Source: Steroidobacteraceae bacterium (GTDB lineage: Bacteria > Pseudomonadota > Gammaproteobacteria > Steroidobacterales > Steroidobacteraceae). From it: a DNA stretch of 64,000 bases. The position numbers were made by a program, and so were the translations under genes. This document shows, piece by piece, positions 1-64,000 of this stretch. The notes beneath the pieces are model-generated. The model was not told where the DNA came from and made no database searches. It was given only the letters and a program-made list of their open reading frames with translations. The DNA is taken from the NCBI GenBank assembly GCA_017853555.1, contig JAFMJH010000002.1, positions 1 through 64,000 on the forward strand. Reading direction: 5' to 3'. Every line of letters begins with the position of its first letter. Positions within the stretch are counted from its first letter, which is position 1.

Positions 1-28
1 AAAGTACAAGACCGAATGAGCGCGAACC

Positions 29-46
29 ATCCTGCGAGTGCAGGAT
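29..46. repeat. Short inverted repeat upstream of the Crp-type regulator
   Basis: A perfect 7-bp inverted repeat (ATCCTGC ... GCAGGAT) surrounds a 4-base loop. No T-run follows it, so it is not a clear intrinsic terminator. It could be an operator for the downstream regulator or the end of an upstream gene outside the window. Confidence 0.35.
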
Positions 47-137
47 TGCGACCGGCTCGAGGGCTCCCAAACAAAATAAATTTGCTTGAAAATAGGTGCA
101 TCCCCTCCCTCGATATCATCCGCAGGCGGTGTTCGGC

Positions 138-938
138 ATGTCGTCGTTGTCGCTCGAACGCGTCGAGTCCTTGCTCGACGCGAACAGTTACTTTCATCTG
201 TTTCCGCTCGGCGTGCGGCGCGCGTTGGCCGCCGAGTTCACGCTGATCGAATTGCACGCGGGCGCCAACGGCAACTATTCGTACCGCGACGGGTGCATCT
301 ATTTTCCGATCAATTGCGTCCTGGTGGCCGAGTATCCATCGTCCGATAGTACCGCCATCTTCATGCGATTTTTCGGGGCCCGATTCTTCGTCGGCGTGCG
401 AGCACGGACGGTGCTCGCGACGATCGACTTCGAGGTTCGATTGATCCGCGGTGGTCATGCATTGAAAATCAACCTCGACCGATTTTGGAGCATCGTCACC
501 GACTGCACGCAATTTTTGCAGTTGACCGCGCAGACGACGAGCGCTTTCGCGGAACTCGTGTTGCTGAATCATGCTTGCCTCGCGACGCACGACGCTACGC
601 AACGTCTGATGCGACTGTTGCTCGAGGCGCGTGATGCGTATCCCGACGACGTCGGCATCACGCTGACTCAGGCGCAGCTGGGGCAGTTCGTGGGCATACG
701 GCGTGAAACCGTCACGGACATCCTGAAGCAATTCGCGCAGCGGGGCTGGGTGACGCTCGAGCGTGGCTCGGTGTCCATCGCGGATCTCGACGGTGCGCGG
801 CGCGCGAGCTGCCTGTGCAGCGAACGGCTGCGGCAGATCGACGCCTCGCTGTACGACATCGCCCGGAACTTGCTGCGGGGCCAGATGCAACCGCGAACGC
901 CGCGGGGCGTTCGACTTTCCTGCAGCGCTCGGTCATGA
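138..938 (+). CDS. Crp/Fnr-type transcriptional regulator
   Basis: A 266-residue regulator whose C-terminal third is a Crp-type winged helix: after 'LTQAQLGQFVGIRRETV' comes a helix and a wing. The N-terminal half has the length of a cyclic-nucleotide-binding beta barrel, but I see no clear ligand motif and no FNR cysteine cluster, so the effector is unknown. I chose the ATG at 138; an in-frame GTG at 96 would add 14 residues. The next gene, on the same strand, is a DUF4399 secreted protein and may be a target. The family call rests mainly on the DNA-binding domain. Confidence 0.75.
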   Translation: MSSLSLERVESLLDANSYFHLFPLGVRRALAAEFTLIELHAGANGNYSYRDGCIYFPINCVLVAEYPSSDSTAIFMRFFGARFFVGVRARTVLATIDFEVRLIRGGHALKINLDRFWSIVTDCTQFLQLTAQTTSAFAELVLLNHACLATHDATQRLMRLLLEARDAYPDDVGITLTQAQLGQFVGIRRETVTDILKQFAQRGWVTLERGSVSIADLDGARRASCLCSERLRQIDASLYDIARNLLRGQMQPRTPRGVRLSCSARS

Positions 939-966
939 TTTGAACATCATTGATCAGGAGAGTTCG

Positions 967-1401
967 ATGCCGTCGTACTTCAACATTGCACGCTTGACCG
1001 CAGTCACGTTGCTGCTCGCCGCCGGCATGGCGACGGCCCAAATGCCCGAGACCGCCGCACCTTCGGATGCGAAGGTCTACTTCGTGAATTTGAAATCAGG
1101 CGATACCGTCTCGAGCCCCGTCAAGGTCGTCATGGGATTGAGTGGCATGGGCATCGCGCCGGCGGGCATCGAGTTTCCGCAGACGGGTCATCACCATTTG
1201 ATCATCGATGCTCCGACGCCGCCGGCGGCTGCCGTGATCGCCGCCGATGCGAACCACGTCCACTTCGGCAAAGGGCAGACCGAAACCTCGATCGAACTTG
1301 CACCGGGCAAGCACACCTTGCAGCTCGTGCTCGGTGATCGCAACCATGTGCCCCACAAGCCGGCCGTCGTCTCCGACGTGATCACGATCACGGTACGTTG
1401 A
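967..1401 (+). CDS. DUF4399 secreted protein
   Basis: A 144-residue protein with a signal peptide ending in the 'MATAQ' region, so probably periplasmic. The mature part has the DUF4399 pattern: 'VYFVNLKSGDTV', then 'GHHHLIID', then 'HFGKGQTE' and a closing beta strand with 'GDRNHVPH'. Several histidines recur (HHH, NHVHF, NHVPH), which suggests metal binding, but the function of the family is not established. The AGGAGA at about 956-961 is a good ribosome-binding site for the ATG at 967 and rules out longer forms of this frame. Confidence 0.8.
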   Translation: MPSYFNIARLTAVTLLLAAGMATAQMPETAAPSDAKVYFVNLKSGDTVSSPVKVVMGLSGMGIAPAGIEFPQTGHHHLIIDAPTPPAAAVIAADANHVHFGKGQTETSIELAPGKHTLQLVLGDRNHVPHKPAVVSDVITITVR

Positions 1402-1402
1402 T

Positions 1403-2185
1403 CTAGCGGATCGGCGTGAACCCGGCGCGCGCGAACACCTCGTGCGCCTCGGCGGACGACAGGAACTCCAAAAACGTCGACGGCACGGCGGCGCGCAAGC
1501 GCGCCGCCGCATACCGGATCGGCGGATGCGCGCTTTCGGGAAAGACGCCGAGTACTTTGACGGCGGGCTCGAGGCGCGCGTCGGTTTCATAGACGACGCC
1601 GAGTGGCGCTTCGCCGCGCGCGACGAAGTTCATGGCGGTGCGCACGTTGTCCGACACTGCAAGTCGCGATGCAACGCTCGGCCAAACACCCAACGACTCG
1701 AGCGCCGCTTTGGCATAGCGCCCGGCGGGTACGGATTGCGGGTCGGCCAAAGACAATCGACCGCCGTCACCGAGCGCCGCAGCGATCGCGAACTTGGGCT
1801 CGATGCGCAGCGTGGTGGTTGCAGCGCGCGGGGCGATCAGCACGAGTCGCGTCGCGAGCAGTTCGCGACGTGAGCCCGGCTCGAGCAACGCTTTGGCTGC
1901 GACATAATCCATCCACTCGGCATCGGCCGAGATGAACACGTCGGCTCTTGCGCCGGATTCGATCTGTCGCGCGAGCGTCGCCGTGCCGGCAAAAGAAAAT
2001 TTCACGGACTGCCCGCTCTTGCGCGTATACGCCTCGCCGAGTTCTTGCAGAACGTTGGTGAGCGAGGCGGCTGCATAGACGGTGAGCGGCGGCGCTGCGT
2101 TGTCGGCTGCACGGACGCTTTGCAACGAGGCGCCCAGGATGGCGACGAGGCTGATCAGCAAACGGCGGGTGATCGAGGACTTCAT
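1403..2185 (-). CDS. modA: Molybdate ABC transporter substrate-binding protein ModA
   Basis: A periplasmic protein of about 260 residues with a signal peptide ending near 'SVRA'. The mature start 'LTVYAAASLTNVLQEL' and 'FSFAGTATLARQIESGARADVFISAD' are the usual ModA oxyanion-site segments, and 'AMNFVARGEAPLGVVYETDA' is the family's C-terminal lobe signature. It binds molybdate or tungstate for an ABC importer. No modB or modC lies beside it; the genes on either side are a DUF4399 protein and a flavin oxidoreductase, so the permease and ATPase must be elsewhere. An upstream in-frame ATG would add six residues. Confidence 0.88.
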   Translation of the reverse strand: MKSSITRRLLISLVAILGASLQSVRAADNAAPPLTVYAAASLTNVLQELGEAYTRKSGQSVKFSFAGTATLARQIESGARADVFISADAEWMDYVAAKALLEPGSRRELLATRLVLIAPRAATTTLRIEPKFAIAAALGDGGRLSLADPQSVPAGRYAKAALESLGVWPSVASRLAVSDNVRTAMNFVARGEAPLGVVYETDARLEPAVKVLGVFPESAHPPIRYAAARLRAAVPSTFLEFLSSAEAHEVFARAGFTPIR

Positions 2186-2252
2186 GACGTGTCGATGAAT
2201 CATAGGAGATCAATGTTACGCTTCGACGCCGGATTTTGAAGGACGCGAAAGG

Positions 2253-3377
2253 ATGAGTGCGGATTTCGACGTGGTGGTGATCGGTGCCGGTGCGGTCGGG
2301 CTCGCCTGCGCCCGCGCGCTCGCGCAAAGTGGATGCAGCGTGCTCGTCGTCGAGTCGGCACCCCGCATCGGCGAGGGCGTCTCGGCGCGCAATTCGGAGG
2401 TGATCCATGCCGGGCTCTACTACCCGAGCGGCAGTTTGAAGGCGCGCTTTTGCGTGCAGGGCCGGCGGATGCTCTATGCCTACCTCGAAACAAAAGGCGT
2501 CGCCCATCGCAAATGCGGCAAGCTCGTGGTCGCGAACGGTGCGCAGGAACTCGCGCGACTCGACGACATTGCCGCGCAAGCCGCGCGCAACGGCGTCGAG
2601 AATTTGCATCGCCTGAGCCGCGATGAGGCCGTGGCGATGGAGCCAGCGTTGCGATGCGATGCGGCGCTGCTGTCGAACGAGACCGGCGTGTTCGACAGTC
2701 ACGGCTACATGCTCGCGTTGCAGGGCGACGTCGAGTCTGCGGGCGGGCACGTGATCGTCGATGCGCCCTTCGAAGCGGCGCAGCGTTCGACGCAAGGCTG
2801 GCGCGTACGCATCGGTGGGCGGGCGGCCACGACGATCGAGGCGGGCGCGGTCGTGATCGCAGCGGGTTTGCAGGCGCAGGCAGTGGCGGCGCGCATCGAC
2901 GGCTATCCCGCGCAGTCGATCCCGGCTTTGCACTACGGCAAGGGGCACTATTTTCGTTTGCAGGGCAAAGCGCCGTTCGAACGACTCGTCTACCCGCCGC
3001 CCATTCCGGGTGCGCTCGGCACTCATTACCGACGCGACCTCGGCGGGGCGGCGATCTTCGGCCCGGACCTCGAATACGTGACGACACTCGATTACGCGGT
3101 CGACGTTTCACGCGCGACACGCTTCTATGCGGACATCCGCAAATTTTGGCCGGACCTGCCCGACGATGCATTGATCCCGGATTATGCGGGCATCCGACCG
3201 AAGATCCACGGGCCCGGCGAGCCGCAGCCGGACTTTCGCATCGACGGACCGGAGCACCACGGCTTGCCCGGCGTGATCGCCCTGTTCGGCATCGAAAGTC
3301 CGGGGCTGACGAGCTCGCTGGCCATCGGTGCATGGGTCGACGCCCAACTGCGGGCCGCTGATAGAATGCGCCCATGA
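2253..3377 (+). CDS. FAD-dependent oxidoreductase, LhgO/DAO family
   Basis: A 374-residue flavoprotein of the D-amino-acid-oxidase fold. It opens with a Rossmann dinucleotide motif, 'VVVIGAGAVGLACARAL', then 'EVIHAGLYYPSGSLKARFC', which is typical of L-2-hydroxyglutarate oxidase-like enzymes. The C-terminal 'FGIESPGLTSSLAIGAWV' is the conserved end of that group. Oxidation of a 2-hydroxyacid is the likely reaction, but the substrate is not proven. GAAAGG precedes the ATG. Its TGA overlaps the ATG of the next small gene by 4 bases, so the two are probably co-translated. Confidence 0.85.
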   Translation: MSADFDVVVIGAGAVGLACARALAQSGCSVLVVESAPRIGEGVSARNSEVIHAGLYYPSGSLKARFCVQGRRMLYAYLETKGVAHRKCGKLVVANGAQELARLDDIAAQAARNGVENLHRLSRDEAVAMEPALRCDAALLSNETGVFDSHGYMLALQGDVESAGGHVIVDAPFEAAQRSTQGWRVRIGGRAATTIEAGAVVIAAGLQAQAVAARIDGYPAQSIPALHYGKGHYFRLQGKAPFERLVYPPPIPGALGTHYRRDLGGAAIFGPDLEYVTTLDYAVDVSRATRFYADIRKFWPDLPDDALIPDYAGIRPKIHGPGEPQPDFRIDGPEHHGLPGVIALFGIESPGLTSSLAIGAWVDAQLRAADRMRP

Positions 3378-3592
3378 ATCGCTATCACATTCGTTTCAAT
3401 ACCAAGGCCGCGGGGAGTCCGCTCGTGTGGCGCGTGTTCGAAAACGGCCAGCAGCACCTCGTCAAACATCTCGATATTCGCGTGCCCGTCCGCGACGAAT
3501 GCAGTGTCGAGGGCACCGAAACGAAATGGAACATCGCCTGCGACGGGCACATGCGCATCGTCGACGACGTCGCGATCATCACTGCCGAATGA
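3374..3592 (+). CDS. Small conserved protein of unknown function
   Basis: A 72-residue soluble protein without signal peptide or cysteine pair (it has two isolated cysteines, in 'DECSVE' and 'NIACDG'). The segment 'GSPLVWRVFENGQQHLV' followed by 'ETKWNIACDGHMRI' looks like a compact beta fold. I recall similar short hypothetical proteins in other proteobacteria but no function. It overlaps the oxidoreductase before it and the RodZ-like gene after it by 4 bases each, so it sits in a tightly coupled three-gene operon. Confidence 0.75.
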   Translation: MNRYHIRFNTKAAGSPLVWRVFENGQQHLVKHLDIRVPVRDECSVEGTETKWNIACDGHMRIVDDVAIITAE

Positions 3593-4449
3593 CCGCAAGC
3601 CGCTCGGAATTCGCCCAGGCACTGCAGGCTGCGCGTACCGCGCGCGGCCTCTCGGTGTTGCAGGTCGCCGCCGAGTTGCGTTTGTCGGACAAGCAGATTC
3701 AGGGGCTCGAGCAGGACGATCTGGCCAACTTCTATTCGGCCGCGTATGCCGAACGTGCGGCCACCGCGTACGCGAATTTTTTGAACGTCGCGACGGATCT
3801 GCTCGGTGGTCCGCCGTATGCCGCCGCGACCGAGGCACCGCCGCTCGTGCCGCCCGTGAGCTCGCCGGCGACGACCGCCCAACGCCGCGCGACGGCGTCG
3901 GTGTCGCTCTACGCCGCGATGGGCGTGTTGCTTGCGGGCGCGATTCTCTTTTTGTTGGTCGGTCGTGCAGGCGACGAGCCTCCGAGTCCGCACGATTCGG
4001 TGGCGGTGACGCCACCGGTCAAAAATCCCGAGACGCCGCCGGCCGCGACTGTCGCCGCACCGGTGGCCGCGTCGACGCCCGTCCCGATCGAACCCGCTAC
4101 GCAGGATGTGCTGCCGCCCGCCGAGGCACCTGAACCCCCGGCACAAAACGAAGAGAGCGTGAGTCGCGGTTCGGTACCGGAACTCGCGCCGTCCGAAGCG
4201 ACGCGCTCACGACGCTTTTGGTTGGTGGTCACGGCGCCGGCGCTCATCAACGTGGTCGATGGGCGCGGCGAACGCGTGTTGTCGGGGCGGCAGACCATCA
4301 CGGAAGGCCGGCGCGTCACGGGCGAGCCGCCGTTCCAGCTCGAAACCGACAATCCCGATTCGATCGCCGTGTTCTACATGGGCGATCGCGTGCGACCGTT
4401 GCAGAGTTCGACGAACCGCTATTCGGCGCGCTTCGGCAGCGCGGACTGA
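3589..4449 (+). CDS. RodZ-like membrane protein: HTH domain, one TM, DUF4115
   Basis: A 286-residue bitopic protein. Residues 1-75 form a Cro/RodZ-type helix-turn-helix ('ARTARGLSVLQVAAELRLSD'). One transmembrane helix follows at about residues 100-125 ('MGVLLAGAILFLLVG'), then a long Pro/Ala-rich linker, then a C-terminal beta domain (DUF4115-like) with 'RRFWLVVTAPALINVVD'. RodZ anchors MreB and shapes the cell; this protein lacks mre neighbours, so it may be a second, specialised copy. Its ATG overlaps the stop of the small upstream gene. Confidence 0.75.
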   Translation: MTASRSEFAQALQAARTARGLSVLQVAAELRLSDKQIQGLEQDDLANFYSAAYAERAATAYANFLNVATDLLGGPPYAAATEAPPLVPPVSSPATTAQRRATASVSLYAAMGVLLAGAILFLLVGRAGDEPPSPHDSVAVTPPVKNPETPPAATVAAPVAASTPVPIEPATQDVLPPAEAPEPPAQNEESVSRGSVPELAPSEATRSRRFWLVVTAPALINVVDGRGERVLSGRQTITEGRRVTGEPPFQLETDNPDSIAVFYMGDRVRPLQSSTNRYSARFGSAD

Positions 4450-4450
4450 C

Positions 4451-5761
4451 TCACTTCGGGTACCAGTCGACTTCGTCGATCGGCAGATCGCGGACCCAAT
4501 AAGTTTCGGTCGGCGCACCGTCCGAATCGACGGTGCGCAAAATCAGCCGCAGGTCGCGCTTTGCCGCCATGGCGCGCCTGGCGATCGCCTCCAGTTGCGA
4601 CAACGTTTGAATTCTTTGGCCGTCGACCGTCATCACCTGCGAACCGAAATGCAGCTCGTGCAAGTCCGCGGTCGAGCCGGGCTCCACTTGATGCACGACG
4701 AGTCGGCCCGCTTCGTCCGGGTTCGACACTTCATACAAAAACTGCGGCGCGAACACGGCGCCGCTCAGCAATAGTCCGCGACGTCCGACGAACTGCAAGC
4801 TCGGCGTCAGACGTGCTTCGATAGTCGTGACTTTGCCGGCGCGCTCGACGGTCAGCGGCGTTTTGCCGCTGCGCCCGCGCAGCGCGAGCACGAACTCCGC
4901 TGCGCTCTCGAACTTCGCGTCGGAGCCGACGATGCTTTGCACGGTATCGCCGGCGCGCAAACCGAGGCCGTCTTCGAACTGCGGATCGGCTGCCACGGTG
5001 AGCGTCTCGACGTTTTCTTCGTCGACGGCGAAGGTCGTGGCTATTTTGGGGATGGTCGCCGGTTTGTCCTCGCGCAACAGCTGCAGGATTTGGCAGGCAT
5101 CGCGCGCGATGACGGCGAAGTTCATGTTTTGCGCGCGACGTTCGCCTAGCGAGGCGGTGTTGATGCCGACGACGTCGCCGGAGGCGAGGTCGATCAGCGG
5201 GCCACCGGAATTCCCCGGCGAGATGGGTGCATCGGTCTGCAATTGCGGATAGCCCTTCGCGTGGCTGATGCCGGCCATGATGCCGCGCGTCGCCGTGAAC
5301 GGATAACCGAGCGGATGACCGAAGGCGCCGAGGTCGGAGCCGACGGCTGGCGTGCTGCCGCAGGCGAGACGTGCTTCACGCGCTTCCTGCGGAATCGAAC
5401 CCGGCGGCAATTCGAGGATCGCGACGTCGACGAAATTGTCGACGAACTTCGCGGTTGCCGGCACGCGCGCATGACCTTTGAAGGCGACCAGAATTTTTGC
5501 CGAGACGTAGCCGGCGACGTGGGCGTTGGTGAGCACCCAGCGGCGTTCGCGATCGACCAGGAATCCGGCGCCGTCCCAGCCACCTTTGTCGCTCTCGAGA
5601 AACGAATAGTCGGTCGAGGCGCTGATGCGCACCGTGTAGTGGGTGGCATCGGCAAAGGCGCGCTCGGCGACCGAATCGGCCGAGGCCGTCTGCAGGCCCG
5701 CGAACGACCCGACGATCGCCGCGACGAGTCCGTGCACCAGACATTTCGGGAAGATATTCAT
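4451..5761 (-). CDS. Periplasmic trypsin-like serine protease with PDZ domains
   Basis: A 436-residue secreted S1-family protease. The signal peptide ends near 'LQTASA' (residue 28). The catalytic triad is visible: His81 in 'VLTNAHV', Asp112 in 'NFVDVAIL' and Ser185 in 'PGNSGGPLID'. Two C-terminal PDZ-like regions follow; the second contains 'LHFGSQVMTVDGQRIQTLSQL'-type carboxylate-loop sequence (split here as 'LHFGSQVMTVDG' and 'QRIQTLSQL'). The layout is DegP-like, but it is too divergent to name degP or degS. It is divergent from the WYL regulator, with palindromes between them. Confidence 0.85.
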   Translation of the reverse strand: MNIFPKCLVHGLVAAIVGSFAGLQTASADSVAERAFADATHYTVRISASTDYSFLESDKGGWDGAGFLVDRERRWVLTNAHVAGYVSAKILVAFKGHARVPATAKFVDNFVDVAILELPPGSIPQEAREARLACGSTPAVGSDLGAFGHPLGYPFTATRGIMAGISHAKGYPQLQTDAPISPGNSGGPLIDLASGDVVGINTASLGERRAQNMNFAVIARDACQILQLLREDKPATIPKIATTFAVDEENVETLTVAADPQFEDGLGLRAGDTVQSIVGSDAKFESAAEFVLALRGRSGKTPLTVERAGKVTTIEARLTPSLQFVGRRGLLLSGAVFAPQFLYEVSNPDEAGRLVVHQVEPGSTADLHELHFGSQVMTVDGQRIQTLSQLEAIARRAMAAKRDLRLILRTVDSDGAPTETYWVRDLPIDEVDWYPK

Positions 5762-5800
5762 GCGGCGCAGTGTAACGCGAGGGGCAGGGCGCTCGCATGA

Positions 5801-5838
5801 CTCGAGGTTTTCGAGCCGGGGGCTCAAATTTTGAGCCC
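5801..5838. promoter_or_regulatory. Palindromic operator candidates between protease and WYL regulator
   Basis: In the 109-base gap between the divergent protease and WYL genes lie a perfect 19-bp palindrome, GGGCTCAAA-T-TTTGAGCCC (5820-5838), and just before it a 5-bp-arm repeat, CTCGA ... TCGAG (5801-5815). The larger one is 33 bases before the WYL start and 59 before the protease start. A dimeric regulator binding here could control both genes; WYL regulators often act on divergent neighbours. The assignment is inferred. Confidence 0.5.
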
Positions 5839-5870
5839 TCGCCGTGGTTAAATCGAGCGAGGGAGACGCC

Positions 5871-6842
5871 ATGGCACGTCACGAAAAAGTCCAACAAATC
5901 TTCGATGCCCTGTGGCGTACGCGGGAACCCCGTTCGCTCGCCGACCTGTGCGACGAACTCGACGCTTCGCCGGCGACGGTCAAGCGCTTGCTCGCCTTCC
6001 TGCGTACCCAGCGGGGCGTGGAGATCGGCTACGACCGCGAACGCAACGGTTACGTGCTCGCCCGCAGCCCTGCCGATGCGAACGTAGCCGCCTTGCTCGG
6101 TTTGTCGGGCGCGGAAATCTCGATGTTGCTCGAGGCCGAAGCGCTGCTCGAGCAGATCCCGCCCGGTGTGCTGCGCGAGGAGACGGCCGCGGTGCGTGTA
6201 CGTCTCGGCAAGGTCAAGCGTCAGGCCTTGGGGCGCGGCGCGCTCAAAGATCGGGTACGGCTGCGCATGACGCAATTGCGACAGACGAGCACCGCGGCGT
6301 TCAGTACGGTGTTGGCGGCGCTGCGTACCGGGCGTCGTCTCGCCTTCACATATCGCAGTCGCAGCCGCGATCAAGAGACCGAGCGCACCTGTTCACCGTT
6401 GCGGCTCACTTTCTACCGCAGCAACTGGTATCTCGCCGCGTGGTGTCACCGCCGTGACGAACTGCGCGTGTTTTCCGTCGATCGCATCGAGAAGCCGCGT
6501 GTCGCCGCCGAAGCCGTGCACGAGCCGCCCGCCGGCACGCTCGAGGCCGAACTCGATTCGAGTTACGGCATTTTCACCGGTCGCGCCGATCGCACCGCGG
6601 TGCTGAAATTCAACGCCCTCGCGGCGCGCTGGGTGGCCGAAGAAGAATGGCATCCGGACTCGCGGGCCGAAGTGCTCGCCGATGGTGGCGTGCTGCTGCG
6701 CATTCCGTACAAGCACGAGACCGAGCTCGTGATGGACATCTTGCGGCATGGCGCGAACTGCGAAGTGCTGGAGCCCGAAGATCTGCGACGCAACGTTGCG
6801 GCGGCGTTCAATGCGGCCGCGGCGCAATATCGAAAACGCTGA
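5871..6842 (+). CDS. WYL-domain transcriptional regulator
   Basis: A 323-residue regulator with an N-terminal winged helix-turn-helix (residues 1-65; 'SLADLCDELDASPATVKRLLAFL') and a WYL domain. The signature residues are in 'TFYRSNWYLAAWCHRRDELRVF' split as 'TFYRSNWYLAAWC' and 'DELRVFSVDRI'. A C-terminal WCX-like extension ends in 'LEPEDLRRNVAAAF'. WYL domains sense small ligands or nucleic acid. GGGAGA lies 5 bases before the ATG at 5871 and fixes the start over an in-frame GTG at 5844. Divergent from the secreted protease. Confidence 0.85.
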   Translation: MARHEKVQQIFDALWRTREPRSLADLCDELDASPATVKRLLAFLRTQRGVEIGYDRERNGYVLARSPADANVAALLGLSGAEISMLLEAEALLEQIPPGVLREETAAVRVRLGKVKRQALGRGALKDRVRLRMTQLRQTSTAAFSTVLAALRTGRRLAFTYRSRSRDQETERTCSPLRLTFYRSNWYLAAWCHRRDELRVFSVDRIEKPRVAAEAVHEPPAGTLEAELDSSYGIFTGRADRTAVLKFNALAARWVAEEEWHPDSRAEVLADGGVLLRIPYKHETELVMDILRHGANCEVLEPEDLRRNVAAAFNAAAAQYRKR

Positions 6843-6857
6843 GCTCGCGCCGCTCGC

Positions 6858-8180
6858 TCAACCGGCGACGACGGTCGCGCGCAGATCGTAATCGTCCGCG
6901 TGCGTGATCTTCACGCGCACGAACTCGCCGACGGCGAGTTTGGATCCTTTGGTGATGCGCACGACGCCGTCGATTTCGGGTGCGTCGCCGCGACTGCGAG
7001 CGATCGCGACATTGCCTTCGATCGCATCGACGAGCACGGTTTCGATCTTGCCGACGCGCGCGGCAAGGCGTGCGCTGCTGATCGCCTGCGCACGTTCCAT
7101 GAAGCGTGCGAGCCGCTCTTCCTGCACTTCGGGGGTGATGTGCACGCCGGCGTCGTTGGCCACCGCGCCCGCGACGGGTGAATATTTGAAGGCGCCGACG
7201 CGATCGAGCTGCGCTTCGTCGAGCCAGGCGAGCAATTCTTCGAACTCGGCTTCGGTTTCACCGGGGAAGCCCACGATGAAGGTGCTGCGCAGCGTCAACT
7301 GCGGGCAAACCGAACGCCAACGCGCAATGCGGGCGAGCGTGTTTTCGGCATGCGCCGGTCGCTTCATGCGTTTCAATACGCTCGGGCTGCCGTGCTGGAA
7401 CGGAATGTCGAGGTAGGGAAGGATTTTTCCTTCGGCCATCAGCGGCACGACGTCATCGACGTGCGGGTAGGGATACACGTAGTGCATGCGCACCCAGACG
7501 CCGAGCGAACCGAGTCCGCGCGCGAGATCCAGAAACCGGGTCTCGTAATCCTGGCCGCGCCAAGGTGCCGCGCGATATTTGAGATCGACACCGTAGGCGC
7601 TGGTGTCTTGCGAAATCACCAACAACTCGCGCACGCCGGCATCGACGAGCTTGCCCGCTTCGGTGAGCACGGCATCGATGGGCCGGCTGGCGAGCTTGCC
7701 GCGCAAGTCGGGGATGATGCAGAAGCTGCACTTGTTGTTGCAGCCTTCGGAAATTTTCAGATATGCGTAGTGACGCGGCGTCAGTCGTATGCCTTGCGGC
7801 GGCACGAGATCGACGAACGGATCGTGCTTCGGCGGCAGATGTTCGTGCACGGCCGTGAGCACGTCTTCATAGGCATGCGGGCCGGTTATTTTGAGTACGC
7901 GCGGATGACGTTCGAGGATGCGCTGCGGATTGGCCCCCAGACACCCCGTGACGATGACGCGGCCGTTCTGCTCGAGCGCCTCGCCGATGGCGTCCAGGGA
8001 CTCGTCGATCGCGGAGTCGATGAAGCCGCAGGTGTTCACGACGACGACGTCGGCGCTGTCGTAATCGGGCGCGACCGTGTAGCCCTCGGCGCGCAAGCGG
8101 GTGAGGATGCGCTCGGAATCGACCAGCGCCTTCGGACATCCGAGGCTGACGAAACCGACTTTGGGATTGAGACGTGACAT
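6858..8180 (-). CDS. rimO: Ribosomal protein S12 methylthiotransferase RimO
   Basis: A 440-residue radical-SAM enzyme that adds a methylthio group to an aspartate of ribosomal protein S12. The N-terminal MTTase domain has '[16 protein letters not shown]' and two further cysteines ('NTCGF', 'TGCLGA'). The radical SAM cluster is '[14 protein letters not shown]', and a TRAM domain closes the protein. Length and motifs match RimO rather than MiaB. It is convergent with the WYL gene, with 15 bases between the stops. Confidence 0.97.
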
Positions 8181-8247
8181 GGCGGGACGCGCATTCTAAC
8201 GTCCCCGGCGGACGATTGTCCGATGGTTGGACGTGCGGAGGTCGCGT

Positions 8248-8272
8248 CATGGGAATGCCATCCATTCCCATG
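8248..8272. promoter_or_regulatory. 25-bp palindrome before the first FAD monooxygenase
   Basis: A perfect 10-bp inverted repeat, CATGGGAATG ... CATTCCCATG, with a 5-base spacer, ends 14 bases before the ATG at 8287. Its size and symmetry suit a dimeric repressor such as a TetR, MarR or IclR protein. No such regulator gene lies next to it. As RNA it would be a hairpin covering the ribosome-binding region, so translational control is an alternative. Confidence 0.5.
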
Positions 8273-8286
8273 CTGAATACGCGTCA

Positions 8287-9462
8287 ATGAACACGCATCA
8301 CGTCGGCATCATCGGCGCCGGTATAGGCGGCCTCTCGGCAGCGCTCGCTCTGCAGCGCGCGGGAGTGCGAGTACGGGTATTCGAACAGTCGCCGCAGCTC
8401 GGCGAAGTGGGTGCGGGAATCTCGCTGAGCCCGACGGCGGCACATGCGTTGAACGACCTCGGTCTGCACGGCACGCTCGAATCCAAGGCCTACAAGCCCG
8501 AGGATCAGTGCGTGCGTCACTGGCGCGACGGGCGCCCGCTCGCGTGGGTGAATCGCGGGCAGGCGCTGTTCGACAAGTACGGCGAGCGTTACTACCTCAT
8601 CCATCGCGCCGATCTGCACGATGCGCTCGCGAGCGCCGTGCGCGCGAACGATCCCGAGGCCATCGTGCTCGACGCGCGCTGCGTCGCGATTTCGCAGGAC
8701 GAGCAGGGTGCGACGCTGAAGCTCGCCTCGGGCGCGTCGTATTCCTTCGAAGTGCTGGTGGGCGCCGACGGATCGCGGTCGGTCGTGCGCCACCATTTGT
8801 TCGGTGCGCTCGAGCCGCAATACACGGGCTACATCGCCTGGCGCGGGTTGGTGCCGCTGCATCTCGTCCCCAAAGAAATCCTCGAACCGCCGTCGGGCGT
8901 GTTCGTCGGGCCCGGGCATCTGGTGAACCGGTATCCGGTGCGCAACGGCGAGTTGCTGAATTTCGTCGCGTTCGCCGAGCGCAAAGACTGGACCGAAGAA
9001 GGCTGGTCGATCCGCTCGACCGTCAAGGAATTGCTCGACGAGTTCGAAGGCTGGACGTCCTGGGTGCGTCGCTTCATGGAACTCGTGCCGCCGCACCTGT
9101 TGTTCAAATGGGGCTTGTTCGATCGCGAGCCGCTCGAAACCTGGACGCGAGGCCGGATCACGCTGCTCGGTGATGCGGCGCATCCCGTGCTGCCGTTTTT
9201 GGGTCACGGCGCGGTGCTCGCCATCGAAGACGGCGTCGTGCTCGCTCGCGCACTGGCCGGTGCGACGCGGCACGAGGACGCGCTGCAGCGATACGAGCGC
9301 GCGCGCATGGAGCGTGCCGCCTTCGTCGTGAGGCAGTCGCGCGCCGCCGGCAAAACCTTCCACGATCCCGACGCCGACACCTACAAGGAGCGCACCAAAG
9401 GTCGTGCCGCCGACGAAGGTCTCGGACTCTTTTCGTACAACCCGGTCACGCAGCCCGTATGA
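8287..9462 (+). CDS. FAD-dependent aromatic-type monooxygenase, copy 1
   Basis: A 391-residue group A flavoprotein monooxygenase of the salicylate hydroxylase / 6-hydroxynicotinate monooxygenase type. Visible motifs are GxGxxG in 'VGIIGAGIGGLSAALAL', the DG motif in 'LVGADGSRSVV', and the GD motif in 'LLGDAAHPVLPFLGHG'. Such enzymes use NAD(P)H and oxygen to hydroxylate an activated ring, often with decarboxylation. It is closely similar to the gene at 11781 and resembles the one at 63292. Its stop overlaps the next methyltransferase start by 4 bases. The substrate is unknown. Confidence 0.88.
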   Translation: MNTHHVGIIGAGIGGLSAALALQRAGVRVRVFEQSPQLGEVGAGISLSPTAAHALNDLGLHGTLESKAYKPEDQCVRHWRDGRPLAWVNRGQALFDKYGERYYLIHRADLHDALASAVRANDPEAIVLDARCVAISQDEQGATLKLASGASYSFEVLVGADGSRSVVRHHLFGALEPQYTGYIAWRGLVPLHLVPKEILEPPSGVFVGPGHLVNRYPVRNGELLNFVAFAERKDWTEEGWSIRSTVKELLDEFEGWTSWVRRFMELVPPHLLFKWGLFDREPLETWTRGRITLLGDAAHPVLPFLGHGAVLAIEDGVVLARALAGATRHEDALQRYERARMERAAFVVRQSRAAGKTFHDPDADTYKERTKGRAADEGLGLFSYNPVTQPV

Positions 9463-10523
9463 GCGCCCAACGCGAAGTCGTTCCCGAAACCATGCCGACG
9501 CTCGCCTCGCGCACCGATGCGGCCTATCTCGATTTCGTCGAAGGCTTTCGCGAATACCTGCTCGGCGCCGGCGCGAATTTCGAAGCGCGTTTGAACGCTG
9601 CGCTCGAAAGCGCGGGCGTACAGGATCTGGAAGACATCCGCCGGTACGTGCACGCGCAGCCGCTCGGCCAGTTGCGCGATCGACTCTCGCGTACGCAGCA
9701 GGAAATGAAATGGCACGCGTTGCGACGTTCCTTCGATCTGCAGCGCAAAGAACTCGCCGCCGAACTCGCGGCCTGGGACGCGCGCGGACCGGGACGCCTC
9801 GTACTCGACCCGGCGTTCGTGCCGCCGCCGTACGTGAACGTGCACTTTCATCTGCAGCCGGGCGGCTATTACAAAGACGAGTTGTCGGGCTTTCTCTACC
9901 ACTACGGCACCAAAGTATTTTTCCGCGGTGGCAACGATCGCGACGAGTTGCACGGCAAATTGGTCTCGCTCGTGCCGCCGCCATCGGACGGGCGCGTGGC
10001 GCGCGTGCTCGATATGGCCTGCTCGGTGGGCCAGAGCACGACGGCCTTCAAAAAACGCTATCCGGCCGCCGAAGTCACCGGCATCGATTATTCAGCGCCG
10101 ATGCTGCGGGTCGCGCATCGCCGCGCCGCGATGCTCGGCGAAGACGTCACGTTCGCGCAGACTTTGATCGAGCGAACGGGATTTCCTGATGCCCATTTCG
10201 ACATCACCTTCGCCTTCATCGTGTTTCACGAACTGCCGCTGCGCATCATTCACGAAACCGTGCGCGAAGCGGCGCGCGTTACGCGCAAGGGCGGTCTGTT
10301 CGCCGTGTTCGACTTCACCTCCACCGCCGACAAGTCGCCGTTCCAGCGTTATCACCGCTGGTTCGATGCACGGCACAACGGCGAACCGTATTCGCAGGAT
10401 TTCTGCGATTGCGATTTACGCTCGATCCTCGAGTCGAACGGCTTCACGGTGGCCGGCACGCCGCTCGACGAGCGCTCGGGCGGTGCGGGCTACATGACGC
10501 ATTGGTTCGCGACGCGTGTCTGA
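9459..10523 (+). CDS. Class I SAM-dependent methyltransferase with N-terminal extension
   Basis: A 354-residue protein. The catalytic Rossmann domain occupies roughly residues 165-350: motif I is 'RVLDMACSVGQSTTAF', motif II 'VTGIDYSAPMLRVA', and motif IV 'FDITFAFIVFHELP'. The first 165 residues form a helical extension with a 'VNVHFHLQPGGYYKDEL' segment that I do not recognise. It is start-stop coupled to monooxygenase copy 1, so methylation of a hydroxylated product is plausible, but the substrate is inferred only from context. Confidence 0.8.
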   Translation: MSAQREVVPETMPTLASRTDAAYLDFVEGFREYLLGAGANFEARLNAALESAGVQDLEDIRRYVHAQPLGQLRDRLSRTQQEMKWHALRRSFDLQRKELAAELAAWDARGPGRLVLDPAFVPPPYVNVHFHLQPGGYYKDELSGFLYHYGTKVFFRGGNDRDELHGKLVSLVPPPSDGRVARVLDMACSVGQSTTAFKKRYPAAEVTGIDYSAPMLRVAHRRAAMLGEDVTFAQTLIERTGFPDAHFDITFAFIVFHELPLRIIHETVREAARVTRKGGLFAVFDFTSTADKSPFQRYHRWFDARHNGEPYSQDFCDCDLRSILESNGFTVAGTPLDERSGGAGYMTHWFATRV

Positions 10524-10827
10524 ACGCGACAGTCCGCAAACTCCGGAGGGCGGTACGCCGATCGCGGCGGCCGATCCGGTGTATCTCGCCGACCCGGTGC
10601 TCGATGCCACGGTACGCATGGTGGTGGAACTCGCCGCGCAGGTGTGGGTGGAGCGCGAGCGGCGGATCACGATCGAACAGTTGCTCGAGGCGCGCGGGCT
10701 GCTGTCGCGGGCCGACATCGAAGCGTTCAAACCCGATGCGTCGCAGGCCGCCGCGCTCAAAGCCGAGCGCAGCCGGTTTCTCGAGGACGTATTCAAGGAA
10801 TTGCGTCGCATACCTTTGAAGAGCTGA
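10516..10827 (+). CDS. Small protein of unknown function in the monooxygenase cluster
   Basis: A 103-residue acidic, helical protein without signal peptide or membrane segment. It starts at a GTG that overlaps the end of the methyltransferase gene by 8 bases. The core reads 'ATVRMVVELAAQVWVERERR' and ends with 'ADIEAFKP' and a basic helix. The pattern loosely recalls small nitrile-hydratase-activator-like or cofactor-chaperone proteins, but I cannot assign it. It lies 9 bases before the DUF1838 gene and is clearly part of the same operon. Confidence 0.7.
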   Translation: MSERDSPQTPEGGTPIAAADPVYLADPVLDATVRMVVELAAQVWVERERRITIEQLLEARGLLSRADIEAFKPDASQAAALKAERSRFLEDVFKELRRIPLKS

Positions 10828-10836
10828 GGAGTACGC

Positions 10837-11673
10837 GTGAGCACAGTGAATTTCCGCGACCCGGCACAAAATCTGCGTGCCTTCGTGAAACTGCTCGGTG
10901 ATCTGAACCCGGAAAAAGAAGTGCTCAGCTGGTTCGGCGGCCACGTGTTCGGCTATGTCGCCGACACCGCCAAGGCGCCGCAAATGCTGTGCGGCATCGA
11001 AGGTTTCGGCGTACTGCGGTGCATACCGGTCGAAGGCGGCAAATACCGCATCCTGAATCGCGAACTGGCCTACTACAGCAATCCGTACACTGGCGAGTTC
11101 CTCGACGTCTGGAAAAACCCGCTCAACGGCGCGGAGTGCGAAGTGCACCCCATCCACAATCATTACGTCGCGGCTGAACTCTCGCCGGTGATGAAGATGG
11201 ATTTCGAAGGCACAACCAAAGAATTCCCGTTCATGCCGCCGTGGCGCGTGATGGGAGACGACGTGTTCCAGACCTTCGAAGTGCACACGTCTTATCCGTC
11301 GCCCATGAAGCCTGCGGTGTGGCCGCGCGAATCGCCGGGCGAGTTTTGCCGCATCAGCGAGATTTTCCAGCGCACCGCAAAACTCGCCGAGATCGAAGAC
11401 GATTCGAAAACCTCGGCGCATTACACCGGTACCTGGACGCGCGTCGGTCCCTGGTTGCCGTGGATGCTGATGGGGCAGGTGCCGGGCAACATCCTCTATC
11501 GCACCGACATGAAAAAACTCTATTCGGTCGGCGAGTTGCCGGCCGCTTTGCGTGCGCGCACCGAGCAGAGACATCCCGATTTCTTTGCTGCACCGCAAGC
11601 GTCGGACTGGGGCAAGCCCAACGATTCGACGTGGGGCACCTACATGGCCGAGTGCAAGCCAAAAACTACGTAA
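10837..11673 (+). CDS. DUF1838 family protein
   Basis: A 278-residue protein of the DUF1838 family, recognisable from 'YRILNRELAYYSNPYTGEFL', 'NPLNGAECEVHPIHNHYV' and 'TGTWTRVGPWLPWMLMG'. No signal peptide is present, though many family members are secreted. The family has no established reaction; conserved His and Tyr residues suggest a small-molecule enzyme. It follows the 103-residue protein by 9 bases with GAGGAG as ribosome-binding site, and precedes monooxygenase copy 2 by 107 bases. Confidence 0.85.
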   Translation: MSTVNFRDPAQNLRAFVKLLGDLNPEKEVLSWFGGHVFGYVADTAKAPQMLCGIEGFGVLRCIPVEGGKYRILNRELAYYSNPYTGEFLDVWKNPLNGAECEVHPIHNHYVAAELSPVMKMDFEGTTKEFPFMPPWRVMGDDVFQTFEVHTSYPSPMKPAVWPRESPGEFCRISEIFQRTAKLAEIEDDSKTSAHYTGTWTRVGPWLPWMLMGQVPGNILYRTDMKKLYSVGELPAALRARTEQRHPDFFAAPQASDWGKPNDSTWGTYMAECKPKTT

Positions 11674-11780
11674 AAATACCTACGATCCCGACCGACGCGA
11701 GGTCGTCGCGCGCGAGCGCGATGGCAAGTACGCGCGTTGCGGCGTGAACATGCGGCTGCCATTTTTCGTCGGAGCAGAGC

Positions 11781-12947
11781 ATGAGAGCGACGGACGTGTT
11801 GGTCATCGGCGCCGGGATCGGCGGACTCGCGGCGACGATCGCGATGCAGCGCGCCGGCGTGCGCGTGCGCGTATTCGAGCAAGCTTCCGAACTCGGCGAG
11901 GTCGGTGCGGGCATCTCGATCAGTCCGAACGGCGCACTCGGACTCAAATCGCTCGGCGTGTTCGACGAATTCCGGCATGTCGCCTACGCGCCGGACTACC
12001 AGGTCGTGCGGCACTACCGCACGGGTCGCGTGCTCGCGACAGTCACGCGCGGCGATCGTCTCGAAGAGGCGTATGGCGAACGCTATTACGTCGTGCACCG
12101 CGCCGATCTGCACAAAGTGCTGGCCGATGCGGTGCGCGCGCACGATCCGGATGCGATCGTCACGGGGCGACGCTGCGTCGATCTCGAGCAGGATGCGAGC
12201 GGTGTCGCCGTGCGCTTCGACGATGGTCGATGGGAGCGCGGTGATGCGCTGATCGGCGCAGACGGCGTCCGCTCTCGCGTACGCTCGATATTGTTCGGTG
12301 CCGAAGAAGTGCGCTTCACGGGCTACATCGCCTGGCGCGGCTTGGTGCCGATGGCGGACGTGCCGCTCGATGCACTCGATCCGCCGTCGCAGGTGTGGAT
12401 CGGGCCCGGTCACATGATCAATCGCTATCCGGTGTCGGGCGGCAAATCATTGAACTTCGTCGCCTTCGCCGAGCGCGCAGGATGGGAGGAAGAGGGCTGG
12501 AACATCCCGGCGAGCAAGGCGGAGTTGCGCGCCGAATTCGCCGACTGGCATCCGCACGTCACGCGCATCATCGAAGCGGCGCCGCAAGACAAGCTGTTCA
12601 AATGGGCTTTGTGCGCGCGCAGCCCGCTGATGCGTTGGGTGCGCGGTCGCGCAGCCGTGCTCGGCGACGCGGCGCATCCTTTGCTGCCGTATCTCGGGCA
12701 GGGCGCGGTGATGGCGATCGAAGACGCCGTCGTGCTCGGACGCGCGTTTGCCGAGAGCGAAGATCTCGCGCAGGCACTCGCGCGTTACGAGGCGGCGCGG
12801 GTCGGTCGGGCGCGCCTCGTCGTCGAGCGCTCGTCGCTGCAAGTGCCGCGCTTCCATGCCGACGATCCGGACGCATTCCATCACGACGTGCCGGTGGACG
12901 AGGCGCTCGGTTTGTTCAAATACGACCCGGCGCACGCGCCGGTTTGA
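11781..12947 (+). CDS. FAD-dependent aromatic-type monooxygenase, copy 2
   Basis: A 388-residue paralogue of the gene at 8287. It has 'VLVIGAGIGGLAATIAMQRAG', the DG motif 'LIGADGVRSRVR' and the GD motif 'VLGDAAHPLLPYLGQG'. Long segments match copy 1 ('GYIAWRGLVP', 'GHMINRYPV'), so the two probably act on related substrates or successive steps. It begins 107 bases after the DUF1838 gene. The gap lacks the 25-bp palindrome seen before copy 1, so it may be read through from that promoter or have its own. Confidence 0.88.
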   Translation: MRATDVLVIGAGIGGLAATIAMQRAGVRVRVFEQASELGEVGAGISISPNGALGLKSLGVFDEFRHVAYAPDYQVVRHYRTGRVLATVTRGDRLEEAYGERYYVVHRADLHKVLADAVRAHDPDAIVTGRRCVDLEQDASGVAVRFDDGRWERGDALIGADGVRSRVRSILFGAEEVRFTGYIAWRGLVPMADVPLDALDPPSQVWIGPGHMINRYPVSGGKSLNFVAFAERAGWEEEGWNIPASKAELRAEFADWHPHVTRIIEAAPQDKLFKWALCARSPLMRWVRGRAAVLGDAAHPLLPYLGQGAVMAIEDAVVLGRAFAESEDLAQALARYEAARVGRARLVVERSSLQVPRFHADDPDAFHHDVPVDEALGLFKYDPAHAPV

Positions 12948-12953
12948 GGCGCG

Positions 12954-13772
12954 CTATTTTTTGTCCCAACTCGCTTTGCTGCTCGAAGTCGGCGGCAGGC
13001 GTCCGCAGTGCAGGCCGGCGTCGACCATCAGCACTTCGCCGGTGACGACGCTCGCGCCTTCGAGGAACCACACCAGCGCTTCGGCGATCTGTTCGGCCGT
13101 CGGCACGAGCTGCAAGGGCACCATCGCCGCGGCGTTGACGAGAAAGTCCTGATACTGCTGCGGCGTCATGCCGCCTTGCAGCCAGCGCGTCTGGATCGCG
13201 CCCGGCGCGATGGCGTTGATGCGTACTTCCGGGCCGAGCACCAAAGAAAGACTCTGGGTCATCATGTTGAGCGCGGCCTTGCTCGCGGCGTACGCCATCG
13301 ACGAGGCGATGCCGGTCACGCCGCCGATCGACGAATTGTTGACGATGGCGCCGCGGCCCTGCTTTTTCATCTGCGGCGCGACGGCACGCACCATCTGGTA
13401 GGCGCCGACCACGTTGACCTTGTAGATCGCCAGAAAATCGTCGGCGTTCAGACCGTCGAGATTTTCGTAGGGATTGAACTTGGTCTTCGCGGCGTTGTTG
13501 ATCAGATAGTCGATGCGACCCCAACGTTCGACGGCCGCGGCGGCCATCGCGCGGCACGAATCGTCCTCGGCGACGTCGCCCTGGAACACGATGACGTCCG
13601 CGCCCTTGCCGCGGCAGGCGGCGGCGGTTTCCTCGGCTTCGGCTTTGCTGCGCGTGTAGTTGACGACGACGTTGCAGCCGCGCTCGGCGAGCATGATGGC
13701 GGCTGCGGCGCCGACGCCGGTGGCCGAGCCGGTGACGATGGCGACTTTGCGATCTTGTGCGGGGTGGGTCAT
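12954..13772 (-). CDS. SDR family oxidoreductase
   Basis: A 272-residue classical short-chain dehydrogenase. The cofactor motif is 'IVTGSATGVGAAAAI', the NNA motif is 'YLINNAAKTKF', the catalytic Ser is in 'IVNNSSIGG', and the Tyr-Lys pair is in 'AYAASKAALN'. The end 'GEVLMVDAGLHCG' is typical. It interconverts an alcohol and a ketone with NAD(P). The gene runs opposite to the surrounding cluster and ends 6 bases from monooxygenase copy 2. The ATG at 13772 is preferred over a start seven codons earlier because the protein then opens like its relatives. Confidence 0.85.
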   Translation of the reverse strand: MTHPAQDRKVAIVTGSATGVGAAAAIMLAERGCNVVVNYTRSKAEAEETAAACRGKGADVIVFQGDVAEDDSCRAMAAAAVERWGRIDYLINNAAKTKFNPYENLDGLNADDFLAIYKVNVVGAYQMVRAVAPQMKKQGRGAIVNNSSIGGVTGIASSMAYAASKAALNMMTQSLSLVLGPEVRINAIAPGAIQTRWLQGGMTPQQYQDFLVNAAAMVPLQLVPTAEQIAEALVWFLEGASVVTGEVLMVDAGLHCGRLPPTSSSKASWDKK

Positions 13773-13949
13773 CTGCGGGTACTCCGAGGACAAACCCCGC
13801 GATGATGCCTACTCGGGTCGGAGGCGGCCGGCATGTCCACCGCCATGTCCAAGGTTAGGTCAGCGCGGCACGGGCCCGGCGCACGCGCTGGTGGGTTGGG
13901 GCGCGGGCACGGTAGTCTTCCACCCCTACACAGCCGCGGGGGTTCGATC

Positions 13950-15446
13950 ATGGCGTTCAAGGACATGCGTGAGTTTCTCGACCTGCTCGAGAAAGAGGGT
14001 CAGTTGAAGCACGTCGACGTGCCGCTCGACGGACGCCGCGGCACCAACGAACTGCAAGCGTTGATGAACTACGTCTGCGCGAAGGACGGTCCTGCGCTGT
14101 TGCTCAACAAAGTCGATGGCATCAACACCAAAGACATTCCGATCCTCTTCAATCCGTTCGGCACGCGCGAACGCACCGCCATGACGATCGGCTTTCGCGA
14201 TTGGCGCGCCGCCAAGTTGCATCACTCCGAGGTGCTCGCGGATCCGGCGCGCTGGCACGCGCCGAAGATCGTCGACAAGTCGAAAGCGCCCTGCAAGGAA
14301 GTGATCATCAAAGGCGATGACGTGTCGCTCGACAAGCAGTTGCCGCACGTCTGGTTCGGCAAAGAAGGTCCGGCCTACATCACCAACGCGATGACGTTCT
14401 CCAAAGATCCGGAGACCGGCGGCCGCAATTGCGGCTGGTATCGCTTCACGCAATTTCTGGATGCGACCCATCCGCTCGGCGGCACCTACAAGCCCGAGCG
14501 CGCGAAAACCGACCTCGCCGCATTTTATTGGTGGAACCCGCCGTTCTCGGACATCGGCCGCCACACCTTCAAAGCCTCGCAGATGGGCAAGCGACTCGAG
14601 GTCGCGATCGCCGGCGTCTGCGAACCGGCGCTGCATCTCGCGTCGGCCACCGGCGTACCCTTCAACGTCGACGAAACCGCATTCGCCGGCGGATTGCGCG
14701 GCGAGCCGGTCGAGATGGTGCGTTGCGAAACCGTCGATCTCGAAGTGCCGGCGTCGGCCGAATGGGTGCTCGAAGGCGAGGTGATCACGGACGAACTCGA
14801 GGCGATCGGTTGGCACTCCAATCCGGTCGGCTATTACGATCGCGTGCAGGTGTTCCCGATGGTGCGCGTGAAGTGCATCACGCATCGCAAAAAGCCGATC
14901 TGGCACGCCACCATGGAAATGGTGCCGCCGTTCGATCACAACTACATCGCGCTGCTGCCGGTCGAAGGCGAAGTGCTCTCCGATCTGCGCAAGAAGATTC
15001 CGGAAGTGCACGACGTCGCCGTGACGCCGAACATGTGCTACATCGTGCAGTTGTCGGTGGACGGCGCCAACAAGCCGCACCCGAACTTCGGCAAATACGT
15101 CATACATGCCGTGTGGGGCTCGGCCGGACGCTGGGGTCGTACCGCGAAGCTGGTGATCGTGGTCGGGCCGGACGTCGACCCTTACGATCTGAAGCAGGTC
15201 GAGTGGGCGATGATGACGCGTTGGCAGCCGGTCAAAGATTCCATCATGCAGCCCGACGGCATTCCGATGGTGCTCGATCCGTCGGCCGAGAAATCGGCGG
15301 CGCAATTCGGCGCATTCCGTTCGGATCAGATGGGAATCGACGCCACGATCAAAATTCCCGAGCGCTTCACCGAATATCCGGAAGTATCGCAAGCCGATCC
15401 TGCCGCGGTCGCCGAGATCGCGAAAAAACTCGCCGGCATCGTTTGA
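13950..15446 (+). CDS. UbiD-family decarboxylase with altered active-site loop
   Basis: A 498-residue UbiD-family protein. The prenylated-FMN/metal segment 'GGRNCGWYRFTQFLD' keeps the Asn and Arg (Asn160, Arg165) that correspond to Asn168 and Arg173 of fungal Fdc1. The usual EGPFGE loop carrying the two catalytic glutamates is not present; the aligned stretch (residues 281-297) reads 'DELEAIGWHSNPVGYYD'. It may therefore be an atypical decarboxylase of a phenolic or other acid. No ubiX is in the window to supply the cofactor. A role in ubiquinone synthesis is not supported by context. Confidence 0.8.
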   Translation: MAFKDMREFLDLLEKEGQLKHVDVPLDGRRGTNELQALMNYVCAKDGPALLLNKVDGINTKDIPILFNPFGTRERTAMTIGFRDWRAAKLHHSEVLADPARWHAPKIVDKSKAPCKEVIIKGDDVSLDKQLPHVWFGKEGPAYITNAMTFSKDPETGGRNCGWYRFTQFLDATHPLGGTYKPERAKTDLAAFYWWNPPFSDIGRHTFKASQMGKRLEVAIAGVCEPALHLASATGVPFNVDETAFAGGLRGEPVEMVRCETVDLEVPASAEWVLEGEVITDELEAIGWHSNPVGYYDRVQVFPMVRVKCITHRKKPIWHATMEMVPPFDHNYIALLPVEGEVLSDLRKKIPEVHDVAVTPNMCYIVQLSVDGANKPHPNFGKYVIHAVWGSAGRWGRTAKLVIVVGPDVDPYDLKQVEWAMMTRWQPVKDSIMQPDGIPMVLDPSAEKSAAQFGAFRSDQMGIDATIKIPERFTEYPEVSQADPAAVAEIAKKLAGIV

Positions 15447-16057
15447 CGCGGCGCGGCCGCACGCCGTTCGAGCCGGCGCACTTCGATCGCGCGTACTACC
15501 GCAAGCATTATCGCGACGGTCGTACCAGCGTCACTTCGCGCGCGCAGATGACGGCGCGCGCGAATTACATCGCCGCCTACACGCTGCACCTCGGGCTGCC
15601 GGTGCGTACGGTGCTCGATGCGGGGTGTGGTCTCGGCTTGCTGCGCGATCCGCTGATGCGTGCCTTGCCGCGCGCGAGTTACGTGGGTCTCGAGTACAGC
15701 GACTATCTTTGCGAGCGCTACGGGTGGACGCAAGGCAGCATCGCGGACTTCAAAACGCGCACGCCGTTTGATCTCGTCGTCTGTTACGACGTGCTGCAAT
15801 ATCTGGACGATCGCACGGCCACGCGAGCGCTCGCGAATCTCGGCCGATTGTGTCGCGGCGTGTTGTATTTCAGTGCGCTGACGCTGCGGGATTGGGCGGA
15901 GAACGCCGATCGCACGCGCACCGACCGCAACGTGTGGATGCGCAAAGCCGACTGGTACCGCCGCCGCCTCGCGCGCAGCTTTCGCCACGCGGGCGGCGGA
16001 TTCTGGATCCGACGCGGCGCGCCGCTTGTGCCGTGGGAGCTCGAAACGGCCGAGTGA
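15443..16057 (+). CDS. Class I SAM-dependent methyltransferase, TTG start
   Basis: A 204-residue methyltransferase. Motif I is 'VLDAGCGLGLLRDPLM', motif II 'YVGLEYSDYLCERYGW', and motif IV 'PFDLVVCYDVLQYLDD'. The best start is a TTG that overlaps the UbiD stop by 4 bases (TTGA), giving 'LTRRGRTPFEPAHFD'; the first in-frame ATG is 105 bases later and would remove the conserved 'FDRAYYRKHY' opening. Coupled translation with UbiD suggests a shared pathway. The substrate is unknown. It is convergent with the RND gene. Confidence 0.78.
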   Translation: MTRRGRTPFEPAHFDRAYYRKHYRDGRTSVTSRAQMTARANYIAAYTLHLGLPVRTVLDAGCGLGLLRDPLMRALPRASYVGLEYSDYLCERYGWTQGSIADFKTRTPFDLVVCYDVLQYLDDRTATRALANLGRLCRGVLYFSALTLRDWAENADRTRTDRNVWMRKADWYRRRLARSFRHAGGGFWIRRGAPLVPWELETAE

Positions 16058-16075
16058 GTCGTGCGGGTGGCGACC

Positions 16076-19000
16076 TCAGAGCAACACGCCTGGCGCGTCG
16101 GGGTTCGTCGCGGGTTTCGGCTTTGGCTCGTGACCCGAGGGCGGAATGAGCTTGTACACCACCGGCGTGACGAGCCGCGCGAGCAAGGTCGAGGTCACGA
16201 GACCGCCGATGATCACCCAGGCCATGGGTGAATAGAGACCGATATTCTGCACGGCGAGCGGCAGCAGGCCGCCGATCGCGGTCGCCGAGGTGAGCAGGAT
16301 GGGCAGGAAGCGGATCTCGCCCGCGCGCTCGATCGCCTCGTCGAGGGGCACGCCGTCCTCGCGCAACTGGTTGGTGAAGTCGACCAGCAAGATCGAATTT
16401 TTGATCTCGATGCCGATCAGCGCGATGAAGCCGATGCTGGCGGTGAACGAGATGTCGTTGCGGGTCAGCAGCAACATCAACATGCCGCCGAAGATGCCGA
16501 GCGGCACGACCGTGAGCACGATGAGCGTCGAGCGGAAGCTGCCGAACTCGAGCACGAGGATCGCGAAGATGCCGAAGATCGCGACGATCGCGGCGGTGCC
16601 GACGCCACCGAAGGCTTCGGCACCGGCTTCGGCATCGCCGCCGAGCACGTATCGGTAGCCGCGCGGCCACTGCATCGCCTCGAGTTTCTTGACCACGGCG
16701 GCGGTCACCTTGGCGGTGTTCTGGCCGCGTTGCACTTGCGCGTTGATGGTGACCGAGCGTTCGCGATCGAAACGCGAAATGAGCACGGGCGCCTCTTCGA
16801 AGTGCAGTCGCCCGAGTTGCGTGAGCGGCAGCGATTCTCCGGCAAGATTCGTGACGCGCGCTTGTTCGAAGTTCGCGAGTCCGGCGCGACCGTCGAGCGG
16901 CGTACGCACGACGATGGGATATTGCTCGCCGTTGGCATCTTTGAAGGTCCCGGCCGGCAACCCCGACACCGCGAGTCTCGCGGCGCGATCGACCTCGACC
17001 GCCGGCACGCCGAGCAGCGCGGCTTTGCGGGTATCGACTTCGAAGCGCAGATTGGTGCGCGGGAACTTGAGCGGGTTGCGCACGTCGCGCGCCCCGGGTG
17101 TCGATGCGATCAAGGTTTCGACTTGCCGCGAGAGACCGTCGAGCACGCCGAGATCGGCACCGACGACGCGCACGGCGATCGGCGCGGAGACCGGCGGGCC
17201 GTTGACGAATTCTTTGACGCTGATGCGCGCGCCGGGATAACCGTCGAGTCGGGTGCGCAGTGCATCGAGCAGACGCGGCGTCTCGCGCGAGTCGTAGGAG
17301 TGCAGGATCGCGAACACTTCGGCGTACGCGGCCGACTCGTTGTGCTGGATGTGGTTGTAATACATCTGCGGATTGCCGCGACCGAGATTCGCGTAGACCG
17401 ACTTCACCTGCGGCATTTTCTTCAATTCGTCTTCGACGAAACGCAGCGCGCGGTCGGTCTCGGCCAGGCTCGTGCCGGTCGGCGTATCGATCATCACCAG
17501 AAACTGCGGCGAGTCGGCCTTCGGAAACAGACTCGAGCCGACCACGGGAACCAGAAGGAAGGTGAGCAGGAGCGAACCGCCGATGCTGACGAATACCGTC
17601 GTGCGCGGCCGTTCGAGGCACCAGTGCAGCGCCGGGCGATAGTAGCGATGGATGGCGTCCATGATGCGCTGCAACAATTGGCTGCCGTGTTCCGTGCCGT
17701 GCTTGGGCAGCATGCGGCTGGCGAGGAACGGGATGATCAGCAAGGCCACGAGCAGCGAGCCGAGGATGGTCGCCACGACGGTGGTCGGCAGCACGCGGAT
17801 GAATTTCCCCGCGGTGCCGGGCAGCGCCATCAGCGGCAGGAACGCGAATACCAGCGTCGCGGTACATCCCAGAATTGCGACGACGATCTGGCGCGTGCCG
17901 GCGAGCGCGGCGGCGGTGCGATCGTAGCCCATGCGCAAATGACGCGAGATGTTCTCGACCACCACGATCGAGTCGTCGACCAGCAAGCCGAGCGCGACCA
18001 CGAAGCCGGCGATCGACAATTGGTTGAGCGAATAGCCGAAGAAATAGAGCGCCGTGATGCCGATCGCGAGCGACAGCGGAATCGAAATCATGACGATGCC
18101 GGCGGCGCTCAAGCCGAGCGGCAGCAAAGTCACGAGGACGAGTGCGATCGCGATCGCGAAGTCGACGTACAGACGATCCAGCCGCTGCTTCACGTTTTGC
18201 GATTGGTCGAAGCCGATTTCGATGGCCACGCGCTTCGGCAAGCCGGCGGCATAGCGATCGACCGCCGCACCGATCGACTTGCGCACGGCGAGGATGTTGT
18301 AACCCTCTTTCATGTTGGCCGTGACGAACACGGCGCGCCTGCCGTTGTAGCGCCCGAGGTGTGCCCACTGGCCGTCGCTCCAGCTGACTTTGGCGACATC
18401 GCGCACGCGCAGTTGTCGACCGTCGACCACGTTGACGACGGTGTCGCGCACTTGATCGAGGTTCTCGTATGCGCCCGTGGTTTTGAGACTGAAGCTGCGC
18501 GGACCGATGTCGATCACGCCCGCCGGAATGTTGGCGTTTTCGCTTTCGAGCGCTTGCAGGACGCGCGCTACGGGCAGCTTGAGCTCGGCGAGACGTTGCA
18601 GATCGATTTCGATGCGCAGCTCGCGCGGCGGATACGCCCAGGTTTCCGACGTGCGGATTCCGGGCACGGCCTTGAGCACGTCTTTCAGATCGCGCGCGTG
18701 ATCTTCGAGCTCGCGGTAGGGGGCGTCGTCGGAGACCAGCGCGTACTGGACGATGTTCACGAGACCGGGGCTGAATCTGCGGATGATGATTTCGCGCAAT
18801 TCGGCCGGCAGCGTCGGACGCAGCGCGTTCACTTCGCGCAGCACTTCTTCGTATTTCTTGTCCGGGTCGGTGTAGGCGTAGAACTCGACTACCGTGAAGG
18901 CGACGCTGTCGGCGACCACGGTTTCCATCTTGCGTACGTCGTCGAGCTCGGCGAGCCGATCTTCGAGCGGTTTCGAGACGAGGCGCTCGAGTTCTTTCGG

Positions 19001-19165
19001 ATCGGCACCGGGCATGATCGCCGCGATGTTGAAACCCGAAATTTTGAAGGACGGATCTTCTTCGCGCGGCACGTTCATGAAGGTGAACGTGCCGATGGCG
19101 ATCAGACACAGGAAGGCCACCAGCGTGAACTGGTAGCGCTTGATCGGAAATTCGAGCATCGACAC
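16076..19165 (-). CDS. RND efflux permease, HAE1/AcrB-like
   Basis: A 1029-residue inner-membrane transporter with the twelve-helix RND layout and two large periplasmic loops. The proton-relay pair is visible in 'LGLLVDDSIVVVENI', and the N-terminal porter domain starts with 'NVPREEDPSFKISGF'. It would use the proton gradient to expel compounds through the TolC-like protein encoded upstream. GGAG lies 7 bases before the GTG at 19165; an ATG two codons later is possible. It is the last gene of the tetR-tolC-adaptor-RND operon. Confidence 0.92.
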   Translation of the reverse strand: MSMLEFPIKRYQFTLVAFLCLIAIGTFTFMNVPREEDPSFKISGFNIAAIMPGADPKELERLVSKPLEDRLAELDDVRKMETVVADSVAFTVVEFYAYTDPDKKYEEVLREVNALRPTLPAELREIIIRRFSPGLVNIVQYALVSDDAPYRELEDHARDLKDVLKAVPGIRTSETWAYPPRELRIEIDLQRLAELKLPVARVLQALESENANIPAGVIDIGPRSFSLKTTGAYENLDQVRDTVVNVVDGRQLRVRDVAKVSWSDGQWAHLGRYNGRRAVFVTANMKEGYNILAVRKSIGAAVDRYAAGLPKRVAIEIGFDQSQNVKQRLDRLYVDFAIAIALVLVTLLPLGLSAAGIVMISIPLSLAIGITALYFFGYSLNQLSIAGFVVALGLLVDDSIVVVENISRHLRMGYDRTAAALAGTRQIVVAILGCTATLVFAFLPLMALPGTAGKFIRVLPTTVVATILGSLLVALLIIPFLASRMLPKHGTEHGSQLLQRIMDAIHRYYRPALHWCLERPRTTVFVSIGGSLLLTFLLVPVVGSSLFPKADSPQFLVMIDTPTGTSLAETDRALRFVEDELKKMPQVKSVYANLGRGNPQMYYNHIQHNESAAYAEVFAILHSYDSRETPRLLDALRTRLDGYPGARISVKEFVNGPPVSAPIAVRVVGADLGVLDGLSRQVETLIASTPGARDVRNPLKFPRTNLRFEVDTRKAALLGVPAVEVDRAARLAVSGLPAGTFKDANGEQYPIVVRTPLDGRAGLANFEQARVTNLAGESLPLTQLGRLHFEEAPVLISRFDRERSVTINAQVQRGQNTAKVTAAVVKKLEAMQWPRGYRYVLGGDAEAGAEAFGGVGTAAIVAIFGIFAILVLEFGSFRSTLIVLTVVPLGIFGGMLMLLLTRNDISFTASIGFIALIGIEIKNSILLVDFTNQLREDGVPLDEAIERAGEIRFLPILLTSATAIGGLLPLAVQNIGLYSPMAWVIIGGLVTSTLLARLVTPVVYKLIPPSGHEPKPKPATNPDAPGVLL

Positions 19166-19180
19166 GCTGGCGCTCCGCGA

Positions 19181-20236
19181 TTACTTCGGGTCGGCCGCGC
19201 CGAGCACGCGTATGCGCTCGCCGTCGACGAGATACAACGCGCCATCGGTGACGACGCGCTCGCCGGTCGCGATGCCCGAGGCGATGGCGACGCCGACTTC
19301 GCTCACGAAGGCGACTTTGACGCCGCGCTTGCGCGCCTTCGCGCCATCGACGACGAATACGGCGCCGCGATCGCGATCGCCTTCGACCAACGCGGCGATC
19401 GGGACGTAGGTCAGCGTGCCGCGAGTGGCGGCTTTCGGGACGATGGAAATTTTGGCGACCATGCCGCTCGAGAGTGGTGACGACGGACTGGCGTCGAGTT
19501 TGATCTCGATCGGGAACAAGCCGCTGCGCGGGTCGGCGGCGCCGGCGATTTCGCTGATGCGGCCGGTAAAGTCGTGGTCGGGATAGGCGTCGATTCGCAA
19601 GGCGACCGGGTCGCCCGGCGCGATCTGCACGATTTCGCGATCCGCGAGCCCGGCGCGCGCGATCTGGCCGCGGGCGCTGCCGCCGAGCACGATGACGGCC
19701 TGTCCGGGAGGAATCAGTTCGCGCTCTTCGGCCAATTTGCGCAGCACCGTGCCGTCGGTCGGCGCGACGATCGACGACAGTCCGAGATTGAAGGCTGCGG
19801 CATCGCGTGCGGCGCGCGCGACGCCCGCTTGCGTGCGCAGATTCTGCAATTGCTCGAGGCTGATGACTTCATCGGCGCGCAGTCGCTCGCCACGCTCGAG
19901 ATCGCGTTCGGCTTTGGCGGCGATTTCTTTGGCCTGCGCGTGCTGCGCGGCGATTTCCGTCAGATCGAGTTGCGCGAGCAATTGACCCTTGCGCACCGTT
20001 TGTCCTTCGCGCACGACGATGCGTTGCAGAATGCCGCCGGTCTTGAACGACAAGCGCATCTCGTCGTTGCTCGCGATCAGACCGTTTGCGGTGATCACGG
20101 GCGAAGCAGGCCCGGTGAACGCGGTTGCCGTGCGCACGGCGGTGCCGTCGGCGGGTTTGCCGTCGCCCTGGGGTTTGCCGCAGGCGGCGAGCACGGCGAG
20201 CGTGGCGATGGCGAAAATGCGTGTGGATCGATGCAT
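19181..20236 (-). CDS. RND periplasmic adaptor lipoprotein
   Basis: A 351-residue membrane-fusion protein. The N-terminus has a lipobox, 'LAVLAACGKP', so it is probably anchored by acylated Cys19. Then come a barrel-sandwich hybrid ('GGILQRIVVREGQTVRKGQLL'-type lipoyl half, seen as 'RIVVREGQTVRKGQLL'), an alpha hairpin (about residues 90-145), and beta-barrel and membrane-proximal domains. It links the RND pump to the outer-membrane channel. It lies 15 bases before the pump gene and 15 bases after the tolC-like gene. Confidence 0.92.
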   Translation of the reverse strand: MHRSTRIFAIATLAVLAACGKPQGDGKPADGTAVRTATAFTGPASPVITANGLIASNDEMRLSFKTGGILQRIVVREGQTVRKGQLLAQLDLTEIAAQHAQAKEIAAKAERDLERGERLRADEVISLEQLQNLRTQAGVARAARDAAAFNLGLSSIVAPTDGTVLRKLAEERELIPPGQAVIVLGGSARGQIARAGLADREIVQIAPGDPVALRIDAYPDHDFTGRISEIAGAADPRSGLFPIEIKLDASPSSPLSSGMVAKISIVPKAATRGTLTYVPIAALVEGDRDRGAVFVVDGAKARKRGVKVAFVSEVGVAIASGIATGERVVTDGALYLVDGERIRVLGAADPK

Positions 20237-20251
20237 GGTTGATCGCGCGGC

Positions 20252-21709
20252 TCAGCGCCGCGGCTCTCCGGTGGCGTAGTCGAGGTCGGCTTGACGGGCG
20301 AGTACTTCGTAGCGAACGGCGTTGAGGTTGAGTTCGGCCGCGCTCAAGGTCGTGCGCGCATCGAGGAACTCGACCTGCGACAACATGCCTTCGTCGCGTT
20401 TGCGCGTGGCGATGCGGAAGGCGGCTTGCGCGGCGGCGGCGCGTGCGGTCGCGGTTTGCAGCGTCGCGCTGCTGGTGCGCAATCGATCGAGCGCTTGCTG
20501 CACCTCGAGTTCGATCTGCAGCGCCAGTTGATCGCGCTGGTTGCGCGCTTGTCGACCGGCCAGATCCGCATTGCGCTCGTCGGCGCGGCGTGCACCGCCG
20601 TCGAACAAGGTCCAGTTCAGCAGCAGCGACATCGTCGAAAAATTCCGGCCGCGGCCGAATTCATAGGCCTCGCCCTGCGTGCCGCCGTCCACGGCGAGCG
20701 CCAGCGTCGGCAGGCGCGCGGCACGCGCGAGGTCGCGCCGCGCATCCGCCGCGTTGACCGCGCGATCGATCTGCGCAAGCTCTGGGCGTTGCGCCACGGC
20801 AGCGCTGCGCAGTTTGGCGAGGTCGGCATCGGTGCGCGCGATCTCGCCGTCGACGTCCGACATTTCGAGTGCGGTATCGAGCGGGCGATTCAACAAAAAA
20901 TTGAGATAGCTCTGCACCTGGTCGCGCGTGTTGCGCGTCTCGAGCACTTGCTGGTCGAGCGCGTACAACTCGGCACGGGCACGCAGCACCTGATCTTCGG
21001 TGAGCTTGCCGTTGCGGTAGAGCGATTCGGTGATGCGCAGATTTTCGGCCAGCAAACCGCGGCTGGCCGCGACGATGTCGGCGGCACGCGCACTGCGCGA
21101 CCAATCGACGTAGGCGACGGTGATGTCGCGGCGCAGGCGAGCGGCGAGCGCGTGTCGCGCGTAATCGCTCGCTTCGAACGCCGCGCGTTGCGCGCGGACC
21201 GCCGCGGGGATCGCCGGTGCGTAGACGGGTTGGCGCAGGGTGATGCGCGTGTCCTGTTCGCGCGGGCGCACCAAGGTGAATTGCGGATCGGTGATGGTGC
21301 CGAAGCGGGCCGGTTGGCCACTCGCCCGCAGCAATTCGTTCAGCGTCAGATACACCGGGTTGAAGGCCCCCGACAGCGGCAGGGAGATCTCCCGCCCGCC
21401 CTCGGCCCGGGTATAGCGCGCCACCAGGGTCGCCTCCGGGAAGAAGCGCGCGCGGGCGGCATCGAGCGCGGCCTGGCCACGTTCGACCTCGAGATCGGCC
21501 GACTGCAGCGCGAGATTGGAGGCGAGGCCTTGTTTGACGTATTCGTCGATCACGGCGGCGACCGGGCGTCGCGGCGCCGTCTCGAGGACGACGGCGCGGT
21601 CGCGGGTCGGTCCGGCGGTCTCGCCGGTCGCTGCGTGGCCGGCTGGGGCAAGGCACGTGACGAGGGTGACCACGGCGGTGACGAGCAGGCTGGGGAGGCG
21701 ACGCATCAT
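20252..21709 (-). CDS. TolC-family outer membrane efflux channel
   Basis: A 485-residue exported protein with a signal peptide ending near 'APAGHA' and two OEP repeats rich in long helices with Arg, Ala and Gln ('QIELEVQQALDRLRTSSATL'). It supplies the outer-membrane duct for the pump encoded downstream. No lipobox cysteine is seen, so it is TolC-like rather than an OprM lipoprotein. Its ATG overlaps the stop of the tetR gene by 4 bases. Confidence 0.9.
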   Translation of the reverse strand: MMRRLPSLLVTAVVTLVTCLAPAGHAATGETAGPTRDRAVVLETAPRRPVAAVIDEYVKQGLASNLALQSADLEVERGQAALDAARARFFPEATLVARYTRAEGGREISLPLSGAFNPVYLTLNELLRASGQPARFGTITDPQFTLVRPREQDTRITLRQPVYAPAIPAAVRAQRAAFEASDYARHALAARLRRDITVAYVDWSRSARAADIVAASRGLLAENLRITESLYRNGKLTEDQVLRARAELYALDQQVLETRNTRDQVQSYLNFLLNRPLDTALEMSDVDGEIARTDADLAKLRSAAVAQRPELAQIDRAVNAADARRDLARAARLPTLALAVDGGTQGEAYEFGRGRNFSTMSLLLNWTLFDGGARRADERNADLAGRQARNQRDQLALQIELEVQQALDRLRTSSATLQTATARAAAAQAAFRIATRKRDEGMLSQVEFLDARTTLSAAELNLNAVRYEVLARQADLDYATGEPRR

Positions 21710-22344
21710 GGTCCCCCGATCGCGCGGGTGGCGAGCGCGAAGGCCTGTTCGACCAGCCCCTCCGGGGTGACGCCGCGCCGTTCGAGCTCGCCGCGCTTGG
21801 CCATGGTCAGCTGGATGATGCCGTGCATGAGCCCCCAGAGCGTGAAGCCGACGAGCACGGGGTCGCCGGCGTCCCGGCGGATCGATCCGTCCTCGCGGCC
21901 GCGGGCGATCGCCGCGACGAGGATGCTCTGCGACCGGTCACCGGCTTCGATGCAGGCGTCGTGAGCGGCTTGCGGTGCGGCATCCGGGGCGCGCGATTCG
22001 AAGCGCGCGAGGGTCGCGAACCGCACCGGATGGGCGAGGGCGAAACTGACGTACGCCCGGCCGCAGGCGACGACCTGGTCTTGACCGCGAGCATGCGCGG
22101 CGACCGCCGCCTCGAAGTGGTCACCGAGTTGCTGCAGCGCGCGCTCGCAAATCCCGAGGGTGAGGGCGGCTTTGTCCTGGAAGTAGACGTAGAGCAGGGC
22201 GCGTGACAGACGCGCTTTGCGGGCGACTTGATCCATGGTCAGCGTCTCGATGCCGACCTCGGCCGCGACGGCTTCGGCGGCGTCGAGGATGTCGCTGCGG
22301 CGACGTTCGCGCTCCTCGAGTCGGCGTTCGGCAAGGTGATTCAT
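21706..22344 (-). CDS. TetR/AcrR-family repressor of the efflux operon
   Basis: A 212-residue TetR-type regulator. The helix-turn-helix is 'LTMDQVARKARLSRALLYVYF', with 'IETL' before it; the rest is the all-helical ligand domain. It is the first gene of the efflux operon and overlaps tolC by 4 bases. A palindromic operator lies 22 bases before its ATG, so autorepression and repression of the pump, relieved by a pump substrate, is the expected logic. Confidence 0.9.
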   Translation of the reverse strand: MNHLAERRLEERERRRSDILDAAEAVAAEVGIETLTMDQVARKARLSRALLYVYFQDKAALTLGICERALQQLGDHFEAAVAAHARGQDQVVACGRAYVSFALAHPVRFATLARFESRAPDAAPQAAHDACIEAGDRSQSILVAAIARGREDGSIRRDAGDPVLVGFTLWGLMHGIIQLTMAKRGELERRGVTPEGLVEQAFALATRAIGGP

Positions 22345-22365
22345 GGCGCGATTCTGAGCGCCGCG

Positions 22366-22380
22366 TTGACACACTGTCAA
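22366..22380. promoter_or_regulatory. TetR-type operator of the efflux operon
   Basis: A perfect 6-bp inverted repeat with a 3-base centre, TTGACA-CAC-TGTCAA, lies 21 bases upstream of the tetR start codon. Its size is at the short end for TetR-family operators, and one arm also reads as a -35 box (TTGACA on either strand). A bound repressor would block the promoter. Which protein binds is inferred from position. Confidence 0.6.
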
Positions 22381-22417
22381 TTGCTGGACGATTGTCTCGC
22401 GTCGATCGTCGGCCGCC

Positions 22418-22741
22418 TCAAGCCAACCAGCGCAGCAACCAGTAGATCGCCATCCCGCCACCGATGGTGGCGGCCATGCTGCGCGTGCCGAGCTGGATGG
22501 CGGCGGCGCCGAGACCGGCGATCAGGCGGGCGTTGTCGAGTGACAGGTCGAGCACGTTTTGGGTGTAGGCGAGGTCCGATGCGGCGATCGCGGCGAGCGC
22601 ACAAGCGGGGGCGAAACGCAGCGCCGATTCGACGCTCGCGGGCAGGCGCAAACGTTCGCCGAGCAGATGCAAACTGGAGCGCGTCACCAGGGTCGCGAGC
22701 GTCACCAACAGGATCGCCGACCAGAGATAAACGTCGTTCAC
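22418..22741 (-). CDS. azlD: AzlD-family branched-chain amino acid exporter subunit
   Basis: A 107-residue membrane protein with four predicted helices and the AzlD opening 'LVTLATLVTRSSLHLLGERL'. Together with AzlC it forms a two-component exporter known for branched-chain amino acids and some analogues. It starts at a GTG that overlaps the azlC stop by 4 bases (GTGA). It is the last gene of its operon and lies near, but opposite in regulatory logic to, the tetR operon downstream. Confidence 0.88.
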   Translation of the reverse strand: MNDVYLWSAILLVTLATLVTRSSLHLLGERLRLPASVESALRFAPACALAAIAASDLAYTQNVLDLSLDNARLIAGLGAAAIQLGTRSMAATIGGGMAIYWLLRWLA

Positions 22742-23472
22742 GAGGCCTCCGAAGCGGCGGGTCGCGCCCGTTCGAGGAGCATCGCAAAAGCCATGCCGAC
22801 GACCATTCCCAACAACAATCCTAGCCTTAGAGGCAGCGAATGCCCCAATATTGAGACAATCACCGCAGCGACGGCACCCCCCAAGACGGGGACCTGCAAG
22901 CACAAGGGCGCGAGCAAGGCGACCAGCGCGAGGGTGCCGGCGAGCTCGAGTCCCCAGGCTGTCGGGATCTGTCCGGCGGCCACGATGCCGATGATCGATG
23001 CGACCTGCCAGATGATCCAATTGGCGATCGCGCCGCCGGTGTAATAGGCCACTTTGTGGGGGTAGTCGGGCTCGTCGCGCATGAGGCTGGTGAAGCGCAC
23101 GAACATGACGTCACCGACGATGAACCCGAGCCAGAGACGACGGTTCCAATGCAGGTGCGCGAAGCCCGGACGCACGACGGCGCTGTAGACGATGAAGCGC
23201 AGATTGACCACGAGCGCGGTGAGGAAGATGAGCCAGAGCGGCGCCGCGGTGGCGATCAACGGCAACGCGGCGAGCTGCGCACTGCCCGCGTACGCGAGCA
23301 GGCTGAGGGCGAGTGCGTAGTCGACGCCGAGGCCCGACTTGACCATCGCGACGCCGGTCACGAGACCCCAGGCGAAGATGCCCGGCGTGGCTGGCAACAA
23401 CTCGCGCACGCCACGCAGGGCGGCGTCCCGCCGACTCGGTCCGGGCGGGACGGAGGGCCGGGACGAACTCAC
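22738..23472 (-). CDS. azlC: AzlC-family branched-chain amino acid exporter subunit
   Basis: A 244-residue polytopic protein of the AzlC family: 'PGIFAWGLVTGVAMVKSGLG' near the N-terminus, 'LAYAGSAQLAALPLI' and 'NLRFIVYSAVVRPGF' are its signature segments. It starts at a GTG overlapping the stop of the HbpS-like gene (GTGA) and ends overlapping azlD. Being coupled to a HbpS-like protein and a racemase-fold enzyme, its cargo may be an unusual small acid rather than leucine; that is inference. Confidence 0.9.
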   Translation of the reverse strand: MSSSRPSVPPGPSRRDAALRGVRELLPATPGIFAWGLVTGVAMVKSGLGVDYALALSLLAYAGSAQLAALPLIATAAPLWLIFLTALVVNLRFIVYSAVVRPGFAHLHWNRRLWLGFIVGDVMFVRFTSLMRDEPDYPHKVAYYTGGAIANWIIWQVASIIGIVAAGQIPTAWGLELAGTLALVALLAPLCLQVPVLGGAVAAVIVSILGHSLPLRLGLLLGMVVGMAFAMLLERARPAASEAS

Positions 23473-23894
23473 TGCGGGACGTCCAACCCGACCTCGCGGA
23501 TCGCCGCGGTGATGTACCGCTCGTCGTTCTCCGGCGTGGCGCCGGCCATGGCGGCGGCCCCGACGACAGCGCCGCTCTGGTCGACCACGACCACCCCGCC
23601 ACCCAAGGGCATGAACTTGCCTTGCGTCAGGCTGACGAAGCTCGGCAGCAGCTGCGGCTTGTCGGCGAACACCGCCGCCGTCTTGGCGGAGGAGCGACCG
23701 AAGCCGACCGCCGTGACGCATTTGGCATGCGCGATGTCGACCCCGAAGTGACCGACCCCGTCGCCGCGCAAGGCGCAACGGATGTTGCCGCCGGCATCGG
23801 TGACCACCGCGGTCATGACCGTGCTGCCCTCGCCGCGTGCGAGCTCGAGTGCGTGGCGACAAAGACGCAGGGCGGTGTCGAGGTCGAGGGACAT
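23469..23894 (-). CDS. GlcG/HbpS-family protein
   Basis: A 141-residue protein of the GlcG/HbpS fold: 'LDTALRLCRHALELA' opening, 'VVTDAGGNIRCALRGDG', and 'GGVVVVDQSGAVVGAAAMAGA' before a C-terminal 'DERYITAAI' helix. Members bind haem or corrinoid-degradation products, or act as small helper proteins in catabolic operons. No signal peptide is present, so it is cytoplasmic. It lies 22 bases after the racemase-like gene and overlaps azlC. Confidence 0.85.
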   Translation of the reverse strand: MSLDLDTALRLCRHALELARGEGSTVMTAVVTDAGGNIRCALRGDGVGHFGVDIAHAKCVTAVGFGRSSAKTAAVFADKPQLLPSFVSLTQGKFMPLGGGVVVVDQSGAVVGAAAMAGATPENDERYITAAIREVGLDVPQ

Positions 23895-23916
23895 GAAGAT
23901 CTCCGTAGGGGTCCAG

Positions 23917-24669
23917 TCAGCGACGAAACGGTGCGGCGAGCAGCTTCGGGCCCGCCGGGGCGGGCGCGAGCAGACCGAGCAGGCCGAGCGTCGCCCAATA
24001 ACCCGCCAACACCGAACCGATCGCCACCCGACCCGTGCGCGTTTCGTAGGCGCCGATCGCTTCGACCGACGCCATGCCCGTGCACGGGAAGTACACGCCC
24101 TGCACCGCGGGCGCCGCGGCGCGCGATTCTATCTGCAACGCGAACTCGACGCCGCGCGGGCCGTCGACCTGGGGCACTTCGCGCGCCCAGATCTCGGGAC
24201 TCGCGTCGTAACCGAATCCTTCGATGGCCGCGACCGTCACGCCCAGCGATTCGAGATAGTCGCCCACGATCGTGTTCGAAGCCGCGCCGTACGGCGTGGC
24301 GACGACGATGCGTTGCAGACCGAGCGCGTGCAGCGCCCAGCGCGTCGCGCCGGCCGCCGTGATCACCGGCGCCCCGGCAAGCTCGGCGAGCGCCGCGTCG
24401 TACGCGGGCGACGCGCACCGCATCGAGGCGGCGGTACAGCCGATGAGTACCGCCGAGACGCCGGCTGCGCGCAATTCCGCGAGCGGCGGTGCGAACTGCC
24501 GCGCGAGCGCCGAACAAAAATCGCCGACCCCGGCCGCCGGATAGGAAAAATCGCGAAACACGAATTCGACGGGCGAGGCCGGCGGGGCCATCGCCTCGAG
24601 CGCGACGAACTCGCGCGCATGCAGGGTGTTGCCGGCGGGGACGAGTACGCCGATGCGTCGATGACTCAT
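23917..24669 (-). CDS. Asp/Glu racemase / maleate isomerase-family protein
   Basis: A 250-residue protein of the racemase/arylmalonate decarboxylase fold. 'IGVLVPAGNTLHAREF' is the substrate-carboxylate loop, and both catalytic-position cysteines are present: Cys78 in 'VLIGCTAAS' and Cys196 in 'VYFPCTGMAS'. Two cysteines fit a racemase or maleate cis-trans isomerase better than a decarboxylase with one. It is the first gene of the operon with HbpS-like, azlC and azlD genes and is divergent from feoA. Confidence 0.82.
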   Translation of the reverse strand: MSHRRIGVLVPAGNTLHAREFVALEAMAPPASPVEFVFRDFSYPAAGVGDFCSALARQFAPPLAELRAAGVSAVLIGCTAASMRCASPAYDAALAELAGAPVITAAGATRWALHALGLQRIVVATPYGAASNTIVGDYLESLGVTVAAIEGFGYDASPEIWAREVPQVDGPRGVEFALQIESRAAAPAVQGVYFPCTGMASVEAIGAYETRTGRVAIGSVLAGYWATLGLLGLLAPAPAGPKLLAAPFRR

Positions 24670-24846
24670 GTGTGGCCCCTCGGGCGGGTGGTGCTGGTGA
24701 ACGGGAAGGTCATAATCCCATAATGACTTGGCCGGCAAGATTGCGGTCGCGCTTCGATTTGGCCATCTGTCGGTTGTTTTTGGGCGTCCAAATGCGAATA
24801 ATCCGCAATTGCGTTTGTGCGATGCAGTACCGATACTGATTTTAAG

Positions 24847-25164
24847 ATGGGTAACGAACACGACCAAGCCACCCTCTGCGCGTTGCGCGTGGGGCAGTGC
24901 GCGACGATCCGTGCGATCGGCGTGCCGGTCGGTGCGCGCGGCGCGCGCGGTGTCGAACACGTCGCCGACGATGCCCTGCTCGAACGCCGCTTGCTGGAGC
25001 TCGGCTTCTTTGCCGGTGCGCGCGTCGAAGTCGTCGCCACGATGTGGCCCGACGACGATCCGCTCGCGGTGCGCATCGGCGGCGCGACCTTCGCGCTGCG
25101 CCGTCACGAAGCCGCGCTCGTGCAGGTTGATGTCGCCGCCCGCGACACGGGGCCGGACGCATGA
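24847..25164 (+). CDS. feoA: Ferrous iron transport protein FeoA
   Basis: A 105-residue SH3-like protein. 'CALRVGQCATIRAIG' and 'ERRLLELGFFAGARVEVV' are the FeoA signature; 'LAVRIGGATFALRRHEA' closes the barrel. FeoA assists FeoB in the inner membrane. The ATG at 24847 is preferred over an in-frame GTG at 24817 because the protein then begins like its relatives. It overlaps feoB by 4 bases. The 177-base divergent gap upstream has a 10-bp palindrome (24804-24813), but I see no clear Fur box. Confidence 0.92.
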   Translation: MGNEHDQATLCALRVGQCATIRAIGVPVGARGARGVEHVADDALLERRLLELGFFAGARVEVVATMWPDDDPLAVRIGGATFALRRHEAALVQVDVAARDTGPDA

Positions 25165-27023
25165 CCGGCACGCCGGATCTGCGCATCGCGCTCGTCGGTT
25201 TGCCGAATTGCGGCAAGACCGCACTCTTCAATCGTTTGACGGGGAGCCGTCAAAAAGTCGCCAACTATCCCGGCGTCACGGTCGAGCGCAAGGAAGGAAC
25301 CTTTTCTTTGGATGACGGACGACGCTGCAGCGTCGTGGATCTGCCCGGCACCTACAGCCTGAAGCCGACCACGCTCGACGAAGCCATCACGCGCGACGTC
25401 GCGCTCGGGCGCCTTGCGAACGAGCCACGTCCCGACTTGCTCGTCCTCGTGGCCGATGCGACGCATCTCGCGTTGTCGTTGCGTCTCGTGCTGGAAGTGC
25501 ATCGTCTCGGGCTGCCGATGATCGTCGCGCTCAACATGAGCGACGTCGCGCAACGACGCGGTTTCGCGATCGATCGCGCACGATTTGCGGCGCAACTCGG
25601 CATACCGGTCGTCGCGACGGTCGCCGTGCGCCGCGGCGGCGTCGACGCACTTCTCGAAGAAATCGGTCGCGTCCGCAAGAACGATGCGCCGACACCCGCG
25701 TGGACCGAGCCGAGCGCGGACGACGTTCAGGCCACCCACGACGCTGCCGCGCGCATCCTCGACGAGGTCGGCTATCGTGAACCTGCGCGGAGCGATTTGG
25801 TCGCGCGCATCGATCGCGTACTGCTGCATCCGGTGTGGGGGATGCTGCTCCTCGGCGTGCTGTTGTTCTTCGTGTTCCAGGCGGTGTTCAGCTGGGCCGC
25901 GACGCCGATGGATTTGATCGACCAAGGCATCGCGGCCTTGGGCGATGCGCTGCGTATGACGCTGCCGGCCGGGCCTTTGCAGAGCCTTTTGGTCGACGGC
26001 GTGATCGCGGGCGTCGGTGCGGTGCTGGTGTTCTTGCCGCAGATCCTGATTTTGTTCGCGTTCATCCTCGCGCTCGAGGACAGCGGTTATCTGCCGCGCG
26101 CGGCCTATCTGCTCGATCGCGTGATGGGCAGCGTCGGTTTGTCGGGACGCGCGTTCATCCCGCTGTTGTCCTCGTTCGCCTGCGCCATACCCGGCATCAT
26201 GGCGACGCGCACGATTCCGACTTTGCGCGATCGCCTTGCCACCATCATGGTCGCGCCGCTCATGACCTGCTCGGCGCGGCTGCCCGTCTATACCTTGCTG
26301 ATCGGCGCGTTCGTGCCGCGACGGGAATTCGCCGGCTTCAACCTGCAGGGGCTGGTGTTGTTCGCGCTGTATTTTTCCGGCGTGTTGAGCGCGCTCGCGG
26401 TGGCCTGGGTGTTGAAGCGTCTGCAACGCGGCGCCGACACGCACTTGCTGATGCTCGAGCTGCCCGATTACCAATGGCCGAATCTGCAAAACCTGCTGCT
26501 CGGTCTTTGGGAGCGCACCAAAACATTCGTGGCGCGCGTCGGCGGGGTGATCCTCGCGTTGATGATCGTGCTGTGGTTTCTGTCGAGTTATCCCGCGCCG
26601 CCGCCGAACGCCGTCGGTGCGCCGATCGAATACAGTTTTGCGGGACGCATCGGCAAGAGCATCGCCGCGGCGTTCGCACCGATCGGCTTCAATTGGCAGA
26701 TCGTCATCGCGCTGATCCCGGGCCTCGCCGCTCGCGAAGTGGCGATCGGTGCACTCGCGACCGTCTATGCGTTGTCGAACGACGGCACTCAATCGGCCGA
26801 CATGCTCGCCACGACGATCGCAGCCGATTGGAGTCTCGCCACCGCACTCGCGTTGCTCGCCTGGTACGTGTTCGCGCCGCAATGCCTTGCCACGCTCGCG
26901 GTCGTCAAGCGTGAAACGAACGGCTGGCGGTATCCCCTGATCATGGCGGGCTATTTGTTCGCGCTCGCGTACGTCGCTGCGTTCATTACGTATCACCTGG
27001 CCGTAGCACTCGGTGCCGGGTGA
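25161..27023 (+). CDS. feoB: Ferrous iron transporter FeoB
   Basis: A 620-residue GTP-gated iron(II) permease. The N-terminal G domain has G1 'GLPNCGKT', 'NYPGVTVERKEG', G3 'DLPGTYSL' and G4 'LNMSD'. The C-terminal half holds about eight membrane helices with the FeoB Gate repeats ('SSFACAIPGIMATRTI', 'LIPGLAAREVAIGALATVY'). It is shorter than the E. coli protein (773) but normal for the short-loop type. It is followed 18 bases later by the fused reading frame. Confidence 0.95.
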   Translation: MTGTPDLRIALVGLPNCGKTALFNRLTGSRQKVANYPGVTVERKEGTFSLDDGRRCSVVDLPGTYSLKPTTLDEAITRDVALGRLANEPRPDLLVLVADATHLALSLRLVLEVHRLGLPMIVALNMSDVAQRRGFAIDRARFAAQLGIPVVATVAVRRGGVDALLEEIGRVRKNDAPTPAWTEPSADDVQATHDAAARILDEVGYREPARSDLVARIDRVLLHPVWGMLLLGVLLFFVFQAVFSWAATPMDLIDQGIAALGDALRMTLPAGPLQSLLVDGVIAGVGAVLVFLPQILILFAFILALEDSGYLPRAAYLLDRVMGSVGLSGRAFIPLLSSFACAIPGIMATRTIPTLRDRLATIMVAPLMTCSARLPVYTLLIGAFVPRREFAGFNLQGLVLFALYFSGVLSALAVAWVLKRLQRGADTHLLMLELPDYQWPNLQNLLLGLWERTKTFVARVGGVILALMIVLWFLSSYPAPPPNAVGAPIEYSFAGRIGKSIAAAFAPIGFNWQIVIALIPGLAAREVAIGALATVYALSNDGTQSADMLATTIAADWSLATALALLAWYVFAPQCLATLAVVKRETNGWRYPLIMAGYLFALAYVAAFITYHLAVALGAG

Positions 27024-27041
27024 GTCCAAGATGAATGCATC

Positions 27042-28169
27042 ATGAATACCACCATGCAACATTGGCTGATCGCGCCCATCGTCGTCGCGGCGACTTTGCA
27101 GATCGTCTGGACGCTGGTGTCGGCAGCGACGCGCGAGCGCTGGTTGTCGCGCGCCGCGCAGACGCTCGCCGCGTATCCGCAATTCAAAGTATTGCAGGAC
27201 GCGGTCGAGCAAAAACTCGTGCGCTTGCGCAGCAGCGGCGGTTGCGCCGGGTGCGACCGCAAGGGCGCGACGCCGCCGATGATCGCGCTGGGCTTGATCT
27301 TTGCCGCGACCGCCGGTGCGCCACTGCGCGCCGCGACGGTCGCGATCGTCGACGACGTCGGCGCCAAGGTCGCGCTGGCGGCGCCCGCGACGCGCATCGT
27401 GAGTCTTTCGGCCGGTGCGACCGAGTTGCTGTTCGCCGCCGGTGCAGGCGACAAGATCGTCGCGACGGTGCAGGGTGCCGACGAACCTGCCGCGGCGAAA
27501 CGCATCGCCCGAGTCGGCGATGCCGACAACATCGACTACGCGAAACTCGCGGCGGCGAAACCCGACGTCGTGGTGCTCTGGCACGACATGGTGAACAAAC
27601 GCGCCGTGGCGACCCTCGCCAAGCTGAAATTGCCCGTGTATTCGGTGAGCGTGTCGCACTTTCGGGATTTCGCCGGCAGCGTGCAACGACTCGGCGTGCT
27701 GGCGGGCACCTCCGCGATCGCCGAGAGCGAGGCGCGCGCGCTCGCGCGTCGTGCTGCCGCGCTGGAGCGGAAAAAATTCAAAGGCGATCCGCTCGCGGTG
27801 TTCTACATGACCTGGGACGTACCGCTGTATTCGATCGGCAGCCGGCACCTGATCTCCGAGGCGTTGGCGCACTGCGGTGCGCGCAATATTTTCGACGACA
27901 TCGACTTTCCGGCGCCGATCGTCGAATTCGAAAACGTGGTGAAGCGCAATCCCGAAGTGATCTTCATGTCGACCACGCCGATCACCGCGCGCGATTGGCG
28001 CGAGCGCTGGGCGCCGTACACCAAGATACGCGCTGTCGCGGCGAAGCAGGTGCTGGTGTTCGAGGACGTGCGGCTCGACCGCATGGGCCCGAGCGCCTTC
28101 GATGCCGTACCGGGATTGTGCGAGAAGGTGGCCGCGGCGCACGCATCGCTGCACGCGACGGCCCGCTGA
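27042..28169 (+). CDS. Fused frame: FeoB-associated-type small membrane protein plus BtuF-like binding protein
   Basis: A 375-residue frame with two parts. Residues 1-79 look like the short membrane proteins found after feoB: one helix ('APIVVAATLQIVWTLVSAA') and a C-terminal cysteine pair, 'GGCAGCDRKG'. From Met80, 'MIALGLIFAATAGAPLRA' is a normal signal peptide, followed by a BtuF/HmuT-like periplasmic domain ('RIVSLSAGATELLFAAGAGD'). No stop separates them. Either a fusion makes one protein, or translation restarts at the ATG at 27279, which has AAGGG 13 bases upstream. Role: probably corrinoid or iron-chelate binding; no ABC partners are adjacent. Confidence 0.75.
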   Translation: MNTTMQHWLIAPIVVAATLQIVWTLVSAATRERWLSRAAQTLAAYPQFKVLQDAVEQKLVRLRSSGGCAGCDRKGATPPMIALGLIFAATAGAPLRAATVAIVDDVGAKVALAAPATRIVSLSAGATELLFAAGAGDKIVATVQGADEPAAAKRIARVGDADNIDYAKLAAAKPDVVVLWHDMVNKRAVATLAKLKLPVYSVSVSHFRDFAGSVQRLGVLAGTSAIAESEARALARRAAALERKKFKGDPLAVFYMTWDVPLYSIGSRHLISEALAHCGARNIFDDIDFPAPIVEFENVVKRNPEVIFMSTTPITARDWRERWAPYTKIRAVAAKQVLVFEDVRLDRMGPSAFDAVPGLCEKVAAAHASLHATAR

Positions 28170-28179
28170 CGAAACGCGT

Positions 28180-28668
28180 TCAGTCGCGGAAATTCTCGAA
28201 CTGCAGCGCGCGGTCGAATTCTTCGCGACGCAGCAGCGCGATCGCGTTCTGCAAATCGTCGCGTTGCTTGCCGGTGATGCGTACTTTGTCGCCGTTGATC
28301 GCAGCCTGCACCTTGAGCTTCGATTCTTTGACGAGCTTCACGATCTTGCGGCCGCAATCGGCGTCGATGCCCTGACGCAGCACCACGTCCTGCTTGGCTT
28401 CGGCGAGGTTCTTTGCGACTTCCTTGATGTCGAGGCAGTTGACGTCGATGCCGCGCTTGGCGAGGCGGATCTTCAGAATCTCGAGCATCTGTTTGAGCTG
28501 GAACTCGACCTCCGCCTTCACCACCACGGTGAATTCTTTGGCCTTCAGCTCGAAGGTCGCGCCGGTGTCCTTGAAGTCGAAGCGTTGCTGCAGTTCGCGA
28601 TTCGCCTGATCGACCGCGTTGGTGAGTTCGTGGGTGTCGATTTCGGACACGACGTCGAACGAGGGCAT
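28180..28668 (-). CDS. yajQ: YajQ family nucleotide-binding protein
   Basis: A 162-residue protein of the YajQ family, two ferredoxin-like domains. 'MPSFDVVSEID', 'NAVDQANRELQQRFDFKDTG', 'VVLRQGIDADCGRKIVKLVKE' and 'INGDKVRITGKQRDDLQNAI' (each within family consensus) leave no doubt. Members bind cyclic di-GMP or nucleic acid in some bacteria. It is convergent with the fused gene (10 bases between stops) and is preceded by the TlpA-like gene 4 bases away. Confidence 0.93.
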   Translation of the reverse strand: MPSFDVVSEIDTHELTNAVDQANRELQQRFDFKDTGATFELKAKEFTVVVKAEVEFQLKQMLEILKIRLAKRGIDVNCLDIKEVAKNLAEAKQDVVLRQGIDADCGRKIVKLVKESKLKVQAAINGDKVRITGKQRDDLQNAIALLRREEFDRALQFENFRD

Positions 28669-28672
28669 GACA

Positions 28673-29938
28673 TCAGCTCCGCGGCGCCGGCTCTGCCAGC
28701 AGCTCGTCGGTCAGGCGTTCGAAGTCGGCGACCAGTTTTTCGTAGTGCTTGCCGGTCGCAGGGCCCGAAAAACCCGTGTGGATCTTGCGCACGCGACCGC
28801 TTCGGTCGATGAACAAGGTCGTCGGGAAAGCATATACGCCGTTCAGTTGCGGCAACTTGGAGGCCGCATCGTCCTTGTCGGAAATGCCGGCGATCAGCGT
28901 GGTGTAGCCGATCTTGTGACGGTCACGAAAACGATAGACCGCTTCGCGCGCCCGGTCGAAATCGCCGAACTGTTCGAACATCAACGACACCACTTCCAAG
29001 CCGCGTTCGCGTTTGCGCGCGTGCATGGCGGCGAGCAGCGCCGCTTCGTCGTGGCAGTTCGGGCACCAGCTGCCGGCGAGCGTGACGATCACGACTTTGC
29101 CTTTGAAGTACGGATCGCGCAGCGAGATCTGATGGCCCGCGACATCCGGGAAACTGAAATCGAGCGGCTTCGCATCGGCGCGCAAGCGAGTGGCGTCTTC
29201 GGCATCGCCGAGCGACGCGTTCTCGTCGCGACGCGCCACGAAGGTGTCGACGCTGGCAAGCCCGGACCAGAATCGGCCGCGCAACACGCCGTCTTCGCCG
29301 AGCGTCGCGCGATAGAGGAAGGCGTGACCCCCGTCGAATTTCGACAGTGACAATTCGCGACCGCGCAACTCGCCGGCGAGATAGCGGTGATCACCGGTCG
29401 GCGTGAGGAAGGTGCCGGTGACGATCGCTCCGCTTTGCGAAAACTCGCCGACGGCGATCGACGCCGACCCGTCCTCGCCGAAGGTGGTCGCCCAGCGACC
29501 GCTGACGTCCGCCGGCTGCGGGCCGGCCGTCGCCGCATCTTTGGTGAAGCGATGCGTTTCGCCGTGACGCGCCGCAAATGCAATTTCCTGACGCTTGCCG
29601 GCGCTTTTGATCATGGTCAGCGTGCCGCGCATCGCATTGCCCTCGAGCGTGGCGTCGATGCGGTTCTCGAAGCCGTCCATGCGCAGGCTGATCTTGTGAC
29701 CGTCGACCGTGATTTCGTTGACCTTCACTCGATCGCTGCCATTCTGCAAAAAGGCGACGAGCTTGCCGTTCTCGCGTGCGAATTCGAGACCGAAGGGCAG
29801 TTCGCCCCCCGGCAGTTGCAGCGTGGCGCGCCACGGGCCGCTCCGGGGCGTGTCGGTGGCGTCGTTGCGCGGCGCGCAGCCGACCGTTGCAAGACCGAAC
29901 AGGGCGAGGGCGAGGCCGCAGGACAAAAAGCGTTTCAT
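28673..29938 (-). CDS. TlpA-like thiol-disulfide protein, probable lipoprotein
   Basis: A 421-residue exported protein. The N-terminus 'LFGLATVGCAP' has an approximate lipobox (Cys21). A beta-rich domain of about 220 residues follows, then a C-terminal thioredoxin-fold domain with the active site 'SWCPNCHDEAA', the cis-Pro 'YAFPTTLFIDRSG' and a TlpA helix pattern. It likely reduces or reshuffles disulfides in the periplasm. The long N-terminal domain is unusual for TlpA proteins and of unknown role. It is divergent from the trp operon. Confidence 0.83.
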   Translation of the reverse strand: MKRFLSCGLALALFGLATVGCAPRNDATDTPRSGPWRATLQLPGGELPFGLEFARENGKLVAFLQNGSDRVKVNEITVDGHKISLRMDGFENRIDATLEGNAMRGTLTMIKSAGKRQEIAFAARHGETHRFTKDAATAGPQPADVSGRWATTFGEDGSASIAVGEFSQSGAIVTGTFLTPTGDHRYLAGELRGRELSLSKFDGGHAFLYRATLGEDGVLRGRFWSGLASVDTFVARRDENASLGDAEDATRLRADAKPLDFSFPDVAGHQISLRDPYFKGKVVIVTLAGSWCPNCHDEAALLAAMHARKRERGLEVVSLMFEQFGDFDRAREAVYRFRDRHKIGYTTLIAGISDKDDAASKLPQLNGVYAFPTTLFIDRSGRVRKIHTGFSGPATGKHYEKLVADFERLTDELLAEPAPRS

Positions 29939-29964
29939 GACCGCATTTTAGCCTGCCGCGCGCC

Positions 29965-29994
29965 TTGACGCCGTTTCGTGGCGACGGCGATACT
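29965..29994 (+). promoter_or_regulatory. Sigma-70 promoter of the trp operon
   Basis: A -35 box TTGACG (29965-29970) and a -10 box GATACT (29989-29994) are separated by 18 bases. Transcription should begin around 30000-30002, which is the AUG of the leader peptide. The match is to consensus only; the start site is predicted. Confidence 0.6.
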
Positions 29995-30001
29995 GCCGCC
30001 C

Positions 30002-30052
30002 ATGTCGCTTTCGAACCGCAGCCGTACCGAACGTTGGTGGCGCCACCCCTGA
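30002..30052 (+). CDS. trpL: trp operon leader peptide with tandem Trp codons
   Basis: A 16-codon reading frame encoding MSLSNRSRTERWWRHP. Two adjacent TGG codons (30035-30040) lie five codons before the stop, the classical sensor of charged tRNA-Trp. It precedes trpE by 150 bases, with a hairpin overlapping its end and an intrinsic terminator before trpE. There is no Shine-Dalgarno sequence, and the predicted transcript start coincides with the AUG, so it may be translated as a leaderless message. Arginine codons flank the Trp pair, as in many leader peptides. Confidence 0.85.
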   Translation: MSLSNRSRTERWWRHP

Positions 30053-30066
30053 ACAGGAGTGGGCGC
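30040..30066 (+). promoter_or_regulatory. trp leader pause hairpin (1:2 structure)
   Basis: The end of trpL and the following bases pair as a stem: GCGCCACCCC with GGAGTGGGCGC around the loop TGAACA, with one mismatch and one bulge. It begins immediately after the second Trp codon and contains the trpL stop codon. A ribosome stalled on the Trp codons would mask the 5' arm, which is the basis of the attenuation switch. Confidence 0.6.
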
Positions 30067-30127
30067 GGGGCCGACTTACCGATCGAAACAATCCGATCGC
30101 AACAGCTGAGCAGCGGTTAACTACCCG

Positions 30128-30166
30128 AACCCATCTCCGGAACCCGTCCGGGATGGGTTTTTTATT
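30128..30166 (+). terminator. trp attenuator terminator
   Basis: AACCCATC-T-CCGG pairs with CCGG-GATGGGTT (12 base pairs, one bulged T, 7-base loop) and is followed directly by a run of six or more T residues. It is a strong intrinsic terminator 37 bases before the trpE start, placed exactly where the 3:4 structure of a trp attenuator should be. I could not identify the antiterminator pairing with certainty. Confidence 0.88.
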
Positions 30167-30202
30167 GCCCGCAAACCGACATGACACGATGACCACTTGC
30201 CT

Positions 30203-31590
30203 ATGAAACCACCGTTCGACATTTCGGGAGACCTCGATACGCCGGTCTCGGCGTTCCTGAAGCTGCAGCCGTTTCGGCCGAGCTTCCTGCTCGAGAGCGT
30301 CGAGGGCGGCGAGCGTCTCGGTCGCTACTCGTTCATCGGCTTTGGCGATGCGCTCGAGGTGAAGCTCGATCAGCACGCGCTGTGGCGCGCGGGCGAACGT
30401 CTGCCGCTGCCGCAGGATCAGGCGGCGCTGCTGGCGACTTTGCGCGATGCGCTCGCGCGGGCGCCGCGTCCGACCGCCTCCGGCGCCTTGCAGGGGTTCC
30501 CGCTCGCCGGGGGGCTCGTCGGTTATGCCTCCTACGACATCGTGCGTTATTTCGAACGTCTGCCGGCGCGTGTCGCCGAGGCAAACCCCGTGCCCGATCT
30601 GCATTACATCGCGCCGCGTTCGTTGCTGGTGTTCGATCACCTCACGCGCGGCATCGCGTTGCTGCACGCGGGTTCGGAAGCCGAACGGCAGTCGCTGCGC
30701 CGCGAAGTGATCAAGGCATTGCGCGGCGCATTGCCCGCGCCGCGTCGCAACGGCGGGTTCACCCCGCCCGTCGCGTCGATGTCGCAAGCGCAATTTCTCG
30801 ACGGCGTGGCGCGTACCAAAGAATACATCGCCGCCGGCGACGTCTATCAGCTGGTGTTGTCGGTGCGCTTCGGCGGGCGACACGATCTCGATCCGTTCGA
30901 AGCGTATCGCGCGCTGCGCCTCATCAATCCCTCGCCGTACATGTTCTATTGCGTGCTCGGCGACGTGACGGTCGTCGGCTCCTCGCCCGAAGCGCTGGTC
31001 AAACTGTCGGGCGGCGTGGCGCAGCTGCGCCCCATCGCCGGCACGCGCCCGCGCGCCGCCGACGACGTCGAAGATCGGCGTCGCGAAGCCGAGCTGCTCG
31101 CCGACCCCAAAGAAAACGCCGAACACGTGATGCTCGTCGATCTCGCGCGCAACGACCTCGGGCGCGTCGCGACCGCCGGCAGCGTGCATGTCCATCCCTA
31201 CCGCTCGATCGAACGCTACAGTCACGTGATGCACATCGTGAGCGGCGTGAACGGCCGGCTCGCCGCGGGGCGCGACGCATTCGATCTGTTCGCGGCGGCT
31301 TTTCCGGCCGGCACGCTGGTCGGTGCACCGAAAGTGCGCGCGATGGAAATCATCGACGAGCTCGAACCCGTGCGCCGCGGTCTCTATGGCGGCACGGTCG
31401 GTTATTTCGGCGCGCAAGGCGACATGGATCAGGCGATCACGATCCGCACGCTGGTATTTCGCGGCGACGAATACAGCTATCAAGCCGGTGCGGGCATCGT
31501 CGCCGACAGCGTGCCGCAGCTTGAATACGAAGAGGTCCTCGCCAAGAGCGGCTCGGCGCGTCGCGCACTCGAGATCGCGGGAGAGGGCTC

Positions 31591-31594
<4 letters not shown>
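30203..31594 (+). CDS. trpE: Anthranilate synthase component I TrpE
   Basis: A 463-residue chorismate-using enzyme. 'FLLESVEGGERLGRYSFIG' includes the LLES motif of the tryptophan feedback site. The catalytic half has 'GDVYQLVLSVRF', 'RPIAGTRPRAADD', 'EHVMLVDLARNDLGRV' and 'SGVNGRL', typical of TrpE. With TrpG it makes anthranilate from chorismate and glutamine. The ATG at 30203 lacks a good ribosome-binding site; an in-frame TTG lies two codons earlier. It overlaps trpG by 4 bases and lies behind the attenuator. Confidence 0.95.
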
Positions 31595-32182
<588 letters not shown>

Positions 32183-32190
<8 letters not shown>

Positions 32191-33208
32191 ATATCTCGAG
32201 CGCGTGCTCGATCGCCACGATCTTTCGGAAGCCGAGGCCGCACTGGTGCTGCGAGCGCTCACGCAACCCGATCTCGCGCCCGCGATGGCCGGCGCCATGC
32301 TCGCGGCCTTGCGCGCCAAAGGCGTGACGGCCGCGGAGCTGCGCGGGTTCGCCAACGCGATGCGCGCCCTCGCGCAGCGGCCCGACATCGACGCCGCGCA
32401 GCATGCGCGCGCCATCGACATCGTCGGTACCGGCGGTGATGCCTCGGGCAGCGTGAACATTTCGACCGGTACGGCATTGCTCGTCGCGGCCTCGGGCTTG
32501 CCGGTCATCAAGCACGGCAATCGTTCGATCTCGAGTCGTTCGGGCAGCGCCGACGTGCTCGAGCGTCTCGGTTTGCCGTTGCCGCTCGATGCCGCGCGCG
32601 CCGGCGCCTGTCTGCGCGCCACGCAATTCACGTTCTTGTTTGCGCCGCACTACCACCCGGCGATGAAAGCGATCGCACCGATCCGTCAGGCGCTCGGCGT
32701 GCGCACCATCTTCAACGTGCTCGGGCCGCTCACCAACCCCGCGGCGCCACCGTATCAAGTGGTCGGTGCCTACAGCCTCGCGATGGCCGAGTTGATGGCC
32801 GATACGCTCGCCGGGATGCCGAGCATCACGCGGGCGTTCGTGGTGCACGGGGCCAACGGCTGGGACGAGCCGACGCCGATCGGTCCGTTCACCTTGTTCG
32901 ACGTGCATGCAGGTCGCGTAGAGCGCAGCGTGCGTACGCCGGCCGATTACGGTCTCGCACTCTGCACGCCCGAGGCGCTCGCCGGCGGCGATGGTGCGGC
33001 GAATGCGGCGGCGTTGCGTGCGGTGTTCGACGGCACGGACCGCGGTGCGCACCGTGATGCGTTGTGCATGGGTGCGGCACTCGCGTTCGAATGCGCGGGC
33101 ATCGTGGCGAATGCGCGCGAGGGCATCGCGCGCGCAAATGCCGTACTCGACGACGGTCATGCACGCGGTTTGCTCGACGCCTTGGCGCGATTCGGAGCGT
33201 CAGCATGA
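32183..33208 (+). CDS. trpD: Anthranilate phosphoribosyltransferase TrpD
   Basis: A 341-residue enzyme that joins anthranilate to PRPP. The PRPP-binding loop is 'IVGTGGDASGSVNIST', followed by 'VIKHGNRSISSRSGSADVLE' and 'FLFAPHYHPAMK', and 'RTIFNVLGPLTNPA'. Length and motifs are normal for the family. The start overlaps the trpG stop by 8 bases; the end overlaps trpC by 4. Confidence 0.95.
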
Positions 33209-34059
33209 GCCACGATTTTCTCGCCGACATGGCGACCTCGAGTCGCGAGCGATGCGAGGCCGCTCGAGCGCAGCGCTCGGTCGCCGATTTGCGCGCCGTG
33301 ATCGCGGGGCTGCCGCCTGCGCCGTCGCTCGTGCCGTCGGTGGCGGGCTTCGATCTGATCGCCGAGTGCAAACTGCGTTCGCCCGCCGTCGGTCAGTTGC
33401 GCGCCGCCGCGGAGACCGACATCGCACGCACCGTGCAAAGTTATGCGCAAGGCGGTGCAGCGGCCGTGTCGGTGCTCACGGAACCTGCGCGCTTCGAAGG
33501 GTCGCTCGCGCATCTCGAGCGCGCGGCGGCGGCACTCGCGGCGCAGCGCGTCCCGGCGATGCGCAAAGATTTTCTCGTCGATCCCTATCAGATTCTCGAA
33601 GCGCGCGCCGCGGGTGCGGGCGGCGTGTTGCTGATCGTGCGCATGCTCACGCGCGGCGCACTCGAAGCCTTGCTCGATGCGGCACTCGAACACGGCTTGT
33701 TCGTCCTGCTCGAGACCTTCGATGCCGCCGACATCGATGTCGCGTTGCGTTTGCTCGCGCCGCGCAAGGCCGCCGGCGATGCCTTGCTGCTCGGCGTGAA
33801 TTGTCGCGATCTGGTGACGCTGCAAGTGGTGCCGGGTCGCCTCGAACTTTTGGCGAACCAGTTGCCGCACAACGTGCTGCGCGTCGCCGAGAGCGGCGTC
33901 GAGTCGGCCGCCGACGCGGCACGTCTGGCGAGCGCGGGCTACGATCTCGCGCTCGTCGGCAGTGCGCTCATGAAATCGGGTGATGCGTCGCAACTGACGG
34001 CCGCGATGCTCGACGCCGCGCGCGCGGCGCGCGGTGGTCGGCCGCGACGCGCTCGTTAG
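33205..34059 (+). CDS. trpC: Indole-3-glycerol-phosphate synthase TrpC
   Basis: A 284-residue TIM-barrel enzyme, not fused to TrpF. Markers are 'DLIAECKLRSPAVGQLR' (catalytic Lys and the KxxSPS-like segment, here KLRSPA), 'SVLTEPARFEGS', 'PAMRKDFLVDPYQILEARAAG' and 'GVNCRDLVTLQV'. It closes the indole ring from CdRP. It overlaps trpD by 4 bases and is followed by trpF after 20 bases. Confidence 0.93.
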   Translation: MSHDFLADMATSSRERCEAARAQRSVADLRAVIAGLPPAPSLVPSVAGFDLIAECKLRSPAVGQLRAAAETDIARTVQSYAQGGAAAVSVLTEPARFEGSLAHLERAAAALAAQRVPAMRKDFLVDPYQILEARAAGAGGVLLIVRMLTRGALEALLDAALEHGLFVLLETFDAADIDVALRLLAPRKAAGDALLLGVNCRDLVTLQVVPGRLELLANQLPHNVLRVAESGVESAADAARLASAGYDLALVGSALMKSGDASQLTAAMLDAARAARGGRPRRAR

Positions 34060-34079
34060 CCCACGCGGTGCAATCGACC

Positions 34080-34676
34080 ATGTTCGTGAAAATCTGTGGC
34101 ATGACGGATGCGCAGGCGGTCGAGGCGGCACTCGCGGCCGGCGCGGATGCCGTCGGCTTCGTGTTCGCGCCGTCGGTGCGTCGCGTCACCGCCGAGCATG
34201 CGCAGACACTCGCCGCGACGGCGCGCGGTCGCGCACGGTGCGTGGCGGTGTTGTTGCACCCGACGCAAGCGGAACTCGAGCACGTGTTGCAGGTGTTCGA
34301 TCCCGACGTGGTGCAACTCGATCACGAGGATCTCGCCGCACCGTCGCTCGCCCGCGCGTTGCAAAATCGGGTGGTATGGCCGGTGCTGCGACAGGGACGC
34401 GACTGGCCGACGTCCTTGCCGCCACGGGTGCTGTACGAAGGCGCGGTCAGCGGCAGCGGACGCACCGCAGACTGGGCGCTTGCGCATCAGTTGGCCAGAC
34501 GCACCGAATTGCTGTTGGCGGGCGGCCTGAACCCCGACAATGTGTCCGCGGCGATCCGGACCGTACGACCCTTCGGGGTCGACGTCTCGAGCGGTGTCGA
34601 AAGCGCACCCGGCGTAAAGTGCGCCGCGCGTATCCAGGATTTCGTACGTGCAGCGCGCAGCGCTGCTTCGGAGTGA
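34080..34676 (+). CDS. trpF: Phosphoribosylanthranilate isomerase TrpF
   Basis: A 198-residue TIM barrel. 'FVKICGMTDAQAVEAALAAG' carries the catalytic Cys (general base); 'GADAVGFVFAPSVRRV', 'VQLDHED' and 'FGVDVSSGVESAPGVK' complete the signature. It performs the Amadori rearrangement before TrpC. The ATG at 34080 is preferred over a GTG four codons earlier. It links the EGDC and BA halves of the operon. Confidence 0.93.
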   Translation: MFVKICGMTDAQAVEAALAAGADAVGFVFAPSVRRVTAEHAQTLAATARGRARCVAVLLHPTQAELEHVLQVFDPDVVQLDHEDLAAPSLARALQNRVVWPVLRQGRDWPTSLPPRVLYEGAVSGSGRTADWALAHQLARRTELLLAGGLNPDNVSAAIRTVRPFGVDVSSGVESAPGVKCAARIQDFVRAARSAASE

Positions 34677-34684
34677 ACGACCTC

Positions 34685-35932
34685 ATGAACGCCCAACTTC
34701 TCAGTGCCGACGAACGACGCTCGCTGCTCGATGCCGAAACGAGCGGCCAATTTCCCGATGCACGCGGGCGTTTCGGTCCCTATGGCGGGCGCTATGTCCC
34801 CGAAACTTTGATTCCGGCGCTCGAGCGACTCGAAGCGGGCATGCGCGAACATTTGCATCGCGCCGATTTCCAGGCGGAACTGGCCGATCAACTCAGCAAC
34901 TGGGTCGGTCGACCGACGGCGTTGTCCTATGCACCGCGTTTGTCGGCGGCCTGGGGCGCACACGTGTGGTTCAAGCGCGAAGATCTCGCGCACACCGGCG
35001 CCCACAAAATCAACAACGCGCTCGGTCAGGCACTGCTCGCGCAACGACTCGGCGCGAAGCGCATCGTCGCCGAGACCGGCGCCGGACAACACGGCGTGGC
35101 GAGTGCCGCGGCCTGCGCACGGCTAGGCTTGCCGTGCATCGTCTACATGGGCGCGATCGACATGGAGCGCCAGGCGCCGAACGTCGGGCGCATGCGTTTG
35201 ATGGGTGCCGAGGTCGTGCCCGTCACCGGCGGTGATCAAACGTTGCGCGCCGCGATCGACGAAGCCTTGCGCGATTGGGTCTCCGATCCGATGGGCACTT
35301 TTTATCTGCTCGGCTCGGCGGTCGGCCCGCATCCGTATCCGTATCTGGTGCGTGAACTGCAAGCGGTCATCGGCCGCGAGGCGCGCGAGCAATTTTTGAA
35401 GCGGCACGGCGGGTTGCCCGACGCGGTGTTCGCCTGCGTCGGCGGCGGTTCGAATTCCATCGGCATGTTCCATGCGTTCATTCCCGATCGCGGCGTCGAG
35501 ATCATCGGCATCGAAGCGGGCGGTCGCGGCCCGAAGCTCGGCGAGAACGCCGCGAGCTTGTCGTACGGTCATCCGGGCGTGCTGCAAGGTTGCTATTCGT
35601 TGTTGCTGCAGGACGAGAACGGCCAGATTCACGAAACCGATTCGATTTCGGCGGGCCTCGACTATCCGGGCGTCGGCCCCGAGCACGCGTTGTTGCATGC
35701 TGCGGGTCGCGTGCACTACGAATCGGCGACCGATGCCGAAGCACTCGATGCATTGCAGGAGTGCTCGCGTCTGGAGGGCATACTGCCTGCACTCGAAACG
35801 GCGCACGCATTGCATGGCGCCAAGCGCTGGGCCGAAAAAAACCAGGGGCGGCACGCACTCATCTGCATGTCGGGGCGTGGCGACAAAGATATGCCGACGC
35901 TGCAACGCACCTTGCTCGGAGACGCGAAGTGA
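34685..35932 (+). CDS. trpB: Tryptophan synthase beta subunit TrpB
   Basis: A 415-residue PLP enzyme. The Schiff-base lysine is in 'AHTGAHKINNALGQ', the phosphate-binding glycine loop is 'CVGGGSNSIGMF', and 'FGPYGGRYVPETL' is the usual N-terminal signature. It condenses indole with serine. Its stop overlaps the trpA GTG start (GTGA). Eight bases separate it from trpF. Confidence 0.96.
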   Translation: MNAQLLSADERRSLLDAETSGQFPDARGRFGPYGGRYVPETLIPALERLEAGMREHLHRADFQAELADQLSNWVGRPTALSYAPRLSAAWGAHVWFKREDLAHTGAHKINNALGQALLAQRLGAKRIVAETGAGQHGVASAAACARLGLPCIVYMGAIDMERQAPNVGRMRLMGAEVVPVTGGDQTLRAAIDEALRDWVSDPMGTFYLLGSAVGPHPYPYLVRELQAVIGREAREQFLKRHGGLPDAVFACVGGGSNSIGMFHAFIPDRGVEIIGIEAGGRGPKLGENAASLSYGHPGVLQGCYSLLLQDENGQIHETDSISAGLDYPGVGPEHALLHAAGRVHYESATDAEALDALQECSRLEGILPALETAHALHGAKRWAEKNQGRHALICMSGRGDKDMPTLQRTLLGDAK

Positions 35933-36699
35933 AACCTCGTGAGCGCTTGTCCGCGGCGATCCGTGAGGCCGCTGCGCGCGGCGAGCCGGCGCTGGTCGCA
36001 TTTTTGACGGCGGGCTTTCCGAGCGCCGCACACTTTCGCGAACATCTGCTCGCGGTCGCCGCCGGCGCGGACGTGGTCGAGATCGGCGTACCGTTCACCG
36101 ACCCCATGGCCGACGGCATGACGATCCAGCGCTCGAGCCAGGCCGCGCTCAAGCAGGGCGTGAGTCTCAAATGGATTCTGGCCGAGTTGGGCGCCATGCA
36201 GCGCCCCGCCGCGCCGCTCGTGTTGATGAGTTATCTGAACCCGCTGCTGCAACACGGCTATGCGCGTCTGGCCGCCGATGCGGCGGCGGTGGGCGTGTGC
36301 GGGTTCATCGTGCCCGATCTGCCCTTCGACGAAGGCGAAGAATTGCGTGCCGCACTGGCGGCGCAGGGCGTTGCACTCATCCAGATGGTGACGCCGGTGA
36401 CGACGCCGACGCGCATGGCCGAAGTGTGCGCGGCGAGCGAAGGCTTCGTGTACGCGGTGACCATGACGGGCATCACCGGCCGCAACGTCGCCGTGCCCGA
36501 TACCGTGCTCGAATATCTCGCGCAAGTGAAGCGCGTCGCCAAAGTGCCGGTGTGCGCGGGCTTCGGTATCCGCTCGCGCGAGCAGGTCGAGCGATTGCGC
36601 GGTCACGTCGAAGGCGTGATCGTCGGCTCGGCGCTCGTCGAGGTCCTCGAACGCGGTGAAGATCCGACGGCCTGGTTACGTACGCTGCGCGGCCACTGA
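35929..36699 (+). CDS. trpA: Tryptophan synthase alpha subunit TrpA
   Basis: A 256-residue TIM barrel starting at a GTG that overlaps trpB. The catalytic acids lie in 'ADVVEIGVPFTDPMADG' (Glu and Asp corresponding to Glu49 and Asp60 of Salmonella TrpA). The following loop reads 'GMTIQRSSQAAL', where most family members have GPTIQ: a Met replaces the Pro. 'GFVYAVTMTGITG' and 'VCAGFGIRSREQV' are the phosphate-site segments. It is the last trp gene; the MFS gene follows by 3 bases. Confidence 0.95.
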   Translation: MKPRERLSAAIREAAARGEPALVAFLTAGFPSAAHFREHLLAVAAGADVVEIGVPFTDPMADGMTIQRSSQAALKQGVSLKWILAELGAMQRPAAPLVLMSYLNPLLQHGYARLAADAAAVGVCGFIVPDLPFDEGEELRAALAAQGVALIQMVTPVTTPTRMAEVCAASEGFVYAVTMTGITGRNVAVPDTVLEYLAQVKRVAKVPVCAGFGIRSREQVERLRGHVEGVIVGSALVEVLERGEDPTAWLRTLRGH

Positions 36700-36702
36700 T
36701 CG

Positions 36703-37896
36703 ATGACCAAAAAATCGGCCGTGCCGCTCGGCCTCGCGTTCTTGCTCGGTGCGTTGTCGATGGTGAGTCCGTTCTCCATCGACACGTTCTTTCCCTCGTT
36801 GCGCGCCATGCAGGCGGAGTTCGACGTCGATGCACTGACGATGCAGCAGACGCTGTCGATCTATCTTTTTCCGTATGCCGTGATGTCGCTGGTGCACGGG
36901 CCATTGTCCGATGCGCTCGGTCGGCGCATCGTCGTGTTCGGCGGCACCGCGCTCTATACGCTCGCGTCGATCGCCTGCGCGCTCGCGCCGGGGTTCGGCA
37001 CCTTGCTCGCGTTTCGCGCGATGCAGGGCATGACGGCCGGCGTCGGCGTGACCATCGGTCGCGCGGTCATCGGCGATCTTTACCAAGGCGCCGATGCGCA
37101 ACGCTTGATGAATGCCGTGACGGTCATCTTCAGCATCGCGCCCGCGATCGCGCCGATCATCGGCGGCTGGATCCACGTCGGCTACGGTTGGCGCGGCGTG
37201 TTCTGGATGCTCACGGCGCTCGGGCTCGCGCTGATGCTGGCGGCGCACAAACTGCTGCCCGAAACCCATCCGGTCGAAAAACGCATTCCGCTGCAATTCG
37301 GCCCGCTGCTGCGCAACTGCATCGACATCGGGCGTGACGGCAAATTCCTGGCCCTCACGCTCTGCGGCGCGATGCAGTTTGCAGGCGTGATGCTGTTCGT
37401 CGGTTCGGCACCCGTCATCGTGCTCGATGTCTGGAAACTCACCGAAACCGACTTCGCGCAGTTGTTCATCCCCATCGTCGGCGGATTCATGACCGGTGCG
37501 CTGGTCGCCGGACGGATCGCCGGACGCGTCGAGCCGCTCAAACAATTGCGCTTCGGTCTCGCATTGCCGCCGCTTGCGGGCTTGTGCGGCGTGCTGCTCA
37601 ATCATTTCTTCGATCCGCCGCGCATCGCCCACCAACTGCTCATCTACCTCACCGCCCTCGGCATCCAGTTCGTGTTTCCGGTGCTCACGTTGCGTGCGTT
37701 CGAGATGTATCCGACCTTGCGCGGCACGGTGTCGTCGGTGCAGACCTTCGTACAGTTGGCGCTCGGCACCGTGGTGGTCGGGCTCGCGGCGCCGTTGCTG
37801 TCGACGCACATGGAATGGTTGTCGCTCGGGCAGCTGGCGTTCGGTTTGGCGGCGATCGCGCTGGCCGCACTCTCGCATCGGCTCGGCGGTCTGTAA
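36703..37896 (+). CDS. MFS transporter, Bcr/CflA drug-resistance type
   Basis: A 397-residue protein with twelve predicted membrane helices. 'SIDTFFPSLRAMQAEF' and 'YAVMSLVHGPLSDALGRRIVV' (motif A: GPLSDALGRR) mark the Bcr/CflA group of proton-driven exporters. It begins 3 bases after trpA and could be co-transcribed with the trp operon. The neighbour downstream is a HisD-family dehydrogenase; the two may form a pair, but no substrate can be read from the sequence. Confidence 0.88.
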   Translation: MTKKSAVPLGLAFLLGALSMVSPFSIDTFFPSLRAMQAEFDVDALTMQQTLSIYLFPYAVMSLVHGPLSDALGRRIVVFGGTALYTLASIACALAPGFGTLLAFRAMQGMTAGVGVTIGRAVIGDLYQGADAQRLMNAVTVIFSIAPAIAPIIGGWIHVGYGWRGVFWMLTALGLALMLAAHKLLPETHPVEKRIPLQFGPLLRNCIDIGRDGKFLALTLCGAMQFAGVMLFVGSAPVIVLDVWKLTETDFAQLFIPIVGGFMTGALVAGRIAGRVEPLKQLRFGLALPPLAGLCGVLLNHFFDPPRIAHQLLIYLTALGIQFVFPVLTLRAFEMYPTLRGTVSSVQTFVQLALGTVVVGLAAPLLSTHMEWLSLGQLAFGLAAIALAALSHRLGGL

Positions 37897-37920
37897 CATC
37901 CGCATTCGGAGGACATGACG

Positions 37921-39201
37921 ATGATTCGACACCTGAAGACCGGCCGTTCAGCCGAAGCGACCGCGGAACAACAGCAGCAAGTGCGCCTGACCGTCGAGGA
38001 CATCCTCGCCGACATCGGTCGGCGCGGCGAAGCGGCCGTGCGCGAGTACTCGCAAAAATTCGACAAGTGGTCGCCCGCGGCGTTTCGTCTGAGTGCCGCC
38101 GACATCGATGCCTGCCTCGCCGCCGTTTCCGCGCAGACGCTGCACGACATCGAATTCGCGCAAACCCAGATTCGCAACTTCGCGCTCGCACAACGCGCGG
38201 CGCTGCGCGACGTCGAAATCGAAACGCTGCCTGGCGTCGTGCTCGGTCACAAAAATCTGCCGGTGAATTCGGTCGGTTGTTACGTGCCCGGCGGGCGCTA
38301 CCCCATGGTGGCCTCGGCGCACATGAGCGTCGTCACCGCGAAGGCCGCAGGCGTCAAACGCGTGATCGCCACCGCGCCGCCGTTCGGCGGCAAACCGCAT
38401 CCGGCGATCGTCGCGGCCATGCATCTCGGTGGTGCCGACGAAATCTATGCCTTGGGTGGCGTGCAAGCCGTCGCCGCGATGGCGCTCGGTACGGAGAACA
38501 TCGCGCCGGTCGACATGATCGTCGGCCCGGGCAACGCGTACGTCGCGGAAGCCAAGCGTCAACTCTTCGGTCGCGTGGGTATCGATCTGCTCGCCGGCCC
38601 CACCGAAACTTTGATCATCGCCGACGACTCCTGCGACGCCGAAATGGCGGCGGTGGATCTCATCGGCCAGGCCGAGCACGGCCCGGGTTCGCCCGCGGTG
38701 CTGCTCACCACCAGCGAAGCGCTCGCGCGGGCGGTGCCGGGTGAAATCGACAAGTTGCTGTCATGGTTGCCGACCGCCGACGTCGCGCGCGTCGCCTGGG
38801 ATCACTGCGGCGAAATCATCCTCTGCGACACGCTCGAGGAGATGGTCGCCGAAGCCGACCGCATCGGCTCCGAGCACGTGCAGGTGATCACCCGCGACCC
38901 CGATCACTTCCTGCGCCACATGACGAACTACGGTGCGTTGTTTTTGGGTGCGCGCACCAACGTGAGTTTCGGCGACAAGGTGATCGGCACGAATCACACC
39001 TTGCCGACCATGCGCGCCGCGCGCTACACCGGCGGTCTGTGGGTCGGCAAGTTCATCAAGACCTGCACCTACCAGCGCGTGCTCACCGACGAAGCCTCGG
39101 CCTTGGTCGGCGAATATTGTTCGCGCCTGTGCGAGATCGAAGGCTTCGCCGGCCACAAGGAACAGGCCGACTTGCGGGTGCGACGTTACGGAAAGCGCTG
39201 A
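37921..39201 (+). CDS. HisD-family dehydrogenase, HpsN-like
   Basis: A 426-residue protein of the histidinol dehydrogenase family, with the zinc/catalytic segments '[16 protein letters not shown]', '[11 protein letters not shown]' and '[20 protein letters not shown]'. It stands alone, without other his genes, beside an MFS transporter. The opening '[21 protein letters not shown]' and '[14 protein letters not shown]' resemble the sulfopropanediol 3-dehydrogenase (HpsN) branch more than biosynthetic HisD, so a role in oxidising a polyol or sulfonate is as likely. GGAGGA lies 7 bases before the ATG at 37921, favouring it over the ATG at 37915. Confidence 0.8.
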
Positions 39202-39226
39202 GCGACGCGGCGCTTCAAAGCGAATT

Positions 39227-40882
39227 TCAAGCGCGTCGACTGCGCCAGTAGACGACGGCCGCCGCGATCAGCAGCACGAACGCGAGGCCCTGCAGGCCCG
39301 AATCGAGGCCGAGCCAGAGAATCGCGCCGAACACCAGCATCGACGCCCAGATCGTGCCGTCGCGCCGGCGTTGCGAGCGTTCGAGCGTCGCTTCGAGACG
39401 CGCGAGATCTTCGGGCTGCACGCCGAACTTCATGCGTCCGTCCTGCGCGTTCTGCACGGCCATCTTCAACAACGGCGGCAAGGCGCGCAGCGACTCGACG
39501 ACCTCGGGCAGTTGGCGGCGCAGATGGCGCAGCGTCGCCCGCGGACTCAGCCGCTCTTTCATCCATTCGCGCAGGATGGGCGCCGCGGTCTGCCAGATGT
39601 CGAGCTCGGGGTAGAGTTCCCGACCGAGTCCCTCGATGTTGAACAGCGTCTTCTGCAGCAGGATGAGTTGCGGCTGGATGCGCATGTCGAAGCGTCGCGA
39701 GATGTCGAACAGACGCAACAGCACCGTGCCGAATGAAATATCTTTGATCGGTTTGTCGAAGATCGGTTCGAGCACCGTGCGGATGGCCGACTCCATCTCG
39801 TCGATGCGGGTGTCCGGCGGCACCCAGCCCGATTCGACGTGCAACTCGGCCACGCGCCGATAGTTGCGATCGAACACGGCGAGGAAATTTTCGGCGAGAT
39901 AGTGTTGATCGCGCAGATCCAGCGTGCCGACGATGCCGAAGTCGACCGCCGCATAGCGCGGCACCGCCGGCTCGTCGAGCAACACGAAGATGTTGCCCGG
40001 ATGCATGTCGGCATGGAAAAAGTTGTGGCGGAACACCTGCGTGAAGAAAATCTTCACGCCGTTCTCGGCCAGCAGCTTGATGTTGGCACCGACGGCCCGC
40101 ATCGACGCCATGTCGCTGATCGGCACGCCGCGGATGCGCTCCATCACCATCACGTTCACGCGGCAATGATCCCAATGCACGGCCGGCACTTTCAGCAGCG
40201 GCGAGCCTTCGAAGTTGCGCCCGAGCTGAGTCGCGTTCGCCGCTTCGCGCATCAAATCGAGTTCGTCGAGTACGGTCTTTTGGTATTCGTCGACCACTTC
40301 GTCGACCCGCAGACGGCGCGCCTCGGCCGAATTGCGGCGTGCGAGACGCGCGAGCTCGTGCATGACTTCGAGATCGCGTTCGATGCGCTCGCGCATGCCC
40401 GGGCGCAGAATTTTGACGACGACTTCCTCGCCCGCACTGCCGTCGACGTTGCGCAGCGTGGCCAGGTGCACTTGCGCGAGCGACGCGGCGGCGAGCGGCG
40501 TCGGATCGAAGTGGGTGAATACGGCGTCGATGTCCTGTGCGTACGCATCGCGGACGATCTGCTGCGCGAGTGCGCCGTCGAAGGGCGGCACGCGATCCTG
40601 CAGTTTGGCGAGCTCGTCGGCGATGTCGATGGGCAGGAGATCGCGGCGCGTCGAGAGCGCTTGTCCGAGTTTGATGAAGATCGGGCCGAGCTCTTCGAGC
40701 GCGAGGCGCAGACGTTCGCCGCGCGTGCGACCCTGCGAGCGCGCGAACCAGGTCCAGGGCGATGCCAGGAAAATGAAGCGCAACGGTCGATAGAGATGCG
40801 TCTCGCGGACGAACTCGTCGAGACCGTGGCGCACGAGGACACGCTGGATGGCGATCAGGCGGGCGACGACGCGCAATTTCAT
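39227..40882 (-). CDS. ubiB: Ubiquinone biosynthesis kinase-like protein UbiB
   Basis: A 551-residue ABC1/ADCK-type atypical kinase. The KxGQ motif is 'PIFIKLGQALSTRRD', the Ala-rich loop 'ASLAQVHLATL', the catalytic segment 'FFHADMHPGNIFV', and the metal site 'AAVDFGIVGTLD'. Two membrane helices end the protein ('LVFGAILWLGLD', 'LAFVLLIAAAVVYW'). It is needed for aerobic ubiquinone synthesis. The ATG overlaps the ubiJ stop by 4 bases. Confidence 0.95.
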   Translation of the reverse strand: MKLRVVARLIAIQRVLVRHGLDEFVRETHLYRPLRFIFLASPWTWFARSQGRTRGERLRLALEELGPIFIKLGQALSTRRDLLPIDIADELAKLQDRVPPFDGALAQQIVRDAYAQDIDAVFTHFDPTPLAAASLAQVHLATLRNVDGSAGEEVVVKILRPGMRERIERDLEVMHELARLARRNSAEARRLRVDEVVDEYQKTVLDELDLMREAANATQLGRNFEGSPLLKVPAVHWDHCRVNVMVMERIRGVPISDMASMRAVGANIKLLAENGVKIFFTQVFRHNFFHADMHPGNIFVLLDEPAVPRYAAVDFGIVGTLDLRDQHYLAENFLAVFDRNYRRVAELHVESGWVPPDTRIDEMESAIRTVLEPIFDKPIKDISFGTVLLRLFDISRRFDMRIQPQLILLQKTLFNIEGLGRELYPELDIWQTAAPILREWMKERLSPRATLRHLRRQLPEVVESLRALPPLLKMAVQNAQDGRMKFGVQPEDLARLEATLERSQRRRDGTIWASMLVFGAILWLGLDSGLQGLAFVLLIAAAVVYWRSRRA

Positions 40883-41481
40883 CGCGGCGCTCCGGCAAGT
40901 GCTTCGAGCGCGGCGAGCCGCGCGCCGGTGCGATCGACGTCTTCACGCAGTCGATCGACGGCGTCGAAAAATGCTTCGGCTTCGGCACGCGGCACGAGAT
41001 CGCGCGATTCGTGGGCGAGATATTCGGCGGTGTTTTGCACCGTGGTGCGCGCGACGCGCCGGCCGAAGCGCGCCACTCCGAGCGCAAGACGCGCCAGATG
41101 GTGGGCGGGCAGGTCGCCGATCAGGCCCGCGAGTTCTTCTTCGAGATCGGGACCGAGCGCGACGGCGAGTTCGCGATAGCGTTCCAGCAATTCCGCATCG
41201 CCTTGCACGCGCACCGCGCCGCTTTGCAGCAGGCGCTGCGGTTGGGCGCCGGCGAGCGCGAGCAGATTCACGGGGCTGCCTGCGACTTCGACGTCGAATT
41301 CGCCGCTCGGCTCGCGGGTCAGTTGCAGCGAATCGCCGAGCGAGGTGATGCCGACGCGGATCGACAGACCCGTGACGACGATTTGCAGACGTCGACCGCG
41401 CAGCGCGCCGCACAAGTCGCGCGCCCGCAGCGACGCGGCGAGATTGCGGTTCAGCGCGTTTTCGATCGTCGCGGTGAGCAC
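40879..41481 (-). CDS. ubiJ: Ubiquinone biosynthesis accessory protein UbiJ
   Basis: A 200-residue protein with an N-terminal SCP2 lipid-binding domain ('VRVQGDAELLERYRELAVAL') and a C-terminal coiled coil ('FFDAVDRLREDVDRTGARLA'). UbiJ gathers the hydroxylases and methylases of ubiquinone synthesis with UbiK. It starts at a GTG, 4 bases after ubiE, and overlaps ubiB. UbiK is encoded at 60767. Confidence 0.88.
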   Translation of the reverse strand: MLTATIENALNRNLAASLRARDLCGALRGRRLQIVVTGLSIRVGITSLGDSLQLTREPSGEFDVEVAGSPVNLLALAGAQPQRLLQSGAVRVQGDAELLERYRELAVALGPDLEEELAGLIGDLPAHHLARLALGVARFGRRVARTTVQNTAEYLAHESRDLVPRAEAEAFFDAVDRLREDVDRTGARLAALEALAGAPR

Positions 41482-41485
41482 GGAT

Positions 41486-42238
41486 TCAGTATCGGTAGCC
41501 GCGATGCAGCGCGACGATGCCGCCGCTCAGATCGTGGTGGCGGCAATCTTCGAGACCCGCGTCGCGCATCATGCCGAGCAAGGTTTCCTGATCGGGGTGT
41601 TTGCGGATCGATTCGGCGAGGTAACGATAACTCGCTTCGTCGCCGGCGACGAACTTGCCGATCAACGGCAGGATGCGAAACGAATACGCATCGTAGACCG
41701 GGCGCAGCGCGTCGACGGGTTTGGAGAATTCGAGTACGAGCAACTGGCCGCCCGGCTTCAATACGCGACGCATCGAGGCCAACGCCTTTTGCTTGTCGGT
41801 GACGTTGCGCAGACCGAAGCCGATGGTGACGCAGTCGAAACTCGCGTCGGCGAAGGGCAGGCATTCGGCGTTGGCCTGCACGTATTCGATGCCGCGCACG
41901 TGACCCGCGTCGATGCAGCGATCGCGGCCATGACCGAGCATTGCGCCATTGATGTCCGACAGCACGACGCATCCCGTCTCGCCCACTTGCGCTGCCATGC
42001 CGCGGGTGAGATCACCCGTGCCGCCGGCCACGTCGAGCGCGCGCTGACCCGGGCGCAGTCGCGTTTGCGACAGGGCAAATCGCTTCCAGGCCCGGTGCAA
42101 TCCACCGGACATCAGGTCGTTCATCAGATCGTATTTCGGTGCGACCGAGTCGAAGACGCCGCGTACGAACTTGGCTTTTTCGGCCCAAGGGACGTCGCGG
42201 AAACCGAAATGGGTCGTTGGCTCTTCGGGGGTGGACAT
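41486..42238 (-). CDS. ubiE: Ubiquinone/menaquinone methyltransferase UbiE
   Basis: A 250-residue SAM-dependent C-methyltransferase. '[16 protein letters not shown]' is motif I, '[15 protein letters not shown]' the UbiE signature 1, and '[19 protein letters not shown]' the UbiE signature 2. It methylates the ring of demethoxyubiquinol/demethylmenaquinol. The ATG at 42238 follows GGAGTCCCC and matches the family start. First gene of the ubiE-ubiJ-ubiB operon. Confidence 0.95.
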
Positions 42239-42308
42239 GGGGACTCCGCAGGGGCTCTCATTGTAGCGGATGCTGGAAATGCGTCGCCGAAGGGCGTACA
42301 ACTACGCC

Positions 42309-42424
42309 ATTGCGCCTGGGTCGAAGATGACCGGGCCGAAACGGGGGACGATAAAAGTCGACTCGGTCGACGATAAAAAGAGAAGGGGTGTGAAGGGCCG
42401 GGCAGGATGCTCGGCCTTTTTTTT
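42309..42424 (+). ncRNA. Candidate small RNA upstream of an orphan terminator
   Basis: The 203-base gap between ubiE and the DUF971 gene, both on the minus strand, has a strong intrinsic terminator on the plus strand with no plus-strand gene in front of it. Upstream are a hairpin GTCGAC-TCG-GTCGAC (42357-42371) flanked by two copies of ACGATAAAA (42348-42356, 42370-42378). A weak promoter (TGGAAA at 42273, TACAAC at 42297) would start transcription near 42309. The start coordinate is a guess; the end is set by the terminator. Confidence 0.4.
42396..42424 (+). terminator. Intrinsic terminator without an upstream gene
   Basis: GGCCGGGCA pairs with TGCTCGGCC (9 pairs, one G-U) around the loop GGA, followed by eight T residues on the plus strand. 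Read from the minus strand the hairpin has no T-run, so it does not serve the DUF971 gene that ends at 42442. Confidence 0.8.
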
Positions 42425-42441
42425 GCGCGCTCGGCGCGTGC

Positions 42442-42792
42442 TTACGGCGCGGCCTCGCGCACGCGCGCGAGATACCGTTCCCAGCGTGCGGCGCGCTCAT
42501 CGGCGAGTTCGCGCAGATACTTCCAGCTGTACAGCCCGCTGTCGTGGCCGTCGTCGAACACCAGGCGCACCGCATAGGCGCCCACCGGTTCGATCGCCCG
42601 GATGCCGACGTCCTGTTTGCCGGTCACCAGCGTTTCCTGCCCCGGGCCGTGGCCTTGCACTTCGGCCGAGGGCGAGTGGACTCGCAGGAATTCGAACGAC
42701 AGCGCGTGACGCGCCCCGTCGGCGAACACGATTTCGAGCATCCGCGAGGCGCGACGCAGGCGCAGTTCGAGGGGGGCGGGGGTGTTTTGCAT
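42442..42792 (-). CDS. DUF971 (gamma-butyrobetaine hydroxylase-like N-terminal) protein
   Basis: A 116-residue single-domain protein with the DUF971/GBBH-like N-terminal pattern: 'LRLRRASRMLEIVFADGARH', 'RVHSPSAEVQGHG', and 'AVRLVFDDGHDSGLYSW'. In larger enzymes this domain binds zinc; here only His residues are seen. It commonly lies next to ubiE in proteobacteria, as here, possibly in iron-sulfur or quinone metabolism. Divergent from the bTHX gene. Confidence 0.85.
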   Translation of the reverse strand: MQNTPAPLELRLRRASRMLEIVFADGARHALSFEFLRVHSPSAEVQGHGPGQETLVTGKQDVGIRAIEPVGAYAVRLVFDDGHDSGLYSWKYLRELADERAARWERYLARVREAAP

Positions 42793-42935
42793 GGTGGTCC
42801 GTGAGCGGGTACGGGCGCCATTTTGCCCGCAAGCTCGGCTGGCGGCACGGCGGCTTTTGAATGGCGCGTCATCGCCGAGTGTCCTACACTTGCGCCCCCG
42901 CAATACGCGGCTCGACAAGTACTGGAGTGGACGAG

Positions 42936-43049
42936 ATGGGCAAGGGTGACCGCAGAAGCCGTCGAGGCAAGATTTACGCAGGTTCGTTCGGCAAGAGCCG
43001 ACCGAAGGATCCGGCGCGCGCCAAGAAGCAGGCTGCCAAGAAGAAGTAA
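42936..43049 (+). CDS. 30S ribosomal protein THX family (bTHX)
   Basis: A 37-residue, very basic protein: 'MGKGDRRSRRGKIYAGSFGK' followed by 'SRPKDPARAKKQAAKKK'. The first half is the signature of the small ribosomal protein THX, which binds the head of the 30S subunit in Thermus and is found in many proteobacteria. GGAG lies 9-10 bases before the ATG at 42936. Convergent with the transporter gene. Confidence 0.9.
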   Translation: MGKGDRRSRRGKIYAGSFGKSRPKDPARAKKQAAKKK

Positions 43050-43067
43050 TCCGCTGCGGCGCAACGC

Positions 43068-44297
43068 TCAGCGCGGGCTGTGCGCTGCGCCGAGCTTGCC
43101 CGTCCCGCCGGTGAACAGCAGCGCGCCGGCGAACAGGGCGATCGCCCCCGCCAAAAACGGCGCGCCCGGCATCTGCATCGACCCGGTCGTGGCGATGCTG
43201 AACAAGTGGGTCATCGTGAACGGCACGACGATCGACGAAAAACTCACGATCCCCCCGATCGCGCCCTGCAATTCGCCCTGGGCATTGGCCGGTACCGCGC
43301 GCGAGAGAATCGCGCGGATCGACGGCATGGTGAGCCCGATCAGGCAGGCGAGCGGCACGCTCGCGAACAACATCGCCGGCGTGGTCGAAAACGCGTAGCC
43401 CAAAAATCCGCAGGCACCGCCGCAGAGGCCGATCAGCGCCGCTCGCCGCTCGCCGAATTTTTTGGTGAACAAGCCGACGAGCCCGCCTTGCACCACGGCC
43501 GTGCCGAGGCCGAGCACCGCGAGCGACAACCCGACTTCGCGTTCACCCCAACCGAATTTGCCCATCGTCACCCACGCCCAGCTCGACGGCAGCGTGTCGT
43601 GACCGATCTGATACATGAAGAGTGTGCAGAGCAGCAGCAACGCGCCCGGAATCACGCGCAGCGAACGCAACGCGCCGAACACGTTCGCGCGTCGCAACGC
43701 GAACGCGCGCCGATTGCTCTCGCTCAGGGTTTCGCGCAACACGAACAGCGCGATGGTGAAGTTCAAGGCCGTGAACACTGCGGCGGCGAAGAACGGGACG
43801 CGCGAACCGTATTGACCGAGCAGACCGCCGACCACCGGCCCCACGATGAAGCCCATGCCCCAGGCGGCCCCGTTCATGCCGAAGAATTTGGCGCGTTGCT
43901 CGGCGGGGATCACGTCGGCGACCACGGCGTTCGCCGTCGCGAAGGTCGCACCCGCGATGCCGGCGATGATGCGACCGACGAACAACCAGGTGATCGTGGG
44001 CGCGAGACCCATCAAAACATAATCGACCGACAAGGCGGCGAGCGATGCCATCAAAACGGGCTTGCGACCGAAGCGATCGCTGATGTTGCCGAGGATGGGC
44101 GAGCATATGAACTGCATGATCGCGTAAGCGAAGGTCAGCCAACCGCCGATCGGCGCCGCTTCGGCGAGCGGCAGACCGGTGAGTTCCATCACTAGTTTCG
44201 GGGCGACGGGCAGGATGATGCCGATGCCCATCGAGTCGATGAACAAGGCCATCGCGACGATGGGCAACATGCGACGGCGCGGATCGGTGTTCGTCAT
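43068..44297 (-). CDS. MFS transporter, TetA(P/G)-like
   Basis: A 409-residue transporter with twelve predicted helices. Motif A is 'GNISDRFGRKPVLMASL', and 'FFGMNGAAWGMGFIVGPVVG' is motif C of drug/H+ antiporters. It resembles TetA-type exporters, but chromosomal members often transport something else. Its ATG overlaps the stop of the KAS III gene by 4 bases, so the two are co-translated and the exported compound may be a fatty-acyl-derived product; that is inference. Confidence 0.87.
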   Translation of the reverse strand: MTNTDPRRRMLPIVAMALFIDSMGIGIILPVAPKLVMELTGLPLAEAAPIGGWLTFAYAIMQFICSPILGNISDRFGRKPVLMASLAALSVDYVLMGLAPTITWLFVGRIIAGIAGATFATANAVVADVIPAEQRAKFFGMNGAAWGMGFIVGPVVGGLLGQYGSRVPFFAAAVFTALNFTIALFVLRETLSESNRRAFALRRANVFGALRSLRVIPGALLLLCTLFMYQIGHDTLPSSWAWVTMGKFGWGEREVGLSLAVLGLGTAVVQGGLVGLFTKKFGERRAALIGLCGGACGFLGYAFSTTPAMLFASVPLACLIGLTMPSIRAILSRAVPANAQGELQGAIGGIVSFSSIVVPFTMTHLFSIATTGSMQMPGAPFLAGAIALFAGALLFTGGTGKLGAAHSPR

Positions 44298-45373
44298 GCC
44301 AGAGCAGCTCCTTTGGCGATTCGCCAGGCATTCACCATCTCGAGCGCGCTTTGGCTTGCGGGTGGCAACTCGGCGTCGCTCGCCCCGAGCGGCGTGACGC
44401 GTTCGCCGAAGCGTACGAGGTGGGCGCAAAACGTGAGCCCGCCGCCGAACGCCGGCATCAAAAGTCGTGCGCCCGGTGCGATGCGGCCTTCTTCCAACGC
44501 CTCGCAGAGTGCCACGGGCACGGTCGCCGCCGACATGTTGCCGTAGCGGTGCACGTTCACGTACACGCGCTCCATCGGTACGCCGGCGCGTTTGGCGACG
44601 AATTCGATGATGCGCAAGTTCGCCTGGTGGGGAATCACGAGATCGATCGCTTCGGGCGCGAGCCCCGCGCGTCGCAACACGTCCTCGCAGGCAGAGCCCA
44701 TGCCGTGCACGGCTTTTTTGAAGATGTCCTGACCTTCGAATTGCCATTCGGTGGCGCCGAGCAGACGCCCCTGATGTACGTACGCGCCACCGATCCCGTG
44801 GATGCGCAGAATCTCGCGCGACTCGCCGTAGCAACCGAGCTTCTCGAGTTGCACGCCTTCGTCGCGCGGCGTCGCTTGCAGCACGACGGCCGCCGCACCG
44901 TCGCCGAACAACACGGCGACGTTGCGATCGTTCCAGTCCATGTACGGCGCGATGCGTTCGCCGCCGACGACCAGCGCCGTTTCGATCACGCCGCTTTTGA
45001 TCATCGCGGTGGCGGTCGAGAGTCCGTAGAGAAAGCTCGTGCAGGCGGTGTTGACGTCCATGGCCGCACAACCGTCGGCACCGAGTCGCGCCTGCAGACC
45101 CGAGGCCATGTTGGGACATTGGTCGTCGTGCGTCGTCGAACCGAACACGATCAGATCGAGCGCGCGGCCTTCGAGCCCGGCGCAGGCGAGCGCGCGTTTC
45201 GCGGCGACCTCGGCCATGTCGCCGAGCAAAGTATGACTGATGCGCCGCTCGCTGATGCCCGTGCGGCTCGTGATCCAGGCGTCGTCGGTGTCGAGGAAGG
45301 TCGCGATGTCCGCGTTCGTCAGAACGGCGGGCGGCAGGCATTTGCCCCAACCCGTGATGCCGGCATTAGGCAT
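44294..45373 (-). CDS. Beta-ketoacyl-ACP synthase III (FabH-like)
   Basis: A 359-residue thiolase-fold condensing enzyme. The catalytic Cys lies in 'MDVNTACTSFLYGLS', His in 'DLVIPHQANLRII' and Asn in 'VHRYGNMSAATV', the KAS III triad. It is about 40 residues longer than housekeeping FabH and sits apart from fatty-acid genes, coupled to an exporter, so a specialised role in a secondary metabolite or alkyl quinolone-like pathway is plausible. Confidence 0.87.
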   Translation of the reverse strand: MPNAGITGWGKCLPPAVLTNADIATFLDTDDAWITSRTGISERRISHTLLGDMAEVAAKRALACAGLEGRALDLIVFGSTTHDDQCPNMASGLQARLGADGCAAMDVNTACTSFLYGLSTATAMIKSGVIETALVVGGERIAPYMDWNDRNVAVLFGDGAAAVVLQATPRDEGVQLEKLGCYGESREILRIHGIGGAYVHQGRLLGATEWQFEGQDIFKKAVHGMGSACEDVLRRAGLAPEAIDLVIPHQANLRIIEFVAKRAGVPMERVYVNVHRYGNMSAATVPVALCEALEEGRIAPGARLLMPAFGGGLTFCAHLVRFGERVTPLGASDAELPPASQSALEMVNAWRIAKGAALA

Positions 45374-45543
45374 GGCGTGTTCCCCCTCGATCGAAATTCC
45401 GTGCTCGCGGAGCATACCCGCAGCGCCGTGCCCGTTCCACGCATCGGCCACGCCTTGCGATACCGGACTATGCGGTGGTCACGGCTGGTTATGTTGATGC
45501 CGGGCGACGCGCGTACGTCGCGGCTGTGCGAGGAGGGGACGAG

Positions 45544-46038
45544 ATGTGGATGCCGCCGCTGGAGACGTCCTGGCAGGGCAAGGTCGAGTTCTACGAACTG
45601 ATCTTCGGCACGTGGACCGTGTACGCCCTGCTGGTGCTGGCGTGGGAGCGCGTATTGCGCGAGCCGCTCGCAGAGTGGCGTTACGCGATGATCACGTTTC
45701 TCGGCGCCGGCGCGTTCTGGGTCAACCACTACTGGCTCAAGGCACCGTCGCCGGTGTGGCTGATCCTCATCAACCTCTACACGGTATTCTTTTTGACGAG
45801 TTGGTGGGCGATCGCGGTGCGCGGCAAGCCGAAATCTTTGCTCTGGAAGTGCGCCGCGATGGCCGGCGCGATCGCCTTCACGATCACGTTCATCCTGCTC
45901 GAGCAGCTCGCACGCCGGGGCGTCGAGCGCTGGGGCATGCACGAATTCTGCTGGATGACGATTTCGTTCTTCGGCTTCGCCTGGCTCATCCATTGGCGCG
46001 GTCGCGCCACGACGTCGCTCAACCGAGCGACGCCATGA
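45544..46038 (+). CDS. Membrane protein of unknown function
   Basis: A 164-residue protein with four to five predicted membrane helices ('VYALLVLAWERVL', 'YAMITFLGAGAFWVNHYW', 'WLILINLYTVFFLTSWW', 'MAGAIAFTITFILLEQLA', 'MTISFFGFAWLIHW'). It is rich in Trp and aromatic residues; I recognise no family. GAGGAGGGG 5 bases before the ATG at 45544 fixes the start against a longer frame. Its last 20 bases overlap the end of the convergent amine oxidase gene. Confidence 0.72.
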   Translation: MWMPPLETSWQGKVEFYELIFGTWTVYALLVLAWERVLREPLAEWRYAMITFLGAGAFWVNHYWLKAPSPVWLILINLYTVFFLTSWWAIAVRGKPKSLLWKCAAMAGAIAFTITFILLEQLARRGVERWGMHEFCWMTISFFGFAWLIHWRGRATTSLNRATP

Positions 46039-47554
46039 CTTCGAGCGAAGCGCGCTCACCGGATTCGAGTGCACCTTCCATGCCGCGACTGCCGACGGCC
46101 GTGTGTTCACCGGCGAAGAACAGTCGCTTGTGCGGCACGGCGATCGAGGCGCGCAGTTCGCGCACCTGACCCGGCTGGAAGATCGCCCAATCGCCGGCCG
46201 AAAACGGATCGGTCGTCCACGAATGCGTGGCGGCGACGCTGAGCAAACCTTTGGACGCGGGGCGCAGGCGCTCGAATTCCGAGATGATGAGCCGCTTGCC
46301 GTCTTCGATGCCGAAACGATCCACGAACAAGCCGTTTTGGCCGCGACACCAGACGGTGAGACTCGTGACTTCGTTCGGATCGTTGCCCGGACGCTGCGCA
46401 AGCACGACTCCGAGCGGTCCGTCGGTCCACATCGACGGTGACATGCCGTCTTTTTCCCAGAAGGGCTTTTTGGAGACGAGATGGAACTGCGTGATCGGAA
46501 TATAGCCGAGCGTGCGGATTGCCTTGTGTTGCAGTGACGGCGGCAAGGGATCGATCGCCACGTCGCGCAAAGTCGAGAACGGCATGGTGCACACCACGGC
46601 CTTGGCACGATAGACCTTGCCGTCGCTGCAGGTGACGCTCGCGCCGGAGTCGCCGGTCGAAATCGCCGTGACCCGGCGCCCGTAGAGGATGTCGCCCTTC
46701 AGATGTTTGGCCATCGCGATCGGCAAGTTCTGGTTGCCGTCTTTGAAGACGCCGACCAGCAGGTTCGCCATCGGATTCGCGGCGGGTGCCGCGCCCGGCG
46801 TCGCCGCCGCCGGCGCACTGCCGACGCTCGCCGCGCCGTTGCGGGCGAAGCCCATCACCGCACCGCGATTAACGTTTTGCCAGTGATCCGAAAACGCCTG
46901 CTGCAACAGCGACACGTCGTGCGACGTCGTGCCGTAGGAAATGTTGGTGTCGTAACCGAGCCGGATCATCGCGTCGCTCGCGCCCTTCGAAGCGAGGAAG
47001 TCGTGGACCGACATGTCGTATTGCGCGTGGTTCGCGTCGTACCAGTTTTCGAGATCTTTGAAGGGCATGTGCTGCTTGAACATCGAATCCGCCCAGGTCC
47101 AAGGCGGCAGCTTGCGCGCATCGCCGACGAAGGGATTGCGCGGATGGTTTGCCCAGTCCTTCAGATCGATATGTTCGCCGCCGAGGAAAAATTCCTGTCC
47201 CGCGCGGTTGGCGAACAGGCGCGGCGCGAGGTTGACGATTTCCACGCCATATTTTTTGGCCGCGGCGATGCAACGACCGTAGGCGTTCGCGATGGAGTTG
47301 CCGCCGACTTCAGGATGTCCAGGCACGTCGAACAGCGTGTATACGCGGCCGCCGACGCGGCGACGTCCTTCGAGCACCAATACTTTGAGGCCGTTCTCCT
47401 CGAGCGTGAGGGCCGCTTCGAGTCCCGAGAGTCCGGCGCCGATGACGATCACGTCCGGTTCGCCGGAACCGGCTGCGAATGCCGTGGTGTCGAGCCCGGC
47501 CAGCGCTGCCCCGGCAGCGGAAGCGGCGACGAATTCGCGACGTGAAATCGGCAT
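46019..47554 (-). CDS. Flavin monoamine oxidase family protein with Tat signal
   Basis: A 511-residue exported flavoprotein. The twin-arginine signal is 'ISRREFVAASAAGAALAGL'; FAD is then bound by 'VIVIGAGLSGLEAALTLEEN' and 'GRRRVGGRVYTLF'. The C-terminal 'FFAGEHTAVGSRGMEGALES' is the second FAD-binding signature of amine oxidases. Export in folded form with FAD is expected. The substrate could be an amine or another reduced compound. It is preceded by the paraoxonase-like gene. Confidence 0.87.
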   Translation of the reverse strand: MPISRREFVAASAAGAALAGLDTTAFAAGSGEPDVIVIGAGLSGLEAALTLEENGLKVLVLEGRRRVGGRVYTLFDVPGHPEVGGNSIANAYGRCIAAAKKYGVEIVNLAPRLFANRAGQEFFLGGEHIDLKDWANHPRNPFVGDARKLPPWTWADSMFKQHMPFKDLENWYDANHAQYDMSVHDFLASKGASDAMIRLGYDTNISYGTTSHDVSLLQQAFSDHWQNVNRGAVMGFARNGAASVGSAPAAATPGAAPAANPMANLLVGVFKDGNQNLPIAMAKHLKGDILYGRRVTAISTGDSGASVTCSDGKVYRAKAVVCTMPFSTLRDVAIDPLPPSLQHKAIRTLGYIPITQFHLVSKKPFWEKDGMSPSMWTDGPLGVVLAQRPGNDPNEVTSLTVWCRGQNGLFVDRFGIEDGKRLIISEFERLRPASKGLLSVAATHSWTTDPFSAGDWAIFQPGQVRELRASIAVPHKRLFFAGEHTAVGSRGMEGALESGERASLEVMASLG

Positions 47555-47670
47555 GAGCTGACCCTCTTCTGATGTATGACCCCGTGACGCTTTTGTACCG
47601 CGAGCGCCGGCTTGCGGGGGCGATACGGCTCGCGCGTGCCCACCCCGCGGGCGGTCTTGCCGCTCGCGCC

Positions 47671-48735
47671 TCAGGGCAGGCGGCAGGCGAGCAGCTTGCG
47701 CTCGGTGATCGAGCCGATCAGCAGCCGCTTGCCGAGCACGGCACCGACGCTGCCCGCCGACAGCGCGCGGCCGTCGTCGAGCAACACCTCGTCGAGACCG
47801 CCGCTGCCTGCGGCGCGCGGCGACCACTTGAAGATCTGGGTCGGCGACGGATGCGAGGCCGACATGAAGTGGCGCACGAGTTCGAAGGTCTTCGGATGCG
47901 CCGCGATCCAGAGATTTCCGTCGGCGTCGAAATTGAGATTGTCGGCGGCGCTGCCGAGTTCGATGGATTCGACGAAACGCAGTTCGCCGGTGCCGGCATT
48001 GCGCGCATACACGCGCACGCGTCGCCCCAGCGTTTCGCTCACGAATACGCGCATGCCGTCACCGCTGATCGCGATGCCCGTGGCGCTTTGCAGATCCGTT
48101 GCCACGACGCGCATGGTCTGACCGTCGAAGTACGTGATCTGCGAGCGTCCCTGTCGCAACACCAATTCGCTGAAGCGTTGCCAAAGATTGTGTGCGCCCG
48201 AGTCGTTCGCGACGTAGAACTGGCGCGCACCGACCGCAGCGACCGCATTCGGCGCAACGAGCAGCGGGTCGGTGATGGTGGCGACCGGTCGAAACGGTTC
48301 GTCGCTGGTCTGCTCGAAAATCTCGATGGTGTGCGGCGCACCTTGCGGATGCGAGACCGCGAACAAGCGCAAGCTGCCGTCGCCGACGCGATACAGGGAC
48401 AGCCCATGCGGATGGAAGCCTTCGGGCGCACGCGCGAGCGCCAACGTCACGGGCAGCGCGGGGTCGTTCAGATCGAGCGCGAGGATCGTGCCCCGCGCGC
48501 TGCCGCCCTGCATGGCGGCGCGACGATCGAGCATGGAGAGATAGGCGATGCCGCGCGCACGATTGATCTGGATGTCTTCGGCGCTCGCCTCGAGCGGCAC
48601 GGCGGTGCAAACGCCCGGCGCATGCGCTTTCAAAGTGCGGAATTGTCCGCCATGACGCATGAAATCCAGCAGCACGATGGCGCAGAGTCCGCACAGCACG
48701 GCGAGCGCCCAGCCGGCGCGTTTGAGCCAAATCAC
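47671..48735 (-). CDS. Paraoxonase/arylesterase-like protein with N-terminal membrane anchor
   Basis: A 354-residue six-bladed propeller resembling serum paraoxonases. Residues 5-24 form a membrane anchor. Calcium-site segments match PON1: Glu53-Asp54 in 'SAEDIQ', His108/His110 in 'GFHPHGLSLY', Asn163 in 'APNAVAAVG' and Asp265-Asn266 in 'SAADNLNFD'. The position matching Asn224 of PON1 is a Thr ('SATGIAIS'). Lactone or arylester hydrolysis in the periplasm is likely. Direct repeats lie before the start. Confidence 0.82.
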   Translation of the reverse strand: MIWLKRAGWALAVLCGLCAIVLLDFMRHGGQFRTLKAHAPGVCTAVPLEASAEDIQINRARGIAYLSMLDRRAAMQGGSARGTILALDLNDPALPVTLALARAPEGFHPHGLSLYRVGDGSLRLFAVSHPQGAPHTIEIFEQTSDEPFRPVATITDPLLVAPNAVAAVGARQFYVANDSGAHNLWQRFSELVLRQGRSQITYFDGQTMRVVATDLQSATGIAISGDGMRVFVSETLGRRVRVYARNAGTGELRFVESIELGSAADNLNFDADGNLWIAAHPKTFELVRHFMSASHPSPTQIFKWSPRAAGSGGLDEVLLDDGRALSAGSVGAVLGKRLLIGSITERKLLACRLP

Positions 48736-48754
48736 GTTTCCAGAACCCCCGGAA

Positions 48755-48779
48755 GTAACGTGACTATTGTAACGTGACT
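48755..48779. promoter_or_regulatory. Tandem 11-bp direct repeat before the paraoxonase-like gene
   Basis: GTAACGTGACT occurs twice (48755-48765 and 48769-48779) with identical spacing of 14 bases between starts, and a partial third copy (ATCACGTTT) overlaps the start of the gene. The repeat lies 20-45 bases upstream of the paraoxonase-like start codon, where an activator or repressor would act. The binding protein is unknown. Confidence 0.45.
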
Positions 48780-48786
48780 GGGCCGC

Positions 48787-49530
48787 TCAGAACCGCTCCA
48801 GGATGGAACCTCGGCCGAGCATGCGATCGTCGATGCCCGAGCGTCGCAACGCGTCCCAGTACGTCACGGCATTGATGGCGAGCACGGGCTTGGCGAGCCA
48901 GCGCTCTGCTTGCGCGCAGAGTTCGACGGCCGCGAGGTTCGTGCCGACTTGCACGATCGCATCGACGTCGTCGCCATCGAGTGCGCGCAGCGCCGCAACC
49001 ACCTGCTCGGCGGTCGTGTGCGCGATTTGTACCGGCGATGGACACTTGAGTCCGATCAGGCGCGGAATCTCGTAGCCCGCCTCTTCGAAGTAACGACGGA
49101 CCTGCTCGTCGCCCCGCGGTTGGTGCGGCGTCAGTACGGCGATGCGCCGTGCGCCGAATTTTTGCAGTGCGGCGACGGTCGCCGTCGAACCCATGGAGAT
49201 GCCGACGCCGGCACGCGCCGTGAGTTCGGCCTGCAATTCGTCGGCGGCGCGCACGCCGCCCCAAAACGCTTCGAGCGCGACACCCATGATGACGTGCGTG
49301 GGTTGACAGGTGACGACCTGGTCGATCGCGACGCGCATGCCGTCGCGCATCGCTTGCACGTGTTCGAGGAAGGCTTGTTCGGTGGTCAGTGGCCGCTCTT
49401 TGATGCTGATGCGACCGGTGTGATTGGTGACGCCGACGGGTCGCAGCAATTCGCTTTCGGGTTGGCAACTGGTGTTGGTCGAGGGGACGACGAGCGCGAT
49501 ACGCCCGCGATATCCGAGTTGGTCGGTCAT
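48787..49530 (-). CDS. Racemase-fold (maleate isomerase-like) protein lacking both cysteines
   Basis: A 247-residue member of the Asp/Glu racemase / arylmalonate decarboxylase fold, seen from 'IALVVPSTNTSCQPESELL' and 'GISMGSTATVAALQKFGARR'. The two catalytic-cysteine positions are 'IMGVALEAFWGG' (about residue 83) and 'VQVGTNLAAVE' (about 196), without Cys in either. A decarboxylase- or hydrolase-like reaction without cysteine is possible. It follows the SDR gene by 28 bases on the same strand. Confidence 0.75.
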   Translation of the reverse strand: MTDQLGYRGRIALVVPSTNTSCQPESELLRPVGVTNHTGRISIKERPLTTEQAFLEHVQAMRDGMRVAIDQVVTCQPTHVIMGVALEAFWGGVRAADELQAELTARAGVGISMGSTATVAALQKFGARRIAVLTPHQPRGDEQVRRYFEEAGYEIPRLIGLKCPSPVQIAHTTAEQVVAALRALDGDDVDAIVQVGTNLAAVELCAQAERWLAKPVLAINAVTYWDALRRSGIDDRMLGRGSILERF

Positions 49531-49558
49531 CGGTGTGGTTCCTGCGGCGTGCGGCTTT

Positions 49559-50347
49559 TCAAGGGGATTTCGTGCTGCCACCGTCGACCGTGAGCGACGT
49601 GCCGGTCAGGTGCGCGGCGCGCGGCGAGGCGAGAAACAGCACATGCTGCGCGACTTCTTCGGCCGTCGCGAGTCGACGCAAGGCGCTCTTGGCGAGAAAC
49701 GGTGCTTCGGCGACGTCGACGGTGGTGCCGGCGCGTTCCGCTTCGGCCTGCATCATGCGTTGCCAGCGTGTCGAGCGCACGGGACCGGGATTCAAGGCAT
49801 TGATGGCGACGCCGTGCGGGCCGAGTTCTTCGGCGAGGCCACGCACGATCGCGAGCAAGCCCGCGTTGGCCACGGCGCCGGGGAGCATGCGCGGCTCGGG
49901 CAGTCGGGCGGAGTTGCCGGCGATGACGACGATCCGTCCGCGTCCGCGTGCCGTCATGCGCGGTGCGACCGCGCGCAAGCTGCGTATGCTGCCGAAGAGT
50001 TTCGCATCGAGATTGCGCTGCCACGCCGCGTCGTCGATGTCCCAAAAAATTCCGCCTTGGGCCGCGCCTGCGGCGAGCACCAGCACATCGATCGCGCCGA
50101 GTGCGCGTTCGGCCGCCTCGATCGCCGCATCGGTCGAACTCGCGCTCGACAGGTCGCAATTCAATGCGAGCGGTCGCGGCGCACCCGTGGCGCTGATCTC
50201 CGCGACCAGGGATTCGAGCGCCGCCGGCTTGCGTGCGAGCAGCACGAGGCGTGCCCCTTCGCTCGCGAAAGCGCGCGCGATGGCGTGCCCGAGGGCGCCG
50301 CTCGCGCCGCTCAGGACGACGCCGGCGTCACGTAATTGCAGATCCAT
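49559..50347 (-). CDS. Divergent SDR protein lacking the Tyr-Lys pair
   Basis: A 262-residue Rossmann protein of the SDR fold: 'VVLSGASGALGHAIARAFAS', 'VLVLAAGAAQGGIFWD' and 'GVAINALNPGPVRSTRW'. Where classical enzymes have Tyr-x-x-x-Lys, this protein has 'GAVANAGLLAIV', so Tyr and Lys are replaced by Gly and Asn; the Ser may be the one in 'VIAGNSARL'. The ATG at 50347 has GGAG 11 bases upstream and is preferred over a GTG four codons earlier. Probably co-transcribed with the racemase-like gene. Confidence 0.78.
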   Translation of the reverse strand: MDLQLRDAGVVLSGASGALGHAIARAFASEGARLVLLARKPAALESLVAEISATGAPRPLALNCDLSSASSTDAAIEAAERALGAIDVLVLAAGAAQGGIFWDIDDAAWQRNLDAKLFGSIRSLRAVAPRMTARGRGRIVVIAGNSARLPEPRMLPGAVANAGLLAIVRGLAEELGPHGVAINALNPGPVRSTRWQRMMQAEAERAGTTVDVAEAPFLAKSALRRLATAEEVAQHVLFLASPRAAHLTGTSLTVDGGSTKSP

Positions 50348-50465
50348 GGTGATCGACACTCCGAACGATGCATGAGGCTTTGGACGATGCGAGCACGCAT
50401 CGTAGCGTCACGGAGTGCGAGAAAGCGCATGCGCAGAGGGCATGCTCGCCTGTCGGTTCATCCCG

Positions 50466-50491
50466 GACGGGGCGGGCGAACCCGCCCCGTC
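50466..50491. terminator. GC-rich hairpin between convergent-side genes
   Basis: A perfect 11-bp stem, GACGGGGCGGG with CCCGCCCCGTC, around a CGAA loop, lies downstream of the fasciclin gene and upstream of the SDR start. No T-run follows on either strand, so it may be a Rho-dependent or mRNA-stabilising element rather than a true intrinsic terminator. Confidence 0.45.
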
Positions 50492-50522
50492 TTCAAGTCC
50501 CTGGATGAATTGCGTCCTTGCT

Positions 50523-50542
50523 CCGGATCATCCGTGATCCGG
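50523..50542. repeat. Second hairpin downstream of the fasciclin gene
   Basis: A perfect 8-bp inverted repeat, CCGGATCA-TCCG-TGATCCGG, lies 15 bases after the fasciclin stop. It lacks a T-run in the direction of transcription. With the GC-rich hairpin beyond it, it probably marks the end of the fasciclin transcript. Confidence 0.45.
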
Positions 50543-50557
50543 AAAATTCCACATCAA

Positions 50558-51046
50558 TCAGTTCGGCAACAACACGCTGTCGACGGCCACGACGGCGCCG
50601 TTGCTGGCTTTGAAGTCGCCCGTGACGCGCGCACCGTCGACGCGCAAGCGTCCACGCACGAGCTCGAATTTCACTTCTTCACCGGCCACCGTCTTGGCGC
50701 TGCGAGTGCGCTTCATCTCTTCCGATTCGAGCGACTTGCCCGAGACGACGTGGTTGGTGAGGATCTTGACCAGTTGATCCTTGTTCTCGGGACGCAGCAG
50801 CGCCTCGAGCTGACCCGGCGGCAATTTGGCGAACGCCTCGTCGGTCGGGGCGAATACGGTGACGGGGCCCTGGGCGGTGAGGGCGTCCTGCAAACCGGCC
50901 ACTTCGATGGCCTTGGCGAGGGTCGTGAAGTTACCCTTCTGCTTGGCGACGGCCAGCACGTCCTTGCCGGAATCGGCCGAGGCGGCGACGGTCGCGCCGA
51001 CGAGCAAAACGGCGAGGGCGGACTTCGCGAAAATGTTCTGGATCAT
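50558..51046 (-). CDS. Fasciclin-domain secreted protein
   Basis: A 162-residue exported protein: signal peptide ending at 'VAASADS', then one fasciclin (FAS1) domain with H1 'GPVTVFAPTDEAFAKLPPG' and H2 'ILTNHVVSGK'. Such proteins mediate surface or matrix adhesion. GGAGT lies 8 bases before the ATG at 51046. It is divergent from the B12-binding MerR regulator; the shared 126-base region carries three TGTACA sites, so it is a likely target. Confidence 0.9.
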   Translation of the reverse strand: MIQNIFAKSALAVLLVGATVAASADSGKDVLAVAKQKGNFTTLAKAIEVAGLQDALTAQGPVTVFAPTDEAFAKLPPGQLEALLRPENKDQLVKILTNHVVSGKSLESEEMKRTRSAKTVAGEEVKFELVRGRLRVDGARVTGDFKASNGAVVAVDSVLLPN

Positions 51047-51104
51047 GGTCGGATACTCCATTGGTGACTGAGTCGTCGTGGGCGCTCCTGCGCACGACCC
51101 GGGG

Positions 51105-51171
51105 TTGACGAGATAAAGGATGACAGGCTGTACAGGTTCTGTCAATATCTTGTACAGGATGAGAATGTACA
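51105..51171. promoter_or_regulatory. Divergent promoter region with three TGTACA sites
   Basis: Between the fasciclin and CarH-like genes are three copies of the palindromic hexamer TGTACA at 51129-51134, 51151-51156 and 51166-51171 (22 and 15 bases apart). The first coincides with the -10 position for a TTGACG -35 box at 51105-51110 (18-base spacer) reading toward the regulator. TTGACA on the minus strand (51140-51145) may be the -35 of the fasciclin promoter. The last site abuts the regulator start, suggesting autorepression. Confidence 0.55.
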
Positions 51172-51172
51172 A

Positions 51173-52114
51173 ATGATGAACAAACCGGCGCACAACGGTG
51201 CCAGTGGTCAATTCACGATCAAAGCCGTGGCCCAAGCCACCGGACTCACGGTCGAGACCCTGCGGGCCTGGGAGCGTCGCTATGCCGTCGTCTCGCCTTC
51301 GCGCGACGCCTCCGGGCGGCGCACGTATTCAGCCGTCGATGTCGCCCGTTTGCGCTTGCTGCGCAGCGCGACCGAACTCGGCCACACCATCAGCCGGCTC
51401 GCGCCGCTGTCGGCCGACGATCTCGCCAAGCTCGTCGCTGATTCGGGCGGGCAGGCACGTCCCGGTCCCGCGCGCGGGCAGATGTACGTCGAGCGCGCCC
51501 TGGATGCGACCGAGCATTCGGACCCGGGCGGCGTCGAAGATGCGCTGACCTCCGCGGTCGCCTTGCTGCCGCCCAACGAAGTCGTGCACACCGTCATCGT
51601 GCCGCTGGTGCGCGAGGTGGGCGAGCGTTGGCACCGCGGCGAAGTGTCCATCGCGCAAGAGCACATGGTCACGGACATCGTGCGACGGCTCGTGATCTCC
51701 GTCACCCGCGGCTATCTGCGCTCGGACAACGGTCCGTGTCTCGTGCTGGCGACGCTCTCGGGCGAACGGCACGAACTCGGCATTTTGATGTGCAGCTGGT
51801 TGGCCGCGACCCGACGCTTCCGCACCCATTATCTCGGTGCCGATTGCCCGGCCGAAGAAATCGCGCGTTTCGCGCTCGAAGTCGAAGCCGCCGCCGTGCT
51901 GGTGTCGATCGTGATGCCGGAAAACGAAGTTCCCGCTCTGCAGCAGCTCGACGTGCTCGCCCATCAGCTTCATAACAAATGTGAAATATGGTTGGGCGGC
52001 TTCGCGGCGCGGTTGGTGGCCGCCGACCGTATTCCGGACGGTTGCGTGATGTTGCCCACCGGACAGGATTTCGAACAACGACTCGATTTGCTCGCCGCCC
52101 AATTCCCGGGTTAG
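51173..52114 (+). CDS. MerR-family B12-binding regulator, CarH/LitR type
   Basis: A 313-residue regulator. Residues 12-75 are a MerR winged helix ('TIKAVAQATGLTVETLRAWE'). The C-terminal half is a cobalamin-binding module: the helical cap has Trp153-x9-Glu163-His164 ('WHRGEVSIAQEH'), the adenosylcobalamin-cap motif of light-sensing CarH, and the Rossmann part has Glu198-x-His200-x-x-Gly203 ('GERHELG'), the cobalt ligand. It should bind DNA in the dark with AdoCbl and release it in light. It is divergent from a fasciclin gene. Confidence 0.88.
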   Translation: MMNKPAHNGASGQFTIKAVAQATGLTVETLRAWERRYAVVSPSRDASGRRTYSAVDVARLRLLRSATELGHTISRLAPLSADDLAKLVADSGGQARPGPARGQMYVERALDATEHSDPGGVEDALTSAVALLPPNEVVHTVIVPLVREVGERWHRGEVSIAQEHMVTDIVRRLVISVTRGYLRSDNGPCLVLATLSGERHELGILMCSWLAATRRFRTHYLGADCPAEEIARFALEVEAAAVLVSIVMPENEVPALQQLDVLAHQLHNKCEIWLGGFAARLVAADRIPDGCVMLPTGQDFEQRLDLLAAQFPG

Positions 52115-52151
52115 CCTAACCTCGCGGGGTCTTTCGGGACGGGAGGAAAGC

Positions 52152-53921
52152 ATGCGCGTCGCACTCGTGGTGTGCGTGGCGGCACTGTTGGTGTCGTGCG
52201 GTGGCGGTGGTGGTGGCAGCGGCGCGTCGTTCTTCGCGCCGACGGCTGCGACCGTGCCCTCCGTCAGCAAAGCCGAAGCCTACCGATTTTTGAATCAGGC
52301 GACCTTCGGCGCCACCGAAGCCGATGCCGCCAAACTCATCGCGCTCGGCGATTCCTCCAACGCCTATTCACGCTGGATCGACGCCGAAATCGCCAAACCC
52401 GCCAGCGTGCAATTGCAGGCCGTCGAGTTGGCGTATCCGAACCCCGTGCCGACCGGCTTCAGCGTCGCGACGCTGCATGCCAATCGTGCCGAGCAGTGGT
52501 TCTACAACGCGATGCGCGGCGACGATCAACTGCGTCAACGCGTCGCCTTCGCGCTCTCCGAAATCATGGTGGTGTCGCAAGTCGGCACTTTGATCAACTA
52601 CCCGTTTGCCACCGCCGACTTTCACGACACGTTGGCGCGCAACGCGTTCGCGAATTTCCGCGTGCTGATCGAACAGGTCTCGTTGCACCCGGCGATGGGC
52701 ATCTACCTGAACATGCTCGGCAACCAGAAAGCCGTCGCCGGCACGAATCTGCGGCCGGACGAAAACTATGCCCGCGAGATGATGCAGTTGTTCACGATCG
52801 GTCTCGTGCAACTGAACATCGACGGCACCGAGAAAAAAGACGCGAGCGGTCAGCCGCTGCCGACGTACACCCAGGACATCATCGAAGGGTTCGCGCGCGC
52901 GATGACCGGCTGGAATTGGTCGTGTCCGACTACGCGTCCGACCTGCACCTTCACGACCACGAGCGGTCAATTCGCGCCCGTGTTCGGCTACAACCAAGTC
53001 AAGGCCTTGGCGCAGTACGCGCCGCAACACGAGACCGGCACCAAGCAACTGCTGACTTACTCCGGCGTCGCCTTGCCGAACGGTCTCGTGCCGGCCAATC
53101 AGACCGGCGAAAAAGATTTGCAGGATGCGCTCGACAACGCGTTCAACCACCCGAACGTCGGCCCCTTCATCGCCAAGCAGCTCATCCAGAAACTCGTCAC
53201 CAGCAATCCGACGCCGGCCTACGTGCAGCGCGTGGCCGAAAAGTTCAACAACGACGGCAGCGGCGTGCGCGGCAATCTCGCCGCCGTCGTCAAGGCGATT
53301 CTGCTCGACGCCGAAGCGCGCAACGCGCCGAGTGGCAGTGCGACGGCGACCGCCGGCAAACTCAAAGAACCGTTGTTGCGCTTGACGCAGTTCTGGCGCG
53401 CGTACGGCGCGACCTCGGCGAGCGGCAAACTCGGCGCCGCCCGCAATTTTTCCGGCGGTGCCTTCAACGTGTTCGGCGAGGCGCCGGGGCAGTCGCCGTC
53501 GGTGTTCAACTTCTACAGCCCGTTCTATGCGCCGCCGGGCGAAATCGCGAACGCGAACCTCGTCGCGCCGGAGTTGCAGCTCTCCACCGAATATCTGGTC
53601 GCGCAGCAGGCCAACTTCTATTACACGCAGGCGTTCGCGCGCACGCACATGCAGGCGGCTACGCTCACGGCGGATGACGTCTACATCAACGTGACCGACG
53701 AACTCGGCGTCGCGACCGATTCCGAGGCCTTGGTGAACCGCGTAGCGGAGCGACTGCTCGGCGGCAGCACGCAGCTCTCGACCACGCTCAAAAACGAGAC
53801 CAAGGCGCAGATCGAACGTACGGCGCTGACCGCCACCAACCAAAGCACTGCGTTGCCGATTCGAGTCGCGGACGCGATCTACATGATCTCGACCTCGCCC
53901 GAATTCGCGTTGCAGCGCTGA
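52152..53921 (+). CDS. DUF1800 family lipoprotein
   Basis: A 589-residue exported protein with a lipobox, 'VAALLVSCGGGGG', and a poly-Gly linker. The DUF1800 domain is recognisable from 'AYRFLNQATFGATEADAAKL', 'ENYAREMMQLFTIGLVQLN' and 'HPNVGPFIAKQLIQKLVTSN'. These proteins occur paired with DUF1501 proteins across bacteria; their function is unknown. The DUF1501 gene follows after 17 bases. Confidence 0.9.
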   Translation: MRVALVVCVAALLVSCGGGGGGSGASFFAPTAATVPSVSKAEAYRFLNQATFGATEADAAKLIALGDSSNAYSRWIDAEIAKPASVQLQAVELAYPNPVPTGFSVATLHANRAEQWFYNAMRGDDQLRQRVAFALSEIMVVSQVGTLINYPFATADFHDTLARNAFANFRVLIEQVSLHPAMGIYLNMLGNQKAVAGTNLRPDENYAREMMQLFTIGLVQLNIDGTEKKDASGQPLPTYTQDIIEGFARAMTGWNWSCPTTRPTCTFTTTSGQFAPVFGYNQVKALAQYAPQHETGTKQLLTYSGVALPNGLVPANQTGEKDLQDALDNAFNHPNVGPFIAKQLIQKLVTSNPTPAYVQRVAEKFNNDGSGVRGNLAAVVKAILLDAEARNAPSGSATATAGKLKEPLLRLTQFWRAYGATSASGKLGAARNFSGGAFNVFGEAPGQSPSVFNFYSPFYAPPGEIANANLVAPELQLSTEYLVAQQANFYYTQAFARTHMQAATLTADDVYINVTDELGVATDSEALVNRVAERLLGGSTQLSTTLKNETKAQIERTALTATNQSTALPIRVADAIYMISTSPEFALQR

Positions 53922-53938
53922 GTCGACGGAGCATTCGC

Positions 53939-55345
53939 ATGCACGTACCACGTCGCAAGTTTTTACAGGCCGCCGCAGCCGGTGGTGTGGCGTACGCGTT
54001 CGGCCGTACCGTCGGCACGATCCAGGCCGAGATGAGCGCGATCGACGGCTTCCCCGACTACAAGGCACTGGTCTGTCTGTTTTTGTTCGGCGGCAACGAT
54101 TCCTGGAACATGTTCGTGCCGACGAGCACCGCCGAGTACAACGCCTATTTCAAAGCGCGCGCCGGCGGCACCAGCGGCAGCATCGCGATCGACAAAAGCG
54201 CGTTGTTGCCGGTGACGCAAATCGGGCAGACCGCCGGGGATCCGACTTACGGGTTTCATCCGAGCATGAGCGGTGCGCGTGATCTGTTCGCGGCGGGCAA
54301 GCTCGCGGTGATGGCGAACGTCGGCACGCTCATCCGGCCGACGACGAAAACGCAGTATGCGACCGCGAATGCCACCGGATATGCGTTGCCGCCGCAATTG
54401 TTTTCGCACAACGATCAGCAAGACCAATGGCACAGCCTGCGCGGCAAAGCCATCGTCCGTTCGGGTTGGGCGGGGCGCATCGCCGACGTGCTCAACGCGC
54501 AACTCGGTGGACAACAACTGTCGACGAATCTGTCGCTCGCCGGGCAGACTTTTTTCCAGGCAGGCGATGTGGTCACGCCGTTCGTGATGGGCTCGACCGG
54601 TGCGACCACGTTCACCGGTTTCGGTACCACGGGCACGGCACTCGGCCGACGCAACGCGGTGCAAGCGGTGTTGTCGGGGAGCACGACCGCGACGGCGAAC
54701 ACGATGTACGAGCGCGCGCAGGCGCAAGTCACCCAGCGCTCCGTGCAGTTCGCCGACCGCATCAACACGGCGCTCGCCAATTCCTACAATTTTGCCGCGC
54801 TGCCGAACACCGGCGTGACGCTCTCGACGCTCGCGACGCAGCTGCGAACGGTCGCGAAGATGATCGCCGTGCGTTCGCAATTGTCGATGTCGCGCCAGGT
54901 GTTCTTCGTATCGCTCGGCGGCTTCGATCTGCACGACAACCTGATGACCAGCCATCCGGGACTTTTGTCGACGGTGAGCGGCGGCATCAAATCGTTCTTC
55001 GACGCGCTGGCCGAAGTCGGCATGGACAACTCGGTGACGCTGTTCACGCAGTCGGACTTCGCCCGCACGCTCACCTCGAACGGTGACGGGTCTGATCACG
55101 CCTGGGGCGGTGTGCAGCTGGTTGCCGGGGGCGCCGTGCGCGGCGGACGAATCTACGGCCAATATCCGTTGATCGAAGTCGGCAGCGCGCAGGATGTCGG
55201 CGGCGGTCGCTTCATTCCGTCGATCTCGGCCGATCAGATGGCCGCGACGCTCGCCAGTTGGTTCGGCGTGCAGGATGCCGATCTCAACAAAATCACGCCC
55301 AGTCTCGTGAACTTCCCGCAGCGCAATCTCGGCTTCATGGTCTGA
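53939..55345 (+). CDS. DUF1501 family protein with Tat-like signal
   Basis: A 468-residue protein of the DUF1501 family, partner of the DUF1800 gene upstream. The N-terminus 'VPRRKFLQAAAAGGVAYAFG' is a twin-arginine-type signal, so export in folded form is likely. 'LVCLFLFGGNDSWNMFVPT' is the conserved opening, and 'FDLHDN' with 'SDFARTLTSNGDGSDHAWGG' carries the metal-site-like Asp and His of an alkaline-phosphatase-like fold. Function unknown. Confidence 0.9.
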   Translation: MHVPRRKFLQAAAAGGVAYAFGRTVGTIQAEMSAIDGFPDYKALVCLFLFGGNDSWNMFVPTSTAEYNAYFKARAGGTSGSIAIDKSALLPVTQIGQTAGDPTYGFHPSMSGARDLFAAGKLAVMANVGTLIRPTTKTQYATANATGYALPPQLFSHNDQQDQWHSLRGKAIVRSGWAGRIADVLNAQLGGQQLSTNLSLAGQTFFQAGDVVTPFVMGSTGATTFTGFGTTGTALGRRNAVQAVLSGSTTATANTMYERAQAQVTQRSVQFADRINTALANSYNFAALPNTGVTLSTLATQLRTVAKMIAVRSQLSMSRQVFFVSLGGFDLHDNLMTSHPGLLSTVSGGIKSFFDALAEVGMDNSVTLFTQSDFARTLTSNGDGSDHAWGGVQLVAGGAVRGGRIYGQYPLIEVGSAQDVGGGRFIPSISADQMAATLASWFGVQDADLNKITPSLVNFPQRNLGFMV

Positions 55346-55360
55346 GCCCGGCTCGCCGCG

Positions 55361-56260
55361 CTATTTCTTTCGTGCCCTGGGGTGGGCCTGGTCGTAGATG
55401 CGCGCGAGGTGCTGGAAATCAAGGTGGGTATAGACCTGCGTGGTGGCGATGTCGGCATGCCCCAGCAGCTCCTGCACGCCGCGCAGATCCTGGCTCGATT
55501 CGAGCAGGTGCGAGGCGAACGAATGCCGGAACAGATGCGGATGCACGTGCATCGGCAATCCCTGCTCGCGGGCGCGGCGCGCCACCCGTGTCTGAATGGT
55601 GCGTGGCGACACACTGCGACCGTTCGCCCCGACGAACAACGCCGTGCCGGCGTTCTTGGCGAAACTTGCGCGCTCGGCGAGCCACTCCCGTAGCGCGGTG
55701 ATTGCGCGTGCGCCGACCGGCAGGATGCGCGTTTTGCCGCCTTTGCCGGTGACGCGGACCGTGCGATCGGCCAGATCGAGATCGACGAGCGTGAGTGCAC
55801 ACAGCTCCGACAGTCGCAGTCCCGAAGAATAAAAAAGTTCCATGATCGCGCGGTCACGTCGCGACAGCGGATCGTCGCCCGGTATCTCGAGCAGCTTGCC
55901 CATCTGATCGGCATCGAGCGTACGCGGCAGTCGGCGCCGACTTTTGGGTGCGCGCACGTCGAGCCCCGGGTTGTCGCGGATCACGTGCTCGCGCAACAAA
56001 AAACGCATGAAGCTGCGGATCGCCGACAGTCGTCGCTGGATGCTGCGCGGCGCGAGGCCCCCGGCATGCGAGCGCGCGGCGAAGCTGCGCAGATGTTGCG
56101 CATCGATCTGTGCCCAAGCCGTCAAACGCTGCGTATCGCACCAGCTGACCAGCGCGTCGATTTCGCGCAGATAGTTGCTGCGCGTGTGCGGCGAGAGACG
56201 GCGCTCGCTGCCGAGATGCGCGCCGAAGCGCTCGATCCAGGCGAGAGCCTCGGGTGTCAC
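55361..56260 (-). CDS. xerC: Tyrosine recombinase XerC
   Basis: A 299-residue site-specific recombinase. The catalytic residues are Arg in 'SSGLRLSELCAL', Lys in 'GKGGKTRILPV', His-x-x-Arg in 'HLFRHSFASHLLES', His in 'LLGHADIATTQ' and Tyr in 'TTQVYTHLDF'. XerC resolves chromosome dimers at dif with XerD and FtsK. It starts at a GTG that overlaps the DUF484 stop by 4 bases. The dapF-DUF484-xerC order is typical of gammaproteobacteria. Confidence 0.94.
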   Translation of the reverse strand: MTPEALAWIERFGAHLGSERRLSPHTRSNYLREIDALVSWCDTQRLTAWAQIDAQHLRSFAARSHAGGLAPRSIQRRLSAIRSFMRFLLREHVIRDNPGLDVRAPKSRRRLPRTLDADQMGKLLEIPGDDPLSRRDRAIMELFYSSGLRLSELCALTLVDLDLADRTVRVTGKGGKTRILPVGARAITALREWLAERASFAKNAGTALFVGANGRSVSPRTIQTRVARRAREQGLPMHVHPHLFRHSFASHLLESSQDLRGVQELLGHADIATTQVYTHLDFQHLARIYDQAHPRARKK

Positions 56261-56883
56261 ACGTCGGGCTCGATGCCGAAGCGCGTCAGCGTGACGTTGA
56301 TCATGTCGCCGATGCGCTCGATGAATTCGGTACTCATGCCCGGATGAAAGCGCGCGGCATCGCGGCTGCCGAGCGCGAGCACGCCGCGCGAACTGCGACT
56401 GCCGATCGGAATCAAGGCCACCGAGGCGACGGCCTCCGCTTCGTCCGGAAACAGGAAACCGCGCTGTGCGGGGCTCAGCTGTCCGCATCGCGCGCGATCG
56501 GCATCGAGCAATTGCCGCATCGCTTGCGGCAGAATCTCGGGTGGCACGAGACGCACCGGCGTCACGTCGAAGTCTTCACGCATCGACGTTTCGACGGCCT
56601 TGAAAACCGCCGGCGCCGTATCGCAACGCAGCAGGCGCAAGGCGAGCTTGTGCACGTTGGCGGCGAGCGCTTCGTTGGCCCGCGCGACGTTGACGAGCTC
56701 GGTGAAGCGCTCGCGATGCTCGAGCTGCCGTTCACGCAGGATCTTCACCTGTTTTTCGACCAGCGATACGGCGTTGCCGGCTTTGGAATGCGGCACCTGC
56801 AATTGCTCGAGCACCTGCGGGTGCTGATCAAAGAAATCGGGGTTGCGTTCCAGGAATTCGGCGACGTCTTGCGCGGAAATCAT
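56257..56883 (-). CDS. DUF484 family (GAF-like) protein
   Basis: A 208-residue protein of the DUF484 family with a GAF-like fold: 'VAEFLERNPDFFDQHPQVLEQLQVPH' is its conserved opening (here 'FLERNPDFFDQHPQVL'), and 'VLALGSRDAARFHPGMST' its end. A coiled-coil stretch lies between. Function unknown; the gene sits between dapF and xerC in many gammaproteobacteria. It overlaps both by 4 bases. Confidence 0.9.
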   Translation of the reverse strand: MISAQDVAEFLERNPDFFDQHPQVLEQLQVPHSKAGNAVSLVEKQVKILRERQLEHRERFTELVNVARANEALAANVHKLALRLLRCDTAPAVFKAVETSMREDFDVTPVRLVPPEILPQAMRQLLDADRARCGQLSPAQRGFLFPDEAEAVASVALIPIGSRSSRGVLALGSRDAARFHPGMSTEFIERIGDMINVTLTRFGIEPDV

Positions 56884-57752
56884 CGATGCTCGCTCCAATC
56901 GGGCAGCTCGCCGCGGAAGGCGACCGCGGCCGGGCCCGTCATCCAAAGGTGTTCGTTCGCGCCGCCCCAGTTCAACTTCAGGGTGCCGCCGGGCAATTGC
57001 ATTTGCACCTCGGCATCGAAGAGCTGCGCCGCGCGCGCGACCGCCATCGCCGCGCACGCTCCGGTGCCGCAGGCCTGCGTTTCGCCGACGCCGCGCTCGT
57101 AGACGCGCAGCCGCCCGTGCGTGCGATCGACGATCTCGAGAAAGCCGACGTTCACGCGGCGCGCGAAGGCCGCATGCGATTCGAGCAGCGGACCCAAGGT
57201 GGCGACGTTCGCAACAGCCACGTCGGGCACGCGGATCACGATATGCGGATTGCCCATCGACACGGCACCGAAATGCACTTCGGTGCGTGCGACCACGAGT
57301 GCATGGCGTTCGATGGCCGATGCGTCGTTTTGCGAACGCGTTGCCAAGGTCGCATCGAACGGCAGGCTTGCCGGGTCGAACGACGGGATCCCCATGTCGA
57401 TCGATACCACGCCCGGACTCACGAAGCGCGCGGCGACGGGGCCGGCGGCACATTCGAGTCGCAACACATCCTGCGTGGCGCGACCCTCGAGTCGCAGCCA
57501 CTCGGCGACGCAACGGGCGCCGTTGCCGCATTGTTCGACTTCGCCGCCGTCGGCATTGAAGATTCGATAGTGCGCGACCGCATCTGCGCTGCGTGCCGGT
57601 GCGATCAGCAAAGCCTGATCGAAGCCGATGCCGGTGTGCCGGTCGGCGAGCGCGCGCAAGCGTGCGGCACTCGGCACGCCCGCTGCATCGCGTGCTTCGA
57701 ACACGATGAAGTCGTTGCCGAGTCCGTGCATCTTGGTGAACGGGACACTCAT
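56880..57752 (-). CDS. dapF: Diaminopimelate epimerase DapF
   Basis: A 290-residue PLP-independent epimerase that converts LL- to meso-diaminopimelate for lysine and peptidoglycan. The two catalytic cysteines are Cys75 in 'VEQCGNGARC' and the one in 'ETQACGTGACAA' near residue 225. 'KMHGLGNDFIVFE' opens the protein. It overlaps DUF484 and the upstream dehydrogenase by 4 bases each. Confidence 0.96.
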   Translation of the reverse strand: MSVPFTKMHGLGNDFIVFEARDAAGVPSAARLRALADRHTGIGFDQALLIAPARSADAVAHYRIFNADGGEVEQCGNGARCVAEWLRLEGRATQDVLRLECAAGPVAARFVSPGVVSIDMGIPSFDPASLPFDATLATRSQNDASAIERHALVVARTEVHFGAVSMGNPHIVIRVPDVAVANVATLGPLLESHAAFARRVNVGFLEIVDRTHGRLRVYERGVGETQACGTGACAAMAVARAAQLFDAEVQMQLPGGTLKLNWGGANEHLWMTGPAAVAFRGELPDWSEHR

Positions 57753-58627
57753 TTGCGGGTGGCGCCCTCGAACAATTCGCTCTTCAGTCGATGGATCGCG
57801 GCGATGTCTTCGTCACCGTGGCCGCGTTCGATCAAGGTCTGGTATTCGCGCAGCACGTCTTCGACCACCGGCAACGCGACGCCGCTCGCCGCCGCCATGT
57901 CGCGACAGATGCGCAAATCTTTGGCGTGCAGCGCGATGCGGAAACCGGCCGGATATTCGCCGCGGATCATGTACGGGGCGCGGTTGACGAAGTACCACGA
58001 CGACCCCGCACCCTGACCGAGCGTCTCGACGACGCGTTCGAGCGGCAAACCCTGCGCGCGCGCGAAGGCCATCGCTTCGCCCACCGCGCGGATGATGCCG
58101 GCACACATGATCTGGTTGGTCGCTTTGGTGCTCTGGCCCGCGCCGTGCGGACCGAACCAGCGCACCGTCTTGCCCATCGCGTCGAGGATGGGTTTGGCCG
58201 CTTCGAAATCGGCGGGCTCGCCGCCGCACATGATGGCGAGCGTCGCGTTCTTCGCGCCTTCGACGCCGCCGCTCACCGGGCAATCGAGAAACTGCGCGCC
58301 GCGCGCGGCGAGTGCCTTGGCGGCATGGCGCGCCGTATCGGCGCTCACCGTCGAACAATCGATCACCAGCGTAGCGCGGGCGACGCTGCCTGCGATCGCA
58401 TCGACCACCGCGCGTACGTCGGCATCGGCGGCGACGCAGAGCACGATCGCCTCGCAGTGGGCCGCCAAATCCGCGGCTGTCGCATACGCCGTGCAGCCGA
58501 GCTCGGCGGCGAGCGTCTGCGCCTTGTCGGGACTGCGATTCCAGACGCCTTGCAACAACCCCGCTTTGGCGAGGTTGCGGGCCATCGGTATGCCCATCGC
58601 ACCCAGGCCGATGAATCCGGTTTTCAT
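57749..58627 (-). CDS. NAD(P)-dependent beta-hydroxyacid dehydrogenase (HIBADH family)
   Basis: A 292-residue dehydrogenase. The cofactor motif is 'TGFIGLGAMGIPMARNLAKA', the substrate loop 'FLDCPVSGGVEGAKNATLAI', and the catalytic Lys is in 'GQSTKATNQIMCAG'. It may act on 3-hydroxyisobutyrate, tartronate semialdehyde or a related acid. It is the first gene of the operon with dapF, DUF484 and xerC, overlapping dapF by 4 bases. Confidence 0.88.
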   Translation of the reverse strand: MKTGFIGLGAMGIPMARNLAKAGLLQGVWNRSPDKAQTLAAELGCTAYATAADLAAHCEAIVLCVAADADVRAVVDAIAGSVARATLVIDCSTVSADTARHAAKALAARGAQFLDCPVSGGVEGAKNATLAIMCGGEPADFEAAKPILDAMGKTVRWFGPHGAGQSTKATNQIMCAGIIRAVGEAMAFARAQGLPLERVVETLGQGAGSSWYFVNRAPYMIRGEYPAGFRIALHAKDLRICRDMAAASGVALPVVEDVLREYQTLIERGHGDEDIAAIHRLKSELFEGATRK

Positions 58628-58683
58628 GCGCGCATCTTAACAGGGGCGCCTCGGGCTCCCGCGGGTGACGCGACGTACGGACG

Positions 58684-58718
58684 AAAAAAGGGCGGGTCAT
58701 CTCGCGATGAGCCCGCCC
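58684..58718 (-). terminator. Intrinsic terminator of glnK-amtB
   Basis: On the minus strand, GGGCGGGCTCATC pairs with GATGACCCGCCC (one bulged base) around a short GCGA-type loop and is followed by six T residues. It lies 30 bases beyond the amtB stop and ends the glnK-amtB transcript. Confidence 0.85.
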
Positions 58719-58747
58719 AACGGGGGAAACGGTTGTGCAGCGCCGGA

Positions 58748-60157
58748 TCAGTTCGTGTACGCGCGCTCGTTGTGTTCGTTGGTGTCGAGGCCTTCGCGCT
58801 CGGCTTCTTCGCTGACACGCAGACCGACGAGCAGATCGGCGAGCTTGAAGGCGATGAAGGCGGCGATCGCCGACCACACGATCGTGACGCCCACGGCCTT
58901 CGCCTGGATCAGCACTTGAGTGGGAATCGGATTCGAGCCTACGGTCACCGTCACCCAGTCGGTGACGAGTCCCGGACCACTCAACTGCTGCGTATTGAAC
59001 ACGCCGGTGAGCAGCGCGCCCAAAATTCCGCCGAGGCCGTGCACGCCGAACACGTCGAGCGTGTCGTCCGCCTTGAGCAGTCGCTTGAGACCCGACACGC
59101 CCCAGAAGCACACGACGCCGGCGAGCACGCCGATGATGAGCGCACCCATCACGCCGACGTTGCCGGCGGCGGGCGTGATCGCCACGAGTCCCGCGACGGC
59201 ACCGGAGGCGGCACCGAGCATCGACGCGTGGCCACGCAACGCCCATTCGACGGCCGACCAGGCGAGCACCGCACCGGCCGTAGCGAGGAAGGTGTTGAGG
59301 AAGGCGAGGGTGGCCGAATTGCCGGCTTCGAGTGCCGAGCCTGCGTTGAATCCGAACCAACCCACCCACAGCAGTGATGCACCGACCATGGTGTGCACGA
59401 GATTGTGCGGTGGCATCGGCTCGCGTCCGTAGCCGACGCGCTTGCCGACCATGTAGGCACCGACGAGTCCGGCGACGCCGGCGTTGATGTGCACGACGGT
59501 GCCGCCCGCGAAGTCGAGCGCGCCCCACTGCCACAGAAGACCGGCCTTGGCGTTCATCGCATCGACCACCGATGCATCGGTGTAGGCATCGGGACCCATC
59601 CAGAACCACACCATGTGCGCGACCGGCAGATAGGAGATCGTGAACCAGATGACCATCACGAGCAGCACGGCCGAGAACTTCATGCGCTCGGCGAATGCCC
59701 CGACGATGAGACAGCAGGTGATGCCCGCGAAGGTCGCCTGAAACGCCGCGAACAAAATTTCGGGAATGTAGACGCCTTTGCTGAAGGTGGCCGCGAGCGG
59801 GAACGTGCCGCTGTACGGCTCAAAGATGCCGTTCATGAACACCCGTCCGCTGCCGCCGATGAAGGCGTTGCCCTCGGTGAACGCGAACGAGTAGCCGTAG
59901 AGGCACCACAGCACCACGATCAGCGAGAAGCCGACCATCACCTGCATGAGCACCGACAGAATGTTTTTGGAGCGGACGAGACCACCATAAAAGAGCGCGA
60001 GACCCGGCACGGTCATCAGGATGACGAGCAAGGTGGACACCAGCATCCAGGCGTTGTCGCCTTTGTCGGGCGTGGGTGCGGCATCCGCGAGTGCGAGCGC
60101 CGGCGTGAGTGTCGCGAACACGGCGACGGCGCGGCTGATCCATGAATTCCTGTTCAT
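58748..60157 (-). CDS. amtB: Ammonium transporter AmtB
   Basis: A 469-residue channel-type transporter with a cleavable signal peptide ('LTPALALADA') and eleven helices. 'VPGLALFYGGLVRSKN' is the family signature. The twin pore histidines are in 'LPVAHMVWFWMG' and 'DVFGVHGLGGILG'. The GGAGAG before the ATG at 60157 fixes the start. It lies 27 bases after glnK; GlnK is expected to plug the pore when nitrogen is sufficient. Confidence 0.95.
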   Translation of the reverse strand: MNRNSWISRAVAVFATLTPALALADAAPTPDKGDNAWMLVSTLLVILMTVPGLALFYGGLVRSKNILSVLMQVMVGFSLIVVLWCLYGYSFAFTEGNAFIGGSGRVFMNGIFEPYSGTFPLAATFSKGVYIPEILFAAFQATFAGITCCLIVGAFAERMKFSAVLLVMVIWFTISYLPVAHMVWFWMGPDAYTDASVVDAMNAKAGLLWQWGALDFAGGTVVHINAGVAGLVGAYMVGKRVGYGREPMPPHNLVHTMVGASLLWVGWFGFNAGSALEAGNSATLAFLNTFLATAGAVLAWSAVEWALRGHASMLGAASGAVAGLVAITPAAGNVGVMGALIIGVLAGVVCFWGVSGLKRLLKADDTLDVFGVHGLGGILGALLTGVFNTQQLSGPGLVTDWVTVTVGSNPIPTQVLIQAKAVGVTIVWSAIAAFIAFKLADLLVGLRVSEEAEREGLDTNEHNERAYTN

Positions 60158-60184
60158 CTTCGGTCTCTCCATGCACATCAAAAT

Positions 60185-60523
60185 TCAGGTGGCGGCTACA
60201 CCGATTTCGCCCGTTCGTATACGCAGGGCTTGTTCGATGTCGGTGACGAAAATCTTGCCGTCGCCGACGCGACCGGTGCGGCTGACGTTGGCGATCGCAT
60301 CGACCACGGGTTCGACGATCGCATCGTCGACGGCGATCTGCACGTGGGTACGCGGGGCGAAGTCGATCAGGTAGCCGGCGCCGCGATAGAATTCCGCATG
60401 ACCCCGCTCGGTGCCATAGCCGTGCGCCTCGGTCACGGTCATGCCCTGGACACCGAGACGCGCGACCGCAAGCTCGAGGTCGCCGAGCTTGAAGGGTCGA
60501 ATGATGGCGGTGATCATTTTCAT
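60185..60523 (-). CDS. glnK: Nitrogen regulatory PII protein GlnK/GlnB
   Basis: A 112-residue PII signal protein. The T-loop is 'GHAEFYRGAGYLIDFAPR' with Tyr51 intact for uridylylation; the B- and C-loops are in 'VSRTGRVGDGKIFVTDI' and 'RIRTGE'. PII binds ATP, ADP and 2-oxoglutarate. Its position directly before amtB marks it as the GlnK-type paralogue. I see no convincing sigma-54 promoter upstream. Confidence 0.95.
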   Translation of the reverse strand: MKMITAIIRPFKLGDLELAVARLGVQGMTVTEAHGYGTERGHAEFYRGAGYLIDFAPRTHVQIAVDDAIVEPVVDAIANVSRTGRVGDGKIFVTDIEQALRIRTGEIGVAAT

Positions 60524-60701
60524 GAAGCTTCGGCCTGATGGCGGTGTCGCTACGCGGCAAAACGGGACGAACGGGTGACGATCACGTCGCTCTACTTGGG
60601 CATGTGGCGCGGTATGCTTGTCGCCGCTGCCATGGGCCCGCGATCGGTTTTGCAGTTTCCGTGCCAGCGTTTTTAGGGGTTGCAGGGGTCTTTTTGGTGT
60701 C

Positions 60702-60744
60702 TTGACGCACCGTTTTGGGTCCCGGGCAACCACCCGTGCGTCAA
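60702..60744. repeat. Large inverted repeat in the ubiK leader
   Basis: TTGACGCAC (60702-60710) and GTGCGTCAA (60736-60744) form 9-bp arms around a 25-base spacer that itself has short complementary runs (GGGT/ACCC). It ends 22 bases before the ubiK start. It could be an operator or a structured 5' leader; no known riboswitch is recognised. Confidence 0.35.
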
Positions 60745-60766
60745 TTGGGGGCAGGCAGAGGTCCAC

Positions 60767-61030
60767 ATGATCAAAATCGACGAACTGGCGCGTCGGCTCG
60801 GCGAGAGCGTGCCGCCTGCATTGCGTGAAGCGCAGCACGACCTCGAAGAAAATTTCCGCGCCGTGCTGCGTGCGAATCTCGCCAAGCTCGATCTCGTCTC
60901 GCGCGACGACTTCGACGTGCAGACCAAAGTGCTCGAACGCACCCGCGCCCAGCTCGAAGCACTCGAGCGGCGGCTCGCCGAACTCGAAGCCCGCGCTGCA
61001 CCGTCGGCCGATCCGCCCGCGCACGGCTGA
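60767..61030 (+). CDS. ubiK: Ubiquinone biosynthesis accessory factor UbiK
   Basis: An 87-residue protein of the BMFP family: helix 'LREAQHDLEENFRAVLRANL' split by 'AKLDLVSRDDFDVQTKVL', then a C-terminal coiled coil 'TRAQLEALERRLAELEARA'. UbiK binds UbiJ and stimulates aerobic ubiquinone synthesis. It commonly sits beside comM in gammaproteobacteria, as here (10 bases apart). GGCAGAGG precedes the ATG. Confidence 0.92.
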   Translation: MIKIDELARRLGESVPPALREAQHDLEENFRAVLRANLAKLDLVSRDDFDVQTKVLERTRAQLEALERRLAELEARAAPSADPPAHG

Positions 61031-61040
61031 CGGTCTCGCC

Positions 61041-62585
61041 ATGTCGGTTTCACGAGTGGCCTGTCGCGCGCAGGACGGCCTCGCTGCGCCTGCGGTCGAC
61101 GTCGAAGTGCATCTCGGCGCAGGGTTGCCGACCTTCACCATCGTCGGTCTGCCGGCCACCGAGGTCAAAGAAAGCAAAGAACGCGTGCGCGCCGCCCTCG
61201 TGAATTCGGGCTACGAGTTTCCGGCCGGTCGCATCACCGTGAACCTCGCACCGGCCGATCTGCCGAAGGATGGCGGGCGCTTCGATCTCGCCATCGCCGT
61301 CGGCATCCTGCTCGCTTCGGCGCAAGTGCCGTCGCGCCCGGAAGTCGCCGCAGCGCTCGAATTGCTCGGCGAACTCGGCCTCGCCGGCGAGTTGCGTCCC
61401 GTGCGCGGTGCGTTGCCCGCCGCCGCCGCCGCGCATGCGGCCGGGCGTGCGTTGTTGTTGCCGCAGGCGAACGCGCGCGACTTGCACTTTTTGCCCGCGG
61501 TGCGCGCCTTCGCGGCCAAAGATTTGCGCGCGGTCTGCGCACATTGGTCGGGCACGCAGCCCTTGGCCGCGCTCGAGCCGGTCGTGCTGGCGTGCGCGGA
61601 TACGGCAGCGTCACAAACGCTGGACGACGTCTGCGGTCAGGCCGAAGGCAAGCGCGCCATCGAAGTCGCTGCGGCGGGCGGTCATGGCGTGCTGTTCGTC
61701 GGCCCGCCGGGTTGCGGCAAGAGCATGCTCGCGCAACGTCTGCCTGCGTTGCTGCCGCCGTTGCGTGCCGAAGAAGCGCTCGAAGTCGCGATGATCGCCT
61801 CGATCGTCACGCCGGGCGGCATCACGCCGTCGCCGCTGCAAAGGCCTTTTCGCACGCCGCATCACTCGGCTTCGGCCGGTGCCATCATCGGCGGCGGGCC
61901 GCGCAGTCTGCCCGGAGAAATCACGCGCGCGCATCGCGGGGTTTTGTTTCTCGACGAATTGCCCGAGTTCGAACGCCGCGTGCTCGAGGCGCTGCGCGAA
62001 CCGCTCGAAAGCGGCACCGTGGCACTGGCGCGCGTCGGTGCGCGCGCCGAATACCCGGCCGCATTCCAGTTGGTCGCGGCGATGAATCCGTGTCCATGCG
62101 GACATGCGGGCGATGCGAAGCGTCGCTGTCGCTGCACGCGCGCACAACTGGCGCGTTACCGCGCGCGACTCTCCGGCCCGCTGCTCGATCGCATCGATTT
62201 GCGCGTCGCGCTCGCCGCCGTGACGGATGCCGAACTGGCCGCGCACCGCGAACGCTCGACGGCGGATTCCGCACGCGCAACGCCCGATGCGCACCGACGC
62301 GCGACCATCGCTGCGGCTCGCGCCCGACAGTGGCAGCGACAAGGTTGTCTGAACGCGGCGCTCGATGCGGCCGCGCTCGAGCGTCACGCGAGGCTTGCGC
62401 CGGCCGCGCAACAGTTGTTGTTGCGCATACGATCGATGCGCGGTTTGAGTCTGCGCGCGATACATCGTTGCCTGCGCGTGGCACGCACGCTGGCCGATCT
62501 TGACGCCCAAAATGAAATCGGCGACGTGAACGTCGCCGAGTCCTTGCGTCTGCGCAGCGCGCTCGAAGAGCCCGCCGACGTCTGA
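61041..62585 (+). CDS. comM: Mg-chelatase-like AAA+ ATPase ComM (YifB)
   Basis: A 514-residue AAA+ helicase. An N-terminal ChlI-type domain ('FTIVGLPATEVKESKERVRA') precedes the ATPase core: Walker A 'GPPGCGKSM', Walker B 'GVLFLDELPEF', and the cysteine-rich 'NPCPCGHAGDAKRRCRC' that is conserved in the family. A C-terminal domain closes the protein. ComM promotes branch migration of integrated DNA in natural transformation. It is convergent with the cytochrome gene. Confidence 0.94.
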   Translation: MSVSRVACRAQDGLAAPAVDVEVHLGAGLPTFTIVGLPATEVKESKERVRAALVNSGYEFPAGRITVNLAPADLPKDGGRFDLAIAVGILLASAQVPSRPEVAAALELLGELGLAGELRPVRGALPAAAAAHAAGRALLLPQANARDLHFLPAVRAFAAKDLRAVCAHWSGTQPLAALEPVVLACADTAASQTLDDVCGQAEGKRAIEVAAAGGHGVLFVGPPGCGKSMLAQRLPALLPPLRAEEALEVAMIASIVTPGGITPSPLQRPFRTPHHSASAGAIIGGGPRSLPGEITRAHRGVLFLDELPEFERRVLEALREPLESGTVALARVGARAEYPAAFQLVAAMNPCPCGHAGDAKRRCRCTRAQLARYRARLSGPLLDRIDLRVALAAVTDAELAAHRERSTADSARATPDAHRRATIAAARARQWQRQGCLNAALDAAALERHARLAPAAQQLLLRIRSMRGLSLRAIHRCLRVARTLADLDAQNEIGDVNVAESLRLRSALEEPADV

Positions 62586-62592
62586 TCGCGAA

Positions 62593-63108
62593 TTATTTGG
62601 CGAGCGCGACCATGTGGTCGACGGCGCCTTTGACCAACTCTTCGGTGAGGTCGGAGCGACCACCCTTCGCCGGCATCACGCCGGCTTTGCCCTGGTAGCC
62701 TTCGATCGCGTGCTTGTAGAGCGTCGCCTGGCCTTGCGCGATGCGCGGGCCCCAGGCGCCTTTGTCGCCGGACTTCGGCGCGCCGCCGATGCCTTGCGTA
62801 TGACAGGCGCCGCACACCGTTTGGTAGGTCGACAGACCGTCGGTCGGCAGCGCGAGCGCGGCCGTCACCGCGGCGCCTGCGGCCGGGCGAATCGCCAGCG
62901 CCGAATTGTCTTGCCCCGCGATGGCTACTCGCGCACCGCTGATGCGTTGATCGACCTGCTCGAGATACTTGGCATCGGCGAGCTTGTGGCCGCCTTGCGT
63001 GTTTTGTCCGACCGCCCGCGAGAAAGCGAAGATCAGGATCGTGATCAGCACCAGGATGCCGAGCACCAGACTGAAAATGTTGAAGAACTTTGAGTCGGAG
63101 TTGGCCAC
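62593..63108 (-). CDS. Membrane-anchored cytochrome c5-type protein
   Basis: A 171-residue cytochrome. One N-terminal membrane helix ('FNIFSLVLGILVLITILIFA') is followed by a linker and a C-terminal haem domain with 'CGACH' (Cys-x-x-Cys-His) and a distal Met in 'GVMPAKGG', as in cytochrome c5. It likely carries electrons between the bc1 complex and a terminal oxidase. The start is a GTG at 63108 with GGGAA 6 bases upstream; longer frames run into non-conserved sequence. Confidence 0.88.
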   Translation of the reverse strand: MANSDSKFFNIFSLVLGILVLITILIFAFSRAVGQNTQGGHKLADAKYLEQVDQRISGARVAIAGQDNSALAIRPAAGAAVTAALALPTDGLSTYQTVCGACHTQGIGGAPKSGDKGAWGPRIAQGQATLYKHAIEGYQGKAGVMPAKGGRSDLTEELVKGAVDHMVALAK

Positions 63109-63163
63109 GATAGATTCCCGCGTCGACGTGATTTTCGAAGGGGCGGAAGTATAGCCGCTCGCC

Positions 63164-63201
63164 GGCCATCCTCCCAAGCGGCCATGCCGCGAGGTGGCCA
63201 T
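63164..63201. repeat. Three GGCCAT repeats at 16-bp spacing
   Basis: GGCCAT occurs at 63164-63169, 63180-63185 and 63196-63201, exactly 16 bases apart, in the region between the divergent cytochrome and FAD-monooxygenase genes. The bases between the copies differ, so it is a short phased repeat rather than a tandem duplication. It could be a cooperative binding array. Confidence 0.35.
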
Positions 63202-63291
63202 TTCGTTGCGAGTCCGCCTGTGCGCGGTCACGGGTCGGCGACAATCGGCGCACGACGCGCGTTCGGGACGCGACAAGGGTCGGGGGTCGGC

Positions 63292-64000
63292 ATGGATCGT
63301 GAGGCGCATATCGCCATCGTCGGCGCAGGCATTTGCGGCTTGACCGCGGCGCTGGCGCTTGCCCGGTTGGGGTTCCGCCGCATCGCGGTCTACGAGCGCA
63401 GTCCGGCGCTCGGCGAGGTCGGCGCGGGCCTGACCTTGAGTCCGAATGCGACGCGTGCCTTGATCGGGCTCGGTCTCGGCGAGACCCTGGAGCGCGCGGC
63501 CGACGAGCCGCACACCGGCCTCACGCGCCATTGGCGCGATGCGCGCGTGCTCACGCGCAGCGAGCGCGGTGCCGCGATTCGTGCCAAGTACGGTGCGCCC
63601 TATCTGCAAATCCATCGCGCCGACTTGCTCGAGATGCTGGCGCAAGCGAGCGCGCGCGAAGCGGCCATCGAAGTGCACACCGCGCACGCGCTCGTCGGCA
63701 TCGACACGCAAGGCGAGCGCAGCGTGCTGCAGTTCGAAAATGGTGCGCGGGTGTCGGCCGACGTCGTGCTCGGCTGCGACGGTCTCAAATCCGCGGTGCG
63801 CAACGCGCTATTCGGCGAGACGCCCGCGCAGTTCAGCGGCTATGTCGCCTGGCGCGCGCTCGTGCCGGCGAGCGCACTTGCCGTGCCGCTCGATCCGCCC
63901 GCGCAGTTGTTCATCGGCATCGAGCGCATGTTCATGCGTTATCTGGTGCGGCACGGCGCGCTCGTCAACGTCGTCGCCGTCGCCCGCTCGCCGGGTTGGA
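63292..64000 (+). CDS. FAD-dependent monooxygenase, copy 3 (cut by window end)
   Basis: The first 236 codons of a third flavoprotein monooxygenase related to those at 8287 and 11781. 'HIAIVGAGICGLTAALALAR' binds FAD, 'VGAGLTLSPNATRAL' and 'LGCDGLKSAVRNALFGE' (DG motif) follow, and the substrate-side 'GYVAWRALVP' matches the other two copies. The gene continues past the window. Substrate unknown; divergent from the cytochrome gene with the GGCCAT repeats between them. Confidence 0.85.
   Translation, partial: MDREAHIAIVGAGICGLTAALALARLGFRRIAVYERSPALGEVGAGLTLSPNATRALIGLGLGETLERAADEPHTGLTRHWRDARVLTRSERGAAIRAKYGAPYLQIHRADLLEMLAQASAREAAIEVHTAHALVGIDTQGERSVLQFENGARVSADVVLGCDGLKSAVRNALFGETPAQFSGYVAWRALVPASALAVPLDPPAQLFIGIERMFMRYLVRHGALVNVVAVARSPGW

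Follow-up and report, generated by a model that had tools for sequence, protein, structure and literature searches.

The 64,000-nucleotide stretch of Steroidobacteraceae DNA analyzed here (the window) carries a gene, litR/carH, whose product, judged from its sequence, is a class I LitR/CarH-type regulator, and the fasciclin gene that faces it is very likely repressed by CarH and induced by light. The second assignment is drawn from the conserved footprint between the two genes, from the overlap of that footprint with the fasciclin -35 box, and from the changed -35 box where the fasciclin is absent; the earlier note, made from the letters alone, had already named the fasciclin as the regulator's target, and these three observations bear it out.

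Table 1. Features of the litR-fasciclin region and of the small RNA candidate (positions are those of the window unless a contig is given)
Feature	Position	Strand	Remark
Fasciclin (FAS1) gene, 162 aa	50558..51046	-	signal-peptide-like N terminus, by eye
Shine-Dalgarno-like GGAG of fasciclin	51056..51059	-	sequence, by eye
Fasciclin -10 box CATCCT	51117..51122	-	17-bp spacer, TGT before
Fasciclin -35 box TTGACA	51140..51145	-	inside operator; TTGACA in 18/18 distinct fasciclin loci
Three tandem 11-bp CarH half-sites TGTACA, TTGACA, TGTACA	51129..51156	-	exact 11-bp steps
Dyad operator TGTnnA-N5-TGTnnA-N9-TnnACA-N5-TnnACA	51140..51182	.	16/16 positions
litR-side half-sites TGTACA, TGAACA	51166..51182	+	overlap litR start codon
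litR/carH, 313 aa	51173..52114	+	MerR HTH, helical B12-binding and Rossmann B12-binding domains
DUF1800 protein	52152..53921	+	37 bp after litR
DUF1501 protein	53939..55345	+	next after DUF1800
Own small RNA candidate copy (L240)	G000:C51:120575-120650	-	outside window

The regulator, the fasciclin, and their neighbors

Pfam finds MerR_1, B12-binding_2, and B12-binding on the LitR protein, the three domains of class I, and Thermus CarH (5c8d) matches it at an E value of 2.6e-30 and 29% identity, the W..EH and ERHE segments of the two lining up; the CarH/LitR type named in the earlier note thus stands. In Thermus CarH, W131 and E141 touch the adenosyl group; the ligand is H177 in the dark and H132 in the light (PMC10442372). 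All four, including the EH motif at E141, have counterparts in the window's LitR, namely W153, E163-H164 (spaced W153-x9-E163-H164), H200, and H154. The cobalamin signature had been given correctly as Trp153-x9-Glu-His with His200, and H154 can be added to it. In a 54-row alignment, the window's clade (19 rows) keeps W153, H154, E163, H164, E198, and H200 without exception. An AF2 model of LitR (pLDDT 85.6) gave 50 PDB matches listed by Foldseek, all of them Thermus CarH entries, and the B12 domain alone reached a TMt of up to 0.86. On the NCBIfam model TransRegCarH, however, LitR scores 136.8 bits, under the cutoff of 400, and for this reason we file it as a CarH-type class I LitR and not as an equivalog of CarH. 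Nor does it belong to class II, which has the helical B12 domain alone, since both PF02310 and H200 are found in it. A LitR search of the assembly (2.48 Mb, 74 contigs, 94% complete) returned one full homologue, the second match (E 6e-4) being confined to residues 13-74; an adenosyltransferase and a cobalamin riboswitch are found in the same genome. The range 51105-52114 given earlier takes in part of the promoter, because the open reading frame begins at 51173, and relatives point to the ATG at 51176 rather than 51173 as the start. No position could be assigned to a litR promoter.

The divergent neighbor is the fasciclin gene, as previously claimed: PF02469 scores 114.6 bits (E 4.3e-33, cutoff 22), and this is the sole fasciclin match in the assembly. 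Its single bacterial FAS1 domain recalls Fdp (RSP_1409) of Rhodobacter sphaeroides; chain 1w7d, which we take to be that protein, matches at an E value of 1e-28. As described in PMC7074977 and PMC7561615, Fdp is under RpoE and Prr control, not under a B12 photoreceptor. The fasciclin profile detected no fasciclin beside litR in the available sequence of loci from other lineages (L044-L071 and L094-L127).

Several features of the neighborhood may be recorded here. The fasciclin leader (51060-51100, minus strand) could form a hairpin with a GCAGGA loop, as it could in many relatives, which resembles a CsrA/RsmA site; the consensus structure from an alignment of the relatives had no pairs for it. 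By eye, no terminator was seen in the gap between litR and the DUF1800 gene, and the two are possibly cotranscribed. The DUF1800 gene lies downstream of litR in 10 of the 11 other genus loci, in L039 after intervening genes, and is absent from L040. In eight relatives (L033-L038, L040, and L042) a PF01717 cobalamin-independent methionine synthase-like gene follows the fasciclin, and the window has a short-chain dehydrogenase at that position. In the fasciclin-less loci L032, L039, and L041, a flavin amine oxidase gene faces litR. The near relatives L072-L088 are metagenome-assembled genomes, among them Steroidobacteraceae and Nevskiaceae, and some relatives' isolate names suggest an origin in lake water.

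The likely operator between the two genes

TGTACA occurs five times in the window, and three of the copies (51129, 51151, and 51166) lie between litR and fasciclin; shuffled windows held a mean of 1.65 copies, and five were reached in 1 of 100 shuffles. The earlier note had read the three as palindromes filling the shared promoter. They are present, but none of the 20 further distinct upstream regions in the alignment has the copy at 51129, and those at 51151 and 51166 fall within a conserved footprint; the conserved feature is an 11-bp register of TnnACA, and we have therefore dropped the view of three independent palindromes in favor of half-sites within a dyad. Published CarH targets are 11-bp repeats of the form nnnnTnnACAn, and in Thermus the -35 element lies inside one of three such repeats (PMC9304148). 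The same arrangement of direct TnnACA repeats in 11-bp steps, overlapping a -35 box, is found on the minus strand at 51129-51156. Two other layouts were considered and ruled out: the PplR1-type TGTACA-N12-TGTACA does not fit the gaps of 16 and 9 bases in the window, and a MerR activator acting on a stretched spacer does not fit a fasciclin promoter with a spacer of 17.

In the 2.48-Mb assembly, the strict three-half-site pattern has a single match, on the fasciclin strand between litR and fasciclin. A photolyase/cryptochrome-type gene is present in the assembly and no further strict operator exists, in keeping with the proposal that the target is not a photolyase. Across the genus, 17 of the 24 genomes hold the strict pattern, with 17 matches in all; 16 of these are at litR and the other, in G151, has no litR within its 3 kb; the reversed-pattern control gave 2 matches, and 7 of the 24 genomes have no strict match. 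A search for the shorter TGTACA-N5-TTGACA gave 20 matches spread over 17 genomes of the 24 (control, 0); of these matches, 17 lie between litR and fasciclin and 3 adjoin an ABC-F gene. Fifteen genus relatives have three tandem half-sites over the start of litR, on the litR strand.

Alignment of 36 upstream regions, reduced to 21 distinct rows by removal of 15 duplicates, shows two facing pairs of half-sites, a 43-bp dyad, and a single dyad spans both the litR and the fasciclin sides. Twelve genus loci (the window and L032-L042) were scored for it, with 9 at 16/16, 2 at 15, and 1 at 14, and the three loci without a fasciclin keep it at 14-15/16. In L043, from another genus, the fasciclin is kept, the dyad center is 10 bp, and the score is 9/16. 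Over 527,362 positions (the window plus 40 litR loci) there are 14 sites scoring at least 15/16, all at litR starts. The dyad layout was drawn from the alignment before counting, and these counts therefore describe the layout; the fairer controls are the strict published-motif search and a scan of 34 alternative dyad spacings over the same positions, which gave 0 or 1 site each.

The fasciclin promoter is embedded in this operator. Of the 21 distinct related loci (which are not independent of one another), 18 have a fasciclin gene divergently oriented to litR, each with TTGACA-N17-CAnnnT; the -10 box reads CAnnnT in all 18 and is directly preceded by TGT in 17. The CATCCT of the window is a weak -10 box. 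In the three loci without a fasciclin, the -35 box reads TTGACG, TTGACG, or GTGACG and the -10 box CACGGT or CACGGC; since these three form one clade, the promoter change counts as one event. Since the -35 box doubles as the dyad's outer half-site, a protein bound there should block RNA polymerase.

The closest model is Thermus thermophilus CarH, a class I LitR, which the window's system resembles in its three domains, its cap and ligand residues, its divergent neighbor gene, and its TnnACA half-sites in 11-bp steps that include a -35 box. The neighbors differ, being phytoene synthase and photolyase in Thermus and a fasciclin here, and published CarH sites are tandem arrays of three or four repeats, whereas the site described here is a dyad of two facing 11-bp pairs around a 9-bp center. 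In Sorangium cellulosum, one site likewise serves carH and a divergent target (crtI-carH), but that target is a carotenoid gene and the site has one full and two imperfect repeats (PMC9304148). The Pseudomonas class II proteins PplR1 and PmlR2 share with the window's system repression, TGTACA half-sites, and a pair over the -35 box, but not the spacing (TGTACA-N12-TGTACA) or the architecture, having the helical B12 domain alone, and PmlR2 has a LOV partner (PMC9758184). By these accounts, the targets of class I CarH/LitR proteins are mostly carotenoid genes (PMC9304148, PMC9758184). A literature search over titles and the beginnings of abstracts found nothing on a fasciclin paired with CarH, LitR, or cobalamin.

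The proposed switch and its rivals

We consider it probable that a CarH-type AdoCbl repressor acts on the 43-bp dyad and that light releases it, so that fasciclin and litR are expressed. In the dark, AdoCbl would be held from below by H200 and capped by W153 and E163, and AdoCbl-bound LitR would oligomerize on the dyad, over the fasciclin -35 box and the litR start, with both genes off. Light would break the Co-C bond, H154 would become a ligand, and the oligomer would leave the DNA; fasciclin and litR would then be expressed, perhaps with the DUF1800/DUF1501 pair. AdoCbl binding, release by light, repression, autoregulation, and the role of the fasciclin are all steps that we infer. The same site could be purely autoregulatory, LitR controlling itself alone with the fasciclin as a bystander, and both the tandem half-sites at the start of litR in 15 relatives within the genus and the retention of a 14-15/16 dyad in the three fasciclin-less loci speak for this. 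We nevertheless think this unlikely, as the half-site nearest the fasciclin is its own -35 box, TTGACA in 18 of 18 loci that have the gene and altered in the three that lack it, and as the window's strict operator lies on the fasciclin strand in a single dyad that spans both genes. We give similarly little credence to the idea that LitR senses B12, as the level of AdoCbl, and that light is irrelevant in nature. The cobalamin riboswitch and adenosyltransferase of the genome would suit such a sensor, as would the methionine synthase-like gene beyond the fasciclin in eight relatives, though not in the window; set against them is that none of the 19 rows of the window's clade departs from H154 or the EH motif, where the other LitR clade has R164 in 27 of 28 rows.

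What the fasciclin does once expressed is a separate matter. With the regulation as proposed, it could serve photooxidative protection, for example by binding pigment or lipid, rather than adhesion, a reading to which we assign somewhat less than an even chance. RSP_1409 is in the R. sphaeroides RpoE table for photooxidative stress, with log2 values of 2.8 and 4.5 (PMC7074977), light-induced genes tabulated for M. kansasii include two fasciclins (PMC9861118), and the astaxanthin-binding fasciclin 8c18 matches the window's fasciclin at 2e-11. Yet inactivation of fdp lowered adherence about 100-fold, and in the same paper fdp is not significantly changed by light in wild-type R. sphaeroides, a 3-fold change being given for the PrrA mutant only (PMC7561615). 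By analogy, a role in adhesion is plausible.

The other LitR clade and a small RNA candidate

A second clade of LitR proteins (L044-L071), 42-52% identical to that of the window, has R at position 164 in 27 of 28 rows, turning EH into ER, and lacks H154 in 2; H164 is found in the 7 rows from Acidobacteria, Myxococcus, and Thermus. The ER form suggests an altered photochemistry or a B12 sensor with no light response. Mla-type genes follow litR in this clade, with a cluster-c2 lipoprotein gene downstream in 22 of 28 loci, and the gene directly upstream belongs to the ABC-F cluster in 16 of 28 or is GGDEF/EAL-like, assigned by eye, in 9 of 28; these neighbor counts rest on single-linkage gene clusters that merge different ABC proteins. 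Pfam scans of examples gave ABC_trans_aux, MlaD, MlaE, and ABC-F-type domains. The dyad scores at least 14 in 9 of the 28 loci. A tree made by a quick method, with long outgroup branches, separates the fasciclin clade from the ABC-F/Mla clade and gives no order among these two and the Myxococcus and Acidobacteria rows. That the dyad is shared and that the RNA described below lies beside ABC-F suggest that litR has moved between the fasciclin and the ABC-F/Mla places, in either direction.

In 11 of the 28 other-clade loci, an RNA model detects a candidate RNA of about 65 nt divergent from litR; 7 of the 11 are in the model's alignment, and L044, L046, L047, and L051 are outside it. The unit consists of a half-site, a TTGACA-like box, a -10-like box, a conserved GACGAGTGACCCC-like core, a terminator hairpin, and a T run. 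Full-length matches above 40 bits occur in 20 of 396 genomes (the model's alignment includes 17 and lacks G157, G058, and G073), 13 of them in the window's genus and all beside ABC-F, the other 7 all beside litR. Of 13 RNA loci from the window's genus that were examined, 10 have ABC-F together with Mla genes and no litR between them, and 3 have ABC-F only. Two genomes with no fasciclin at litR, G032 and G049, keep ABC-F beside Mla and have no RNA match there, and G089, which has the fasciclin, has no RNA-model match. Rfam gave no match above the gathering score on L203, L215, L233, L022, or L016, and the three weak matches on L016 do not fall on the candidate. The matches at L258, L261, and L262 come from outside the family and are terminator look-alikes with no ABC-F or litR within 3 kb; a match at L268 (G032) was also set aside, by eye, and most weaker matches span just the model's terminator half.

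The 14 genus RNA copies scored vary in their dyads, with scores of 16/16 in 3 (L219, L221, and L222), 13-15 in 3, and 9-12 in 8, and the window genome's own copy scores 12/16, a score that is reached or exceeded an expected 0.3 times per 64 kb of sequence simulated from the window. Because so many copies score 9-12, the own copy among them, control of the RNA by the window's LitR is uncertain. That a B12 photoreceptor controls both a secreted FAS1 protein and the RNA through the shared dyad, the RNA in trans in at least some species, we advance tentatively and with some doubt; we hold it lower because the RNA is found at only 11 of the 28 other-clade loci and the tree does not settle how the clades are related. 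On this reading, litR faces the RNA in part of the other clade, and in the window's genus it faces the fasciclin across a promoter and operator laid out alike. A literature search found no report of a light-regulated small RNA under a CarH-type regulator, which is what this dual output would amount to if true.

For the biology of these uncultured bacteria, the main point is that an assembly 94% complete has one strict CarH operator and that this operator points to a secreted protein, so that vitamin B12 and daylight could be linked to the cell surface in a way open to testing. A possible second output is the conserved small RNA candidate, whose promoter is of the CarH type.
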